Virus record (IMG/VR): IMGVR_UViG_3300033998_000186
Coordinates: 1-52,002 of that record
Reading direction: 5' to 3' (one strand)
Length of the DNA: 52,002 nt
Source of the DNA: a virus
Shown: piece after piece, positions 1 through 52,002 of the stretch
Layout: each line of letters starts with the position of its first letter
Numbering within the stretch: position 1 is the first letter of the stretch
Program-made: the position numbers and the translations under genes
The notes under the pieces: generated by a model
Seen by the model: only the letters and a program-made list of their open reading frames with translations
What the model was told of the DNA's origin: nothing
Databases searched by the model: none

Positions 1-2
1 CT

Positions 3-203
3 ATAAAAAAAGCCGAAGCAGTAGCAGAAGCAAAACGTGTACAGACAATACTGGAAGCGTCTGAAGAACAATGGCAGGCTGCTGCTTGGTATCTTGAACG
101 TCGATACCCAGATAGATGGGGGAAGAAGGTAAATGTTGATGGCAACTTAGGCGTTCAAATAGTAGATGACATAGAAGATGATGCCGATGATGCCGACAGT
201 TAA
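3..203 (+). CDS. Terminase small subunit, C-terminal part (5' truncated by window)
   Basis: An open frame enters the window and ends at TAA 201-203. The visible 66 residues carry the motif YLERRYPDRWGKK, which closely resembles FMERRYPERWGRH near the end of the second small terminase at 35.3-35.6 kb. This C-terminal signature is typical of small terminases from Bacillota phages. The tail is acidic (repeated Asp/Glu). Small terminase recognises the packaging site and recruits the large subunit. The end overlaps the start of the large-terminase gene by 26 bp in another frame, which fits translational coupling. The N-terminal DNA-binding part lies outside the window. Confidence 0.8.
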   Translation: MKKAEAVAEAKRVQTILEASEEQWQAAAWYLERRYPDRWGKKVNVDGNLGVQIVDDIEDDADDADS

Positions 204-1434
204 ACTTAGCAGGATTATAGCACCTTCATTCTATGATGCCCATAGTGATATAAAGTATAATCGTTATACACACTATTGGCTTAAAGGCGGAAGAGGCAGT
301 ACAAAATCATCGTTTGCAAGTATAGAAATAATACTTGGCATAATGAAAGACCCACAGGCTAATGGCATTGCATTGCGCAAAGTTGGCCTATATTTGAAAG
401 AAAGCGTTTTTGAGCAACTGATATGGGCTATTGATATTTTAGGCGTGAGCAATTATTGGGATATCAAGCTAAATCCGCTGGAGCTAATCTGTATACCCAC
501 AGGCCAAAAGATAATATTCCGTGGAGCTGATAAGCCAAAAAAGATAAAATCGACAAAGCTTAGAAAAGGGTATTTTAAGTATATATGGTATGAAGAGGTT
601 GACGAATTTAACGGTATAGAAGAAATACGGACGATAAATCAGACTCTCATGCGCGGCGGCGAACAATTCACTGTATTTTACACTTACAACCCGCCTAATT
701 CAGTACGAAGCTGGGTAAATGAAGAGGTATCAATTTATAGGCCAGATAGGAAAGTGCATCATAGCACTTATTTGGCTGTTCCTAAGCCGTGGCTAGGGGA
801 ACAGTTTTTTATTGAGGCTGAACATCTTAAAAAGGTGAACGAGAAAGCATATAGACATGAATATCTTGGCGAAATAACCGGTACTGGCGGGGAAATATTT
901 ACGAATGTAACCGCGCGAAGGATAAGCGATGATGAAATAAAATCATTCGACAGGATTAAAAGGGGCCTTGATTTTGGCTATGCAGTAGACCCGGTGCATT
1001 ATGCCGTCAGCCATTTTGACAAAACAAGAAGGCGTCTTTATATATTCTATGAGATTCAAAAGGTTGGAATGAGCAATCGTAAATTAGCAGAGGCAATAAA
1101 ACGAGAAAATATCAGCAATAACGTTATAATAGCTGATAGTGCTGAACCTAAGTCTATAGCTGAGCTCAAGAGTTATGGCATAAACATCAGAGGAGCTAAA
1201 AAGGGACCTGATAGTGTAGAATATGGGATAAAGTTTCTTCAAGATTTGGAAGAGATAATAATTGATTCAGAAAGATGCCCTAATACATTAAGAGAATTTC
1301 TAAATTATGAGCTCGAGAAAGACAACAACGGCAATTTTAAGGCTGAATACCCGGATAAGAACAATCACAGCATTGACGCCATTAGGTATAGCCTTGAAAG
1401 CGAAATAAAAGGGCCTGCCATATCCTTTGATTAA
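178..1434 (+). CDS. terL: Terminase large subunit (module A)
   Basis: This is the packaging motor ATPase and nuclease, 418 residues, the usual length. A Walker A-like loop GGRGSTKS lies at residues 37-44 and a Walker B-like hydrophobic strand ends in the acidic pair EE at about 139-140. The C-terminal RNase H-like nuclease half starts at RGLDFGYAVDPVHYA and contains IIADSAEP and a late Asp in HSIDAIRYS. Several ATGs lie in the first 15 bases (178, 181, 187, 190), so the exact start is uncertain; 190 (MPTVKL) is a good alternative. It overlaps the small terminase and precedes the portal, as in SPP1-like packaging cassettes. It is clearly different from the second large terminase at 35.6 kb. 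Confidence 0.93.
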   Translation: MMPMMPTVKLSRIIAPSFYDAHSDIKYNRYTHYWLKGGRGSTKSSFASIEIILGIMKDPQANGIALRKVGLYLKESVFEQLIWAIDILGVSNYWDIKLNPLELICIPTGQKIIFRGADKPKKIKSTKLRKGYFKYIWYEEVDEFNGIEEIRTINQTLMRGGEQFTVFYTYNPPNSVRSWVNEEVSIYRPDRKVHHSTYLAVPKPWLGEQFFIEAEHLKKVNEKAYRHEYLGEITGTGGEIFTNVTARRISDDEIKSFDRIKRGLDFGYAVDPVHYAVSHFDKTRRRLYIFYEIQKVGMSNRKLAEAIKRENISNNVIIADSAEPKSIAELKSYGINIRGAKKGPDSVEYGIKFLQDLEEIIIDSERCPNTLREFLNYELEKDNNGNFKAEYPDKNNHSIDAIRYSLESEIKGPAISFD

Positions 1435-1448
1435 TAGGAGGTGAGAAC

Positions 1449-2897
1449 ATGACGATAATGGAAGAATTGATACGAAGAATCAAACGTGGCGCTATGACAG
1501 CAATGTCCATGGAAGATATTATCAGGCTGGAGATAACAAACTGGTTATCATCACCCGAAAGAGATTTGATGATAACAGGGCAGAAATATTACTGCGGGGA
1601 CAGCGATATTTTAAACCGTATACGCACGGTTATAGGCGATGGCGGCCAGGAGATTGCAATATCTAATCTTGCAAATAATAAGCTGGTTCACAATTTTGCA
1701 AGAAAGCTGGTTGACCAGAAGATAGGTTATATGCTTAGTAAGCCGTTATCTATCCAGACGAATAATGAGATATATCAGCAGACGTTGAATGAGATACTGG
1801 ATAAATCCTTCTTACGTGTACTGATGAACATAGGCAAAGAGGCGATAAACAAGGGCAAGGCGTGGCTGCACATATATTACGATGCGAATGGCAGGCTAAG
1901 CTTTAAAAAGATACCAAGCGAAGAGATAATACCGCTGTGGCAAGATGCTGCGCATACAGAGTTAGAAGCTGTAATAAGGATATACGATATTGAAGCATAT
2001 GAAGGCACACAAAAAACTATTATCCAGAAAGTGGAGTTTTGGGACGCGAGCGGTGTCCAGAGGTACATTTATGACGGTGGAAACCTGATACCGGATGTAG
2101 AAGCAGGAGAATTTACGAGCCATTTTATTATGATTGACGATGAAGGCAATGAGCAAGGTTATAACTGGGAGCGCATACCGTTTATATGCTTTAAATACAA
2201 TGACGAGGAGATCCCGCTTATAAAATTTGTAAAGTCACTTATAGATGATTATGACAAGCAAGCAAGTGACAACAGCAATAATCTCGAGGACTTGCCTAAT
2301 TCTATATATGTCATAAAGAATTACGACGGCACGGATTTGGGCGAATTCAGGCGCAATCTCTCAGTGTTCAGGGCTGTAAAAGTTACTGATGAAGGCGGCG
2401 TGGATACGCTTTCAATAGACTTTAATGTCGATGCCTTCAAGACGCATATGGACATGCTCAGAAAGGATATATATGAGTTTGGCCGAGGTGTTGATACGCA
2501 GTCGGAAAAGTTCGGCGGTGATAAATCAGGTGTAGCGCTCAAGTTTTTGTATGCTGATCTGGATATGGACTGCAATATCATTGAAACGGAGTTCCAGGCG
2601 TCACTAGAGCAACTCCGGTGGTTCATTGACCGGCATATAGCAAATACAACAGGCCAGGATTTTTCAGATGAAGTGGTAGACTTTATATTCAACCGCGATA
2701 TTATCATCAACGAGACAGATGCTATACAAAACGCTAGGGCAAGCGTAGGGCTTATATCCGATGAAACGATAGTGGCCAATCATCCATGGGTAACAAATGT
2801 TCAGGAAGAGCTTGAGAGGATAGGTAAGGAGCGCCAGGCTGGCATTTATACTTATCAGGAATTTGGCCAAAACAACGCAGAGGCTGATACCGCATGA
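1449..2897 (+). CDS. Portal protein, SPP1 gp6-like (module A)
   Basis: The 482-residue product matches the SPP1 gp6 family in length, position and composition. It contains the helix-rich stem region with DYDKQASDNSNNLEDLPN and the later segment SGVALKFLYADLDMDCN, typical of this family. It forms the dodecameric ring at one capsid vertex through which DNA is packaged and to which the tail docks. A strong GGAGGTGAG site precedes ATG 1449. The stop overlaps the next start by 4 bp (ATGA), so portal and minor head protein are probably co-translated. Confidence 0.92.
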   Translation: MTIMEELIRRIKRGAMTAMSMEDIIRLEITNWLSSPERDLMITGQKYYCGDSDILNRIRTVIGDGGQEIAISNLANNKLVHNFARKLVDQKIGYMLSKPLSIQTNNEIYQQTLNEILDKSFLRVLMNIGKEAINKGKAWLHIYYDANGRLSFKKIPSEEIIPLWQDAAHTELEAVIRIYDIEAYEGTQKTIIQKVEFWDASGVQRYIYDGGNLIPDVEAGEFTSHFIMIDDEGNEQGYNWERIPFICFKYNDEEIPLIKFVKSLIDDYDKQASDNSNNLEDLPNSIYVIKNYDGTDLGEFRRNLSVFRAVKVTDEGGVDTLSIDFNVDAFKTHMDMLRKDIYEFGRGVDTQSEKFGGDKSGVALKFLYADLDMDCNIIETEFQASLEQLRWFIDRHIANTTGQDFSDEVVDFIFNRDIIINETDAIQNARASVGLISDETIVANHPWVTNVQEELERIGKERQAGIYTYQEFGQNNAEADTA

Positions 2898-3922
2898 ATA
2901 ATCAGGAATATTGGCGAAAGCGCAGTGAAGAGATAGCTGCGCTACAGTTCAATAAATCAGATGAATATGCAGCAAAACTCCAGAAAGAGTACGAGAAGGC
3001 TGTAGTTTCAATACAGCGCGATCTGGAAGTTTTCTATGAGCGCTATGCTGAAAATAATGAAATCAGTATGGCCGAGGCAAGAAAATTGCTCAACAGTAAA
3101 GAGCTCAATGAATTTCGCTTAACGGTTGAGGAATTTATTGAGAAAGCTAAAGACAATGCTGACGGGCGATGGACTAAAGAATTAAATAACATCTACTTTA
3201 AGACGCGCATCAGCCGATTAGAAGCTCTCTTAACGCAAATAAGACAGCAGGCGGAGATGGTAGCCGGAAATACTTATAAAAGCACGACGGCCCTGCTGCA
3301 AGATGTTTATACGGATACTTATTACAGAACGCTGTTTGAGGTGCAAAAAGGAACAGGCATCGGCGTGTCTTTCGCTAAAGTGAATGACAAAGCATTAAGT
3401 AAGGTTTTGCAGACAAGATGGATTGGCGAAAATTACAGCGAACGCATATGGGGGAACCGAGATAAGCTGGTTTACGAACTTCAAACAAAACTGTCACAGT
3501 CATTCATACGTGGAGACAGCGTAGATCGCGCGGCTAAAGCATTGGCGGAGAGAATGAATGTGTCATATTCGAATGCTGCCCGGATTGTAAATACCGAAAG
3601 CAGTTTTATAGCGCATCAAGCCACAGCAGATAGTTATGAAGCAAGCGGCATAATCAAGCAATATGAATATTTGGCCACGTTGGATAACAGGACAAGCGAA
3701 ATTTGCAGGAGCATGGATGGCAAAGTATTTAATTTGAGCGATAAACAGGTAGGCATAAATTGGCCGCCGCTTCACCCAAATTGCAGGTCAACAACAGTCC
3801 CATACTTTGGGGACGAGGAAGATATAGGCGAGCGCATTGCCAGAGATGCTTCAGGCAAAACATATTATGTACCGGGGAATATGACATATGAACGATGGTA
3901 TGACAAATATGTGACGAAGTAA
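2894..3922 (+). CDS. Minor head protein, MuF/SPP1 gp7-like (module A)
   Basis: The 342-residue protein has a long helical N-terminal half and a C-terminal MuF-type domain. That domain shows the family signature NTESSFIAHQAT, then TLDNRTSEICRSMDGKVF, and ends with LHPNCRSTTVPYF. Such proteins bind the portal and enter the prohead in low copy; some are ejected with the DNA. Length and ending are those of the plain family, unlike the much longer metallopeptidase fusion at 38.4 kb. It is coupled to the portal by an ATGA overlap. Confidence 0.9.
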   Translation: MNNQEYWRKRSEEIAALQFNKSDEYAAKLQKEYEKAVVSIQRDLEVFYERYAENNEISMAEARKLLNSKELNEFRLTVEEFIEKAKDNADGRWTKELNNIYFKTRISRLEALLTQIRQQAEMVAGNTYKSTTALLQDVYTDTYYRTLFEVQKGTGIGVSFAKVNDKALSKVLQTRWIGENYSERIWGNRDKLVYELQTKLSQSFIRGDSVDRAAKALAERMNVSYSNAARIVNTESSFIAHQATADSYEASGIIKQYEYLATLDNRTSEICRSMDGKVFNLSDKQVGINWPPLHPNCRSTTVPYFGDEEDIGERIARDASGKTYYVPGNMTYERWYDKYVTK

Positions 3923-4015
3923 AAACGCCGTTTTGGTATTGTCGGCGTAAAACAACAAGACATCACCGGACGCGACCGGGATAAAAAAGCGAAGATGAAA
4001 GGAGATAATCAAGTT
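3923..4015 (+). other. Short intergenic stretch with GC stem before the scaffold gene
   Basis: Directly after the minor-head stop the sequence ACGCCG...CGGCGT can form a short stem-loop, followed by a second weak pairing CCGG/CCGG. There is no T-run, so it does not look like a terminator. It may be an mRNA stability or pausing element between head genes. This is inference from pairing only. Confidence 0.3.
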
Positions 4016-4594
4016 ATGGATTTTAAGAAATTATTGGCAGATAAAGGGTTGACCGAGGAACAAATTAACGACATAGTAAAAGCTCTGGAAGAACAGGGTT
4101 ATATACCTAAACATCGTTTTGATGAGGTTAACGAAGCTAAAAAATCATTGGAAGAACAGATCGCCGAGAGAGACAAGCAGCTTGCCGAGCTTAAAAAAGC
4201 GGTCGGAGATAATGAGGCTTTAAAACAGCAGATAGAAAAGCTGCAAAGCGAGAACAAAACAAAAGATGTTGAATATCAGGCTAAACTGAAAGACATGGCC
4301 GTAACTACCGCTATTAAATTAGCTGTTGCAGCAGACGCCCATGATCCAGATTTAATCACGACATTGCTTGATAAAAACAAGATTGAGCTTGATGATAAGG
4401 GCAATATTAAAGCGGGTCTTGACGAACAGCTTAAAGCTTTGCGGGAAAGCAAGGCTTTTTTGTTTAAGCAAAAAGAACCAGAGGTAAAACAACCTTCATT
4501 TAAAGGGATAGCGCCGGCTGATGGTAAAGATTCAGTACCTCTTGGTGAAACAGAACAGGTTGCAAAAACAATAAGAGAAAACTTAGGATTTTAA
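4016..4594 (+). CDS. Scaffold protein, coiled-coil (module A)
   Basis: This is a 192-residue, highly charged protein with a long predicted coiled coil (about residues 35-85, rich in E, K and Q) and a short basic/hydrophobic C-terminus before KTIRENLGF. It lies immediately upstream of the capsid gene. This is the profile of phage GP20/DUF4355-type scaffolds, which direct capsid assembly and leave the head. ATG 4016 is chosen because AAAGGAGAT lies 9 bases upstream; an in-frame ATG at 3995 has no comparable site. Confidence 0.82.
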   Translation: MDFKKLLADKGLTEEQINDIVKALEEQGYIPKHRFDEVNEAKKSLEEQIAERDKQLAELKKAVGDNEALKQQIEKLQSENKTKDVEYQAKLKDMAVTTAIKLAVAADAHDPDLITTLLDKNKIELDDKGNIKAGLDEQLKALRESKAFLFKQKEPEVKQPSFKGIAPADGKDSVPLGETEQVAKTIRENLGF

Positions 4595-4611
4595 AGAAAG
4601 GATGTTGAATA

Positions 4612-5535
4612 ATGGCTAATATATTAGAATATGCAAAACTATTTCAGCAGCAATTAGATGAACAAGTAGTGGCTCAGGCCACATCTGGATGGATGGAAGC
4701 AAATGCTGGCCTTGTCAGATACAATGGCGGCAATGAGGTAAAGATACCGGTCATTAGTATGGATGGTTTGGGAGATTATGATAGGAATAACGGATTTGTT
4801 GAAGGCGCCGTTAACCTGACATATGAAACAAAGACCTTGACCCAGGACCGCGGCAGGACTTTCATGCTTGACAGGATGGATGTCGACGAGACCAACTTCG
4901 TAGCCACAGCAGCTAATGTTATGGGCGAGTTTCAGAGGACTAAGGTTATACCCGAGATAGACGCTTACAGATACAGCAAAATAGCAACAGATGCAATTGC
5001 GAAAAGCGCTGCCAGCGGCGGATATACTCCGGCTGCGAGCGATATACTGACTAAGTTAAAGGCTGACATATACAGTATATATGACGTTGCTGGAGAAGTC
5101 CCGCTTGTTATAATAATGAGCATGACCGTAGCTGCTATATTAGAAAACTCTACAGAACTTTCTAAGCAGCTTAGCGTCATAGACTTTACCCAAGGGCAAG
5201 TTAAGACTTCTGTTCGTGGAATAGATAATAATCCTATAATCAAGGTTCCGTCAACGAGAATGAAAACAAAATATGTATTCTATGATGGCAAGACAAGCGG
5301 CCAAGAAGCAGGCGGATTTACACCGGATGCCACAGCAAAGAATATAAACTGGATCATAATGCCGAGAACTGCGCCTATAGCCGTATCCAAGACTGACAAC
5401 ATAAGGATATTTGAGCCTAATCTGAATCAAAAGGCTGATGCGTGGAAGATCGATTACCGCAAATATCATGACCTCTGGATAAAGGATAACCAATTTGCCG
5501 CAATAAAAGTAAATATCAAAGAAGCATTGGCATAG
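4612..5535 (+). CDS. Major capsid protein (module A)
   Basis: The 307-residue product follows the scaffold and precedes the connector genes, the capsid position. It begins MANILEYAKLFQQQLDEQ and has an extended-loop-like region (NGFVEGAVNLTYETKTLTQD) followed by TFMLDRMDVDETNF, typical of HK97-fold coats from Bacillota contractile-tailed phages. No protease gene lies nearby, so maturation probably involves scaffold loss without a dedicated prohead protease. Fold assignment rests on context and pattern. Confidence 0.88.
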   Translation: MANILEYAKLFQQQLDEQVVAQATSGWMEANAGLVRYNGGNEVKIPVISMDGLGDYDRNNGFVEGAVNLTYETKTLTQDRGRTFMLDRMDVDETNFVATAANVMGEFQRTKVIPEIDAYRYSKIATDAIAKSAASGGYTPAASDILTKLKADIYSIYDVAGEVPLVIIMSMTVAAILENSTELSKQLSVIDFTQGQVKTSVRGIDNNPIIKVPSTRMKTKYVFYDGKTSGQEAGGFTPDATAKNINWIIMPRTAPIAVSKTDNIRIFEPNLNQKADAWKIDYRKYHDLWIKDNQFAAIKVNIKEALA

Positions 5536-5548
5536 GCGGTGATGCTGC

Positions 5549-5719
5549 ATGTTTAAGCTTGAAAACGGCAATGTTGTAAAAATAGTGGCGACTGAGCAGG
5601 AGAAAAACAAGCTGATATCAAAGGGTTTTATAGAAGTGCCACCCGATGATGAAACCGGAGGTGGGCGAAGTGGAAAGGTTAGAAAAGCTAAAGCTGATAC
5701 TGGGGATAGAGGGCATTGA
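5549..5719 (+). CDS. Small phage protein between capsid and connector
   Basis: An ATG at 5549 preceded by GGCGGTGATG opens a 56-codon frame starting MFKLENGNVVKIVATEQEKNK. Small proteins of this kind, often with the phrase ISKGFIEV, commonly sit between capsid and connector genes in Bacillota phages. It overlaps the following connector gene by 50 bp in another frame. No function is assigned. The N-terminal half looks conserved; the Arg/Lys-rich tail (GGGRSGKVRKAKAD) may be an effect of the overlap. Confidence 0.6.
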   Translation: MFKLENGNVVKIVATEQEKNKLISKGFIEVPPDDETGGGRSGKVRKAKADTGDRGH

Positions 5720-5969
5720 CCAAGATGCCCTCTTGTCATATCTGCTGCAAACGACAGAAAGCTTTATATTGAATTATTGCAACATAGGTGCCTTGCCTGC
5801 CGAGCTTGAAGACGCATTGGTTGAGATGGCAGCTGATAAATATAAAATGCAGGATGGGGTATCAGATATTAAGATAGGTGACACATCTATAAGCTATGCT
5901 GATGCAAGCGATATAAGCCCAGAGTATAAGGTCCAGCTCAACCGTTTCAGGAGGCTCAAATTAATATGA
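5670..5969 (+). CDS. Head-tail connector, gp6/gp15-like adaptor (module A)
   Basis: From GTG 5670 the product is about 99 residues (MERLEKLKLILGIEG). Helical segments LLSYLLQTTESFILNYCN and LEDALVEMAADKYK are characteristic of the gp6-like adaptor that binds below the portal. GTG 5670 is preferred because GGAGGTG lies 6 bases upstream; an in-frame ATG at 5646 would give a longer N-terminus with no good site. It overlaps the next gene by 4 bp. Confidence 0.82.
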   Translation: MERLEKLKLILGIEGIDQDALLSYLLQTTESFILNYCNIGALPAELEDALVEMAADKYKMQDGVSDIKIGDTSISYADASDISPEYKVQLNRFRRLKLI

Positions 5970-6319
5970 TGAATAGACATAGGCAGGCCATAGAAAAGAT
6001 GTATATTGATGTTGCTACCATCATGCGGCTTGTGGAAACAGAAACTGACTGGGGCGAAACAAGGCTGACAGAAGAAGAAGTATATAGCGCCGCGCCATGC
6101 CGGATATCACAAAAAGCATTAGGCACGAACGGACAAACTGAGACGGTAAACCAGATTGCTTATGAGACAAAGCTGTTTATAGCACCAGATATAGACATCA
6201 AACAAGGCGATGTAGTTCAAGTCACAAGGCAAGGCAACACCAGAGTATATACAGCAGGTGAACCGTTCATCTATCCGACGCATCAGGAGGTAAGCTTGCA
6301 ACGGAAGGATAATGCATGA
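5966..6319 (+). CDS. Head closure / head-tail joining protein (module A)
   Basis: The 117-residue product has the order expected for the stopper (closure) protein: TRLTEEEVYSAAPCRISQK, then KLFIAPDIDIKQGDVVQVTR, a small beta-barrel pattern. It closes the DNA channel after packaging and presents the tail-docking face. It sits between the adaptor and the gp10-like gene with ATGA overlaps on both sides. Confidence 0.78.
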   Translation: MMNRHRQAIEKMYIDVATIMRLVETETDWGETRLTEEEVYSAAPCRISQKALGTNGQTETVNQIAYETKLFIAPDIDIKQGDVVQVTRQGNTRVYTAGEPFIYPTHQEVSLQRKDNA

Positions 6320-6762
6320 TGGCCAAATGGGGAAAGTTTGATTTTAGCGAATTTGAAGCTTTTGTCGACAGATTCCAAAAGGCATTGGACAACCAGACAA
6401 TAGACAGGTTTATACGTGATTTTCTCTTGGAAATGGCTTTTAGAGGTGGGCGCAAGATAAAAAAGAGAACCCCAGTGGGCGTATATCCTGCGGGTTCAGG
6501 AAGGACGGGTGGTAATTTAAGGCGCAATTGGCGAGTTGGAAATGTTGAAAAGCATGGCGATGCCTATGTAGTGGAAATATACAATAATACAGAATATGCG
6601 AGCTTCGTGGAGTATGGCCACAGAGCCGGTAAGAACTCGGTAAAATGGGTGGAAGGGCGTTTTATGATGACCATATCAATGCAGGAGATTGAGCGTGAGC
6701 TGCCCAGGTATCTGGATAAGCGAATGGCCGAACTGCTCAATAATATTATGAACGGGCGGTGA
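6316..6762 (+). CDS. HK97 gp10-like neck/tail completion protein (module A)
   Basis: The 148-residue protein contains the gp10-like pattern KKRTPVGVYPAG...GGNLRRNWRVG followed by NNTEYASFVEYGHRAG. That is the diagnostic VDTGxLR...YA..VEYGH arrangement of the family. It probably acts at the head-tail junction. It overlaps its upstream neighbour by 4 bp. Confidence 0.85.
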   Translation: MMAKWGKFDFSEFEAFVDRFQKALDNQTIDRFIRDFLLEMAFRGGRKIKKRTPVGVYPAGSGRTGGNLRRNWRVGNVEKHGDAYVVEIYNNTEYASFVEYGHRAGKNSVKWVEGRFMMTISMQEIERELPRYLDKRMAELLNNIMNGR

Positions 6763-6766
6763 GATA

Positions 6767-7189
6767 GTGACAATCAATGATGTGATTCATGGTATTATGG
6801 CTGCGCTAAAACAGCATTTCCCGAATATAAAGATATATGGCGAAGAAATCCAAGAAGGGTTTCAAGCACCATGTTTCTTCGTGAAAGTATTTCCAGTAAG
6901 CCATATGCGCGAACGAGGAAGGCGCTATTTGCGTTCTCATGCAGTTGACATTCATTATTTCCCAGCCACAACTTACGCTAACAATGAAATGCATGATATG
7001 GCCGAAAAATTGTATGAGGCTATGGAATATGTTGCAGTTAATGGGCAGATATGCCGCGCTACTGAGATGAATCATGAGATTATCGATGGCGTGCTCCATT
7101 TTTATGCTCAATACAATTTTCATATGATGCGTGAGGCCGAGGAAGAACCGGTGATGCAAGATTTAACACAGGAGGGATATGTTAAATGA
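6767..7189 (+). CDS. Tail terminator-like protein, DUF6838-type (module A)
   Basis: A GTG start (6767, after GCGGTGAGATA) gives 140 residues: an N-terminal helix, IKIYGEEIQEGFQAPCFFVKV, and later YLRSHAVDIHYFP. This matches DUF6838-type proteins found just before the sheath gene in XkdK-type phages, where a tail terminator or joining role is expected. The stop overlaps the next small gene by 4 bp. The role comes from position; the family call is from recognition only. Confidence 0.7.
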   Translation: MTINDVIHGIMAALKQHFPNIKIYGEEIQEGFQAPCFFVKVFPVSHMRERGRRYLRSHAVDIHYFPATTYANNEMHDMAEKLYEAMEYVAVNGQICRATEMNHEIIDGVLHFYAQYNFHMMREAEEEPVMQDLTQEGYVK

Positions 7190-7356
7190 GCAAAGAAGAC
7201 AATATTAATGCTTATACCAAGGAACAGCTATTGCAGTCAAAACAATTCACAGAAATAGAAAAAGATGCGTTGCGAGTTTTATTAAACGGTACCACTTATA
7301 CAATAGACGAAGCAAAGAAAATATTAGATGAATTTAAAAACAGGAAGGTGGAATAA
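7186..7356 (+). CDS. Small protein preceding the tail sheath gene
   Basis: ATG 7186, with GGAGGGATATG upstream and ATGA coupling to the previous gene, opens 56 codons (MSKEDNINAYTKEQLLQSK) and stops 3 bases before the sheath start. It is helical and charged with no known motif. A small gene in this slot is usual in contractile-tail Bacillota phages, but its function is unknown. Confidence 0.65.
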   Translation: MSKEDNINAYTKEQLLQSKQFTEIEKDALRVLLNGTTYTIDEAKKILDEFKNRKVE

Positions 7357-7359
7357 AGA

Positions 7360-8667
7360 ATGGCAGCTGGAACATGGCTTACTCAAAATAAGGTTAGGCC
7401 AGGTGTGTATATTAATTTTGAAAGCGTTGCTAAACCGCTTGGCTCTTTAGGAGACAGAGGCGTTGTAACCATGCCGCTATTGCTATCATGGGGGCCTCCA
7501 AAGCAAATTATAAAGATTGAAGCTGGAGCAGATACATTCGATGTGCTCGGGTATGGCATAAATGATCTGCTATTGGTGCGCGAAGCGTTAAAAAAAGCAA
7601 AAACGCTGCTGTTATACAGATTGAATACAGGGACTAAAGCGTCTGCTACCATTGGAACGCTGACCGCTACTGCTAAGTATGGCGGAATAAGAGGCAATGA
7701 TATAAGCATAACGATACAGGTCAACGTAGATGATCCTGCAAAATATGATATAAAGACGCTAGTAGATGGTAATGAAGTTGATGCTCAAACAGTATCAGCT
7801 ATATCAGGTTTGCAGGACAATGATTGGGTAGTGTTTTCCGGTACGGGCAGTCTGGAAGCTGCCGCAGGCGTACCATTGCAAGGCGGCGCTGACGGCACTG
7901 TTAGCAATCAAGATTATATGGACTATCTTGCCGCGATTGAAGTACAGGATTTTAACACAATGGCTTTGCCTTCGGACGACGCTTCGTCAAAATCGCTTAT
8001 AGCTGCTTTTATAAAACGCGTGCGAGATGAGGGTAAAAAGGTTCAAGCTGTATTAGCTAATTATCCTACAGCTGATTATGAAGGCGTAATAAGCGTTAAA
8101 AACGGCGTGCTGCTGAGCGATGGCACAGTAGTAAATGCTACGCAAGCTACTGCATGGGTAGCAGGCGCTACTGCCGGAGCAAATGTAAACGAGTCGTTAA
8201 CGTATCAGGCATATGATGATGCTATAGACGTAGATGTTCGTTACACCAATACGCAGATAATTGATGCGCTAACCAACGGCGAGCTGGTGTTCGTGCCTTT
8301 AAACGGCAAGGCTGTAATAGAGCAGGATATAAATACCTTTACGAGCTATACATCCGAGAAAGGCAAGCAATTCAGCAAGAATCGTGTTGTAAGGCTGCTT
8401 GACGGTATAGCAACGGACTTTAGGCGTATATTTGAAACTTATTATATCGGCAAAATCAATAATAACGACGATGGACGCAATATCTTTAAGAATGAGTGCG
8501 TTAACTACTTGACGATGTTGCAAAACATTAGCGCGATACAAAACTTCGATTCGCAAAGCGATATAACTGTATCTCAGGGCGACGAAGCGGACAGCGTTGT
8601 AGTGGATTTGCTGATACAGCCTGTAGACAGCATAGAGAAGATATACTTTACTATAAGAATAGAGTGA
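7360..8667 (+). CDS. Contractile tail sheath protein, XkdK-like
   Basis: This is a 435-residue sheath subunit. The N-terminus VRPGVYINFESV is the sheath strand-swap arm, and the C-terminal region NNDDGRNIFKNECVNYL plus the beta-rich end VDSIEKIYFTIRIE is typical of XkdK/PBSX sheaths. Sheath subunits contract around the tube to drive it through the envelope, so this gene defines module A as myovirus-type. It is followed by the tube gene, the universal order. Confidence 0.95.
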   Translation: MAAGTWLTQNKVRPGVYINFESVAKPLGSLGDRGVVTMPLLLSWGPPKQIIKIEAGADTFDVLGYGINDLLLVREALKKAKTLLLYRLNTGTKASATIGTLTATAKYGGIRGNDISITIQVNVDDPAKYDIKTLVDGNEVDAQTVSAISGLQDNDWVVFSGTGSLEAAAGVPLQGGADGTVSNQDYMDYLAAIEVQDFNTMALPSDDASSKSLIAAFIKRVRDEGKKVQAVLANYPTADYEGVISVKNGVLLSDGTVVNATQATAWVAGATAGANVNESLTYQAYDDAIDVDVRYTNTQIIDALTNGELVFVPLNGKAVIEQDINTFTSYTSEKGKQFSKNRVVRLLDGIATDFRRIFETYYIGKINNNDDGRNIFKNECVNYLTMLQNISAIQNFDSQSDITVSQGDEADSVVVDLLIQPVDSIEKIYFTIRIE

Positions 8668-8677
8668 GGTGTGATAA

Positions 8678-9142
8678 ATGGCATTTTTAAAAGCTGGAGA
8701 TACGATTTCAGGGCAGGAAGGCAGAGCCTATGCTACTATCAACGGTCAAGTTGAGGAAATGTTTTATATTAAGACATTGGAAGCCAAAATAGAGAAAGAG
8801 AAATCCGAAATAAAGACTATAGGCCGTCGAGGCACTCAGCATAAGACAACCGGTTGGAGCGGGTCCGGGAGCATGACAATATATTATGTGACGTCTTTAT
8901 TCAGGCAGCTTATGCTCGACTATATAAGAACCGGCAAAGACACATACTTTGACATAACCGTAGTAAATGATGATCCGACATCGACTATAGGCAAACAGAC
9001 AGTCGCATTAAAAAGTGTGAACCTCGACAGCACAATAATGGCTAAACTGGATATAGACAGTGATTCTATGGATGAGGATATAGACTTCACTTTTGACGAT
9101 ATCGATATACTAGATAAATTCGGAAAACCAGTATTGGGATAA
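8678..9142 (+). CDS. Tail tube protein, XkdM-like
   Basis: The 154-residue protein starts FLKAGDTISGQEGRAYATIN, the XkdM-like N-terminus, and has beta-rich repeats ending in DIDFTFDDIDILDKFGKP. It builds the inner tube within the sheath. GAGGTG precedes ATG 8678. Order, length and sequence pattern all fit. Confidence 0.93.
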   Translation: MAFLKAGDTISGQEGRAYATINGQVEEMFYIKTLEAKIEKEKSEIKTIGRRGTQHKTTGWSGSGSMTIYYVTSLFRQLMLDYIRTGKDTYFDITVVNDDPTSTIGKQTVALKSVNLDSTIMAKLDIDSDSMDEDIDFTFDDIDILDKFGKPVLG

Positions 9143-9158
9143 GAAAGAGGGATGATGG

Positions 9159-9578
9159 ATGAGCAGTTTACAGGAATTTTTAAACGTAAATCCGGTCGAT
9201 AATGTAACAGCTGATGTGGCCATATCCGATCGCTTCAAAGACAAAGACGGTAATATGCTGAAGTTTAAGATAAAGGCCATGACTAATGATGAGTTTGAGG
9301 AAATAAGAAAAGCAGCTGCGAGCATAAGCACTAAAAAAGGCAAACGTTCAATTAGCTTTGATACAAAGCGCTTTAACGAGCTGGTAGTTATAAACAACAC
9401 CATTGACCCGAACTTTAAAGATGCTGAAAGTATAAAGAAGCTGGGCTGTATAACGCCTGAGCAATATCTTAATAAAGTGTTGCTGGCAGGAGAAATAGTG
9501 GAGTTATCACAGCAGATACAGACATTAAGCGGATTCGAGCTTGAGATTGATGAGCTGGTAGAAGAAGCAAAAAACTAA
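9159..9578 (+). CDS. Tail assembly chaperone, short form (XkdN-like)
   Basis: The 139-residue product has the XkdN-like opening SSLQEFLNVNPVDNVTADV and a core KFKIKAMTNDEFEEIRKAA. It lies between tube and tape measure, the position of the G-type chaperone that coats the tape measure during tail assembly. Its TAA stop at 9576-9578 directly follows a slippery heptamer that lets part of the ribosomes make the extended form ending at 9751. Confidence 0.88.
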   Translation: MSSLQEFLNVNPVDNVTADVAISDRFKDKDGNMLKFKIKAMTNDEFEEIRKAAASISTKKGKRSISFDTKRFNELVVINNTIDPNFKDAESIKKLGCITPEQYLNKVLLAGEIVELSQQIQTLSGFELEIDELVEEAKN

Positions 9579-9625
9579 TCAAAGAGGGCGATGGCGATTG
9601 GAACTATGCCTATTACGCCCTCTTT
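9569..9625 (+). promoter_or_regulatory. Programmed -1 ribosomal frameshift signal (module A)
   Basis: The heptamer A AAA AAC (9569-9575) sits in the zero frame just before TAA. Five bases downstream a perfect 10-bp stem begins: AAAGAGGGCG (9581-9590) pairs with CGCCCTCTTT (9616-9625) around a 25-nt loop. Slippery site, short spacer and stem-loop are the three standard parts of a -1 frameshift signal. Confidence 0.88.
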
Positions 9626-9751
9626 AAATTCAATCTGATGCCATGGGATTTTGCCAATCTGAACATACGCGAAAAAGCAGTACTTATCGCTATGATTGAT
9701 ATTGGCGTCGAGGAAGAAAAAAAGCATACCTCCAAAGGGCCCAAAAAATAA
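9575..9751 (+). CDS. -1 frameshift extension of the tail assembly chaperone (GT form)
   Basis: Read in the -1 frame after the heptamer, codons run without a stop from 9575 to TAA 9749-9751. They give LIKEGDGDWNYAYYALFKFN, then NIREKAVLIAMID and a basic tail. This is the typical downstream half of frameshifted chaperones. It has no start codon or ribosome site of its own, so it is made only as a fusion with 9159-9578 (about 197 residues in total). The T half contacts the tube while the G half binds the tape measure. Confidence 0.87.
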   Translation, partial: LIKEGDGDWNYAYYALFKFNLMPWDFANLNIREKAVLIAMIDIGVEEEKKHTSKGPKK

Positions 9752-9770
9752 AGTTGTTTTACATTATATA

Positions 9771-9779
9771 TGTTATAAT
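9771..9779 (+). promoter_or_regulatory. Possible extended -10 promoter ahead of the tape measure gene
   Basis: TGTTATAAT (TG, one base, TATAAT) lies in an AT-rich gap after the frameshift ORF and about 35 bases before a strong AGGAGGTG site. The -35 is weak (TTGTTT at 9754 is too close). Similar TGnTATAAT motifs occur before the second small terminase and the second scaffold gene. It could give extra transcription of the tape measure and baseplate genes. Confidence 0.4.
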
Positions 9780-9813
9780 AAAGTTAGCAAAATATAATTA
9801 GGAGGTGCTCTTT

Positions 9814-9896
9814 ATGGACCCAGGGCTAAAGAACTTGCCGCGTTCCTAAACAAAGTAATACCGCAGGTGTTTTTTATTGCTCAGAAAGGCAGGTGA
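9814..9896 (+). pseudogene. Tiny gene before the tape measure with a frame break
   Basis: AGGAGGTG is followed by ATG 9814, but that frame reads only MDPGLKNLPRS before TAA. In the -1 frame, codons from about 9825 read AKELAAFLNKVIPQVFFIAQ, then KGR and TGA 9894-9896. The 83-nt span is not a multiple of three. One added base, or a ribosomal shift near CCCAGGGCT, would give a ~27-residue peptide starting MDP. It could be a damaged gene, a sequencing indel or an unusual recoding event. No function is known. Confidence 0.45.
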
Positions 9897-9900
9897 GGAA

Positions 9901-11970
9901 ATGGCTACAGTTACATCAACGTTAAAAATGATAGATGCTATGACAGGGCCGTTAAAGCGCGTAACACAAAGTATGGACCTAATGGTTTCCGCTATGTATG
10001 ATATGCAGAAGGCTGCGAATACCAACGTTAACATAGATAAAACATTGAGCGCTGCTAAACAACAATTAGCGATAGCAGAAAGCGAGATAAGGCAAGGGAT
10101 AAACGAATCTACGGCGGCACAGCAGAGCTTCAATAAAAGTGTGGCTCAGGCGCCAACGCAATTCAATAAATTACTTTCAAGCGTAAAAACAATGGCGGCT
10201 ACGTATCTGTCAATGCAGGGAGCGCAAGCCATAGCGCGCATTACTGATGAATATGTGAATACCCAATCACGTCTCAATTTAATAAATGATGGACTTCAAA
10301 CGACATTGCAGCTTCAAGATAAAATATTTGCAGCGGCGAACAGATCACGCGGGGCTTATAGCGCTATGGCTGATACAGTTGGTAAACTGGGCCTGCTAGC
10401 CGGAAATGCTTTTAAGAATAATGATGAACTCATAACCTTTACTGAGCTTATGCAAAAGAGCTTTAAGGTGAGCGGCGCATCTGCCCAGGAAGCCGAAGCG
10501 GCCATGTATCAATTAACTCAGGCGATGGCTTCAGGAAGGCTGCAAGGCGATGAGTTTAGGTCCATTATGGAAAACGCTCCAATGCTGGCCGACGCGATAG
10601 CAAAGTATACTAAAACATCTAAAGCACAGCTGCGAGAGATGTCGCGTGAAGGCACAATCACATCGGATATAATCAAAAACGCGATGTTCTCAGCCGCTGA
10701 TGATATTAACAAGAAATTTGAGAGTATGCCCCGGACTTTTGGTGACGTTGCGAACAGTATAAAAAATAATGCGCTGCAAGCCTTTGGGCCTGTCTTAACG
10801 CAAATAAACCAATTCTTAAATTCATCTGCCGGCATAAGCTTTGTTAATGGCATTAATCAGGCATTATCCATTACTGCTACGCTGGCTGGATATTTAGTCA
10901 CCGGATTAACTAACTTGTTTAGCTTGATTACTACGTATTGGCCATATATAGCAGGCGCGTTGGCAGCAGTGGCGGCTTATTATCTGCCTACTATAATCAC
11001 GCAGTTATGGAGTATGGTGGCCCCGATACTAAAAGTAGCAGGCGCATGGGCATTGGCGAACTGGCCCATATTGGTAATGGCTATTGCTATCGGTGCAGCG
11101 ATATACGTATTAAACCAGTTGGGCATTACGGCAGATCAGGTATTCGGCTTTATAGGCGGTACTATAGCAATGCTGGTGTCGTATGTCTATAATGTGGTGG
11201 CTGAAATATGGAATGTTATAGTCAGCTTTGCCGAATTTTTGGTAAATGTGTTTATAGACCCTGTATATGCTGTCAAAAAACTGGTATATGACTTGCAAAT
11301 GGCGTTTCTTCAATTTGCGCTTAATGCCAATAAAGGCATTGAAGCATTTGTGAATAATTTTGTTTCTACGTTTGCAAAGGGGATAAACTTAGTTGTCAAA
11401 GGAATAAATTGGCTTATAGATGCCTTGAATAAAATACCGGGATTTAATATCGGCAAAATTGGCGAGGTGTCAGCTTCTTCAAAAGTTAATCTGACATCCG
11501 GTATACAAGCGATGATTAATTCACTTGAGCCGCCTAAATCGGATAAGAATGTAGTTAATTTTGATAAAGCTAAGCTAGCATATATAGATGGTGCCAAAGC
11601 GTTTCAAAAAGGATATGACTGGACATCGAATGCTTATAAAGATGTTGCCGGTGCATTAAAAGGCATAGGCAAAAGCACGGCGTCTCCAGTAGCTCCTGCG
11701 GCAGTTAAGGCACCCAATATAGACAAAGTCGGTAAAGTAGATAAAGTCGGCAAGGTCGATGATACAGTGGATATATCCAGCGAAGACTTAAAAGCTTTAC
11801 GAGATTTGGCTGAAATGAAAAGCATACAAAACTTTGTCACTTTAACACCTGTAGTAAGAGTTACAACCGGGCCTATAAGCAAAGACGTGGACGTGGATAC
11901 AGTAATAAAACGCATAGAGCAGTCGCTTGAAAGCGAGATAGCTATATCAGCCCAGGGGGTGTATTCATAA
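9901..11970 (+). CDS. Tail tape measure protein (module A)
   Basis: The 689-residue product contains the conserved tape-measure N-terminal domain: GASAQEAEAAMYQLTQAMAS, GRLQGDEFRSIMENAPMLA, then MSREGTITSDIIKNA and MPRTFGDVANSIKNN. Strongly hydrophobic segments follow at about residues 315-460. The C-terminus is a linker with KVGKVDKVGKVDD repeats. The protein sets tail length and is ejected towards the host membrane. ATG 9901 is chosen because AGGTGAGGAA directly precedes it. The end overlaps the LysM gene by one base (TAATG). Confidence 0.92.
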   Translation: MATVTSTLKMIDAMTGPLKRVTQSMDLMVSAMYDMQKAANTNVNIDKTLSAAKQQLAIAESEIRQGINESTAAQQSFNKSVAQAPTQFNKLLSSVKTMAATYLSMQGAQAIARITDEYVNTQSRLNLINDGLQTTLQLQDKIFAAANRSRGAYSAMADTVGKLGLLAGNAFKNNDELITFTELMQKSFKVSGASAQEAEAAMYQLTQAMASGRLQGDEFRSIMENAPMLADAIAKYTKTSKAQLREMSREGTITSDIIKNAMFSAADDINKKFESMPRTFGDVANSIKNNALQAFGPVLTQINQFLNSSAGISFVNGINQALSITATLAGYLVTGLTNLFSLITTYWPYIAGALAAVAAYYLPTIITQLWSMVAPILKVAGAWALANWPILVMAIAIGAAIYVLNQLGITADQVFGFIGGTIAMLVSYVYNVVAEIWNVIVSFAEFLVNVFIDPVYAVKKLVYDLQMAFLQFALNANKGIEAFVNNFVSTFAKGINLVVKGINWLIDALNKIPGFNIGKIGEVSASSKVNLTSGIQAMINSLEPPKSDKNVVNFDKAKLAYIDGAKAFQKGYDWTSNAYKDVAGALKGIGKSTASPVAPAAVKAPNIDKVGKVDKVGKVDDTVDISSEDLKALRDLAEMKSIQNFVTLTPVVRVTTGPISKDVDVDTVIKRIEQSLESEIAISAQGVYS

Positions 11971-12641
11971 TGGATGATTACGGCATATATCTCAGTGTGG
12001 GAGATGGCAAGGAAGGATTCCAAATACCGGTTAATCCTGCGCAGATAGAGATAAAAGAAGCCGGGCAGGGCGAGACATATACAATAATATCGCTTGGTGA
12101 AATAAACGTGATTAAAGAGGCAAAATTGAGCGAAATTAGCTTTGAAAGTTTTTTCCCAGCACAGCAGTATCCATTTGTTATAACTGATACATTGCTTGAG
12201 CCTATACAATACGTCAATATGATTAAAAAATGGATAGAAGGGCAGCAGGTAGTGCGCTTTATAATGACTGGTACAAATGATATCAATATGACCGTTTCTA
12301 TAGAAGATTTTACATGGCGGGAAAAAGCGGGGGCGGTAGGCGATCTGGAGTATGAGCTGTCATTGAAGAAATATGTTTATTATGCGCCCAAAAAAGCAAC
12401 AATTCAAAAAAGCAGCAACAGCCAAACTAAAGCGTCAGTACCAACTAAAAGCACTAGGCCAAATACAAGCAAAACGCCTTCAACCTATACGCTCAAGAAG
12501 GGTGACACGTTGTGGAGCATAGCGCAAAAGTATTTAGGCAGCGGCACGCGCTGGCGTGAAATAGCTAACTTAAACGGCATATCTGATGCGCAAACGCGCA
12601 AGCTGCCTATTGGGCTAGTAGTTAAGCTGCCTGCAAAGTAG
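11970..12641 (+). CDS. LysM-containing tail/baseplate protein, XkdP-like
   Basis: The 223-residue protein has an N-terminal XkdP-type domain beginning DDYGIYLSVGDGKEGFQIPV and a C-terminal LysM module (about 175-221). The LysM part reads TYTLKKGDTLWSIAQKYLG...WREIANLNGI...LPIGLVVKLPAK. A Thr/Ser/Lys-rich linker separates them. LysM binds peptidoglycan, so it probably anchors the tail tip at the wall during ejection. It lies between the tape measure and the hub gene, the PBSX order. Confidence 0.9.
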   Translation: MDDYGIYLSVGDGKEGFQIPVNPAQIEIKEAGQGETYTIISLGEINVIKEAKLSEISFESFFPAQQYPFVITDTLLEPIQYVNMIKKWIEGQQVVRFIMTGTNDINMTVSIEDFTWREKAGAVGDLEYELSLKKYVYYAPKKATIQKSSNSQTKASVPTKSTRPNTSKTPSTYTLKKGDTLWSIAQKYLGSGTRWREIANLNGISDAQTRKLPIGLVVKLPAK

Positions 12642-12649
12642 GTGATATA

Positions 12650-13609
12650 TTGCTTGAAATATTGCTGGATAACAGAGACGGCGTTATATGGGATATATCT
12701 GAGCTTGTATCGTCAGTATCATGGCAAACAACGCGTATAGGCAAGCCCAGCAAGCTTAGTTTGACTTTGATTAAAGATACTGATAAGAAGCTAAAGGTTG
12801 AAACGGGCGCGGTGATACGCGTTAAAGCTGATGATAAAGGCATTTTTTATGGCTATGTGTTCACAAAAGAACAAAGTCAAAAAGATGAGATAACGCTTAC
12901 TGCATATGACCAAATACGCTATTTGCAAGCTAACGATACTTACGTATTTACCGGTGCAACTGCTACAGATATTATAAAGCGTATCGCATCTGGTTTTGAG
13001 CTTAAAGCCGGAACGCTTGAAGATACGCGCTACAAAATACCTTCCATGGTGGAAGATAACCAGAAGCTGCTTGACATCGTCTATAAAGCTTTGGACTTAA
13101 CACTAATTAACACAGGCCAGATATATGTGTTCTATGACGATTTTGGCTCATTAATGCTGAAGAATGCAAAAAACATGGCGCTTAATATCATAATAGGCGA
13201 CGAGAGTTTGCTATATGAATATAGCTATAAGCGAAGCATAGATGATGATGTCTACAACCGGGTTAAACTGGTTAAAAACAATAAAGACACCGGCAAGAGG
13301 GATGTATATATTGCGCAGGATAGCGCCAATATGGCTAAATGGGGCAGACTGCAATTATATCAGACAGTTGATGAAGGATTAAATGAGGCACAGATTAAAG
13401 AGCAGTTAGACAGGCTTATACAGCTTAAAAATCGGGAGCAAATAAAGTTCAATTTAACCGCATTAGGTGATACCTCAGTTAGAGCAGGATGCTATATTCC
13501 GATATTTTTAAGCGAGCTTAGTATTGGCAAATACTTTTTAGTGGAAGAATGCACGCATAAATGGGAAGGCAAGCTTTATACAATGTCTTTGGAAGTGAAG
13601 GTGATTTAA
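12650..13609 (+). CDS. Baseplate hub protein, XkdQ / gpD-like
   Basis: The 319-residue product starts at TTG 12650 with GTAGGTGAT upstream; no ATG is available. It shows the late-control gpD pattern of nested beta domains, with ASGFELKAGTLEDTRYKIPS and KALDLTLINTGQIYVFYDDF near the middle. It forms the central hub that links tube and tail spike. The TAA stop shares a base with the following ATG (TAATG). Confidence 0.87.
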   Translation: MLEILLDNRDGVIWDISELVSSVSWQTTRIGKPSKLSLTLIKDTDKKLKVETGAVIRVKADDKGIFYGYVFTKEQSQKDEITLTAYDQIRYLQANDTYVFTGATATDIIKRIASGFELKAGTLEDTRYKIPSMVEDNQKLLDIVYKALDLTLINTGQIYVFYDDFGSLMLKNAKNMALNIIIGDESLLYEYSYKRSIDDDVYNRVKLVKNNKDTGKRDVYIAQDSANMAKWGRLQLYQTVDEGLNEAQIKEQLDRLIQLKNREQIKFNLTALGDTSVRAGCYIPIFLSELSIGKYFLVEECTHKWEGKLYTMSLEVKVI

Positions 13610-13854
13610 TGGCATTGCTCGAGACGATAAAAAAAGCTGGATTAGGCGCTATAGACGCTACTAATCCGGTTAATGTTTTATTTGGCACTGTTACAAGTGT
13701 TCAGCCGCTTAAAATAAACGTTGAACAGCGCTTTGTATTGCACAAAGATAACTTAGTCATATTAAAGCATTACGAGCCTGCTGCGGGAGATAAAGTTATA
13801 TTGCTCCGAGTGCAAGGCGGACAGCAATATGTAGTTATAGGTAAGGTGGTGTGA
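13609..13854 (+). CDS. DUF2577 baseplate protein, XkdR-like
   Basis: This is an 81-residue, beta-rich protein from ATG 13609 (TAATG overlap with the hub). It reads NPVNVLFGTVTSVQPLKINV, then RFVLHKDNLVILKHY and GDKVILLRVQGGQQYVVIGK. This is the DUF2577 pattern of a small OB-like baseplate protein always found between the hub and DUF2634 genes. An in-frame ATG at 13561 lies inside the hub gene and has no ribosome site. Confidence 0.88.
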   Translation: MALLETIKKAGLGAIDATNPVNVLFGTVTSVQPLKINVEQRFVLHKDNLVILKHYEPAAGDKVILLRVQGGQQYVVIGKVV

Positions 13855-13855
13855 C

Positions 13856-14263
13856 ATGATACTACCGGACAGCATAATTGCGCCAGATGATGGCGCCATA
13901 AACGCTGAGGCTGCGGCAGATAAGACATATAAGATAGATTTCGGCAAAGAGCGCATAATGGGCTATGCGGATGGCATAGAAGCAGTTAAACAAGCGGTGG
14001 AAAAGATATTGCTCACCGAACGATTTCAATACTTAATATATGATAGCGATTACGGCGTGGAACTAGAAAGTTTAATAGGCCAACCTCAAGGATACGTGAA
14101 AGCTGACATAAAAAGGCGTGTTACAGAGGCGTTAATGCAAGACGACAGAATAAAGAATGTAACTGATTTTGATATACAATTCGAAGGGGATATAGTTAAT
14201 GTGAGCTTTACAGTTATGTCGGCTTATGGCAATCTCAGCGAGGAAGTGAGTATAAATGTTTGA
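13856..14263 (+). CDS. DUF2634 baseplate wedge protein, XkdS-like (gp25-type)
   Basis: The 135-residue product contains KTYKIDFGKERIMGYADGIE and AVKQAVEKILLTERFQYLIY, then DYGVELESLIGQ. These match DUF2634, related to the T4 gp25-type wedge component. It overlaps the baseplate J gene by 8 bp. It helps trigger sheath contraction from the baseplate. Confidence 0.92.
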   Translation: MILPDSIIAPDDGAINAEAAADKTYKIDFGKERIMGYADGIEAVKQAVEKILLTERFQYLIYDSDYGVELESLIGQPQGYVKADIKRRVTEALMQDDRIKNVTDFDIQFEGDIVNVSFTVMSAYGNLSEEVSINV

Positions 14264-15329
14264 GCAATACACATATGAAGCCATATTGCAGCAAATGCTT
14301 GATAATGTGCCAAACACTGTGGATAAAAGGCAAGGAAGCATTATATATGATGCCCTGGCGCCTGCTGCGATTGAACTGGCACAGATGTATTCGGATTTGG
14401 ACGTGATAATCAGGCTGGCATTTGCAGATACATCAAGCGGCGAATATTTAACCCGGCGTGCTGCTGAAATAGCTATTATCAGGAAATCAGCTACTAAAGC
14501 CCGCAAGAAAGGTCTTTTTTATGATAGCAATAATGCATTGATGGATGTTCCTATAGGCTCACGGTTCAGAATTGATGATCTGGTTTTTAAAGCAATTAGC
14601 AAGCTGGATGATGGCTTTGAGATGGAATGCGAAACAGCAGGCACAATAGGTAATGCCCCAGCAGGCGATATGCTTCCTATAGATTATATAAACGGTTTGA
14701 GCAGAGCCATACTTGCGGACATCATAGAAAGCGGCGCAGATGAAGAAGACGATGAAAGCTTAAGACAGCGATATTTCGATAACTTGCGTGGCCAAGCGTT
14801 CGGTGGCAATATAGCAGACTACAAACAAAAAGTGCTTGCTATAGAAGGCATTACAGCAGTGAAAGTTTATCCGGTATGGAATGGCCCGGGTACTGTAAAA
14901 CTTGTTATATTAGGAGCGGATTATCTTCCGGCAGCCACAGGGCTTGTTGACAGGGTACAAGAGCTTGTGGATCCGCCCCCTCAAGGCGAAGGGTACGGCA
15001 TCGCGCCTATTGGCCATATTGTAACTGTTCAAAGCGCCGCTGCCGCGACTGTTAATGTTGAAACTACATTAACTCTTGATACCGGATATACAATAGAGAG
15101 CATATTGTCAAGCGTTACTGTCAAATTGGAAAGTTATTTAGATGAACTTCGCCAAGGGTGGCAGAACTCAGGCCCTATTATAGTGCGTATAGCATTGATA
15201 GAAGCTCGCGTGCTGGAAGTCCCAGGCATTCTTGATATAACAGATACAAAGATAAACGGCAATCCAGCTAATATGGCACTAACAGATGATCAAGTGCCGG
15301 TTTTGGGGCAGGTGACGCTTAATGCCTGA
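14256..15329 (+). CDS. Baseplate J-like protein, XkdT-like
   Basis: The 357-residue protein begins MFEQYTYEAILQQMLDNVPN and contains DKRQGSIIYDALAPAAIELA and YLTRRAAEIAIIRKSATKA, then ESLRQRYFDNLRGQAFGGN. These are classic gpJ/gp6 wedge motifs. It forms the outer wedges to which fibres attach. Overlaps on both sides indicate one translational unit with the DUF2634 and YmfQ-like genes. Confidence 0.94.
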   Translation: MFEQYTYEAILQQMLDNVPNTVDKRQGSIIYDALAPAAIELAQMYSDLDVIIRLAFADTSSGEYLTRRAAEIAIIRKSATKARKKGLFYDSNNALMDVPIGSRFRIDDLVFKAISKLDDGFEMECETAGTIGNAPAGDMLPIDYINGLSRAILADIIESGADEEDDESLRQRYFDNLRGQAFGGNIADYKQKVLAIEGITAVKVYPVWNGPGTVKLVILGADYLPAATGLVDRVQELVDPPPQGEGYGIAPIGHIVTVQSAAAATVNVETTLTLDTGYTIESILSSVTVKLESYLDELRQGWQNSGPIIVRIALIEARVLEVPGILDITDTKINGNPANMALTDDQVPVLGQVTLNA

Positions 15330-15864
15330 TGATATTAGGGAATATTGGGTTGAAGAAATAGCAAATTTATTGGAATTTGACTTACTGGCTGATATAGAAA
15401 ATTCTGAACTTAATAAAGTTAAACAAGCAATTGATGATTTGTTAAATGACCAATTCATAGAAACTGCTACTGAATACGGGATTGCAAAGCGTGAGGCAAT
15501 ATTGGATATTATTCCATATGGCGACGATACGCTTGAGACAAGGCGATTCCGAGTAGTAGGCAAATGGATGAATAGGCTACCATATACTATGCGCATGTTG
15601 CAGGAAAGGCTTGATGCTTTGTTAGGCGCTGGATGTTATGAAATAACACTGCATAAAGAACCATATACTTTACAAATTAAAATAGAGCTTATCGCCAAGC
15701 GGCAATTTGAAGCAGCACAAAATATGATAAGCGAGATAGCGCCGGCCAATTTAAAGCTTATAGTTGAACTGCGCTATAACCAGCATATCAAGCTTAGCAA
15801 TTTAACCCACGGGGCCATGAGCTCTTATACTCACGCCGCTTTAAGAGAGGAGGCTTTTAATTGA
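15322..15864 (+). CDS. YmfQ/DUF2313-like baseplate protein (XkdU-like)
   Basis: The 180-residue product has EYGIAKREAILDIIPYGDDT, then LETRRFRVVGKW and MLQERLDALLGAGCYEITLH, typical of the YmfQ/XkdU family. It connects the gpJ wedge to the tail fibre. It overlaps the J gene and ends 4 bases into the fibre gene start (TTGA overlap). Confidence 0.9.
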   Translation: MPDDIREYWVEEIANLLEFDLLADIENSELNKVKQAIDDLLNDQFIETATEYGIAKREAILDIIPYGDDTLETRRFRVVGKWMNRLPYTMRMLQERLDALLGAGCYEITLHKEPYTLQIKIELIAKRQFEAAQNMISEIAPANLKLIVELRYNQHIKLSNLTHGAMSSYTHAALREEAFN

Positions 15865-17930
15865 ATACAACACCTAAATTAGGACTAAGAAAGCCAGCGC
15901 AAGAAGATTTCTATAATGTTGACGATTTCAACTATAACGCTGACATTATAGATGTTAATGCTGATATGGTAAATACGGAACTCGCAAAACGCATAATTAA
16001 TGTTGGTAATACCCCATCTATCCAATCCGGCCTAGACGCGGAAAAGCCGGTGGCTGGCACGCTGGGCAGGCTGTATATTGCTACTGATACGCAGATAATA
16101 TACAGAGATAACGGTTCGACATGGGTAAAAGTTGGCGTTGTGAGGTGGAACGATATAGATGGTAAGCCCACTACATTCACACCAAGCGCACATACTCATG
16201 CTGGAACAGACATAACGTCAAAGGTATCATCTGCGGCTTCGGCTGATAGCGTACCTTGGTCTGGTGTTAGCGGCAAACCCGCTACATTTACGCCGTCTGC
16301 CCACAAATCCACTCATGCGACCGGTGGCAGCGATGCATTGACCGCATCTGATATAGGCGCTGAAACGCCAACTGGTGCTCAAGCCAAAGTAGATGCTCAT
16401 GCTGCAATCACCGTACAAACTGGTATTCACGGATTGCGATATTACAACGATATCCTGCAATTTTTTAATGGTACTGAATGGATTGAAATTGAAACAGGAG
16501 GTGGTGGAGTTCCGCCGTCTAATGTAATAAATCCAACAATTAGTATTGGGAATGGACAACTTACAATTAAGTGGACTGACCCAAACGATACTGTAATTGA
16601 TGGTCAACTGATATCAACATGGGCGGGAACAAAGCTTGTAAGGAAGGTGGGAAGCTTTCCTGTTAATGAAAAGGACGGGATACTTCTTGTTGATAATAAA
16701 GTAAGAGGCGCTTATGCTATCAATGGATTTGTTGATACTGGATTAACTAATGGTACAACTTATTATTATCAATTGTTTCCTTACAACGATTTAGGTGCAG
16801 TCAATAGAAACGTTGCAAACAGACTTTCAGCCACACCACAGCCCTTTAAAATCTTTGGTGTTAGGATTGACCTTACTAACAGTAATCCAGCATCAGCAGT
16901 AACTTATACTGATGATGCAGTTGGAATGACTGCCGGTTCTTCTGCATGGGATAGTATGGCAATATTCAAGGACATAAAACCTTGTGTACTTAAAAATGGT
17001 GTTGTTCAGTATTATTTGAATCCAAATGATTTTACCAAGAAGGCTGATGGAAGTGCTGCTGACATAACGTCAGGTAATGATGGGGATGTAATGATTGAGA
17101 TTCCAAAGACAGGATTCAGCATCACAACTAATGGTAATTACATTGATGTAAAGGTAACGGATAATCCAAACAACGCTGCTTTTAAATATTATGCACATTC
17201 CAGGGCTGCTGAAGGGGATAGACAAAAGCTTTATATTGGTGCATACAAAGGTTATAAAGACGGTTCAAATAAACTTCGTTCTTTGAGCGGTAAAGCACCA
17301 ACTGTAAGCCAAACCATTGGAACATTTAGAAGCCAAGCACAAGCTAATGGAAGCGGATATGACATGCTTTCTTTCTATCCTCTAACATTGATACAATGCT
17401 TGTACTTGATTAAATATAAAAATCTTGATTCACAAACCGCTCTTGGGCAGGGTTATGTTGGCGGAACTGCTGCACAAAATACAGGTGCGACTAATTCCAG
17501 CGGGATGTGTTATGGTAGTACAAGCACAACCAGCAGAGTAAAATTATTTGGTATTGAAGATTTCTGGGGGAATATATGGGAATGGATTGATGGATTATAC
17601 AGTGATGCAAGCAGAAACATATTAACAGCTTTTCAGAACTTTAACGATACTGGGAACGGATATACAAACAGAGGACAGGGCGCAACAGCAGATATTGGCG
17701 GATATATGAGCAAACCGCAAGGGACAAGCGAGTCTGGATTCGTCATTAAAGAAGCTGCTGGCTCGAGCACGACTTATTTCGCGGATTATGCGTATTTGTC
17801 TGCTGGCTGTTTGCCTTTTTTCGGCGGTGATTGGGATAATGGTACTTATGCGGGTGCCTTTCGTCTTAGTGTGTACTATTCCGCGTCGTATTCTTTTGCG
17901 AACGTTGGCGCTCGCTTGATGTACCTATAA
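15861..17930 (+). CDS. Tail fibre with C-type-lectin-like C-terminal domain: DGR target protein
   Basis: The start is TTG 15861 with GAGAGGAGG upstream; 689 residues. The N-terminus (TPKLGLRKPAQEDFYNVDDF) is the fibre type that attaches to XkdU-like baseplates. Short stalk repeats with FTPSAHTHAGTDI and FTPSAHKSTHATGGSDALT follow. A fibronectin-like segment spans roughly residues 220-330. From about 370 to the end lies an FGE/CLec-type domain with FGIEDFWGNIWEWIDG, as in known DGR variable proteins. Residues about 641-687 are the VR, rich in aromatic and small residues. Codon use changes near 16.5 kb (Ile ATA gives way to ATT), suggesting the receptor-binding half was acquired. It should bind the host surface at the tail tip. 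Confidence 0.93.
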   Translation: MNTTPKLGLRKPAQEDFYNVDDFNYNADIIDVNADMVNTELAKRIINVGNTPSIQSGLDAEKPVAGTLGRLYIATDTQIIYRDNGSTWVKVGVVRWNDIDGKPTTFTPSAHTHAGTDITSKVSSAASADSVPWSGVSGKPATFTPSAHKSTHATGGSDALTASDIGAETPTGAQAKVDAHAAITVQTGIHGLRYYNDILQFFNGTEWIEIETGGGGVPPSNVINPTISIGNGQLTIKWTDPNDTVIDGQLISTWAGTKLVRKVGSFPVNEKDGILLVDNKVRGAYAINGFVDTGLTNGTTYYYQLFPYNDLGAVNRNVANRLSATPQPFKIFGVRIDLTNSNPASAVTYTDDAVGMTAGSSAWDSMAIFKDIKPCVLKNGVVQYYLNPNDFTKKADGSAADITSGNDGDVMIEIPKTGFSITTNGNYIDVKVTDNPNNAAFKYYAHSRAAEGDRQKLYIGAYKGYKDGSNKLRSLSGKAPTVSQTIGTFRSQAQANGSGYDMLSFYPLTLIQCLYLIKYKNLDSQTALGQGYVGGTAAQNTGATNSSGMCYGSTSTTSRVKLFGIEDFWGNIWEWIDGLYSDASRNILTAFQNFNDTGNGYTNRGQGATADIGGYMSKPQGTSESGFVIKEAAGSSTTYFADYAYLSAGCLPFFGGDWDNGTYAGAFRLSVYYSASYSFANVGARLMYL
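17782..17922 (+). repeat. DGR variable repeat (VR) at the 3' end of the fibre gene
   Basis: This 141-bp segment aligns without gaps to 17971-18111 (offset 189). I count 30 mismatches, all opposite TR adenines: 19 A-to-G, 9 A-to-T and 2 A-to-C. Identity outside TR adenines is complete (95 of 95). It ends 5 bases before the fibre stop codon, the usual place for a VR. Confidence 0.96.
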
Positions 17931-17970
17931 ACTTAATATGGGCAACTAATTTAGGTGGAAATATACACAT

Positions 17971-18111
17971 AAGATTATACGAATTTGTATACTAGCTATT
18001 TACCTATTTTCAGCAGTAATTGGAATAATGGTACTAATGCAGGTACCTTTCATCTTAATGTGAACAATTCCACGTCGAATTCTAATGCGAACATTGGCAC
18101 TCACTAAATGT
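17971..18111 (+). repeat. DGR template repeat (TR)
   Basis: This is the non-coding partner of the VR, starting 48 bp after it and in the same orientation. It holds 46 adenines, of which 30 differ in the VR. Read in the VR frame it is full of Asn codons (AAT/AAC) at the variable sites, the known design that lets adenine mutagenesis reach many residues without making stops. It carries a TAA where the VR has TTG, confirming that it is not itself translated. Confidence 0.96.
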
Positions 18112-18117
18112 TTTTAA

Positions 18118-18267
18118 GAAAAAAGTGCTTTGGTTGCCCTGCCACAAGGATGGCTGAAATGGTGCGATAGTTATAGACTTTCAAAGAAGTATGTTAAACC
18201 AATCCAAAAGTATTTAGATGATTATTATAATACAAAAATTAAAAGAAAGAAGGTTGTACAGACATGA
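18118..18267 (+). pseudogene. Remnant of the DGR reverse transcriptase (last ~49 codons)
   Basis: An open frame after a TAA at 18115 runs to TGA 18265-18267. It reads ALVALPQGWLKWCDSYRLSK, then KYVKPIQKYLDDYYNTKIKR and a basic end. The GWLKWC-SYRL-KYIKP-like pattern is what I recall for the extreme C-terminus of DGR reverse transcriptases. No start codon, ribosome site or catalytic YxDD region precedes it, so about 1 kb of RT appears to be missing between the TR and this stub. Its TGA overlaps the next ATG (ATGA), the coupling expected if a full RT gene once stood here. The RT identity is from pattern memory and needs a profile search. Confidence 0.62.
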
Positions 18268-18533
18268 AGGATATAGGAATTGTATTTGGTAGCGCTAAAC
18301 AGGCTGTCCCTTTGATTGTTGGCAAAGATACTGTTTATGTCCATTCTGACATTCAGCAGATTTTAGAAGATAACGAAGGAAAGCCTGTTACTAATTTGTT
18401 TCAGTATCACGAAATCCAATATGATAAGGATGAATATATCAAACTTATAGCAGAAAAAAATGCGGATTTGGGACGTCAATTAACCGATACGCAGCTTGCT
18501 TTAGTTGAAATCTATGAAAGCGTGGTGGTATAG
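18264..18533 (+). CDS. Small tail-fibre-associated phage protein, unknown function
   Basis: The 89-residue product begins MKDIGIVFGSAKQAVPLIVG and has a helical C-terminus (LGRQLTDTQLALVEIYESVV). Genes of this size and ending commonly lie just after the fibre gene in clostridial phages, where a fibre chaperone or tail accessory role is possible but unproved. Here it follows the RT remnant with an ATGA overlap. Its base composition resembles the DGR segment. Confidence 0.65.
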   Translation: MKDIGIVFGSAKQAVPLIVGKDTVYVHSDIQQILEDNEGKPVTNLFQYHEIQYDKDEYIKLIAEKNADLGRQLTDTQLALVEIYESVVV

Positions 18534-18641
18534 ATGGCAAAAATTTATGCTTATTTAATTCTAAAAGGACTTAAAACTCTTGACGATGTTCCTGAAATAA
18601 TTAGAGCCGAAGTGCAAGCAATATTGGATAATGAGGCTTAA
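18534..18641 (+). CDS. CD1375-type small phage protein
   Basis: ATG 18534, right after the TAG of the previous gene, opens 35 codons. They read MAKIYAYLILKGLKTLDDVP, then EIIRAEVQAILDNEA. The pattern AYLI..G.KTLDDVPE..R.EV..IL matches the short CD1375-type proteins found before lysis genes in clostridial prophages. Function is unknown. Confidence 0.75.
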   Translation: MAKIYAYLILKGLKTLDDVPEIIRAEVQAILDNEA

Positions 18642-18680
18642 GGCCACTTGAATAATTTATGACAGAAAGGATAACGGCCG

Positions 18681-18941
18681 ATGAGTGAAAATGAGTGGTA
18701 CGACAACAAACAGCTTTATGAAATGCTGCAAGACGTCAAAAGCGATATAGCAGTAATGCGCAAAGAAATGGCCGAGACGCGGACACTGATAAGAGACTAC
18801 AATGGATTGCGCGAAAAAGTAGACGAAACATGTGAGAGAATCGGCAAAGTAGAAAGCTCTATGACTACAATAAAATGGCTCATACCAATAATCATAACAG
18901 GTATGGGCCTTGTTTTTACATTTTTGAATTTCATAAAGTGA
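18681..18941 (+). CDS. XhlA-like lysis accessory / holin-like membrane protein
   Basis: The 86-residue protein has a charged, helical, coiled-coil N-terminal part (about 1-60) and one C-terminal membrane segment (TIKWLIPIIITGMGLVFTFL) followed by a short basic tail. This is the XhlA/BhlA layout; such proteins work with a holin to deliver the lysin. It directly precedes the amidase and holin genes. Confidence 0.82.
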   Translation: MSENEWYDNKQLYEMLQDVKSDIAVMRKEMAETRTLIRDYNGLREKVDETCERIGKVESSMTTIKWLIPIIITGMGLVFTFLNFIK

Positions 18942-18950
18942 GGCGATAAT

Positions 18951-19649
18951 ATGGCATATAGAATATTCATTGATCCGGGGCATGGTGGAAAAGACCCGGG
19001 GGCAATAGGGCCTACTGGATTAAAGGAAAAAGATGTTAACCTGGACATAGCAAAAAGGTTAGGGGAATTGCTCAAGGTAAATGGTATAATGGTAAACTAT
19101 ACTAGAACAACGGATATATTCGTTGACTTGGGAGAGAGGGCGGCCATAGCGAACCGTTGGGGCGCTAACTATTTCGTGAGTGTGCATTGCAATGCTTTTA
19201 CTGATAGACAAGCGAACGGAGTAGAAACATATTGCTATGACTTCGGCGGCGAGGGCGAGAAACTAGCTAGGAAGGTACAAGCCACCGTAGTCAAGGCGAC
19301 CGGATTAAAAAACCGGGCAGACGTAAAAAAAGCCGGATTTACGGTATTGGAAGAAACCGCCATGTCGGCAATATTGGTTGAGACGGCTTTTATTAGCAAT
19401 CCGGTCGAGGAGAAAAAGCTAGCGACGCCAGCTTTTAGGCAAACGGTAGCGGTAGCTATAGCGAAAGGTATATGCGAATATTTGGGCATAGGTTTTATCG
19501 AGGCAAAGCCGCCGGCTAAAGATGATAATGCGCCGGACGGTAAACTCTATAAAGTACAAGTAGGAGCTTTTAAGAACAAGGCTAACGCCGAGGCCTTGTT
19601 GCAAAAACTTAAAAAAGCCGGTTTCGACGGCTTTATAAAATTAGAATAG
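18951..19649 (+). CDS. Endolysin: N-acetylmuramoyl-L-alanine amidase (Amidase_3) with C-terminal SPOR-like domain
   Basis: The 232-residue enzyme starts FIDPGHGGKDPGAIGPTGLK with zinc ligands His (in GHGG) and Glu (in LKEKD), then SVHCNAF and the catalytic Glu in AILVETAFISN. It cuts the amide bond between MurNAc and the stem peptide. Residues about 195-232 (LYKVQVGAFKNKANAEALLQ) form a SPOR-type domain, which binds denuded glycan strands. There is no signal peptide, so release needs the neighbouring holin. Confidence 0.94.
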   Translation: MAYRIFIDPGHGGKDPGAIGPTGLKEKDVNLDIAKRLGELLKVNGIMVNYTRTTDIFVDLGERAAIANRWGANYFVSVHCNAFTDRQANGVETYCYDFGGEGEKLARKVQATVVKATGLKNRADVKKAGFTVLEETAMSAILVETAFISNPVEEKKLATPAFRQTVAVAIAKGICEYLGIGFIEAKPPAKDDNAPDGKLYKVQVGAFKNKANAEALLQKLKKAGFDGFIKLE

Positions 19650-19657
19650 GAGGTGAT

Positions 19658-19906
19658 ATGATGGAAGTTTATGATGTAGCTATAATTCCGCTTATTGTTG
19701 GCGTCGTGGAACTATTGAAACAATTGGGATTACCGACGAAATTCTCGGCGCTTGTTGCGGCAATTCTTGGGATAGTGATAGGCGTTGTATATGTGGCGCC
19801 GGGCGATATTCTACGTGGGTTATTAATAGGCCTGTCATTAGGGTTAGCCGCCAGCGGCCTATATAGCGGCGTCAAGAACACGATAGAGGGCGTAAAACAT
19901 GAATGA
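19658..19906 (+). CDS. Holin
   Basis: This is an 82-residue membrane protein with a hydrophobic helix near the N-terminus, a longer central one (FSALVAAILGIVIGVVYVA), a third (LLIGLSLGLAASGLYSGV) and a charged C-terminus. It lies after the amidase with GGAGGTGAT before ATG 19658. Size, topology and position fit a phage holin that forms the inner-membrane lesion for lysis. Confidence 0.85.
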   Translation: MMEVYDVAIIPLIVGVVELLKQLGLPTKFSALVAAILGIVIGVVYVAPGDILRGLLIGLSLGLAASGLYSGVKNTIEGVKHE

Positions 19907-20084
19907 GCAGATAGCGAACGCGGCCATAACCGAATTGGCCGACGTTTGGAATAAATATTGTGACGCGTTTGAAGAGCCGATCTACGGATCGTACGTTTTA
20001 TGGCACCTCAACAGGGTACAAAAGCTTATTTGGGATGAAATAACGGAGCAAAAACGCAAAACGCTCCCAGACGCTCATATTTAA
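19899..20084 (+). CDS. Small hypothetical protein at the end of the lysis cassette
   Basis: The 61-residue product (MNEQIANAAITELADVWNKY) overlaps the holin gene by 8 bp and is the last gene before the terminator. It is acidic at first and basic near the end, helical, with several Trp/Tyr residues and no motif I recognise. Coupling to the holin suggests a lysis-related or morphogenetic role, but this is only inference. Confidence 0.6.
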   Translation: MNEQIANAAITELADVWNKYCDAFEEPIYGSYVLWHLNRVQKLIWDEITEQKRKTLPDAHI

Positions 20085-20196
20085 CCTGTGTTGCGTTTTA
20101 CCCCCTTGGTAGTATGATTACCTTAGTCACCTTTATAGAAAGGCCTTAAAAGGCAAAATCTTGGACATTCTGTCGAGTAAATCGCCAACAACTTCC

Positions 20197-20234
20197 ATCG
20201 CGGAAAACTTTATAAAGTTTTCCGCGATTTTTTT
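20197..20234 (+). terminator. Rho-independent terminator closing late module A
   Basis: Bases 20197-20228 form a perfect 32-nt palindrome (ATCGCGGAAAACTTT and its complement), giving a ~15-bp stem with a minimal loop, followed at once by a run of Ts to 20234. It lies 113 bp after the last lysis-cassette gene and just before a new promoter, so it marks the end of the late operon. Confidence 0.92.
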
Positions 20235-20244
20235 ATAAAAACAG

Positions 20245-20273
20245 TTGACAAGTGTGTATAAGTATGATATGAT
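20245..20273 (+). promoter_or_regulatory. Sigma-A-type promoter for the PAPS-reductase-like gene
   Basis: TTGACA at 20245-20250 and TATGAT at 20268-20273 are separated by 17 bases, with a TG one base before the -10. The core is repeated almost base for base before the next gene (21291-21319), including the downstream GATATAACTATC and TAAAGGAAAGG. Confidence 0.85.
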
Positions 20274-20304
20274 ATAACTATCATAAAGGAAAGGAAATAA
20301 AACA

Positions 20305-21285
20305 ATGGAAAAATGGGAACTAAAACAAAGACAATCTTTACCACTTGGAGCCAAGATCAATATGTCGATCCGCCGTATAATAGACTGGTACGAATACTGG
20401 GGCGGCGACGTATATGTTTCATATTCGGGCGGTAAGGACTCAACCGTGCTATTGGATTTGGTACGACAGGTCTATCCAGACGTAGAAGCAGTGTTCGCCG
20501 ATACCGGGCTTGAATACCCGGAAGTGCGACAGATGGCTAAGGAATACGGAGCAGTATTCTTAAAACCTACAATGTCATTTAGGCAGGTTATATTAAAATA
20601 CGGTTACCCTATCGCGAGCAAAGAACAGGCTGATTATATTAGCCTAATGCGAAAAAATCCCGCAAATATTGAAGCTTTTCACGAATGGATGTCCACAGGG
20701 AAGGCCAGCCACCCTACTTACGCGTTCGAGAAATATATTTTAGGCAAAAGAGGCAACGACTATACTTCTTTTAAAATCTCCAAAAAATGGTACCCGCTTC
20801 TTGATGCCCCATTTAATACTTCATCCGCCTGCTGCGCGATGATGAAAAAGAACTCCTCCAAAAAATACGAACGCCAAACGCACAAACATCCATTCGTTGG
20901 TACGCTTGCATCAGAAGGGGAACGCCGTATGCAAAACTACTTAAAAAACGGCTGCAATGCATTCGAAGCCAAAAGGCCAGTAAGCACACCAATTGCGTTT
21001 TGGACTGAAAACGACGTACTTGAATATATAGTTGCTAAAAATCTCAAGATTGCGTCGGTATATGGCGATATAGTTAGACTAAACGATGGCACATATACTA
21101 CTACTGGGTGCGACAGGACAGGTTGTATGTTTTGCATGTTCGGCTGCCATTTGGATAAAGAACCCAATCGGTTTAAGAGGTTAGCTAAAACGCACCCCAA
21201 AATATACGATTACTGTATGAGATCCACAGAAGAAGGCGGGTTAGGATTAGCCAAGGTGCTAGACTTTATCGGAGTTCCACATTAA
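20305..21285 (+). CDS. PAPS-reductase-family (PP-loop) phage protein
   Basis: This is a 326-residue N-type ATP pyrophosphatase. The PP-loop SGGKDS lies at residues 41-46, followed by AVFADTGLEYPEVR. A CCAMMKKNSSKK segment stands in the middle with GTLASEGERR after it. A Cys-rich stretch CDRTGCMFCMFGC lies at about 269-281, possibly a metal or Fe-S site. The family includes PAPS reductase, DndC and related sulfur- or adenylate-transfer enzymes. Phage copies are common but their substrate is generally not known. It stands outside both structural modules with its own promoter, so it may be a moron-type gene. Confidence 0.85.
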   Translation: MEKWELKQRQSLPLGAKINMSIRRIIDWYEYWGGDVYVSYSGGKDSTVLLDLVRQVYPDVEAVFADTGLEYPEVRQMAKEYGAVFLKPTMSFRQVILKYGYPIASKEQADYISLMRKNPANIEAFHEWMSTGKASHPTYAFEKYILGKRGNDYTSFKISKKWYPLLDAPFNTSSACCAMMKKNSSKKYERQTHKHPFVGTLASEGERRMQNYLKNGCNAFEAKRPVSTPIAFWTENDVLEYIVAKNLKIASVYGDIVRLNDGTYTTTGCDRTGCMFCMFGCHLDKEPNRFKRLAKTHPKIYDYCMRSTEEGGLGLAKVLDFIGVPH

Positions 21286-21290
21286 GACTA

Positions 21291-21319
21291 TTGACATGTG
21301 TGTATAAACGCGATTTGAT
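21291..21319 (+). promoter_or_regulatory. Second copy of the TTGACA promoter, for the unknown gene at 21354
   Basis: TTGACA 21291-21296, a 17-base spacer, then TTTGAT 21314-21319 (a TATAAC with upstream TG lies 3-4 bases further on). The block from TTGACA to AAAGGAAAGG matches that at 20245 at most positions; the spacer centre differs. The matching flanks suggest a shared regulator or a duplication of the promoter segment. Confidence 0.78.
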
Positions 21320-21353
21320 ATAACTATCGTAAAGGAAAGGAGACGGTTTTACA

Positions 21354-21770
21354 ATGTATAACAAAACTATTAAAAACCAAAACGTGGGGTACTTTCTCGT
21401 GGACAGAAGAGCATTCACTAAATTAACAGAGGCTGAAAAATTTTGCATAAAAAATAATCTGGACGTTAATAAAGACATTCTTTCAGAAGATCCTGCTGTA
21501 TTAGAAACCGCCAAAGATATTTGTTTTACAGTTCTTCCTGTTTTAAGTGATTTAAAAGAGTCCATTCAGGAAGAATTCAATAATCAACTTATTGTATATA
21601 ACAAAGCAGTTGATGAATTCAAAGAATCAGAAACAAAATGCGATCTATTGCGCAATTATAAAGAACAACAAATGTATGAAGCGCTTGGGAAATTAAGAGG
21701 AATAGCAAAAGTTCTTGAAATTATAGAAGAACAAATACAAGCTCATAAAGAGATTTTAACCCATGTATAA
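21354..21770 (+). CDS. Hypothetical helical protein under the duplicated promoter
   Basis: The 138-residue product (MYNKTIKNQNVGYFLVDRRA) is not recognised. It is AT-rich, with a largely helical, charged C-terminal half that could form a coiled coil (YNKAVDEFKESETKC, then IAKVLEIIEEQIQAHKE). Its promoter nearly duplicates that of the PP-loop gene, so the two are probably expressed together. A hairpin about 90 bp after its stop may be its terminator. Confidence 0.65.
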   Translation: MYNKTIKNQNVGYFLVDRRAFTKLTEAEKFCIKNNLDVNKDILSEDPAVLETAKDICFTVLPVLSDLKESIQEEFNNQLIVYNKAVDEFKESETKCDLLRNYKEQQMYEALGKLRGIAKVLEIIEEQIQAHKEILTHV

Positions 21771-21860
21771 ATAAGAGAAGAAACACATCTAGGCCGTAAT
21801 AAGCTATTCAAACGGCCGATGGCGGAGCAACAAACGTAAGTTAAATAAAAGCTATATGCC

Positions 21861-21905
21861 GCGGCATGCAGTCACTGATGTACTGTATGCCGCATTTTAA
21901 TCTTT
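21861..21905 (+). terminator. Stem-loop with T-rich tail after the 21354 gene
   Basis: GCGGCATGCAGT (21861-21872) pairs with ACTGTATGCCGC (21882-21893) around a 9-base loop; one pair is G-U in RNA. ATTTTAATCTTT follows. It could be a weak terminator. Its GCATGCAGT core also occurs in the outer arms of the large palindromic element, so it may instead be a fragment of that family. Confidence 0.45.
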
Positions 21906-22084
21906 ATGAGCAGTTTCAGTGCGTCCAGGATTGACCAGGATTGATTTTATATCATCCAGAGTATAAACATCTTACCAAGGGGGGGGGTAAAATCAACCTG
22001 GGGCATTCTAGAGCTCCTGGTGCGATATCGTCTTTTTGTGACTATTTTTGCATGCTGTATATAGATATCCGTTATCTAAGAGGA
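21906..22084 (+). other. Gene-free boundary region between the two phage modules
   Basis: No credible coding frame is seen. The stretch has a tandem duplication CCAGGATTGA (21925-21934 and 21935-21944), a run of nine Gs (21979-21987) and a GCATGCTGTATATA motif related to the arms of the palindromic element. No integrase, tRNA or clear att core was found. It separates the end of module A and its accessory genes from the early region of module B. Confidence 0.6.
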
Positions 22085-22270
22085 TACGGCATGCAGTATA
22101 TAACATCCAAGTTTTGCTAATAATGTCAATTTTATAAGTGCTTAAGTGCTCATAGTGCCTCATTTTTCCTATAATATATATATAAAATATTACGTTATCC
22201 GCTTATAGGAAAAAATAAGCACTATGCGCCCTTAAGCACTTATAAAATTGGTATTACTAGCAAAACTTGG
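22085..22270 (-). repeat. Large palindromic element, copy 1 (inverted relative to copies 2 and 3)
   Basis: The 164-bp core (22107-22270, CCAAG to CTTGG) is the reverse complement of copy 3 with only 6 mismatches. A 22-bp arm (22085-22106, containing GGCATGCAGTATATAACAT) exactly matches the complement of the DNA right of copy 3. The core is one long imperfect palindrome: outer arms of about 40 bp, inner stem TTTTTCCTATA/TATAGGAAAAA and an AT-rich centre. It has no coding frame, and size and structure suggest a MITE-like mobile repeat. Confidence 0.85.
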
Positions 22271-22336
22271 TTTTTTACGGCGTGCAGTATCCCCCGCCAG
22301 TGCCTATTTAGCTAATACCTACAGAATATGTGCATA

Positions 22337-22437
22337 AAGTTTGTGGGAATTAACTATGTACAATTATATAGCTATATGCTAAAATATAATTGTGCTTGAG
22401 AGTCAAGCCAAATAAAAAAAATATGGAGGAAAGAAAA
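22337..22437 (+). promoter_or_regulatory. Repeated early leader, copy 1
   Basis: It contains AAGTTTGTGGGAATTAACTA, then an AT-rich stem-loop (ACAATTATAT...ATATAATTGT with inner AGC/GCT), a second hairpin GCTTGA-GAG-TCAAGC, an A-rich stretch and TATGGAGGAAAG before ATG 22438. TATAAT inside the first stem could be a -10, but no standard -35 is present. Copies 2 and 3 stand before two other transcription units. Confidence 0.8.
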
Positions 22438-23124
22438 ATGGTACAAGACATAATAAAAGATAAGTTGATAGCGACTAGCGATATAGAATGCGGGGCTATT
22501 ACAGTTAAGGATAATATAATAATATCCGGGGATTTGCATGCTACTGAGATTACTGCTGGTGGTGATATAATCGTGGGCGGCTATATAAAAACAAATGGCA
22601 TTATAAGAGCTGGCGGCACAATAACCGCTAAGGGGATAAGAACCGCGCAAAAGGTAATGGCTAATAATATATCAGTTCGTGAGTATATATATGCGAGCAG
22701 CATTTATGCCGAAAAAGTTACGGCTGAATATGTTCAGGTTTTTGGTGTATATGTGAAAGATATAAAGGTAGACGGTATAATAAACGTTTCAAGCATACAC
22801 GCTGATTATATTCAAGCAAAAGGAATATATGCAATTGGATATATTAATTGCGCTTGCTTGGTTTGCGATGGCATAGTTAAAGTCGAAGGCAATATTATAG
22901 CCAGCGATGGAATAACGGCGGGTGGTGATGTAACCGCGCGCGGCGGCATTAATTCTGGCAGCTATATAATAGTTACCGGCGAAATTATAGCGCCGTATGT
23001 GTACGCGGGTACACGCTATAGCCCAGAAGAGTGGGATATACGCGGCATAATAAAAGCGGTTAAAAAACCGGATACGATAATAACCGGATATTGGAAAGGA
23101 AGTGAAAAAAATGCAGTTAAATGA
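22438..23124 (+). CDS. Beta-helical (bactofilin/FapA-like repeat) phage protein
   Basis: The 228-residue protein is made of short beta-strand repeats, such as GAITVKDNIIISGDLHATEI, then TAGGDIIVGGYIKTNGIIRA and TAGGDVTARGGINSGSYIIV. The roughly 6- to 18-residue period of small and branched residues is that of a beta-solenoid. The C-terminus (YSPEEWDIRGIIKAVKKPDT) is a small cap. ATG 22438 follows GGAGGAAAG; an upstream in-frame start at 22390 lies in the leader and is not credible. It is the first gene behind leader copy 1. Function is unknown; a polymerising or cell-pole role is speculation. Confidence 0.7.
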   Translation: MVQDIIKDKLIATSDIECGAITVKDNIIISGDLHATEITAGGDIIVGGYIKTNGIIRAGGTITAKGIRTAQKVMANNISVREYIYASSIYAEKVTAEYVQVFGVYVKDIKVDGIINVSSIHADYIQAKGIYAIGYINCACLVCDGIVKVEGNIIASDGITAGGDVTARGGINSGSYIIVTGEIIAPYVYAGTRYSPEEWDIRGIIKAVKKPDTIITGYWKGSEKNAVK

Positions 23125-23284
23125 AGAGTTGCGGGAGGTTGAATATGATATACGGACGCTGGAGAATGAACTCCAGCGCCCATGGAGTTTGGACGATGAA
23201 GCTTTTTTAGAGGAAGAATTAGAAAAGTTATATGCCTACAGACACGCGCTAAAAATGAAATTAGAGGAGGAATGTAAATTATGA
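23111..23284 (+). CDS. Small coiled-coil protein
   Basis: ATG 23111, after GGAAAGGAAGTG, gives about 57 residues (MQLNEELREVEYDIRTLENE). The GTG at 23102 is an alternative start. It is nearly all charged helix with heptad-like Leu spacing (LEEELEKLYAYRHALKMKLE), so probably a coiled coil. It overlaps the genes on both sides by a few bases. Confidence 0.65.
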   Translation: MQLNEELREVEYDIRTLENELQRPWSLDDEAFLEEELEKLYAYRHALKMKLEEECKL

Positions 23285-23514
23285 AAAGGTTTGCAGAGCC
23301 TAGCTGGATTAATAAAAAGGCTATAGGGGAATGCGCTTATTGCGGCGTGGAAATATATGCGGATGATGAATTTTATGCTAGCGGCGGTTTATTAATATGC
23401 TGCATAGAGCATAGAAACGCGTATATTAAAGAGCATGCGGAAGAAATAGATATTGATGATTTTACGTACTGGAAGTATGGCGAATTTAGTTTAATGGCAA
23501 AATATGAAAATTAA
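23281..23514 (+). CDS. Small Cys-rich (possible zinc-binding) protein
   Basis: The 77-residue product has CAYCGVEIYADDEFYASGGL, then LICCIEHRNAY. The CxxC...CC..H arrangement may bind zinc, as in small phage zinc-ribbon proteins. It overlaps the preceding gene by 4 bp (ATGA) and is followed by GGAGGGG and the next gene. Function is unknown. Confidence 0.65.
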   Translation: MKRFAEPSWINKKAIGECAYCGVEIYADDEFYASGGLLICCIEHRNAYIKEHAEEIDIDDFTYWKYGEFSLMAKYEN

Positions 23515-23525
23515 GGAGGGGAAAA

Positions 23526-23741
23526 ATGTTAATAATGGGCAAAGACAGACGGTTATTGGCAGATACTACCGGCGCGATTTTAGCTATAGAGGAATACGTG
23601 GATAATCAATATTATATAAGCATTGGCCATGCTGGGCATGACGAAGAATTATTGGGCTTATATAAAACCTATGAAGACGCGATGTTGGCGTTGGGGCATA
23701 TAGCCGAACAAGCGCAAAACAATAATCCTAAGGAGGAATAA
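23526..23741 (+). CDS. Small hypothetical early protein
   Basis: The 71-residue product (MLIMGKDRRLLADTTGAILA) has a GAGGGG site 7 bases before ATG 23526. It looks like a small alpha/beta domain, ending with a helix and an Asn/Glu-rich tail. It has no recognised family. It lies in the early operon that starts at leader copy 1. Confidence 0.6.
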   Translation: MLIMGKDRRLLADTTGAILAIEEYVDNQYYISIGHAGHDEELLGLYKTYEDAMLALGHIAEQAQNNNPKEE

Positions 23742-23743
23742 AC

Positions 23744-24361
23744 ATGAAAAGAACAATATATAATGGAATCAAATCTAAAGAAAGAGTATCTAAGTTTGGT
23801 GAGGTATTTACCCCAGAAAACATAGTTAGAGATATGATAAACATGGTACCAGAGGATGTACGAAATAATATAGACGCCACTTGGCTTGAGCCAGCATGTG
23901 GTAATGGTAACTTTTTGGTAGCAATACTATCTGATAAGTTAGATTTAGCAGAGCAGTTAGGACTGAAAAACTATGATATAAATGTATTTCGAGTGGTGTG
24001 TAGGATTTATGGTATAGAAATCCAAGCAGACAATGTGGAGGAATCACGTGCAAGAATGATGGAGCTTATAAAGTTAAGATATAAACAATTTACAGGTAAA
24101 GACATGGATGAAAAACTGGAGGATGCAATAGAATATATATTAACACAAAATATAATCTGGGGGAATACGTTAACAGAGATGTGTATGAAAGATAATTCCG
24201 ACATATTAATAGCAGAGTGGACAATAGATGGTGAGTATGTAATACGCCGTGATTTTACTTTAGGTTCTATGAGAAAAAATAATCTATACTATGGAATACC
24301 GACAAGAACATATAAACGTGCTAAATATATAGATGTAATGAATATGGTAGTTTATTTATAG
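23744..24361 (+). CDS. SAM-dependent methyltransferase-like phage protein (no NPPY motif)
   Basis: The 205-residue protein has KSKERVSKFGEVFTPENIVR, as in N6-adenine methylases of restriction systems, and motif I EPACGNGNFLVAIL, the SAM-binding loop. It then has YGIEIQADNVEESRARMM. The catalytic NPPY/DPPY motif is not visible: after NIIWGNTL it continues with an IAEWTIDGEYVIRRDF segment. Phage proteins of this layout exist; they may use another catalytic motif, need a partner or be non-catalytic. It is the last gene of the first early unit. Confidence 0.75.
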   Translation: MKRTIYNGIKSKERVSKFGEVFTPENIVRDMINMVPEDVRNNIDATWLEPACGNGNFLVAILSDKLDLAEQLGLKNYDINVFRVVCRIYGIEIQADNVEESRARMMELIKLRYKQFTGKDMDEKLEDAIEYILTQNIIWGNTLTEMCMKDNSDILIAEWTIDGEYVIRRDFTLGSMRKNNLYYGIPTRTYKRAKYIDVMNMVVYL

Positions 24362-24386
24362 CAGATATGCACAGGAAACAGGTTAA

Positions 24387-24487
24387 AAGTTTGTGGGAAT
24401 TAACTATATACAATTATATAGCTATATGCTAAAATATAATTGCGCTTGAGAGTATCAAGCCGAATAAAAAGTATGGAGGAAAGAACA
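24387..24487 (+). promoter_or_regulatory. Repeated early leader, copy 2
   Basis: It is almost identical to copy 1 over about 100 bp, including AAGTTTGTGGGAATTAACTA, the AT-rich stem and GCTTGA-GAGTA-TCAAGC (loop 5 bases instead of 3). It ends in TATGGAGGAAAG before ATG 24488. The stem bases are kept while the loop length changes, which favours a structured element. Confidence 0.8.
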
Positions 24488-24685
24488 ATGTTAGTTGAAA
24501 AAATGGAGTATAAAGAACACACGGCATTATTATACAGGTTTTTGGACTTGCCGGAATTAGCCAAAGCGGCTTTTTTCGGCCGGCTCTTCGGCCGCATGGA
24601 AGCGGATCAAATAGAACAGTTTTTCCAGGCTTTTGAAGAAGAGCTTGAAAAAGAAGAATTAAAGGAGGTGATTAATCATGGTTAG
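24488..24685 (+). CDS. Small acidic hypothetical protein
   Basis: ATG 24488, behind GGAGGAAAG of leader copy 2, gives 65 residues (MLVEKMEYKEHTALLYRFLD). The middle has FFGRLFGRMEADQIEQFFQA and the end is Glu-rich. It is probably a helical regulatory or adaptor protein; I do not recognise a family. It overlaps the XRE-like gene by 8 bp. Confidence 0.6.
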   Translation: MLVEKMEYKEHTALLYRFLDLPELAKAAFFGRLFGRMEADQIEQFFQAFEEELEKEELKEVINHG

Positions 24686-24926
24686 AGAAAATACATTTGA
24701 TGTAAAATTATTCAAAATATATTTAGTGCAAAAAAGTATACCTTTCAAAGAACTGCAAAAAGCGTTAAAATGGAGTGTAACCACTACCTATAATAAAACG
24801 CACGGTATTCGCGCTTTTACCGCGCCGGAAATACTGGATTGCGCATTATATTTAGATTTAACATTGCAGGATGTTAATAAAATATTTTTCCAAAACAAAA
24901 TTAGGGAGGACCATAATGACAGCTAA
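24678..24926 (+). CDS. XRE/Cro-like DNA-binding protein
   Basis: The 82-residue product reads IPFKELQKALKWSVTTTYNK, then TAPEILDCALYLDLTLQDVN and KIFFQNK. This is a helix-turn-helix of the XRE type with the ending (L.L...VNKIFF..K) common in small phage regulators of Bacillota. It may act on the repeated leaders, which contain palindromes. It overlaps the DUF2800 gene by 11 bp. Confidence 0.72.
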   Translation: MVRENTFDVKLFKIYLVQKSIPFKELQKALKWSVTTTYNKTHGIRAFTAPEILDCALYLDLTLQDVNKIFFQNKIREDHNDS

Positions 24927-25656
24927 AAAACACGCGCTATTATCGGCCAGCTGCGCGCACCGGTGGTTAAATTGCACGCCGAGCGCTAGAATAGAAGCGA
25001 ATTTGCAGCAAAGTACTTCTTTTTATGCGCAAGAAGGCACAGCAGCGCACGAGCTGGCAGAATTAGTAGCAAAATATTGGCTAAATAAAATTTCTGAAAT
25101 TGAATATGAAGCCAAGCTGGCTAGTTTTCAGAAAAATAATCAATATTATACCGATGAAATGCTGCACTGCTGTATAGAGTACGCCAGGTTTATTTATAAT
25201 GAAGCTAAAAAGCTGCACGCGCAAATTGTAGAACTAGAGGTAGAAAACCTTGATTTTTCAAATTATGCGCCTGGCGGCTTTGGCACTGGTGATTGTATAA
25301 TCGTTGCCAATACAGTATTAGAAATTATTGACTTTAAATATGGCAAAGGCTATAAAGTCAGCGGGCAAAATAATGAACAAATGCGACTATATGCCTTGGG
25401 CGCGCTAAATCGATATGCGGCGGAATATTCTATTGAAAAAATAAACATGATTATTTTTCAGCCGCGCATTAACAAAGAGCCTAGTACTGAAACCCTGGAT
25501 ATTGCCGCGCTATTAGATTGGGGGGAGAATTATGTAAAACCGCGGGCACAGCTAGCATATGCCGGATTAGGAGAGTTCGCGCCGAGCGAAGACGTATGCA
25601 AATTTTGTAAAGCGCAGCAAAACTGCCCGGCAAAAATTATTAATAGCTTTGATTAA
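24916..25656 (+). CDS. DUF2800 protein (RecB/Cas4-like nuclease fold), shortened
   Basis: From ATG 24916 (AGGGAGGACC upstream) the product has 246 residues. It starts KKHALLSASCAHRWLNCTPS and contains YAQEGTAAHELAELVA and DCIIVANTVLEIIDFKYGKG, the latter with the D...E-DFK nuclease core. It ends soon after CKFCKAQQNCPA. DUF2800 proteins usually continue for another ~100 residues past this Cys cluster, so the C-terminus looks cut short. The family sits next to DUF2815 and polymerase genes, with a likely role in replication or recombination. Confidence 0.85.
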   Translation: MTAKKHALLSASCAHRWLNCTPSARIEANLQQSTSFYAQEGTAAHELAELVAKYWLNKISEIEYEAKLASFQKNNQYYTDEMLHCCIEYARFIYNEAKKLHAQIVELEVENLDFSNYAPGGFGTGDCIIVANTVLEIIDFKYGKGYKVSGQNNEQMRLYALGALNRYAAEYSIEKINMIIFQPRINKEPSTETLDIAALLDWGENYVKPRAQLAYAGLGEFAPSEDVCKFCKAQQNCPAKIINSFD

Positions 25657-25678
25657 TTGTATACAAAAAACTAGTCAA

Positions 25679-25783
25679 AAGTTTGTGGAAAACGCCTGTA
25701 TACAATTATATAATAACGCGTTATTATATAATTGTACTTGAGCGAATCAAGTAAATAAAAAAAAGATATGGAGGAAAAAAAAG
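25679..25783 (+). promoter_or_regulatory. Repeated early leader, copy 3, with perfect 36-nt palindrome
   Basis: AAGTTTGTGG is followed by a perfect palindrome at 25701-25736 (TACAATTATATAATAACG and its complement). A second hairpin TACTTGA-GCGAA-TCAAGTA follows, then an A-rich stretch and ATGGAGGAAA before ATG 25784. Compared with copies 1 and 2 the first stem differs but stays fully paired, and in the second stem a G-C pair becomes A-T, a compensatory change. Confidence 0.82.
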
Positions 25784-26311
25784 ATGAGTTTAACACAGGT
25801 AACAACGGGAAAAGTGCGGTTTAGCTATTGCAATTTGTTTGAACCGCGGGCAATGCAAGAGGGGCAAACGCCAAAATATAGCGTTACGCTCCTAGTACCG
25901 AAAAGCGACAAAAAGACTGTAGACAAGATTAACGCTGCGATAGAAGCGGCAAAGGCTGCATATATACGGCGCAATCCCGGCAAAAAGCTGCCGAGCAATC
26001 TTAAAACCATTATTCATGACGGGGATGGCGAGCGGCCAAATGGCGGCGAGTATGGCGAGGAGTGCAAAGGCTGCTATGTTATGACCGTTAGCAGCAAGCG
26101 CCCGCCGGTAATTGTGGACGCGGATAAAAATCCGCTTAATGACCCGCTAGAATTATATTCCGGCTGCTACGGCCGCGCGGTATTGAACTTTTATGTGTAC
26201 GACACGCAAGGCAATAAAGGTGTCAGCGCTGGCTTACAGGGAATTATGAAGCTAGAAGATGGCGAGCCTTTAGGCGGCGCAGTTGTAACCGATAACACCT
26301 GGGACGACTAA
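25784..26311 (+). CDS. DUF2815 protein (probable ssDNA-binding protein)
   Basis: The 175-residue product has VRFSYCNLFEPRAMQEGQTP and KYSVTLLVPKSDKKTVDKIN, and ends with an acidic tail (TDNTWDD). DUF2815 proteins have an OB-type ssDNA-binding pattern like T7 gp2.5, and the acidic tail fits that role. It sits between DUF2800 and the polymerase and has its own leader (copy 3), consistent with high expression. Confidence 0.88.
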   Translation: MSLTQVTTGKVRFSYCNLFEPRAMQEGQTPKYSVTLLVPKSDKKTVDKINAAIEAAKAAYIRRNPGKKLPSNLKTIIHDGDGERPNGGEYGEECKGCYVMTVSSKRPPVIVDADKNPLNDPLELYSGCYGRAVLNFYVYDTQGNKGVSAGLQGIMKLEDGEPLGGAVVTDNTWDD

Positions 26312-26322
26312 GAATGGCGCAT

Positions 26323-26348
26323 GGCGCCTAGCTTTTAGCCTAGGCGCC
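26323..26348 (+). other. Strong intercistronic hairpin after the DUF2815 gene
   Basis: GGCGCCTAG (26323-26331) pairs perfectly with CTAGGCGCC (26340-26348) around CTTTTAGC. No T-run follows; an A-run and GGAGTG site do. It lies between the putative SSB gene and the rest of the operon, and may lower downstream expression or protect the SSB message. That role is inference. Confidence 0.6.
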
Positions 26349-26372
26349 CAATAAAAAAAGGAGTGAAAGAAA

Positions 26373-26645
26373 ATGATGAAACAGGAATTTGAAAATCTAG
26401 TTGGCCGAGAAATCCCCGCGGATGATTATAGCATTATCGAGGATGTATATATATATTATCCCGGTGTAGTGAGCAAACAGCAAATTGCTGATTTGTATGC
26501 GGCTTTTGGTTTGCGCATATTCAAAGACATGATGACTACAGTGCGCAAGATTCAAGAATATGAACGCGGGATTGAAGCCGAAAAAGTGCGTTTGGCTATG
26601 CTTGAAAAAGATTATAAGCGCTTTTTGGAGGAAATCGAACGATGA
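26373..26645 (+). CDS. Small hypothetical replication-operon protein
   Basis: The 90-residue product (MMKQEFENLVGREIPADDYS) has a pattern EF...VG..IP..DY..IE.VY..YP found in small proteins next to phage polymerase genes. The C-terminal half is a charged helix (EYERGIEAEKVRLAMLEKDY). It overlaps the polymerase start by 4 bp (ATGA). Function is unknown. Confidence 0.7.
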   Translation: MMKQEFENLVGREIPADDYSIIEDVYIYYPGVVSKQQIADLYAAFGLRIFKDMMTTVRKIQEYERGIEAEKVRLAMLEKDYKRFLEEIER

Positions 26646-28594
26646 AAACATTAGCGTGTGATGTAGAAACTTATTCCTCGACCGATTTAAGCAAAGCCGG
26701 TGTATACAAATACGCAGAAAGCCCAGATTTCGAAGTTCTACTTTTTGGCTATGCGTGCGATGATGAGCCTGCGCAAGTTATTGATTTAACCAAAGAGGAA
26801 ATTCCTCTTTGGTTAATCAAGGCTTTATTTAACAGTACCATTGTAAAGACCGCTTTTAACGCGCAATTCGAACGTGTCACATTGGGCCGGTTTTTACAAG
26901 TATATTTGCCGCCTGAGCAGTGGCAGTGTACTGCTGTTTTAGCCCGCGAGCTTGGTTTGCCAAATAGTTTGGCTGAGGTTGGTCGCGTTCTTGGATTACC
27001 AGAAGACCAGCAAAAGCAGAAAACCGGCGCGGCTCTAATCCGATATTTTTCGAAACCTTGCACGCCGACAAAAAGCAATGGTTACAGGACCAGGAATTTG
27101 CCGGAACATGATACCGAAAAATGGCGGCAATTTATCGATTATAATCGGCAGGATGTGGAAGCTGAAAGAGCTATAAGGCAAAAATTGTATAAATATAAAA
27201 TACATGAACGGGAGCAGCGCCTATGGATAATCGACCAAAAAATTAACGACCGTGGGGCCATGGTCGATACACAATTGGCGCAAAATGCCATCGAAATCAA
27301 TAACGCTATTAAAAAAGAGTTGCTGGAGCAGGCGCAAGAGCTAACCGGGGTGGCAAACCCTAATAGCGCGCAGCAGATAAAAAATTGGATTAAGCAAAAA
27401 ACCGGTGTGGAAATAAAGAGCTTAAATAAAAAAGTAATGTCGGATGTATATCAGCAGATTGGTAATAATGAATGCGTCCAAAAAATGCTGGATATCCGCG
27501 CCGCATTATCCAAAACATCGGTCGAAAAATACAACGCGATAATACGTTGCGCTTGCCAGGATTCTAGAATTCGCGGGCTAACAATGTTTTATGGCGCGTC
27601 AAAAAGTGGCAGATGGGCGGGCAGGCTAGTACAAGTTCAAAACCTGCCGCAAAATCACATACCAGATGACCAGTTGGACGACGCGCGGCAGCTGGTAAAA
27701 GCCGGGGATATTGACGCATTAAAGCAAAAATATGATGTAATCAGCGTATTATCCCAATTAATTAGAACGGCTTTTGTGCCAAAGCCTAGCCACAAGTTTA
27801 TTGTCGCCGATTTTTCTGCAATAGAAGCCCGGGTTATAGCTTGGCTGGCGGCTGAAAAATGGCGGCTGGATGTTTTCAGAACGCATGGCCGAATATATGA
27901 AGCCAGCGCGGAACGCATGTTTAACCTGCCGCCGGGTTCGGTCCAAAAGGGTGACCCGCTAAGACAAAAAGGCAAAATCGCTGAACTGGCATTGGGTTAT
28001 GGCGGCTCGGTTGGCGCGTTAAAAGCTATGGGCGCGCTTGATATGGGTTTGACAGAAGAAGAATTACAGCCATTGGTCGACAGCTGGCGCGCCGCAAACA
28101 AGGCGATAGTACAGTATTGGTATGATGTAGATACCGCGGCTAGGAAAATGATTAAAACAGGCGAATACAAAAAATTGCCTTATGATGTGTTTTTCCGGAA
28201 AGAGGGACCGCTCTTAAAGCTGCATTTGCCCAGCGGTAGAGAATTATCATATGTAAAGCCGCAAATAAACGACGATTTAGAAATAGTCTATGAAGGCGTT
28301 ATCCAAACATCTAGGCATTGGGGCAAGATTGAAACCTATGGTGCAAAGCTGGTGGAAAACATTGTGCAAGCAACGGCGCGCGACTGCTTGGCTGAAGTAA
28401 TGCTAAAAACTGAGCAAGCGGGCATTCCAATAGTTTTCAGCGTGCACGATGAAATTGTTTGCGAAGTGCCGGAAAACCAAGCCGAGGCAGCGCTTAAAAT
28501 CGTATTGGATATAATGAAAGAAACGCCCGATTGGGCGCCAGGTTTGCCATTAAACGGCGATGGCTATATTTGCGATTATTATATGAAGAAGTAG
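26642..28594 (+). CDS. Family A DNA polymerase with 3'-5' exonuclease domain
   Basis: This is a 650-residue replicative polymerase. An N-terminal DEDD-type exonuclease begins LACDVETYSSTDLSKAG, with AFNAQFERVTL and DYNRQDVEAERAI further on. The polymerase half has motif A VADFSAIEARVIAWL, motif B around RQKGKIAELALGYGG and motif C FSVHDEIVCEVP. All key acidic residues are present, so it should be active. There is no 5'-3' exonuclease domain, as usual for phage enzymes. It heads the nucleotide-metabolism and replication block. Confidence 0.96.
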   Translation: MKTLACDVETYSSTDLSKAGVYKYAESPDFEVLLFGYACDDEPAQVIDLTKEEIPLWLIKALFNSTIVKTAFNAQFERVTLGRFLQVYLPPEQWQCTAVLARELGLPNSLAEVGRVLGLPEDQQKQKTGAALIRYFSKPCTPTKSNGYRTRNLPEHDTEKWRQFIDYNRQDVEAERAIRQKLYKYKIHEREQRLWIIDQKINDRGAMVDTQLAQNAIEINNAIKKELLEQAQELTGVANPNSAQQIKNWIKQKTGVEIKSLNKKVMSDVYQQIGNNECVQKMLDIRAALSKTSVEKYNAIIRCACQDSRIRGLTMFYGASKSGRWAGRLVQVQNLPQNHIPDDQLDDARQLVKAGDIDALKQKYDVISVLSQLIRTAFVPKPSHKFIVADFSAIEARVIAWLAAEKWRLDVFRTHGRIYEASAERMFNLPPGSVQKGDPLRQKGKIAELALGYGGSVGALKAMGALDMGLTEEELQPLVDSWRAANKAIVQYWYDVDTAARKMIKTGEYKKLPYDVFFRKEGPLLKLHLPSGRELSYVKPQINDDLEIVYEGVIQTSRHWGKIETYGAKLVENIVQATARDCLAEVMLKTEQAGIPIVFSVHDEIVCEVPENQAEAALKIVLDIMKETPDWAPGLPLNGDGYICDYYMKK

Positions 28595-28603
28595 GAGGAT
28601 ATT

Positions 28604-28924
28604 ATGGATATTATTGATTTTAACAAGGTGACACGGGAACAGGTGCAACGGTGTTTAGAGACTTTGGTTATAAAGGGGCGCGAATACGCGCCCGGCCAAG
28701 ACCGGCTGGAGCAGTTTAAGGCGTCGGCCGAAAGTTTAGGCGTCACGCCTAAGCTGGCTTTATGGAGCATGCTTACAAAACATCTTACATCGTTAATGCT
28801 GATGTGCAAAAACGATGTGCGGGATGTCGATATGTGGACCGAAAAAATTACTGACGCTATTAATTATTTGCTATTATTAAACGCTTTAGTACAGGAGGAA
28901 GAAAATGAGAAACATACAAATTGA
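28604..28924 (+). CDS. DUF1599-type protein (nucleotide-modification-associated)
   Basis: The 106-residue product contains LIV-KGREYAP and FKASAESLGVTPKLALWSML followed by TKHLTSLMLMC and WTEKITDAINYLLLL. This pattern fits DUF1599, a family linked to nucleotide-modification operons and resembling all-alpha NTP pyrophosphohydrolase-like proteins. Here it precedes ThyX, overlapping it by 20 bp, so a role in the dNTP pool is likely. The exact reaction is unknown. Confidence 0.8.
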   Translation: MDIIDFNKVTREQVQRCLETLVIKGREYAPGQDRLEQFKASAESLGVTPKLALWSMLTKHLTSLMLMCKNDVRDVDMWTEKITDAINYLLLLNALVQEEENEKHTN

Positions 28925-29666
28925 AGTATTAAATCCCGGCGCCGTTGCCGAAGCTGAAAAAATGATGGTATGCGTGGCCAGATTAACGCAGTCTGGCCAA
29001 AAGATTAAAACACTAGATGACTTTTTGGCTTTATATAATGCGCCGTATTCTGAGAAAACTATTAAGCGGATGGCTGATTTACCACATCCCACAATACAAA
29101 AGTTCGGCGCAATAAATATTGTGGTTGTAGGGGCAAGCCGCCGTTTTTTGGCGCAGATTACGCGACACCAAAACGAGGTTAAATTTATGTCGGCGTCGCT
29201 GCAATACAGCGATTATTCCAATGATGCTGATTTTGTAATTCCGTATACATTTATTGAGCAGCATAAAGAGCAGCAATATTTGGACACCTGCCAAAAAGCA
29301 ATGGCGGCGTATCAGCAAGCAATAAAAACCGGTATTGATAACGACGCCGCTGGCTATATGGCGCCGCAGGGGCTGCGCAATGTTTTGGTTATCAGCGCGA
29401 CACCATACCAATGGAAACATATGATTAGCCAAAGAACATGCCGGCGTAACACTGAAGAAACTCGCTACGTTATGCTGCGCATTTGGCAAGAATTGAAAAA
29501 GCTAAGCCCGGCGCTATTCGCTAATTGCGGTCCTTTTTGCTTTGCTGGCAAATGCCAAGAAGGCATGATGTCGTGCGGCAAGCCGCGCCCGGGCGTAGGA
29601 CCAGAAGAGCTGATTAAAGCTGATTTCCCATTATTGGTAGAAGGAGGAAAAAATAATGAAGATTAA
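28905..29666 (+). CDS. thyX: Flavin-dependent thymidylate synthase, ThyX-like, with atypical signature
   Basis: The 253-residue protein converts dUMP to dTMP with FAD, NADPH and methylene-THF if active. The family signature RHRx7S appears here as RHQNEVKFMSASLQYSDYS (Arg at about residue 87), so the second Arg is Gln and the Ser spacing differs by one. Other ThyX features are present: FLAQITRHQ, and MAPQGLRN followed by QWKHMISQRTCRRNTEETRY with the substrate-binding Arg-rich helix. A Cys-rich C-terminus (CGPFCFAGKCQEGMMSCG) is extra. dUTPase and dCMP deaminase follow. Confidence 0.88.
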   Translation: MRNIQIEVLNPGAVAEAEKMMVCVARLTQSGQKIKTLDDFLALYNAPYSEKTIKRMADLPHPTIQKFGAINIVVVGASRRFLAQITRHQNEVKFMSASLQYSDYSNDADFVIPYTFIEQHKEQQYLDTCQKAMAAYQQAIKTGIDNDAAGYMAPQGLRNVLVISATPYQWKHMISQRTCRRNTEETRYVMLRIWQELKKLSPALFANCGPFCFAGKCQEGMMSCGKPRPGVGPEELIKADFPLLVEGGKNNED

Positions 29667-30069
29667 GCTATTAAACCCAACAATTCCAAAAAGCTGGTAC
29701 CCTACCCAGAAAACCGACAACGCTGTCGGCGCGGATGTTTACGCCACACAGGAGCATGTATTTGCGCCCGGTGAAACATATCCCATGGGCTTGGGTTTTG
29801 GCTTGGAAATACCCCCGGGGTTTGCCGGTTTTATTTTTCCCAGAAGCAGTTGCAGCAAGAATGGCATTATATGCCAACTAGCGCCGATTGACCCGTATTA
29901 TTCCGGAGAAATACACGCTATAATTACCAATGTGAGCAGTAAAGAATATTACGTTAAAAAAGGCGACAGAATTGGACAGCTGGTAATTGTGCCGGTAATT
30001 ATTCCGGAATTTGTGGAAAACATAGATACATCGCGCGGTACCGGCGCTTTTGGGAGTACGGGAAAATGA
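29656..30069 (+). CDS. dut: dUTP diphosphatase (trimeric dUTPase)
   Basis: The 137-residue enzyme has all five motifs in order: AVGADVYATQ, PRSSCSKNGI, LAPIDPYYSGEIHAI, KKGDRIGQLVIVP and the C-terminal RGTGAFGSTGK. It removes dUTP and supplies dUMP for ThyX. It overlaps ThyX by 11 bp and the deaminase by 4 bp. Confidence 0.96.
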   Translation: MKIKLLNPTIPKSWYPTQKTDNAVGADVYATQEHVFAPGETYPMGLGFGLEIPPGFAGFIFPRSSCSKNGIICQLAPIDPYYSGEIHAIITNVSSKEYYVKKGDRIGQLVIVPVIIPEFVENIDTSRGTGAFGSTGK

Positions 30070-30473
30070 GACCAACAAAAGATGAATATTATCTTAATAT
30101 AGCAAGAGCTATAGCCGCAAGAAGCACTTGCCTGCGCCGCCAATATGGCGCGGTGATTGTGAATAATGATGAAATTATCGCGACGGGTTACAACGGCGCG
30201 CCCAGGGGCGAAGCCAACTGCTGCGATACCGGCATTTGTCGCCGGGATGCCAATTTGCCCCCGGTTGACCCAATGGCGGCAAAGCATGGCATGCAATATG
30301 ATTCTTGCGTTGCCGTGCATGCGGAACAAAACGCGATTATTTCCGCAAGCCGGGCGGAAATGCAGGGAGCCACATTATATTTGGCTAGTTTGGATGGCAA
30401 AACGGCGTATCCATGCAACATTTGCAATCGGATGATAAAAAACGCCGGTATTATTCGGGTATGTATAGGATAG
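30066..30473 (+). CDS. dCMP deaminase (ComEB-like)
   Basis: The 135-residue enzyme has the zinc site HAEQNAI and PCNICNRMIKNAG (PCxxC), plus a Cys-rich insert (CCDTGICRRDANLP) typical of dCMP deaminases. It turns dCMP into dUMP, the second feed into the ThyX reaction. It ends this nucleotide block; an inverted repeat follows. Confidence 0.95.
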   Translation: MRPTKDEYYLNIARAIAARSTCLRRQYGAVIVNNDEIIATGYNGAPRGEANCCDTGICRRDANLPPVDPMAAKHGMQYDSCVAVHAEQNAIISASRAEMQGATLYLASLDGKTAYPCNICNRMIKNAGIIRVCIG

Positions 30474-30607
30474 CGCGCCGGAATATCCCAGCGCGCTAGT
30501 ATCGGAGGAAAGATAGGAGAAACAGAAGATAGGAGAAACAGTATATATTTATTATACAGCAATATCAGTGAAAATAAAATTATTATTATATAAAAGAGGT
30601 GCTAAAA
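30472..30607 (+). other. Short intergenic region with inverted and direct repeats
   Basis: TAGCGCGC at the deaminase stop pairs with GCGCGCTA twelve bases later. Then GATAGGAGAAACAG occurs twice (30512-30525 and 30528-30541), followed by an AT-rich stretch and AGAGGTG before the prim-pol gene. The two direct repeats could be tandem ribosome-like sites or protein-binding iterons. No coding frame is seen. Confidence 0.5.
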
Positions 30608-31429
30608 ATGACAGATAATATATCAGCCGCGCTTGATTATGTAGATAATTTGCATTGGGCAATTGTCCCGCTGCATTCGGTAATCAACGGCCGCTGCTCC
30701 TGCGGGAAAAGCGACTGCAAAAACCCTGGCAAACATCCGCTATTTATCAAGGGTTTGCTGGAGCACGGCTTGAAAGACGCCACTAATGACAAGGATTTTA
30801 TACAACGCTGCTGGCAAACATTTCCCAAAGCGAATATTGGTTTGCCTTGCAGACAAAACGGCATGTTTGTTTTAGATGTAGATAAAAAAAGCGGCGGGCT
30901 AGATAGCTTGCGACAGCTGGTTGCGCAATACGGCGAAATGCCAAACACAGTTACAGTGAATACCGGCGGCGGCGGTTTACATTATTATTTCCGATATCCG
31001 GAACATAGCCATTTAACGGATAAAATCAGTTTTCTGCCGGGGCTGGATATCAAGGTTAAAGGCTATGTAATTTTACCCCCATCGGCGCACATATCGGGCA
31101 AGCGGTATGAATGGCGTAGCAACCGGGGTCCTATGGATATCGCCGTTGCAGACGCGCCCGGCTGGCTGCTGGATTTAATCGCCGATACGGATGATTTTGC
31201 ATGGAAAACAGACATTGACTGGTGCAACGTGCTGGATGATTTACATGAGGGAACGCGCAATAACGGTTTATACAAATACGCCTGCCATTTGCTTGGACAC
31301 GGCTTATTGCCAACCGAGGTTATAAAGTTGGTAGAAGCGATAAATGCGGTTTATTGCAATCCCCCTTTAACTGAAAATGAAGTCAACACTTTATTAATCA
31401 GCGCGATAAAATGGAGGTATAATATATGA
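30608..31429 (+). CDS. Prim-pol type bifunctional DNA primase/polymerase
   Basis: From ATG 30608 (GAGGTG 7 bases upstream; GTG 30599 is weaker) the product has 273 residues. The archaeo-eukaryotic primase core shows LDVDKKSGG (metal-binding DxD at about 90-92), then NTGGGGLHYYFRYP and LDIKVKGYVILPPSAH. A zinc-like CSCGKSDCKNPGKHP precedes it. The C-terminal ~70 residues (LHEGTRNNGLYKYACHLLGH) are a PriCT-type helical domain. It overlaps the helicase gene by 4 bp; the two act as primase and helicase. Confidence 0.92.
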   Translation: MTDNISAALDYVDNLHWAIVPLHSVINGRCSCGKSDCKNPGKHPLFIKGLLEHGLKDATNDKDFIQRCWQTFPKANIGLPCRQNGMFVLDVDKKSGGLDSLRQLVAQYGEMPNTVTVNTGGGGLHYYFRYPEHSHLTDKISFLPGLDIKVKGYVILPPSAHISGKRYEWRSNRGPMDIAVADAPGWLLDLIADTDDFAWKTDIDWCNVLDDLHEGTRNNGLYKYACHLLGHGLLPTEVIKLVEAINAVYCNPPLTENEVNTLLISAIKWRYNI

Positions 31430-32865
31430 CAAAACAACAAATTGTGGATATCGCTAAAGCCGCCGAACAAAAAAAGAAGGAAAGCGGTAATAAAGCTCTA
31501 GGCGGCAGGCATTTAACAGATTTAGGAAATGCCGAATTGTTTGCGGCTATGTATGATAACCGGGTTAAATTCTGCCCAATTTGGAACAAGTGGCTCGTTT
31601 GGGACGGCGCGCGGTGGAAAATCGACGACATGAAAGCTGTGTATAACCTGGGCAAAGCGACCATACAGCAAATATACAGGGACGCCTTAGAGGAATTGGA
31701 TGATAACACCAGAAAGCAATTGATACGGCACGCGCTGGCGTCGGAATCATGCAGCCGTATTAACGCCATGCTGGAGCTCGCCAAAAGCGAGCCCAGCATT
31801 GCCGTCGCGCCGGAAATATTGGACAGCAAAGAAACAAATATGCTATTAAATGTAAAAAATGGTACAATAAATTTGAAAACAGGCGAATTACTGCCGGCTG
31901 ACCCGGAAAATCATATTACAAAAATAGCAGATGTAGAATACCAAGAAAATGCTAAGGCGCCATTATGGGAAGAGTTTTTAATGCAGGTTATGGATAATAA
32001 CACCGATTTAATAAACTTTTTACAGCGCGCTGTCGGCTATTCGCTAACCAGCGACGTATCAGAACAGTGCCTGTTTATTTGCTATGGAACTGGTGCAAAC
32101 GGTAAATCGGTATTTTTGCAAACGTTATTAAATCTGGTTGGTGAATATGGCCGTCAGGTATCAAAGGATTTATTGATTAAAAAGCCCAACGGTTCAGAAG
32201 AGCACCCAACGGTTATCGCCGAACTACTGGGGAAACGCGTAGCGGTTACAATTGAAGCCGATGAAGATAGCAAATTGAACGAAGCCAGCGTTAAATGGTT
32301 TACCGGCAATGATAAACTGTCCGCAAGATTTATGCGCGGCGATTATTTCGAATTCCTGCCGACACACAAACTATGGTTTGCCACAAACCATAAGCCGACC
32401 ATCCGGGGCACTGACAACGGTATTTGGCGCCGCATTAAGCTGATACCATTTAATGTTACAATCCCGGAAGAGAAACAAGATAAACAGCTGATAAACAAGC
32501 TGACAGCCGAATTGCCGGGCATTCTGGCTTGGGCTGTACAGGGATGTTTGCTTTGGCAGCAAGAAGGATTAATTACGCCGAAAGAAGTAATTAACGCAAC
32601 TAATAGCTATCGGGCTGAAATGGATGTTTTAGCAGATTTTTTAAGTCAGTGCACAGAAGCCGGCGGCCGTGTTTACACAGGAGATTTATACAATATTTAC
32701 GAATTATGGTGCCGCGAAAACGGCGAAGTCGCACTGTCGCAGAGGCAATTGGCTATCAGACTGCAAGAAAAGGGCTATACAAAAACACGGTCTAACGGCA
32801 AAAACTATTGGATTAATTTGCAGCCGCGAAGTGATTATAATGTAGCAGAACATTCACTTTTTTAG
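31426..32865 (+). CDS. D5-like SF3 helicase (phage/plasmid primase C-terminal family)
   Basis: The 479-residue protein has an N-terminal D5_N domain with DGARWKIDDM and NVKNGTINLKTGEL. The SF3 ATPase core follows with Walker A GTGANGKS at about 221-228, HPTVIAELLGKRVAVTIEAD and LWFATNHKPTIRGTDNGIWR. A winged-helix C-terminus (SQRQLAIRLQEKGYTKTRSN) ends it. It unwinds DNA at the phage origin together with the prim-pol encoded just upstream. Confidence 0.94.
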   Translation: MTKQQIVDIAKAAEQKKKESGNKALGGRHLTDLGNAELFAAMYDNRVKFCPIWNKWLVWDGARWKIDDMKAVYNLGKATIQQIYRDALEELDDNTRKQLIRHALASESCSRINAMLELAKSEPSIAVAPEILDSKETNMLLNVKNGTINLKTGELLPADPENHITKIADVEYQENAKAPLWEEFLMQVMDNNTDLINFLQRAVGYSLTSDVSEQCLFICYGTGANGKSVFLQTLLNLVGEYGRQVSKDLLIKKPNGSEEHPTVIAELLGKRVAVTIEADEDSKLNEASVKWFTGNDKLSARFMRGDYFEFLPTHKLWFATNHKPTIRGTDNGIWRRIKLIPFNVTIPEEKQDKQLINKLTAELPGILAWAVQGCLLWQQEGLITPKEVINATNSYRAEMDVLADFLSQCTEAGGRVYTGDLYNIYELWCRENGEVALSQRQLAIRLQEKGYTKTRSNGKNYWINLQPRSDYNVAEHSLF

Positions 32866-32894
32866 AACAACCGGCGTTTTTATATTAAAAAGGG

Positions 32895-33028
32895 AGTGCT
32901 TAAGTGCTTATAAAGCTCAATTTTTCCTATAAGCGGATAACGTTATATTTTATATATATGTTATAGGAAAAATGATGCACTATGAGCACTTAAGCACTTA
33001 TAAAATTGGTATTATTAGCAAAACTTGG
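32895..33028 (+). repeat. Large palindromic element, copy 2 (left arm shortened)
   Basis: This copy has the same orientation as copy 3. It begins inside the left arm at AGTGCTTAAGTGCTTATAAA and then keeps the inner stem, AT-rich centre and complete right arm ending in GCAAAACTTGG. About 30 bp of outer left arm is missing or diverged. It fills most of the gap between the helicase and the VRR-NUC gene. The rest of the gap has TTGACA at 33041-33046 without a clear -10 and GGAGG before the next gene. Confidence 0.85.
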
Positions 33029-33079
33029 ATACTATATATATTGACAAATTTTTAACAAGAGAAAATTGGAGGTTGTAGT

Positions 33080-33361
33080 ATGAAAGAAGTAGAATTTGAA
33101 CGGCAAATAACGACAAGGGTTAAAGCCGCCGGTGGCCGAGCATTTAAATGGATTTGTCCGGGCATGGTCGGCGCGCCGGACAGAATTATTGTTTTGCCGG
33201 GGGGCAAAATAATATTTGCGGAAATTAAGCGTCCGGGCAGAAAAAACGGGTTAAGCGCTAAGCAGAAAAAAGTAGCCGGCTTGCTTACGCAATTAGGCTG
33301 TACAGTGGTATGTATTAACGAAATAACAGAATTGGAGGAAATATTAAAAGATGGAATTTAA
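33080..33361 (+). CDS. VRR-NUC domain nuclease
   Basis: The 93-residue protein has the compact VRR-NUC core: WICPGMVGAPDRIIVLPGGK, then IIFAEIKRPGRKNGLSAKQK and VAGLLTQLGCTVVCINEI. The PD-(D/E)xK residues are D (GAPD), E and K (AEIK). Phage stand-alone VRR-NUC proteins sit next to a SNF2-type helicase and probably act on branched DNA. It overlaps the helicase gene by 11 bp. Confidence 0.93.
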   Translation: MKEVEFERQITTRVKAAGGRAFKWICPGMVGAPDRIIVLPGGKIIFAEIKRPGRKNGLSAKQKKVAGLLTQLGCTVVCINEITELEEILKDGI

Positions 33362-34694
33362 GCCATATCCATATCAAACATACGCAATAAATTTTATCGT
33401 ACAACATCCCGCTGCCGGTCTTTTTCTCGATATGGGCATGGGCAAAAGCGTTATCACGCTGACGGCACTAAAAGAATTGCAGATTGATAAAGCGCTAGTT
33501 ATCGCGCCGCTGCGGCCGGCTAAAGAAGTTTGGCCGGCGGAAATACAAAAATGGGACCATCTGCAAGACTTGACATATTCGCTGGTATTGGGCGCCGAAG
33601 CAGAAAGGCTTAAAGCTTTGGAGCAAAAAGCGAATATATATATTATTAACCGTGAAAACGTTAAATGGCTAGTGGAGCATTACAAGCAAAAATGGCCGTT
33701 TGATTGCGTGGTTATTGATGAACTATCCAGCTTTAAATCTAGTAAAGCGCAAAGATTTAGAGCGTTAAAAGCTGTACGGAAATACATTACCCGCATAATT
33801 GGTTTGACCGGCACGCCGGCGCCCAATGGTTTGCTGGATTTGTGGAGCCAACTCTATTTATTGGACGAAGGAAAAGCGCTAGGCAGGACAAAAACAAGTT
33901 ATATAGAAAAATGGTTTTTACCGGACAAACGCAACGCTGTTACGATTTTTTCCTGGAAACCAAAACCCGGCGCCGAAGAAGAAATATATAGCCGGTTATC
34001 GTCTTGCTGCGTTAGCATGAAAGTTGCCGATTATATCCAGCTGCCTGAGCAGTTATATATAGAACATCTGGTAGAATTGCCTAAAGTCGTTAAAGACCAA
34101 TACAGGACGCTGGAATATGATATGTTATTACCATTTAAGGATGGCGATATCGACGCGCCCACCGCGGGGGTTTTAGTCAACAAGTTGCTGCAGCTGTGCG
34201 GCGGCGCGGTTTATGATGAAAATGGAAAAGTAAAAAGCTTTCATACAGAAAAACTTAAAGCGCTAGAGCAGTTGGTAGAAGAAGCGAATGAAAAACCGGT
34301 TTTAATTTATTATGCGTATAAACACGAACGGGATAGAATTTTACGGCTTTTTCCCAATGCTGTGGATCTTACACAGCCGGGCGCAATAGCCGCATGGAAC
34401 GCCGGGCAAATACCGATTTTATTGGCTCATCCGGCTAGCGCGGGGCATGGGCTGAATCTTCAGTTTGGCGGAAATATAATAATTTGGTATTCGCCTACTT
34501 GGAGCCTAGAATTGTACCAGCAAGCAAATAAACGATTGCATAGAATCGGGCAAAAAGAAACGGTATTGATTCACCATATTACAGTAAAAGGCGGTATAGA
34601 TTCAAGGATTTTTAATACCGTTTTACAGCAAAAAGAACAAAGGCAAGATTTGCTATTAGACGCATTGAAAGCAGAAATGGAGGAAATATTATGA
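33351..34694 (+). CDS. SNF2-family helicase/ATPase
   Basis: The 447-residue SF2 enzyme has Walker A DMGMGKS (27-33), DEAH-like VVIDELSSFK, GLTGTPAPNGLLDLWSQLYL, and in the second half LLAHPASAGHGLNLQFGGN and QANKRLHRIGQKETV (motif VI). It is the usual partner of VRR-NUC in this replication module and may remodel replication forks or Holliday-type structures. The stop overlaps the next start by 4 bp. Confidence 0.95.
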   Translation: MEFKPYPYQTYAINFIVQHPAAGLFLDMGMGKSVITLTALKELQIDKALVIAPLRPAKEVWPAEIQKWDHLQDLTYSLVLGAEAERLKALEQKANIYIINRENVKWLVEHYKQKWPFDCVVIDELSSFKSSKAQRFRALKAVRKYITRIIGLTGTPAPNGLLDLWSQLYLLDEGKALGRTKTSYIEKWFLPDKRNAVTIFSWKPKPGAEEEIYSRLSSCCVSMKVADYIQLPEQLYIEHLVELPKVVKDQYRTLEYDMLLPFKDGDIDAPTAGVLVNKLLQLCGGAVYDENGKVKSFHTEKLKALEQLVEEANEKPVLIYYAYKHERDRILRLFPNAVDLTQPGAIAAWNAGQIPILLAHPASAGHGLNLQFGGNIIIWYSPTWSLELYQQANKRLHRIGQKETVLIHHITVKGGIDSRIFNTVLQQKEQRQDLLLDALKAEMEEIL

Positions 34695-35251
34695 ACTGGA
34701 CAAGAGAAATGGATAAAAAATTAGAAGATCTTTTTAATCAAGGTTTGTCCGACGCTGAAATAAGTAAAGCGCTAAATGTGGCGGAATATGCCGTTAAAGC
34801 CGAACGGTCTAGGTTAAATTTAAAAAGGCATAGAGGTGTAAATATAGATAAAATAAAAAGTGCGCTTATTTTGGCGGAAGAAAAAGAGCCGCCGGAAATC
34901 GCGCAAGAACTGCATATAAGTACTTCATATGTATATATGATATTGCGGCTTTGGGAATTACAAGATGGCAAACCGGTTAAAAAGACAGAGCCGCATATTC
35001 CTGTTGTTACCGCCGACCGGGATTTTACGCCGACCACAGATATGCTTATTGTGCAGTTTTTATCTGAAGGGTATTCTACTAAGCAAATTGCTTATTATTT
35101 GCACCGGTCGAAGAAGTCGGTAGATGATTATATAGAAACGCATACTAAAGAGCTTAAAAGAGCGCACAATATTATGTGGCGGGAGCAAGGCGTATACTAC
35201 CGGAAATTAATTGCTGCTAAAAAACAATTTTCATTTTTTAAAGATATGTGA
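34691..35251 (+). CDS. Helix-turn-helix DNA-binding protein (possible late regulator)
   Basis: The 186-residue protein seems to contain three related HTH-like segments: LFNQGLSDAEISKALNVAEY, then EEKEPPEIAQELHISTSYVY and FLSEGYSTKQIAYYLHRSKK. The last two have the layout of sigma-like or GcrA-like HTH units. It lies between replication and packaging genes, where late transcription activators are often found. A regulator role for the promoter at 35.25 kb is inferred from that position. Confidence 0.72.
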   Translation: MNWTREMDKKLEDLFNQGLSDAEISKALNVAEYAVKAERSRLNLKRHRGVNIDKIKSALILAEEKEPPEIAQELHISTSYVYMILRLWELQDGKPVKKTEPHIPVVTADRDFTPTTDMLIVQFLSEGYSTKQIAYYLHRSKKSVDDYIETHTKELKRAHNIMWREQGVYYRKLIAAKKQFSFFKDM

Positions 35252-35257
35252 TATAAT
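35249..35257 (+). promoter_or_regulatory. Extended -10 promoter for the late operon of module B
   Basis: TGATATAAT has TG one base before TATAAT, overlapping the stop of the HTH gene and about 30 bases before the small terminase. The -35 region (TTTTCA-like) is weak, so an activator may be needed. The same GTGATATAATATAA string occurs before the scaffold gene at 41.06 kb. Confidence 0.6.
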
Positions 35258-35287
35258 ATAAAAAAGGCTTTATGAGAGGTGAGAAAA

Positions 35288-35647
35288 TTGGCGAAGTTGA
35301 AGTTAACTCCTGAATTAATAGACAAAGCATGTGAATTACTATTAGATGGTAATTATGTAATTACCATTTGTAAATGCTTAGATATATCCCATGACGCTTG
35401 GTACCGATGGTTAAAGTTCGGTAAGGCTCAAAAAGAAGGAATTTATCACGATTTCTATGAAGCCGTTACGCGCGCGGAGAATGAAGCCGAAGCAAAAATG
35501 GTAGAATTATGGCGGCAGCATATGCCGAATGATTACCGCGCAATCAGGGATTTTATGGAACGGCGCTATCCCGAACGATGGGGGCGGCATGATAGAATGG
35601 ATTTAAATCATTCAGGCAATGTGGAGATAAAAGTTGAATGGCTATAA
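35288..35647 (+). CDS. terS: Terminase small subunit (module B)
   Basis: TTG 35288 is the likely start (MAKLKLTPELIDKACELLLD), because GAGAGGTGAG lies just upstream; a GTG at 35279 overlaps that site. The ~119-residue protein has an HTH-like DNYVITICKCLDISHDAWYR and the C-terminal FMERRYPERWGRH that also ends the partial small terminase at the window start. It recognises the packaging site. It overlaps the large subunit by 10 bp. Confidence 0.86.
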   Translation: MAKLKLTPELIDKACELLLDGNYVITICKCLDISHDAWYRWLKFGKAQKEGIYHDFYEAVTRAENEAEAKMVELWRQHMPNDYRAIRDFMERRYPERWGRHDRMDLNHSGNVEIKVEWL

Positions 35648-36840
35648 CAAAACCTAAGATGAACAAAGCATATAAGCCGCTTGTTGAAGATACGAACAGG
35701 TTTAAGGTTATTTATGGCGGCGCGGGTAGCGGCAAAAGCGTTTTTGTCGCGCAATGGTTTATATTGCTATGCTTGAAAGAGGTTGGGCACAAATTTTTAA
35801 TAGTCCGCAAAGTGGCAAACACTTTGCGGTATTCTACTTTTGCGCTGATAAAGCAGATTATAAGCGATTGGGAGTTAACTGCTTATTTTACAATAAATAA
35901 ATCAGACATGACTATTACTTGCGCAAATGGAAATCAGTTTTTATTTTTGGGCTTGGATGACGTTGAAAAATTAAAATCTATTGTGGGTATTACTGATATT
36001 TGGATTGAAGAAGCCAGCGAAATAACACAGAACGACTTTGAACAGATTAACTTGCGTTTGCGCGGAGAAACAAAAGTTAATAAGCAAATAGTATTGACAT
36101 TTAACCCGGTCGTTCAGGGGAAATGGCTAAAAGAATATTTTATTGACCGAGAGCAAGACAATGTAACGGTGCTCCAGACGACATACAAAGATAATAAGTT
36201 TTTAGACGAGGAATATATACAGGAATTGCAGGAGCTGCAGCAAAAAGATGCTTATTTTTACCAAGTTTACAGCCTGGGGGTTTGGGCAGAATTAGGCAAT
36301 ACAATTTATACCAATTATATTATTGAAGAGAACCCACTAGAAGATACCGCGTACAAGGCTATATACTATGGGCTTGACTTTGGTTTTAATGACCCGACGG
36401 CACTTTGCAAAATAGGTATTAAAGACGATGAAATTTATGTATTGGATGAACTGTATCAAACGCACCTTGATAATTCACAGCTAATTAAACTGTGCAAGGA
36501 GCGTGTTAATAAAACAAGATGGATAATAGCAGACAGCGCCGAGCCGGCTAGGATACAGGAGTTCAAAAAAGCGGGTTTTAAAATACGCGCTTGCACTAAA
36601 GACAAGGATAGCGTACGGTTTGGCATTGATTTTATAAAGCGCAGAAAATTGCATATACATCCGACATGCCAGAATTTTATAAATGAAATTCAAGCGTATA
36701 AATACCGCGAAGACCGGGCAGGCAATATACTGGATGAGCCGGTAGATGTAAACAACCATTTGATGGACGCATTGCGCTATGCGACAGAACTAATGCGCAA
36801 AGAGCGCAAGCCAGTAACTAGTAAACCGATAGGATGGTGA
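35638..36840 (+). CDS. terL: Terminase large subunit, PBSX/SPP1 type (module B)
   Basis: The 400-residue motor has Walker A GGAGSGKS at residues 27-34, Walker B-like DIWIEEASEIT, and the coupling segment FNPVVQGKWLKEYFID. The nuclease half starts YYGLDFGFNDPTALCKIGI and contains IIADSAEPARIQEFKKAGF and NNHLMDALRYATE. It is from a different branch than the enzyme at 178-1434, direct proof of two phage genomes. Confidence 0.95.
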   Translation: MAITKPKMNKAYKPLVEDTNRFKVIYGGAGSGKSVFVAQWFILLCLKEVGHKFLIVRKVANTLRYSTFALIKQIISDWELTAYFTINKSDMTITCANGNQFLFLGLDDVEKLKSIVGITDIWIEEASEITQNDFEQINLRLRGETKVNKQIVLTFNPVVQGKWLKEYFIDREQDNVTVLQTTYKDNKFLDEEYIQELQELQQKDAYFYQVYSLGVWAELGNTIYTNYIIEENPLEDTAYKAIYYGLDFGFNDPTALCKIGIKDDEIYVLDELYQTHLDNSQLIKLCKERVNKTRWIIADSAEPARIQEFKKAGFKIRACTKDKDSVRFGIDFIKRRKLHIHPTCQNFINEIQAYKYREDRAGNILDEPVDVNNHLMDALRYATELMRKERKPVTSKPIGW

Positions 36841-36844
36841 TAAA

Positions 36845-38254
36845 ATGATAACAGATTTGAGCTTTTTAAGTCTTGGGCAAGATTGGCCGCCAAAAAGCGA
36901 AATAGACCGGCTGACTTTGTACGAAAATAACCGCCGGTTGTTTGAAGGCAAGCACGAGCAAGTATATAAAAACTGGGTGCGGTTATTGCGCGAAGATCAA
37001 AAAGCAACATTAGAAATTATTCTAAACTGGCCAAAAAGGTTATCGGCTTTATGGGCGGATTTATTATTTGGTGAGCCGCCAAAAATTACATGTGGCGATA
37101 CTAATAGCCCGGAACAGCAGACGCTGGAACGGCTGCTTGAAGATAACCAATTAATTAATATTGCATATGAAGTAGCTTTGGATATTTCGCGCTTTGGGAC
37201 TGGCATATTTAAAATACGTTACGATGGCCGGGCTATTATTGAAGGGCAACCGCCAATGCTATGGTTTCCAGTTGTCAAACCCGATAATATTAAAAATATA
37301 ACCGCGCATGTGCTGGCGTGGGTATGGGATGAAGAGCAAAGCGGGCTGTTTGGGCGTAAGAAAGTACAACATCTTAAAGCAGAAATACACGAAAAAGGAA
37401 AAATTACTACCGCGGAATTTATCGTTAAAGACGGCAAGATAGCACAGGAGATAAGCAGAGAAGAGCAGTTGACGGGTATTGATGATTTTCTTATCGTGCC
37501 GGTTAATAACTTGCTTACAACTGACCGAGTAAATGGGCTGGACGATTATTCCGATTTAGATAGTATTGTCCAAGAATTAGAAATACGTTTTGGCCAGATT
37601 AGCCGTATTCTAGATAAGCATGCAGACCCTAACATGTACGGCCCAGATACCGCGCTGGAAATTGACCCGGGCACAGGGGAAGTGGTTATGCGCGGCGGTG
37701 GTAAATATTTCCCAGTTGGGGAAGGTGAAGAACCTCCCGGCTATGTGACATGGGATGGGCAATTATCCGCCGCATTCAAAGAAATCGAAATATTGCTTGA
37801 CCAGTTCTATGCTATATCAGAAACCAGCGCCGCGGCTTTAGGACAGCTAAAACAAGGCTTGGCAGAAAGTGGTAGCGCGTTGCGCCGGCTAATGATGACG
37901 CCGCTGGCAAAAGTAAATCGGATTAGAATGCGGTTTGACCCGGCAATCAAGAAGGTTTTGCGGCTGGCCAGTGAATTGGAAGTTGCGCAGGGTATGGCGA
38001 AAGCTGTAAAATTAGAAAATATTAATATTGCCTGGCGCGATGGTTTGCCGGAAGACGAAATGGAGAAAACGCAGATATATGCGTTGCGGATACAAAACGG
38101 TTTGGCGTCAAGGGAAACGGCTTTGCAAAATCTGTATGAATATGATACTGAGACGCTGCAGCGAGAGCTCATGCAGATAACGGCTGAAGCAAACGCGGAG
38201 GTGCCAATGATATTCAGACCAGCGATAACGGGAGGAGGAGCAGCAAATGTATAA
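36845..38254 (+). CDS. Portal protein (module B)
   Basis: The 469-residue product shows the SPP1-type portal pattern: LFEGKHEQVYKNWVRLLRED, ALWADLLFGEPPKI, and later SETSAAALGQLKQGLAESGS with ALRRLMMTPLAKV in the stem/crown region. It follows the terminase by 4 bp and precedes the MuF fusion gene. It overlaps a 32-residue zinc-ribbon gene by 8 bp. Confidence 0.93.
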   Translation: MITDLSFLSLGQDWPPKSEIDRLTLYENNRRLFEGKHEQVYKNWVRLLREDQKATLEIILNWPKRLSALWADLLFGEPPKITCGDTNSPEQQTLERLLEDNQLINIAYEVALDISRFGTGIFKIRYDGRAIIEGQPPMLWFPVVKPDNIKNITAHVLAWVWDEEQSGLFGRKKVQHLKAEIHEKGKITTAEFIVKDGKIAQEISREEQLTGIDDFLIVPVNNLLTTDRVNGLDDYSDLDSIVQELEIRFGQISRILDKHADPNMYGPDTALEIDPGTGEVVMRGGGKYFPVGEGEEPPGYVTWDGQLSAAFKEIEILLDQFYAISETSAAALGQLKQGLAESGSALRRLMMTPLAKVNRIRMRFDPAIKKVLRLASELEVAQGMAKAVKLENINIAWRDGLPEDEMEKTQIYALRIQNGLASRETALQNLYEYDTETLQRELMQITAEANAEVPMIFRPAITGGGAANV

Positions 38255-38345
38255 TGAAGAAGTGTGCCCGGAATGCGGCGCGCCGATGATACCCGCTGGC
38301 GGCTGTGAGTATTGCCCAGTATGCGGATATTCGCCGTGTAAATAG
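38247..38345 (+). CDS. Mini zinc-ribbon protein (32 aa)
   Basis: ATG 38247, with GGAGGAGGAG upstream, opens 32 codons. They read MYNEEVCPECGAPMIPAGGC, then EYCPVCGYSPCK. Two CPxCG knuckles predict one structural zinc site. Such mini-proteins are often found beside portal genes in Bacillota phages. Role is unknown. Confidence 0.75.
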   Translation: MYNEEVCPECGAPMIPAGGCEYCPVCGYSPCK

Positions 38346-38358
38346 GAGGATAAAGTAA

Positions 38359-40215
38359 ATGGCGTTTGATGAACAAAAGCATATAGACCAGCTAGTCTAT
38401 ATGTATGAAAAAGGCTTTACAAATATACTATGGTTATTGCAGAGTTCACCAGATAATACGTATTATCGCGATATACTGGCAGATATCCGTGGAATATTGA
38501 AAACGCTAGATAAAGACGCCGATAAAAATATAAAGCAACTTATATCCCAAGCATATTCCTACAATGCGTCGCAAACCATGGCATTTTTAAAAAGCTTAGG
38601 GAAACAGCAAAAACCGGGTTTTGCACAGATACACCAACGCGCCGTAGATGTGTTAGCGCAAAATCTTAGCGGTAATTTACGTAATGCCACGCAGTATGTC
38701 GGGCGCCGTGTTAATGATATTTTTAGCGCTGTAGCATTAGAAACTGCTGGAGAAAAGTATGTAATGGGCGCGACTATTGGCGATATGCGGGATAATCTTA
38801 TTAACCGGCTAGTTGATGAAGGGTATACCGCTTTTGTCGACCGATTGGGGAGAGAATGGCGGTTGGACACTTATGCGTCAATGGTAGCACGTACAATAAC
38901 CAGAGAAGCAGCCAGCGTTGCGGTATTAAATGAATGCGAAGAATTTGATGTGGACTTAGTAATGTTTAGCACACATAAACTAGCCTGTGAATTATGCCAA
39001 ACACTGCAAGGAAAGGTTTACAGTATTAGCGGAAATGATAAACGCTATCCAAAACTAACCGATGAAATTCGGCCACCCGTGCACCCAAATTGCCGGCATT
39101 CTATTCAGCCGTATATTAGGGAGCTGGATGATAATGCAGAGGAAACAGAACGTAGGAGCTGGCGAGAAATAAAACCAGACGCGGCGGCGGTTGCGGCTTA
39201 TACACGAACGCAAAAAGCTCCGGGCGCGGTAGAGGAAATATTGCGGAATCCACAAATACAGCAATTTGATTTACCTCTTAGGCGCCAAATAGAACAGGAT
39301 TTGCGCGGCATGTCGCCAGAGTTCTTAAAGGTTATACAGAAATCATTGCCAAATGTTATTATACAAGTGCGGCACGATAATGCCGTCAGCTGCTATCATT
39401 GGGGTGTTAAAAAAATAGAGCTGCAAATTGGGCAGTCTGTAGAAGATACGGCAAGATCTTTTTGGCATGAATACGGGCACTTTGTAGATGATATAAGCGC
39501 CGGGAATGGACTGACTTTGGCCGCTACTTCTAAATCTAGTATAAATAAAAATGTTTTGCCGAAGTTTTACAAATTAAGATATGACGACGCAACGCATTTT
39601 ATAAATAATGCTGAGTATGAAATTTCTAATAATAGAATATACTATAAAGGCAGGCGTATAGCTGAGACGCCGGCCGCGCAAGATAAGTTGCTAGAAAAAA
39701 TAAATGATAAAATAGCGCATGACATAGGGCGCGACGCGGCAGAAGAATATTTAGAAGAGCATGGCATACCAAAAAATCCTAACATGGATGACTTTTATAT
39801 ATTTAAACCTGATTGGAGCGCAGAAGAAAAATATCCCGGCGCGGCAGAAGAATATAACAATTTGCGGGAAAAATATTTGCAAGCGCTCAAAAATATAACG
39901 CCTGAAATGCAGCGAGACGTTGAACGACTGCGGCAAGAATACGAACGGAATAAAATCTATGTAGGCGGTATAACAGACAGTTTAGACGCTTTAGTTGAAG
40001 GTGATTTTAATATGCAGCTGCTTTGGGGCGGCCATAGCGCAGACTATTATCAGCGCTATCCAGAAATGCCTATTGTAGAAATTTGGGCAAATTGGTTTCA
40101 AGCGCATGCGCAACGAAAGCTGACGCATTTATATACAGAGTATATGCCGAATATAGATAAAGAGCTGGAAGCTCAATGGGAAGAGCTGCTAAAAGCAGCA
40201 TTTGGAGGTGAATAA
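38359..40215 (+). CDS. MuF-type minor head protein fused to an HEYGH metallopeptidase-like domain
   Basis: The 618-residue protein has two parts. Residues 1 to about 255 are a standard MuF/SPP1 gp7 domain: TITREAASVAVLNECEEF, then FSTHKLACELCQTLQGKVYS, ending HPNCRHSIQPY at about 242-252. The remaining ~360 residues are extra. They hold SFWHEYGHFVDD with the zinc motif HEYGH at about 370-374, and VEIWANWFQAHAQ with a candidate third ligand Glu at about 574. A gluzincin-like peptidase is therefore likely, though not proved. MuF proteins can be ejected into the host, so this may be a delivered effector or a maturation protease. Confidence 0.85.
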   Translation: MAFDEQKHIDQLVYMYEKGFTNILWLLQSSPDNTYYRDILADIRGILKTLDKDADKNIKQLISQAYSYNASQTMAFLKSLGKQQKPGFAQIHQRAVDVLAQNLSGNLRNATQYVGRRVNDIFSAVALETAGEKYVMGATIGDMRDNLINRLVDEGYTAFVDRLGREWRLDTYASMVARTITREAASVAVLNECEEFDVDLVMFSTHKLACELCQTLQGKVYSISGNDKRYPKLTDEIRPPVHPNCRHSIQPYIRELDDNAEETERRSWREIKPDAAAVAAYTRTQKAPGAVEEILRNPQIQQFDLPLRRQIEQDLRGMSPEFLKVIQKSLPNVIIQVRHDNAVSCYHWGVKKIELQIGQSVEDTARSFWHEYGHFVDDISAGNGLTLAATSKSSINKNVLPKFYKLRYDDATHFINNAEYEISNNRIYYKGRRIAETPAAQDKLLEKINDKIAHDIGRDAAEEYLEEHGIPKNPNMDDFYIFKPDWSAEEKYPGAAEEYNNLREKYLQALKNITPEMQRDVERLRQEYERNKIYVGGITDSLDALVEGDFNMQLLWGGHSADYYQRYPEMPIVEIWANWFQAHAQRKLTHLYTEYMPNIDKELEAQWEELLKAAFGGE

Positions 40216-40217
40216 TA

Positions 40218-40436
40218 ATGGACAGAATGGCATTATTAACTAAGTTGTTTAATATACAAGAATCGCCAAATACTATACAGTATTTAGCTAAATACGGTAT
40301 TGACGCGGCTATATCGTCTTACTTGATACCAAAAAATAAGTACGCGAATGCAGAAGAGCTTTATGCCGACTGCTTGCGGCAAGGAGTACGGTGGGAAGAA
40401 ATTATTAAAGAGCCGCCAGCGAATGTGCTTTTATAA
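40218..40436 (+). CDS. Small head-module hypothetical protein
   Basis: The 72-residue product (MDRMALLTKLFNIQESPNTI) starts 2 bases after the MuF-fusion stop. It is helical, with ISSYLIPKNKYANAEELYAD and a short hydrophobic end. It has no recognised family. Tight spacing suggests co-expression with the fusion protein; immunity to the peptidase is one possibility but there is no direct evidence. Confidence 0.6.
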   Translation: MDRMALLTKLFNIQESPNTIQYLAKYGIDAAISSYLIPKNKYANAEELYADCLRQGVRWEEIIKEPPANVLL

Positions 40437-40562
40437 AGGGGGTGAAGAAGAATGCCTATGTCGAACAAACTTTGGGGGCAATTTAAAGAGAGCGATTATA
40501 CATTGGAGCAGTGGCACCGGGCGTGCTTGATACATTTGCATGACGGCCAGCTGACCAGCAAA

Positions 40563-40838
40563 GCGCAATAAAAGCTGCTAGTATAATAGCGCATGCTCTT
40601 TTATAATACAACCAAGTTTTGCTAGTAATACCAATTTTATAAGTGCTTAAGGGCGCATAGTGCGTATTTTTTCCTATAAGCGGATAACGTAATATTTTAT
40701 ATATATGTTATAGGAAAAATGATGCACTATGAGCACTTAAGCACTTATAAAATTGGTATTACTAGCAAAACTTGGATGTTATATACTGCATGCCGTAAAA
40801 AACCAAGTTTTTACCACCGCGCAATGCAAGCTGCCAGT
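40563..40838 (+). mobile_element. MITE-like insertion flanked by ~20-bp imperfect direct repeats
   Basis: GCGCAATAAAAGCTGCTAGT (40563-40582) and GCGCAATGCAAGCTGCCAGT (40819-40838) match at 17 of 20 positions and flank about 236 bp of inserted DNA containing palindromic copy 3. Such flanks look like an aged target-site duplication; the left copy, now non-coding, carries the presumed changes. No transposase is encoded, so movement would depend on an enzyme elsewhere. Confidence 0.72.
40612..40797 (+). repeat. Large palindromic element, copy 3 (most complete)
   Basis: The 164-bp core runs from CCAAG (40612) to CTTGG (40775). Its first 40 and last 40 bases are perfect inverted repeats (CCAAGTTTTGCTAGTAATAC and so on). 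Inside are a less perfect continuation, the TTTTTCCTATA/TATAGGAAAAA stem and the central GCGGATAACGTAATATTTTA. The right outer arm (40776-40797) equals the complement of the left arm of copy 1. The whole can fold as a hairpin of about 68 bp. Confidence 0.88.
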
Positions 40839-41061
40839 CAGAGAGCCAGATGGAACGCTTAACAAGAATGGCGTCCATGCGGCTGCTGCGGCGTTGGCCG
40901 GGGCCAGGGGCGGAGTTGACGCGCCTTTAACAGAAAAAAGAAAGGCAGCCAGGAAATTATTAGCGCTATATCGTAAATTAGAGGAGGAGCCGCCGGCAAG
41001 TATTCAAAAATTAGCCGGCTAACTTAGCAAAATAATATAATTTTTGGATTGTGAAAAAGTG

Positions 41062-41070
41062 TGATATAAT
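41062..41070 (+). promoter_or_regulatory. Extended -10 promoter before scaffold and capsid genes (module B)
   Basis: TGATATAAT is preceded by GAAAAAGTG and followed by ATAATAAAGA, with no strong -35. It matches the site at 35249 over GTGATATAATATAA. It could restore or boost transcription of scaffold, capsid and tail genes downstream of the insertion. Confidence 0.55.
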
Positions 41071-41127
41071 ATAATAAAGATTTAGAATCACGGTAACATG
41101 TGCCGGTTAAACATGGGAGGTAATAAA

Positions 41128-41727
41128 ATGATAGACTTACAAATGTTCGCCGAGGATACAGCAGAGCCAAAAATTAACGACGCTGGTATAACTGACGAAA
41201 CATTGAAAGACATGCCACAGCAAAATGCTGGAAAGACGTTCACGCAGGAAGAGATTGATAAAATAATCGCTGACAGGTTGAAGCGCGAACGGGAGAAATA
41301 CAAAGACTATGAAGAACTAAAAAAGAACGCGGCTGAATACCAGAAATGGAAGGAAAGCCAAATGACCGAGGCCGAAAAACTTCAGGCGAAACTGGCAGAA
41401 TATGAGAAAACGCTGGCTGATAAAGAACTTGAGCTTGCGGCTATAAAGACAGACGCACTAAAGCAAAAAATATTGGCTGATATGGGCTTGCCATTGAATG
41501 TGGCTGGCAGAATATTCGGCACTACAGAAGAAGAAATCAAGAAAGACGCTGAAGAGTTAAAAGCCTTGCTGAATATCCAAGCCAAAACCATTGGCGGCGG
41601 CACGAATCCAGCAGGCGGCTCGAGCGTGCCGGCTTTTACACGTGAGCAAATAAAGCGCATGACGCCAGACGAAATTAACGCAAATTGGGATGCTATCAGC
41701 AAACTGATGGCCGAAGGAAAAATATAA
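41128..41727 (+). CDS. DUF4355-type scaffold protein (module B)
   Basis: From ATG 41128 (GGGAGGT 8 bases upstream) the 199-residue product starts MIDLQMFAEDTAEPKINDAG, then TFTQEEIDKIIADRLKRERE and a long charged coiled coil to about residue 120. The C-terminus is Gly/Ser-rich, then FTREQIKRMTPDEINANWDA. These are hallmarks of DUF4355 scaffolds directly before capsid genes. An in-frame ATG at 41098 has no site. Confidence 0.9.
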   Translation: MIDLQMFAEDTAEPKINDAGITDETLKDMPQQNAGKTFTQEEIDKIIADRLKREREKYKDYEELKKNAAEYQKWKESQMTEAEKLQAKLAEYEKTLADKELELAAIKTDALKQKILADMGLPLNVAGRIFGTTEEEIKKDAEELKALLNIQAKTIGGGTNPAGGSSVPAFTREQIKRMTPDEINANWDAISKLMAEGKI

Positions 41728-41741
41728 AGGAGGTTATATAA

Positions 41742-42596
41742 ATGGCAATAGATAATTTTATTCCAGAAATATGGAGCGCCAGGCTCCTGGAAAATCTAAG
41801 AAAAAATCTGGTTTTTGGCCAGATTGGGGTAGTAAACAGAGATTATGAAGGCGAAATAAGACAAATGGGGGATACTGTCAGAATAAATAGTATCGGCCCG
41901 ATAACTATTGGCACGTATACAAAAAATACTAATATTGGAGACCCTGAAACCCTGGCTGATGAGCAAACAATGTTAGTAATTGACCAGGCGAAATACTTTA
42001 ATTTTCAGGTTGACGATATAGATAAAGCGCAGCAAAATCCTAAAATTATGGACAATGCTATGCAAGAAGCTGCATATGGTTTGCGTGATGTCGCAGATAA
42101 GTATATTGCAAATGAAATATACTTAAATGCTTTAGCCGGAAATATAATAGGTAGCGACACCACGCCAGTAGTACCTACAAAAGAAAACGCGTATGAATAT
42201 TTAGTAGATTTGGGCGTTATATTGACAGAAGCAAGTATACCGTTAGAAAACCGTTGGGTAATTGTCCCCCCGTGGTTTTACGGCTTATTACTGAAAGATG
42301 ACAGATTTATCGACGCAAGCAAAGCCGGGACTGCTGCCGGTTTGCGAAATGGCCAAGTTGGCGACGCTGCGGGTTTTACTGTTTTACAATCGCATAATGT
42401 GCCAAATGTAGCTGGAGCGCAATATAAAATTATAGCCGGCCATCCAATGGCATTTAGCTATGCAGAACAAATTAATAGCGTGGAAGCGTACAGACCGGAA
42501 AAGCGCTTTGCGGACGCAGTCAAAGGTTTGCATTTATACGGCGGTAAGTTAATAAGACCGGAAGCCGTGGCGGTATTAATAGCAAACAAGGCGTGA
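41742..42596 (+). CDS. Major capsid protein, P22 coat-like (module B)
   Basis: The 284-residue product begins AIDNFIPEIWSARLLENLRK, then FGQIGVVNRDYEGEIRQMGD and DTVRINSIGPITIGTYTKN. This is the pattern of P22-like/HK97-fold coats in Bacillota siphophages. It follows the DUF4355 scaffold. There is no similarity by eye to the module A capsid, in line with a separate phage. Confidence 0.92.
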   Translation: MAIDNFIPEIWSARLLENLRKNLVFGQIGVVNRDYEGEIRQMGDTVRINSIGPITIGTYTKNTNIGDPETLADEQTMLVIDQAKYFNFQVDDIDKAQQNPKIMDNAMQEAAYGLRDVADKYIANEIYLNALAGNIIGSDTTPVVPTKENAYEYLVDLGVILTEASIPLENRWVIVPPWFYGLLLKDDRFIDASKAGTAAGLRNGQVGDAAGFTVLQSHNVPNVAGAQYKIIAGHPMAFSYAEQINSVEAYRPEKRFADAVKGLHLYGGKLIRPEAVAVLIANKA

Positions 42597-42602
42597 TAAC
42601 GC

Positions 42603-42845
42603 ATGTGGATAAAAAATAAAAAAACAAATTTAACCTGGGAGGTAGATAGTGAACTAGCTAAAAAGCTAGTTCACTATAAAGACTTTGAGGGGGTGGCGAA
42701 ACCGTGTCAATCACCGTCGGAACAAACAGCTACATCGATATCGCCGGAGCAGACGAATACTTTAGCGCCAGACTTCATGCCGACGCCTGGGCAAACGCCA
42801 GCGCCGATGACAAAGAAAAGGCGCTCAAGCAAGCGACAAAAATAA
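42603..42845 (+). CDS. Small basic-tailed protein, overlapping the next gene out of frame
   Basis: ATG 42603, 4 bases after the capsid stop, gives 80 residues. The N-terminus MWIKNKKTNLTWEVDSELAK is of a kind often found between capsid and connector genes. The C-terminal half is Pro/Thr-rich and ends in KKRRSSKRQK. Its last 142 bp overlap the connector gene at 42704 in another frame. Both frames look genuine: one by its N-terminus, the other by family. Role is unknown. Confidence 0.6.
   Translation: MWIKNKKTNLTWEVDSELAKKLVHYKDFEGVAKPCQSPSEQTATSISPEQTNTLAPDFMPTPGQTPAPMTKKRRSSKRQK
42646..42677 (+). promoter_or_regulatory. 14-bp perfect stem-loop near the connector start
   Basis: ATAGTGAACTAGCT (42646-42659) pairs with AGCTAGTTCACTAT (42664-42677) around AAAA. 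It ends 26 bases before GTG 42704 and lies inside the coding region of the small gene at 42603. There is no T-run. It may slow ribosomes or set the relative expression of capsid and connector genes. Confidence 0.6.
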
Positions 42846-43198
42846 TAGACCGGCAATTATTTAAAGGCAGACCGGTTGACTTAAGCCAGCCTCTTGCCTT
42901 TCCAAGATGTTATCTGGCGCCAGGCGCTCCAGCGTCTCAGTATCGCTTTGATATACTGCCCGGCTGGTGGTGTGAAACTGATGTGCCGCAAGCAGTGAAA
43001 GACGCTTGCTGTGAAGAAGCCTTGGCATTAATCGCAGCCGACAGCGAACGCGCTAAATTAATCCAAGACGGCGTAATAAGTTTTAGCATTGGCGACCTGT
43101 CCGAAACGTATAGACCGAACGCCATGCGAGGCCTCCATTCATTGGAAGCGCAAGAATATATGCGGCCATATATAGCTGGGGCGGCGGCGATATTATGA
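42704..43198 (+). CDS. Head-tail connector, DnaT-like/gp6-like (module B)
   Basis: A GTG start gives 164 residues (MSITVGTNSYIDIAGADEYF, then ARLHADAWANASADDKEKAL and KQATKIIDRQLFKGR). This N-terminus is well known in phage connectors annotated as DnaT-like. The C-terminal half has a helical pattern AVKDACCEEALALIAADSER. It binds under the portal. GAGGGGGTGG lies upstream, and ATGA overlap with the next gene follows. Confidence 0.88.
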   Translation: MSITVGTNSYIDIAGADEYFSARLHADAWANASADDKEKALKQATKIIDRQLFKGRPVDLSQPLAFPRCYLAPGAPASQYRFDILPGWWCETDVPQAVKDACCEEALALIAADSERAKLIQDGVISFSIGDLSETYRPNAMRGLHSLEAQEYMRPYIAGAAAIL

Positions 43199-43485
43199 AA
43201 GGTTATTTTAATCAAACAGCGTTGTGGCAAAGAATTACAGGTTATAACGACTATGGAGAGCCTATTTTTTCCAGTACACTGATAAAGGTGCGCTGGGAGG
43301 AGCGACAGCAGATAACGCGCGATAAATACGGCGAGAACGTAGTATCCGAAGCGCGGGCATTTTGTACGGAGCCGGTGCAGATAGGCGATAGGCTGATTTA
43401 CAATGACCAAGAATGGACAGTTATTAACGTCCGTGATGGCGTGGGATTAAATGGAAACGTTGTTTTTAGGGAGGTGCTATGCTGA
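43195..43485 (+). CDS. Head closure / stopper protein (module B)
   Basis: The 96-residue protein reads GYFNQTALWQRITGYNDYGE, then RWEERQQITRDKYGENVVSE and EPVQIGDRLIYNDQEWTVIN. This is the phage head-tail joining (SPP1 gp16-like) pattern. It overlaps its upstream neighbour by 4 bp and its downstream neighbour by 7 bp. Confidence 0.87.
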   Translation: MKGYFNQTALWQRITGYNDYGEPIFSSTLIKVRWEERQQITRDKYGENVVSEARAFCTEPVQIGDRLIYNDQEWTVINVRDGVGLNGNVVFREVLC

Positions 43486-43835
43486 TGAAACTGAATTGGT
43501 ACGGCGCGCAAGTCAATGCGACCGCTAAAACGGCGGCAAAACGCGGGCTAAGAAAATGCGCGGCCGACCTGCAACAAAAAAGCGCGGCCGAGGCACCGAT
43601 CCATAACGGCGACCTGCGCGCAAACTGCTCCGTAACACCTTTTCATGAGACGGCCAACACCGTATCGTTGAAAGTAGGTTATGATTTGCCATATGCTGTT
43701 AAACAGCATGAAAATTTACTATACAGACATCCGATGGGCGGCAAGGCCAAATATTTGGAGGATCCATTTAACGCTAACAAGGCTAAGTATAGGGTTTTTG
43801 TCGCGCAGGCGGTAGATAAGGGATTATCAAAATGA
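43479..43835 (+). CDS. Minor capsid / tail completion protein, gp10-like (module B)
   Basis: The 118-residue product contains KRGLRKCAADLQQKSAAEAP and IHNGDLRANCSVTPF, then YDLPYAVKQHENLLYRHPMG with KAKYLEDPFN. This matches the minor-capsid family with a YA..QHE....H..GGKAKYLE signature. It acts at the head-tail interface. ATG 43485 is a near alternative start. Confidence 0.86.
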   Translation: MLMKLNWYGAQVNATAKTAAKRGLRKCAADLQQKSAAEAPIHNGDLRANCSVTPFHETANTVSLKVGYDLPYAVKQHENLLYRHPMGGKAKYLEDPFNANKAKYRVFVAQAVDKGLSK

Positions 43836-44200
43836 TGTTAGATGATATCGCGGGTTACTTACAAAACGTGGCAACGCCGATTTATAAAGGCACCATGCCA
43901 GACACGCCGGATGATTGTATCGGGCTTTTTGAGTACGCGGGCGAGCCTATTAGCCTCGATTGGCGCGGCGAAAGCCCGAACTTACAAGTTCTGGTGCGTA
44001 ATAAGTCATATGAGCAAGGGCGGCTGATAATAGCCAACATCCAGCAGGCACTTCATGGAATTAACAACATGGATATAAATGGGACACGCTATTTATTAAT
44101 ACGCGCGCTTCAAAGCCCTGAGCACCTAGGGCGGGACGAAAACAACAGGTGCGAATTCGTACAAAATTTTCAAATAATTAAGGAGGTAAAATTATCATGA
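43832..44200 (+). CDS. Tail terminator / minor capsid protein (module B)
   Basis: The 122-residue protein reads YLQNVATPIYKGTMPDTPDD, then CIGLFEYAGEPISLDW and PNLQVLVRNKSYEQGRLIIA. This is the pattern of phage minor-capsid/tail-terminator proteins. It follows the gp10-like gene and precedes the tube gene, and overlaps both by 4 bp. Confidence 0.86.
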   Translation: MMLDDIAGYLQNVATPIYKGTMPDTPDDCIGLFEYAGEPISLDWRGESPNLQVLVRNKSYEQGRLIIANIQQALHGINNMDINGTRYLLIRALQSPEHLGRDENNRCEFVQNFQIIKEVKLS

Positions 44201-44616
44201 TAATGACAGGAATGGGAACAAAGTTCCAGATAGAAAATACCACCACGCCGGGGACGTTCGATGACGTAGGCAGCATGGCCTCTATAACTCCGCCTCAGCT
44301 TTCGCGGGATACGGTAGAGGTTTCCAGCTTGGATCCGGGCGACGGTTACAAAGACTATCTGGTCGGGCTCAAGGATGGCGGCGAGGTTACAGTAACGGTA
44401 AACTTTGACAGCGCGGATGCTGGGCAAACAGCGCTATATAACGCGTTCGAGGACGGCGAAAATCATAACTATAAAATAGTATTTCCAGATGCTTCTAATT
44501 GGACATTCGCGGGCTATATAACTGGATACGCACCGGCCGACGTAGCGCCTGCTGATGTTATGCAGGTAGAAGTTACCATTAGGACGAGCGGCAAACCAGT
44601 ATTCGCTAAAGTATAA
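44197..44616 (+). CDS. Tail tube protein (module B)
   Basis: The 139-residue protein reads GMGTKFQIENTTTPGTFDDV, then SITPPQLSRDTVEVSSLDPG and EVTVTVNFDSADAGQ, ending with VTIRTSGKPVFAKV. This is the tube family of long-tailed siphophages. The lack of a sheath gene beside it indicates a non-contractile tail. Confidence 0.92.
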   Translation: MIMTGMGTKFQIENTTTPGTFDDVGSMASITPPQLSRDTVEVSSLDPGDGYKDYLVGLKDGGEVTVTVNFDSADAGQTALYNAFEDGENHNYKIVFPDASNWTFAGYITGYAPADVAPADVMQVEVTIRTSGKPVFAKV

Positions 44617-44629
44617 TAGGAGGTAAAGA

Positions 44630-44989
44630 ATGGCTATATTAAAAAAGGATGATATCCTGAACGCACAGGATTTACCATTTAAGGATGTAGAGGTGCCGCA
44701 ATGGGGCGGCACCGTACGCATCCGGGCGTTAAACAGCGCCGAGCGCGACGCGTTCGAGCAGAGTATAACGCAATTTCGCGGGAATGATGTCGATTTCAAA
44801 ATGAGCAATATCCGTGCTAAGCTAGTCGCGCTGACTGCGGTGGATGAAAACGGTAACAAGTTATTTACTTTAGCTGACGCAGAAAAACTTGGGAAAAAAT
44901 CCGCTGTGGTTATGGATAAACTATTTCAGGCGGCACAGGAACTTTCGGGAATGCGCCAGCAAGACTTGGATGACGCTATAAAAAACTAA
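44630..44989 (+). CDS. Tail assembly chaperone, short form (G; module B)
   Basis: The 119-residue product reads ILKKDDILNAQDLPFKDVEV, then WGGTVRIRALNSAERDAFEQ and RAKLVALTAVDENGNKLFTL, ending FQAAQELSGMRQQDLDDAIK. This is the standard siphophage chaperone. It stops at TAA 44987-44989 right after a slippery heptamer. It binds the tape measure before tube polymerisation. Confidence 0.9.
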   Translation: MAILKKDDILNAQDLPFKDVEVPQWGGTVRIRALNSAERDAFEQSITQFRGNDVDFKMSNIRAKLVALTAVDENGNKLFTLADAEKLGKKSAVVMDKLFQAAQELSGMRQQDLDDAIKN

Positions 44990-45029
44990 TAGAAAGGCCG
45001 GCGCGAAGGTTTTACTTCCGCTTGGCCTT
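44980..45029 (+). promoter_or_regulatory. Programmed -1 ribosomal frameshift signal (module B)
   Basis: The slippery heptamer A AAA AAC (44980-44986) directly precedes TAA. Downstream AAGGCC (44994-44999) pairs with GGCCTT (45024-45029), with a small inner pairing GAAG/CTTC, so a compound hairpin starts 7 bases after the heptamer. It has the same heptamer and stop arrangement as in module A. Confidence 0.85.
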
Positions 45030-45324
45030 AGCTTTAGGAATGACGGTAAAAGAGCTTTTGGAAAGAGTTGACAGTAAAGAGCTGACGGAGTGGATGGCAT
45101 ATTATACATTAGAGCCGTTCGGCCAGCCGGCGGATGATTTGCGCATGGGAATAATCGCCAGCACCGAGGCAAACGCACACCGCGATCCAAAACGGAAAGC
45201 TTTTACACCGAATGATTTTATTCCAGATTATAGCAAAAAACACCAAAGTATAGAAGAGCAAAAAACGCTGGTCATGCAATGGAACGCATTGCTGGGCGGC
45301 GATATAAAGGAGGCGAGCGAATGA
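44986..45324 (+). CDS. -1 frameshift extension of the tail chaperone (GT; module B)
   Basis: After the shift, codons from 44986 read LIERPARRFYFRLALALGMT, then VKELLERVDSKELTEWMAYY and TLEPFGQPADD, to TGA 45322-45324. This is the typical T half, and it has no ribosome site of its own before 45039. The fused product is about 231 residues. Its stop overlaps the tape-measure start (ATGA). Confidence 0.9.
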   Translation, partial: LIERPARRFYFRLALALGMTVKELLERVDSKELTEWMAYYTLEPFGQPADDLRMGIIASTEANAHRDPKRKAFTPNDFIPDYSKKHQSIEEQKTLVMQWNALLGGDIKEASE

Positions 45325-48300
45325 AGGCAGGCGAGCTCTATGTTGACATGGGGCTTAACATGGGTAAATTTACCAGCGCATTGGGGGCGGCTCAAGCGGC
45401 GGCCAAGAGCACTGGCAGCATAATACGAAACGCGCTAAGCGTTACTATAGGCATGGGGGCTTTTCAAGCCATAAAAAGCGGGTTTGATAGCACTATTAAA
45501 TCTGCCATAAACTTCAATTCGATGATAGAAAACGCCTCCATCGGATTTGAAACCATGCTCGGGAGCGCGGAGGAGGCACAATCCTTTATAGAGGACATGG
45601 GGGATTTTGCCGCTACTACACCGTTTGAATATCCGGAGTTGTTAGAGACATCCCAGCGCCTTATGGCCGTTGGTTTCGCGGCGGAAGAAGTCATGCCCAC
45701 GCTTAAAGCAGTAGGCGACGCCGCCGCCGGCCTTGGAAAAAGTTCAGAGGCTATAAATCTGATGACCACTGCTTTGGGTCAAATGAAACTGGCCGGACGT
45801 GTCAACGCGCAAGACATGATGCAGTTGACAAGCCAAGGCATTCCGGCATGGCAGATATTGGCCGATGCTGCTGGAAAGACCACTGCCGAAATCCGTAAAA
45901 TGTCGGAGCAGGGGTTAATTCCGGCTGATTGGGCTGTTCAGGAACTCATAAAAGGCATGGAACGAAACTTCCCAGACATGATGAAGAAAATGGAAAATAC
46001 GTGGCAAGGGAACATATCCACCATAAAAGATACGTGGACACAGATGCTGGGAGCCATGACGAACGACCTATTCACATCCATAAATGGGTGGCTAACAGGC
46101 GTTAAAAACTTTGCCGTAGAATTTTATAACATTTATAAAGAGCAAGGACTGGAGCAAGCCGTCTCGCAAATGATAAGCCCGGAATTTGCTAACACGATGA
46201 CGCAAGTAACAGATGCGTTAAAAGCCTTTGGCAATGCTATCCAGTCTGTAATAGATTTTGTAAAAACTAATTGGAATATTTTTGAGCCGCTGCTAAAGGT
46301 TGTTGTGTTTTTAGTGATGGCCATTCAACTGGCAACTAAAGTAATTATACCACTAATTGGAATTGTTATGAAAGTTGTGGAATGGGTTAAGAATTTAATA
46401 TTTGCCTTCCAAGCCGTAGCAGGCGGAGCGGCCACATTTGCCGAAGCGTTAGGACTTATCAGCAATCCTGCGGGCTGGGTTGTCGCGGCTATAGTTGCTA
46501 TTATAGGTGTAGTAACCTTGTTAATCAAATATTGGGAATATGTTAAAACGGCAGGAGTAGCAGCATGGCAATATATAAGCGCCGGAGCTATGCGAACAGC
46601 CGGTGTTATAGCGGCCGTTGTAGGCTATATCGTCAAAGCCGTATCTTTTTTAATTCCGGCATGGCGCGGCGCGGCCGATAGCATATTAGCAACCGGAAAA
46701 AGCTGGATAGATGCAGCAGACGCGCAATTGCAGCTAGCAAATACAACTGTGCGGAGCTTGGCCTATATTGGACGCAATAACAAGGCACAAAAGGAGCTCA
46801 CGGACACGCTAGATAACAACGCTAAAGTTACAAAGAGCGTCGCGGCCACGTCCATTGACGCGGCGAACGGCCAGCAAAAACTGGCGAAAGCGGCTAAAAC
46901 AGCACAGAAGGCCGCGCAAGGTAGCTTATTATCTTTCGATGAATTGCACACCTTGCAGCAGGAAATAGCAACCAACGTGCCAACCGGCATTGGAGAACCG
47001 GCTCCCAATTTCGGCGGAGGCGGCGCGCCAACCATAGGAGGCGGTGGCGCGCCAACGGCCAGTGTCGGAATGCCGGCGCCCGATTTTAGCAAAACCAAAA
47101 AAGACACAGGCGGATTTATTAATTGGCTCAAAAAGACATGGAAATCCTTCACCAACTGGGCTGGAAAGCTTTGGGATACCGTTAAAAAGTCATGGAATGA
47201 TTTCTGGGATTGGGTAGAACGTACGTACACATGGGAGAACGTTAAAAAGGTATGGAATGATTTTTGGGCTTGGGTAGGCCGCACATTTACATGGGAAAAT
47301 ATTAAAAAAACATGGGGCAATTTCAAAAATTGGGCTGGTGATTTTTGGGATACAACGAGAGAGCATTGGCACACATTCTGGGGCTGGGTTAATACCTTCT
47401 TAAAATGGAGTGGCATAAAAAAGAAATGGGCAGATTTCAAAATCTGGGCTGGAAAGCTATGGGATACCGTAGAAACAAAATGGGACGACTTTTGGGGCTG
47501 GGTTGGAAAAACCTTCAGTTGGGCAAACATCAGAAAGCAATGGGCGGATTTCAAAACCTGGGCAGGTAACTTATGGCCGCAAAGTAAATGGAGCAATTTC
47601 TGGTCTTGGGTAGGCCGAACCTTTAGCTGGTCTAATATACAGACTCAATGGAAAAAATTCCAAGGTTGGATTGGTAACTTTTGGCCGCAAGGGGGCTGGA
47701 GCAATTTCTGGTCTTGGGTAGGCCGTACGTTTACATGGAAGAATATTCAAGCCCAATGGAAAAACTTCCAAGGTTGGATTGGTAGTTTCTGGCCGCAAAG
47801 TAAATGGAGTGCTTTCTGGTCTTGGGTAGGCCGTACGTTTACATGGAAGAATATTCAAGCCCAATGGAAAAACTTCCAAGGTTGGGTAACCAATTTATGG
47901 AACGGCGTCGGGGCGACATGGAATAAAGTATGGAAAGGGATAGCAAACACGGTTATCCGATTTGTAAACGGCATAATAGATGCTATAAATAAAATGATTA
48001 GCGCCATAAATAGCATTAGCATAACAATTCCCAGCGGTGTGCCGTGGGTAGGCAGTCGACATATTGGATTTAATTTGCGCACCATCGGCCACGTGCCGTA
48101 TTTGGCCAAGGGCGGTATTGTTACCGCGCCAACGCTGGCCGTGCTGGGAGAAGCTGGAACAGAGGCCGTTGTGCCGCTGTCCAAGAATAACGAGTTTACC
48201 GAAGGCATACAAGACGCAGTATATAATGCCTTACGCGAGGCCATGAATACGAACGCGGGGCAACCAATAGAATTAACTGTAAATATTGGAAGCTCGACGG

Positions 48301-48371
48301 TTTATAAAGATATTATAAACGGAATAAATGCCGTCCAGCGGCAGGCTGGAAAAACGTTAATAACGGTGTAG
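45321..48371 (+). CDS. Tail tape measure protein with Trp-rich tandem repeats (module B)
   Basis: From ATG 45321 (AAAGGAGGCGAGCGA upstream) the product has 1016 residues. The N-terminal domain includes NASIGFETMLGSAEEAQSFI, DMGDFAATTPFEYPELLETS and RMSEQG-like KMSEQGLIPADWAV. Membrane-like segments occupy about 330-400. Residues about 590-860 are Trp-rich repeats with FWSWVGRTFTWKNIQAQWKN units. The end has GGIVTAPTLAVLGEAGTEAV, the common tape-measure C-terminus. By the usual rule of ~1.5 angstrom per residue the tail would be roughly 150 nm, an estimate only. Confidence 0.93.
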   Translation: MKAGELYVDMGLNMGKFTSALGAAQAAAKSTGSIIRNALSVTIGMGAFQAIKSGFDSTIKSAINFNSMIENASIGFETMLGSAEEAQSFIEDMGDFAATTPFEYPELLETSQRLMAVGFAAEEVMPTLKAVGDAAAGLGKSSEAINLMTTALGQMKLAGRVNAQDMMQLTSQGIPAWQILADAAGKTTAEIRKMSEQGLIPADWAVQELIKGMERNFPDMMKKMENTWQGNISTIKDTWTQMLGAMTNDLFTSINGWLTGVKNFAVEFYNIYKEQGLEQAVSQMISPEFANTMTQVTDALKAFGNAIQSVIDFVKTNWNIFEPLLKVVVFLVMAIQLATKVIIPLIGIVMKVVEWVKNLIFAFQAVAGGAATFAEALGLISNPAGWVVAAIVAIIGVVTLLIKYWEYVKTAGVAAWQYISAGAMRTAGVIAAVVGYIVKAVSFLIPAWRGAADSILATGKSWIDAADAQLQLANTTVRSLAYIGRNNKAQKELTDTLDNNAKVTKSVAATSIDAANGQQKLAKAAKTAQKAAQGSLLSFDELHTLQQEIATNVPTGIGEPAPNFGGGGAPTIGGGGAPTASVGMPAPDFSKTKKDTGGFINWLKKTWKSFTNWAGKLWDTVKKSWNDFWDWVERTYTWENVKKVWNDFWAWVGRTFTWENIKKTWGNFKNWAGDFWDTTREHWHTFWGWVNTFLKWSGIKKKWADFKIWAGKLWDTVETKWDDFWGWVGKTFSWANIRKQWADFKTWAGNLWPQSKWSNFWSWVGRTFSWSNIQTQWKKFQGWIGNFWPQGGWSNFWSWVGRTFTWKNIQAQWKNFQGWIGSFWPQSKWSAFWSWVGRTFTWKNIQAQWKNFQGWVTNLWNGVGATWNKVWKGIANTVIRFVNGIIDAINKMISAINSISITIPSGVPWVGSRHIGFNLRTIGHVPYLAKGGIVTAPTLAVLGEAGTEAVVPLSKNNEFTEGIQDAVYNALREAMNTNAGQPIELTVNIGSSTVYKDIINGINAVQRQAGKTLITV
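47574..47897 (+). repeat. Three 108-bp tandem repeats in the tape measure gene
   Basis: TGGCCGCAA recurs at 47574, 47682 and 47790, exactly 108 bp (36 codons) apart. The units are almost identical in DNA, above all the last two (GGCCGTACGTTTACATGGAA). About four or five more diverged units lie upstream from about 47100, with periods near 38 residues. Near identity implies recent duplication. Confidence 0.9.
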
Positions 48372-48381
48372 AGGTGATAAA

Positions 48382-48741
48382 ATGGCAGTAATATTAATAG
48401 ATGGCGTGGCCGTTAAATCTCCTAAAGTTTTACGAGTTGATTTATACGACGTAGATGCGGAAGCGTATAGGAATACATTAGGTGGTACTATACGCGACCG
48501 CGTCGCGGTAAAACGAAAACTGAACTGCGAATGGGCGCCATTAACCATGGCAGAGATTTCCCAGATACTAAAGGCCGCGCAAGAGGAATTTTGCTCAGTA
48601 ACATATCCGGATCCATTCGAGGGCGCGGTGTTAACAAAGACCTTCTATGCCGGGGACAGGTCGGCACCTATATATTGGAAAAACCCAGAAACCGGCGAAT
48701 ATTTGTGGGAAGGCCTAAAGATGGCCTTCATTGAGAGGTAG
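48382..48741 (+). CDS. DUF6711-like tail protein
   Basis: The 119-residue product reads MAVILIDGVAVKSPKVLRVD, then RVAVKRKLNCEWAPLTMAEI and CSVTYPDPFEGAVLTKTFYA. This recalls DUF6711 proteins found right after tape measure genes, probably a tail-tip component. It follows the tape measure by 10 bases with GAGGTG in between. The family call is from pattern memory. Confidence 0.78.
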   Translation: MAVILIDGVAVKSPKVLRVDLYDVDAEAYRNTLGGTIRDRVAVKRKLNCEWAPLTMAEISQILKAAQEEFCSVTYPDPFEGAVLTKTFYAGDRSAPIYWKNPETGEYLWEGLKMAFIER

Positions 48742-48748
48742 GGAAAAA

Positions 48749-51700
48749 ATGTATCCAGTAACAACGGACTATTTGAACGCGATTGGGAGCTATAGCCGCC
48801 GATTTCGATGCGCCGTTACAATACGCGATACTACATTCACTGACGAAAATATAGCAGAAATCATATTGGATGAAACTGTAAACCCAGACGAAAGCTTTAT
48901 GCTGGGATGCGCTACCAGCGCAAAACTAACATTAACCATGCTAGATTTGCCGAGCACGTTAATATTAGAAAACGCGCCGGTAACCATCCAGCTGGGATTA
49001 TTAGTAAACGACGCATACGTTGATATTCCGTTCGGCTCCTATGTTGTGGAAACCGTGGAAAAAGATAAGCGGTCGGTAAAACTTACATGCTATGACAATA
49101 TGATTAAGTTCGAACAGCCGTATTTTTCTAACCTCGACTATCCGGCGGCGTTAAGCACGGTGGTAAATGAGATTTGCACGAAAGCAGGCGTAACCTTAGC
49201 GACCTCGGTGCCGAGCGATACCATCGAAGAAATAAGCGGCTATACTTTGCGCGAAGCCATCGGCTTTATAGCGAGCTATTTAGGCGGCTTTGCCAGAATT
49301 AACCGAGCCGGCGAGCTGGAAATAACTAGTTATTATCAAACCGGCGTAACAGTAGGGCAAGCGAACTATGTCACGCTAAAAATCGCCGAGGCGCCTTTTA
49401 CCATCGGCCGTTTGGCTTGCATTACCGGCGTGGACGCGGACGGTAACAATATTGTATTAACCTCCGGGACGAGCGGCAACGAGGTGGTTTTTGAAAATCC
49501 TATCATGACGCAAGACCGGCTGGACACGTTATTATATACGTTAAGCAGTATTGAATATTTACCATACGACATGAGCTGGCAAGGAAATCCAGCGCTCATG
49601 GCCGGCGACCGAATTCTTTTAGTGGATAAAAATGGAATAGCGCACGATACACTAATAATGGAGCAACAACTGAAGTACACCGGCGGGCTATCCGGAACTG
49701 CTAAGGCCAAAGGCGCAACGCAAACGGCGCAGGATTACCAATCCACGGGCTCCATAACCTCGCGCGTTAACCGATACGTAGCTGAGCAAGCACAAATAAA
49801 AACACTGTTGGCAGATAAAGCCTCGATAAACGATTTACAAGCCGTTAATGCAAAAATCGACAACTTAGTCGTAGATGAAGCGCGAATAGCAGACGCCTCT
49901 ATTACCACGGCAAAAATACGTGACGGCGCAATCACCAACGCCAAGATTGAGGACGCCACTATAACAGGCGCTAAAATAGCAACCGCTACTATTGACACGG
50001 CCAACATTACGGACGGCGCAATTACTAACGCCAAGATAGAAAATGCAGCTGTTGATAATGCTAAGATAGCCGTTGCGGCTATTAACACCGCTAATATTAT
50101 AGATGGCGCGATTACTAATGCTAAAATAGCTAACGCTACAATAGACAACGCTAAGATAGCGGACGCGGCAATAAGCACTGCTAAAATACAAACCGGTGCA
50201 ATAACAACAGCATTAATAGAGACCGGTGCAGTAGGCACGGCACAGATAGCCGATGGTAGTATTACCGATGCCAAAATTGTATCGTTAACAGCGAATAAAA
50301 TAAGCGCGGGCACGATAGACACGGGGCAAGTAACTGTTCAGGGAACGAACGGCAAATTAAAAATAGCAAATAACCGCTTGCAAGTTTTTGACAGCCAGAC
50401 AACACCGGTCGAACGTGTCTCCTTGGGAGATATTAACAATGATGGCACGGTATACGGGCTGCGAGTACGCGGCGCGGACGGTACAACTATACTCTATGAC
50501 CAAAACGGCGTATATAACGCAGGTATCACAGATGGGGCAATAACTAATCCAAAAATTGGAACTGATGCAGTCGACAGCCGCGTTATAGCGGCCAACGCAG
50601 TAACGGCCGACACTATCGTGGCCGGCGCCGTCACAACGGATAAGCTGGCGGCTAACGCAGTAACTGCGAATAAAATAGCGGTAGGAGCTATCACAGCAGG
50701 CAGCGCGATAATAGTAGATGGCGCGATAACCACTGCCAAAATTGCAGATGCAGCAATAACCAACGCAAAGATTGCGAACGCGTCAATAGACGCGGCGAAG
50801 ATAATAGACGGCTCTATAACCAACGCGGAAATAGCAAATGCGACTATTACGGGGGCTAAGATAGCCGCGGCCACTATAGACACCGCGAATATTAAAGATG
50901 CGGCTATTACTAACACAAAGATAGCAAATCTTGACGCAGGAAAGATAACAACGGGAATATTAAGCGCGGATAGAATAGCGGCGGGTAGTATAACCGGCGA
51001 TAAAATAGCAGCGCACGCTATAACCGTCGATGAATTATCGGTATTGGTACCCGATAGGAATTTGATACCGGATAGCCAAGGCGCTTTTAATACATGGCGT
51101 AAATATTCTGGATATGGTGCCGTATCATGTGGTAATATGTTTGGGCATGAATATTTGCCGGATACAACATATAGCAATTATTATATTCATGTCGAATTTG
51201 GCAGCATAAACAGCTGCTATTGCATACTTAAAAACCAAGAGTATACATGGGAGCGGCAAATTGAAGTCGAGCCGAACACCAAGTATTATTTTTCAGCAAT
51301 GGTCGCGATGGTATCGTATCAAAACGATTATGATGGATTGTATGTATATAACAATGCTAATGCTATAATAGTTTATGATTTCGATAATATCGCAATTCAG
51401 ACTATAGCATTGCCTAATACCGGTATATCGCAATATACAAATCCAGCGGTTGACGAGGTTATATTTCATACTATCGAGCAAGTATTCACTACACCGGCAA
51501 ACGCTCACCATATTAGGATTAGAGTTGGCGGAATTTTAACTGGTGGCAGCGGACAGACTAAAGATGTAGTCTTTGATATATCACGTATAAACCTTGTCAA
51601 AGGCGGATTGACGCACGCTTATAAACCCGCACCGAATGAGTTAACGTTTGGGCAGGCTTATTATATGAAACCTGCTCTTAATCTAGACAATATATTAAAT

Positions 51701-52002
51701 GCAAGCGGTATAAATGTAACCGGCAATATAACCACCAGCACGTTAACGAGCAATAGCATAACAACCGGCACGTTGTCAAGCAATACAGTTAATACCGACC
51801 GACTGCAAGGTAAAACCAGTAGTGAGGTCATTTATATTGGTACTGGTACTTGCCATTTTAATGTGACCGATGGTTTTTTTAAAATAAAATCATCGTCGAA
51901 CAATTATATTGTTGTGACTCCAACAGGTCGAGTTGCAATATATGTCGGCGGAGTTGCCAAACATGTATTCATGGAAGATGGTACAAAAAGAGGAGGCAGC
52001 AT
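48749..52002 (+). CDS. Large repeat-rich tail-tip / fibre protein (3' end outside window)
   Basis: ATG 48749 (GAGAGGTAGGG upstream) opens a frame without stop to the window end, more than 1084 residues. Residues 1 to about 330 are a beta-rich tail-tip domain with SYVVETVEKDKRSVKLTCYD, GYTLREAIGFIASYLGGFAR and YDMSWQGNPALMAGDRILLV, like baseplate-hub or tail-endopeptidase N-termini. From about 375 to 765 it is mostly short repeats of the type DGAITNAKI-x-x-ATI, interrupted by one globular insert (LKIANNRLQVFDSQTTPVER). From about 770 a lectin-like jelly-roll region begins (RNLIPDSQGAFNTWRKYSGY). It probably forms a trimeric shaft carrying receptor-binding parts. Confidence 0.88.
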   Translation, partial: MYPVTTDYLNAIGSYSRRFRCAVTIRDTTFTDENIAEIILDETVNPDESFMLGCATSAKLTLTMLDLPSTLILENAPVTIQLGLLVNDAYVDIPFGSYVVETVEKDKRSVKLTCYDNMIKFEQPYFSNLDYPAALSTVVNEICTKAGVTLATSVPSDTIEEISGYTLREAIGFIASYLGGFARINRAGELEITSYYQTGVTVGQANYVTLKIAEAPFTIGRLACITGVDADGNNIVLTSGTSGNEVVFENPIMTQDRLDTLLYTLSSIEYLPYDMSWQGNPALMAGDRILLVDKNGIAHDTLIMEQQLKYTGGLSGTAKAKGATQTAQDYQSTGSITSRVNRYVAEQAQIKTLLADKASINDLQAVNAKIDNLVVDEARIADASITTAKIRDGAITNAKIEDATITGAKIATATIDTANITDGAITNAKIENAAVDNAKIAVAAINTANIIDGAITNAKIANATIDNAKIADAAISTAKIQTGAITTALIETGAVGTAQIADGSITDAKIVSLTANKISAGTIDTGQVTVQGTNGKLKIANNRLQVFDSQTTPVERVSLGDINNDGTVYGLRVRGADGTTILYDQNGVYNAGITDGAITNPKIGTDAVDSRVIAANAVTADTIVAGAVTTDKLAANAVTANKIAVGAITAGSAIIVDGAITTAKIADAAITNAKIANASIDAAKIIDGSITNAEIANATITGAKIAAATIDTANIKDAAITNTKIANLDAGKITTGILSADRIAAGSITGDKIAAHAITVDELSVLVPDRNLIPDSQGAFNTWRKYSGYGAVSCGNMFGHEYLPDTTYSNYYIHVEFGSINSCYCILKNQEYTWERQIEVEPNTKYYFSAMVAMVSYQNDYDGLYVYNNANAIIVYDFDNIAIQTIALPNTGISQYTNPAVDEVIFHTIEQVFTTPANAHHIRIRVGGILTGGSGQTKDVVFDISRINLVKGGLTHAYKPAPNELTFGQAYYMKPALNLDNILNASGINVTGNITTSTLTSNSITTGTLSSNTVNTDRLQGKTSSEVIYIGTGTCHFNVTDGFFKIKSSSNNYIVVTPTGRVAIYVGGVAKHVFMEDGTKRGGS
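49870..50340 (+). repeat. Short tandem coding repeats, block 1, in the tail protein
   Basis: About fifteen degenerate units of roughly 30-33 bp encode patterns such as DGAITNAKIEDATITGAKIA. Each unit holds GC(N)AAAAT and ATTAC/ATTGAC cores. The Ala-Ile/Thr period suggests a trimeric beta-helix or coiled shaft. Confidence 0.8.
50520..51045 (+). repeat. Short tandem coding repeats, block 2, in the tail protein
   Basis: A second array of the same unit family (DAAITNAKIANASIDAAKII, then DGSITNAEIANATITGAKIA) follows a 180-bp non-repeat insert. It ends with a gradual change to AAGSITGDKIAAHAITVDEL. The two blocks are similar but not copies, so they probably arose by unequal exchange between units. 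Confidence 0.8.

Follow-up and report, generated by a model that had tools for sequence, protein, structure and literature searches.

One question raised by this locus is how the writable end of a phage tail fibre can carry fresh sequence when the enzyme that writes such sequence is gone. Phage diversity-generating retroelements (DGRs) are usually read as self-contained switches of tropism, in which a reverse transcriptase (RT) copies a template (TR) into a target (VR). In the window, by which we mean the whole stretch of 52,002 nucleotides analysed (IMG/VR record IMGVR_UViG_3300033998_000186), the RT has been deleted, and yet the VR appears to be recent.

The initial annotation had described two 141-bp direct repeats, offset by 189, that differ at 30 adenines and agree at all 95 other positions, and had read them as the hallmark of mutagenic retrohoming. 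A gap-free alignment of 17782-17922 with 17971-18111 and a base-by-base count bore this out. All 30 differences over the 141 bp lie at TR adenines (19 A>G, 9 A>T and 2 A>C), 16 of the 46 TR adenines are unchanged in the VR, and none of the 95 non-adenine positions (48 T, 25 C and 22 G) is altered; the probability that 30 random differences would all fall on the 46 adenines is 2e-19. The first two differences stand at the edge of the repeat, leaving a safe core of 139 bp in which 28/28 differences are at TR adenines. Five of the 30 lie in the last ~20 bp of the VR and recur in the window and in two related contigs, L003 and L002 (see below), a constancy that points to fixed IMH/IMH* mismatches and not to variation. 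No second VR or TR was found elsewhere in the window when both strands were scanned with the adenine-masked TR. Judged from these patterns, the pair very probably represents the target and template of a genuine phage DGR, and the VR was almost certainly written by DGR-type retrohoming. The coordinates of the cassette are collected in Table 1.

Table 1. Features of the DGR cassette in the window, and RT-deletion alleles in the window and its relatives.
Feature	Position in the window, or locus	Strand	Basis or remarks
Block identical to L003 except for 15 VR changes	15578-19246		Flanks roughly 5-10% diverged on both sides
Tail-fibre gene (689 aa), DGR target; C-terminal part with predicted C-type-lectin/FGE-like DGR variable-protein fold	15861-17930	+	PHROG, model, Foldseek
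VR	17782-17922 (core 17784-17922)	+	30 differences, every one opposite a TR adenine
Candidate IMH, 3' end of VR	17904-17922	+	Five mismatches to TR, constant in the window, L003 and L002
TR, non-coding; IMH* at about 18093-18111	17971-18111	+	Alignment with VR; identical in L003
Surviving first ~32 nt of the TR-RT spacer RNA, ending ...TTGCCCTGCC	18112-18143	+	Alignment with RT-containing relatives
Deletion junction; most of spacer and RT codons 1 to ~314 gone relative to L002	18143-18147	+	blastn jump
RT remnant without start codon, last ~38 codons (GWLKWCDSYRLSKKYVKPIQKYLDDYYNTKIKRKKVVQT)	18145-18267	+	tblastn
Small conserved gene (phrog_18126), 3' of the RT in RT-containing relatives	18264-18533	+	Start overlaps RT stop
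RT-deletion allele 1	window, L003
RT-deletion allele 2	L054		RT 85-342 lost; TR present but mosaic
RT-deletion allele 3	L081		TR and RT 1-170 lost; second internal gap
RT-deletion allele 4	L091		TR and RT 1-224 lost
RT-deletion allele 5	L095		TR and nearly all of RT lost
RT-deletion allele 6	L110		RT about 22-340 lost; TR and spacer intact; adenine-specific differences

A DGR target is expected at the 3' end of a gene encoding a C-type-lectin-like (or Ig-like) variable domain, and the VR closes just such a gene, while the downstream copy is non-coding, as had been annotated. The 689-aa product matches a PHROG tail protein (E=3e-78), and Baseplate_J and Mu gp48-like genes precede it, in keeping with the contractile-tail setting proposed at the outset. 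A model of its last 356 residues (334-689), built from 25 aligned relatives, has a mean pLDDT of 93.9. In a Foldseek search of the PDB the first match to this model is TaqVP, a Thermus DGR variable protein (5vf4, E=3.6e-11), which the sequence profile of the fibre likewise matches, followed by five Mtd variants (1yu0-1yu4) and then by formylglycine-generating-enzyme (FGE) folds; the match being partial, TM-scores stay at a moderate 0.3-0.5. The fibre end is thus predicted to fold like the known DGR variable proteins TaqVP and Mtd, and the structure prediction upholds the CLec/FGE-like assignment. In relatives, similarity to the fibre begins abruptly at about 16422-16446 (region 16420-16450), and the C-terminus together with the DGR acts like a module that can be swapped between differing N-termini.

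These features are shared with the BPP-1 DGR (mtd / avd / TR / brt), which also has adenine-specific TR-to-VR differences, a VR that ends a gene for a receptor-binding tail protein of C-type-lectin fold, and about five fixed IMH/IMH* mismatches, the BPP-1 IMH having five in 21 bp (PMC3240598). The window differs from BPP-1 in its order, VR-TR-(RT), in which VR and TR have no gene, and so no avd, between them: no plus-strand ORF of at least 60-80 aa lies between fibre and TR in the window or in L002, barring an unsupported ORF through the L002 TR. It further differs in that its RT and most of its spacer RNA are deleted.

The deletion is apparent from comparison with L002 (IMG/VR 3300034759_000077), which is 85% identical in DNA over fibre and TR and in which a 352-aa RT sits between the TR and the next gene. 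The L002 protein belongs to PHROG 1423 (reverse transcriptase), and its best PDB match is 8ub7 (E=6.5e-31), a reverse transcriptase that we take to be the BPP-1 DGR enzyme. The window tracks L002 up to 18143 and then resumes at the last ~38 RT codons, a blastn jump from L002:6742 to 7785, such that a clean deletion of ~1 kb has taken out the catalytic YMDD along with codons 1 to ~314. What remains of the enzyme is a C-terminal remnant (tblastn of L002 RT residues 315-352, 68% identity, E=2e-13) whose TGA overlaps the ATG of the next gene. Other RT-containing cassettes of Bacillota phages (L027, L028 and L058), like L002, share the fibre end, TR, spacer start and downstream gene of the window, but their RT and spacer are intact.

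The structured spacer RNA 3' of the TR has fared no better. Across 20 relatives it is conserved as TTGCCCTGCCnCTTGGCAAAACATAA...CTGTATTGGTAG...GAA.ATTCGG...AACATCAA, with compensatory changes in 9/13 pairs of its fold, whereas the window is truncated after CCCTGCC and keeps only the first half-hairpin. The BPP-1 spacer serves both to recruit the RT complex and to prime cDNA synthesis (PMC12875486). With the error-prone, DGR-type RT and most of the spacer deleted, the cassette has no enzyme and no complete template RNA, and in all likelihood it represents a non-autonomous, RT-less DGR that would be unable to diversify itself. The initial annotation had also expected this element to diversify host range; its DGR-type repeat pair on the fibre end stands, but with RT and spacer deleted any such diversification would require outside help.

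The annotation implied a complete, ordinary DGR, and it is conceivable that the RT lies in an unsequenced part of the phage. The record is linear and not complete, the rest of the genome of phage 1 (the first of two phages that the record resembles, see below) lies outside the 52 kb from which RT absence was read, and some other DGRs have targets that lie far from their RT (PMC7517822). Against this, the RT of related cassettes directly follows the TR, and the window has a degraded RT tail at exactly that place. Furthermore, the whole record has no RT (no match to PF00078, and only the remnant in tblastn with the L002 RT), and none was found in the whole of L057, a 16.5-kb sister contig that includes 7 kb of the early region. 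We therefore regard an ordinary DGR as highly improbable.

A second contig, L003 (3300034520_000070), has the same deletion junction as the window and bears on whether its VR has remained static. Over the 3669 bp of the shared block the two differ at 15 positions, all within the VR and all opposite TR adenines, with zero differences in the TR, the junction and the rest of the block (P about 2e-30 for chance placement). Since the flanks differ by roughly 5-10%, the block must have been shared by recent recombination, and the restriction of the 15 differences to the VR implies that a full VR replacement separates two otherwise identical RT-less cassettes. Partial shared ancestry of the two VRs was considered but is not supported, because they agree at 21/34 core TR-adenine positions, a similarity equal to that between the window VR and the VRs of unrelated phages (19/26, 20/30 and 19/29); they look like independent draws. 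VR variation over a constant TR, the absence of which would have counted against the initial annotation, is therefore present among relatives. Similar behaviour is found in RT-containing pairs: 19/19 VR differences between L040 and L042 are at TR adenines, with 5 differences outside the VR, and 25/26 between L030 and L031, with 10 outside. Turnover of VRs thus likely continues even in cassettes that have lost the RT, a reading that rests on one pair, the only two contigs with this deletion.

The second contig also speaks to whether the RT is really present and was skipped in assembly. Repeats such as VR and TR, together with VR polymorphism, do complicate assembly. The junction, however, is outside both and not at a long repeat, the same junction is found in L003 despite the 5-10% divergence outside the block, and junctions differ in other relatives, which makes an assembly artefact so improbable as to be scarcely credible.

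How, then, would a fresh VR reach a cassette that cannot make its own cDNA? The explanation that we favour, with good confidence, is that this is a phage DGR VR/TR pair from which the RT and most of the spacer were deleted, and that VRs arrive on it most likely by way of RT-containing siblings. The VR would have been written from the window's TR by adenine-specific mutagenic retrohoming with a DGR RT encoded elsewhere, and the cassette would retain its intact fibre and undecayed TR. RT-containing siblings in the same population would generate new VRs, which homologous recombination during co-infection would, as the most likely route, reassort with the deletion allele. We prefer recombination with siblings since the sequences directly show that this region recombines; both the existence of these siblings and the route of VR arrival are what we infer. 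A sibling with an RT and a TR/VR of the window's type was not found in the IMG/VR records searched, where the TR pattern, the adenine-masked VR/TR pattern and the junction pattern returned only the L003 contig. Nor were near DNA relatives of the window found in the phage collection searched, and host genomes of two bacterial orders held nothing close beyond the RT-containing MAGs already known.

Alternatively, both VRs may predate the RT loss, the deletion having spread among VR variants by recombination between VR and junction, with no change since. Just ~240 bp separate the deletion from the variable VR position nearest to it, recombination here is evident from the 3.67-kb block of identity within diverged flanks, and the loss of TR plus RT in L081, L091 and L095 resembles decay. 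Such a frozen relic would nevertheless require breakpoints in a short interval and zero mutation elsewhere in the block, and we consider it rather unlikely. It differs from reassortment with RT-containing siblings mainly in timing.

It is also possible that retrohoming acts in trans: the complete DGR of a second phage infecting the cell, or of a prophage residing in it, would write the VR of an RT-less phage, its TR matching that of the window at all non-adenine positions. There is precedent, as BPP-1 without avd-TR-brt can still switch tropism if a plasmid provides the deleted parts (PMC3240598), and incomplete loci of Thiohalocapsa PB-PSB1 match the TR of another locus at all non-adenine sites and diversify (PMC10907252). 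Moreover, the window and L003 both have fully replaced VRs and both are without RT. However, the TR RNA of the window is without the spacer that recruits the RT and primes cDNA in BPP-1 (PMC12875486), and with this spacer lost a helper would have to bring both RT and TR. The analysis found no such helper, and ordinary phage recombination explains the data equally well. We therefore see a helper-dependent phage DGR, in which RT-less and spacer-less phages with a writable VR are rewritten by co-infecting phages or prophages, as a tentative and improbable proposition; if true, host-range diversification would be a good shared with non-producers.

Earlier work already covers DGRs, their remote targets and loci that are incomplete. 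The Thiohalocapsa loci likewise have VRs diversified without a complete DGR at the locus, for which trans activity or RT-containing structural variants were invoked (PMC10907252), but those are cellular, multi-copy DGRs, whereas the window is a phage cassette that has lost its spacer as well. In Pseudogulbenkiania sp. NH8B a strongly mutated RT lies near distal targets still diversified at adenines, and another RT in the same genome is thought to be sufficient (PMC3521204); no second RT was found for the window. In the open-access papers searched we found no phage DGR with RT and spacer deleted, and no repeated loss of the RT in one phage family. The interest of the locus lies less in the DGR as such than in the exchange of VRs that goes on after the RT has been lost. 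Recombination may separate what a DGR produces from its machinery, leaving RT-less phages to depend on variants made by others; the alternative is that DGRs operate from one genome to another. RT-based surveys of DGRs also miss RT-less cassettes.

Loss of the RT extends to other relatives of the window. The order VR-TR-RT was found in more than 35 related loci (offsets 173-501) by scanning fetched loci for adenine-specific repeats, the close RT-containing kin having Bacillota, Tissierellia and Clostridia MAGs as hosts. Among 33 loci anchored on the small gene after the RT, 22 have a full-length or nearly full-length RT. L086, which begins inside the RT, and L097, L098, L111 and L112, with neither RT nor RT remnant, were left out of the count. 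The 28 cassettes with a readable RT region include six RT-deletion alleles, all with different junctions (Table 1), and we take these as independent events on the strength of their differing alleles. The 3' end of the RT gene is retained in all six. Its stop codon, in both the window and L002, overlaps the start of the next gene, an overlap that probably explains where the deletions can end.

Several of these loci have features of their own. L110 (contig 3300006674_000321, positions 3449-3999) is an RT-deleted cassette with TR and spacer intact and an adenine-specific VR, and its use in trans is more plausible than that of the window; a search by junction pattern found no sibling beyond L110 itself. 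For the orphan VRs of L081 and L091, which have no TR, the best candidate helper TRs have 4 non-adenine mismatches each, and no convincing helper emerged. In L054 (4550-5282) a mosaic TR, L002-like in its 3' part and spacer and L058-like in its 5' part, lies beside the deleted RT. The window itself resembles two different phages end to end, with two large terminases, capsid/minor-capsid modules and tape-measure genes (features at 178-1434 and 35638-36840, junction at 20075-20305). The late genes of phage 1 end at a lysis cassette, a separate replication module follows from ~20.3 kb, and similarity to L057 stops at 20074; the record looks like tandem prophages or a chimeric contig. Finally, the DGR RT of L137 (contig 3300026549_001121, 18600-19900) has in-frame TAG where relatives have glutamine, for instance SYLS*YLANF, and reading TAG as Gln raises the share of its first 20 kb covered by open frames from 0.35 to 0.62; L137 is probably a TAG-recoded phage with a DGR.
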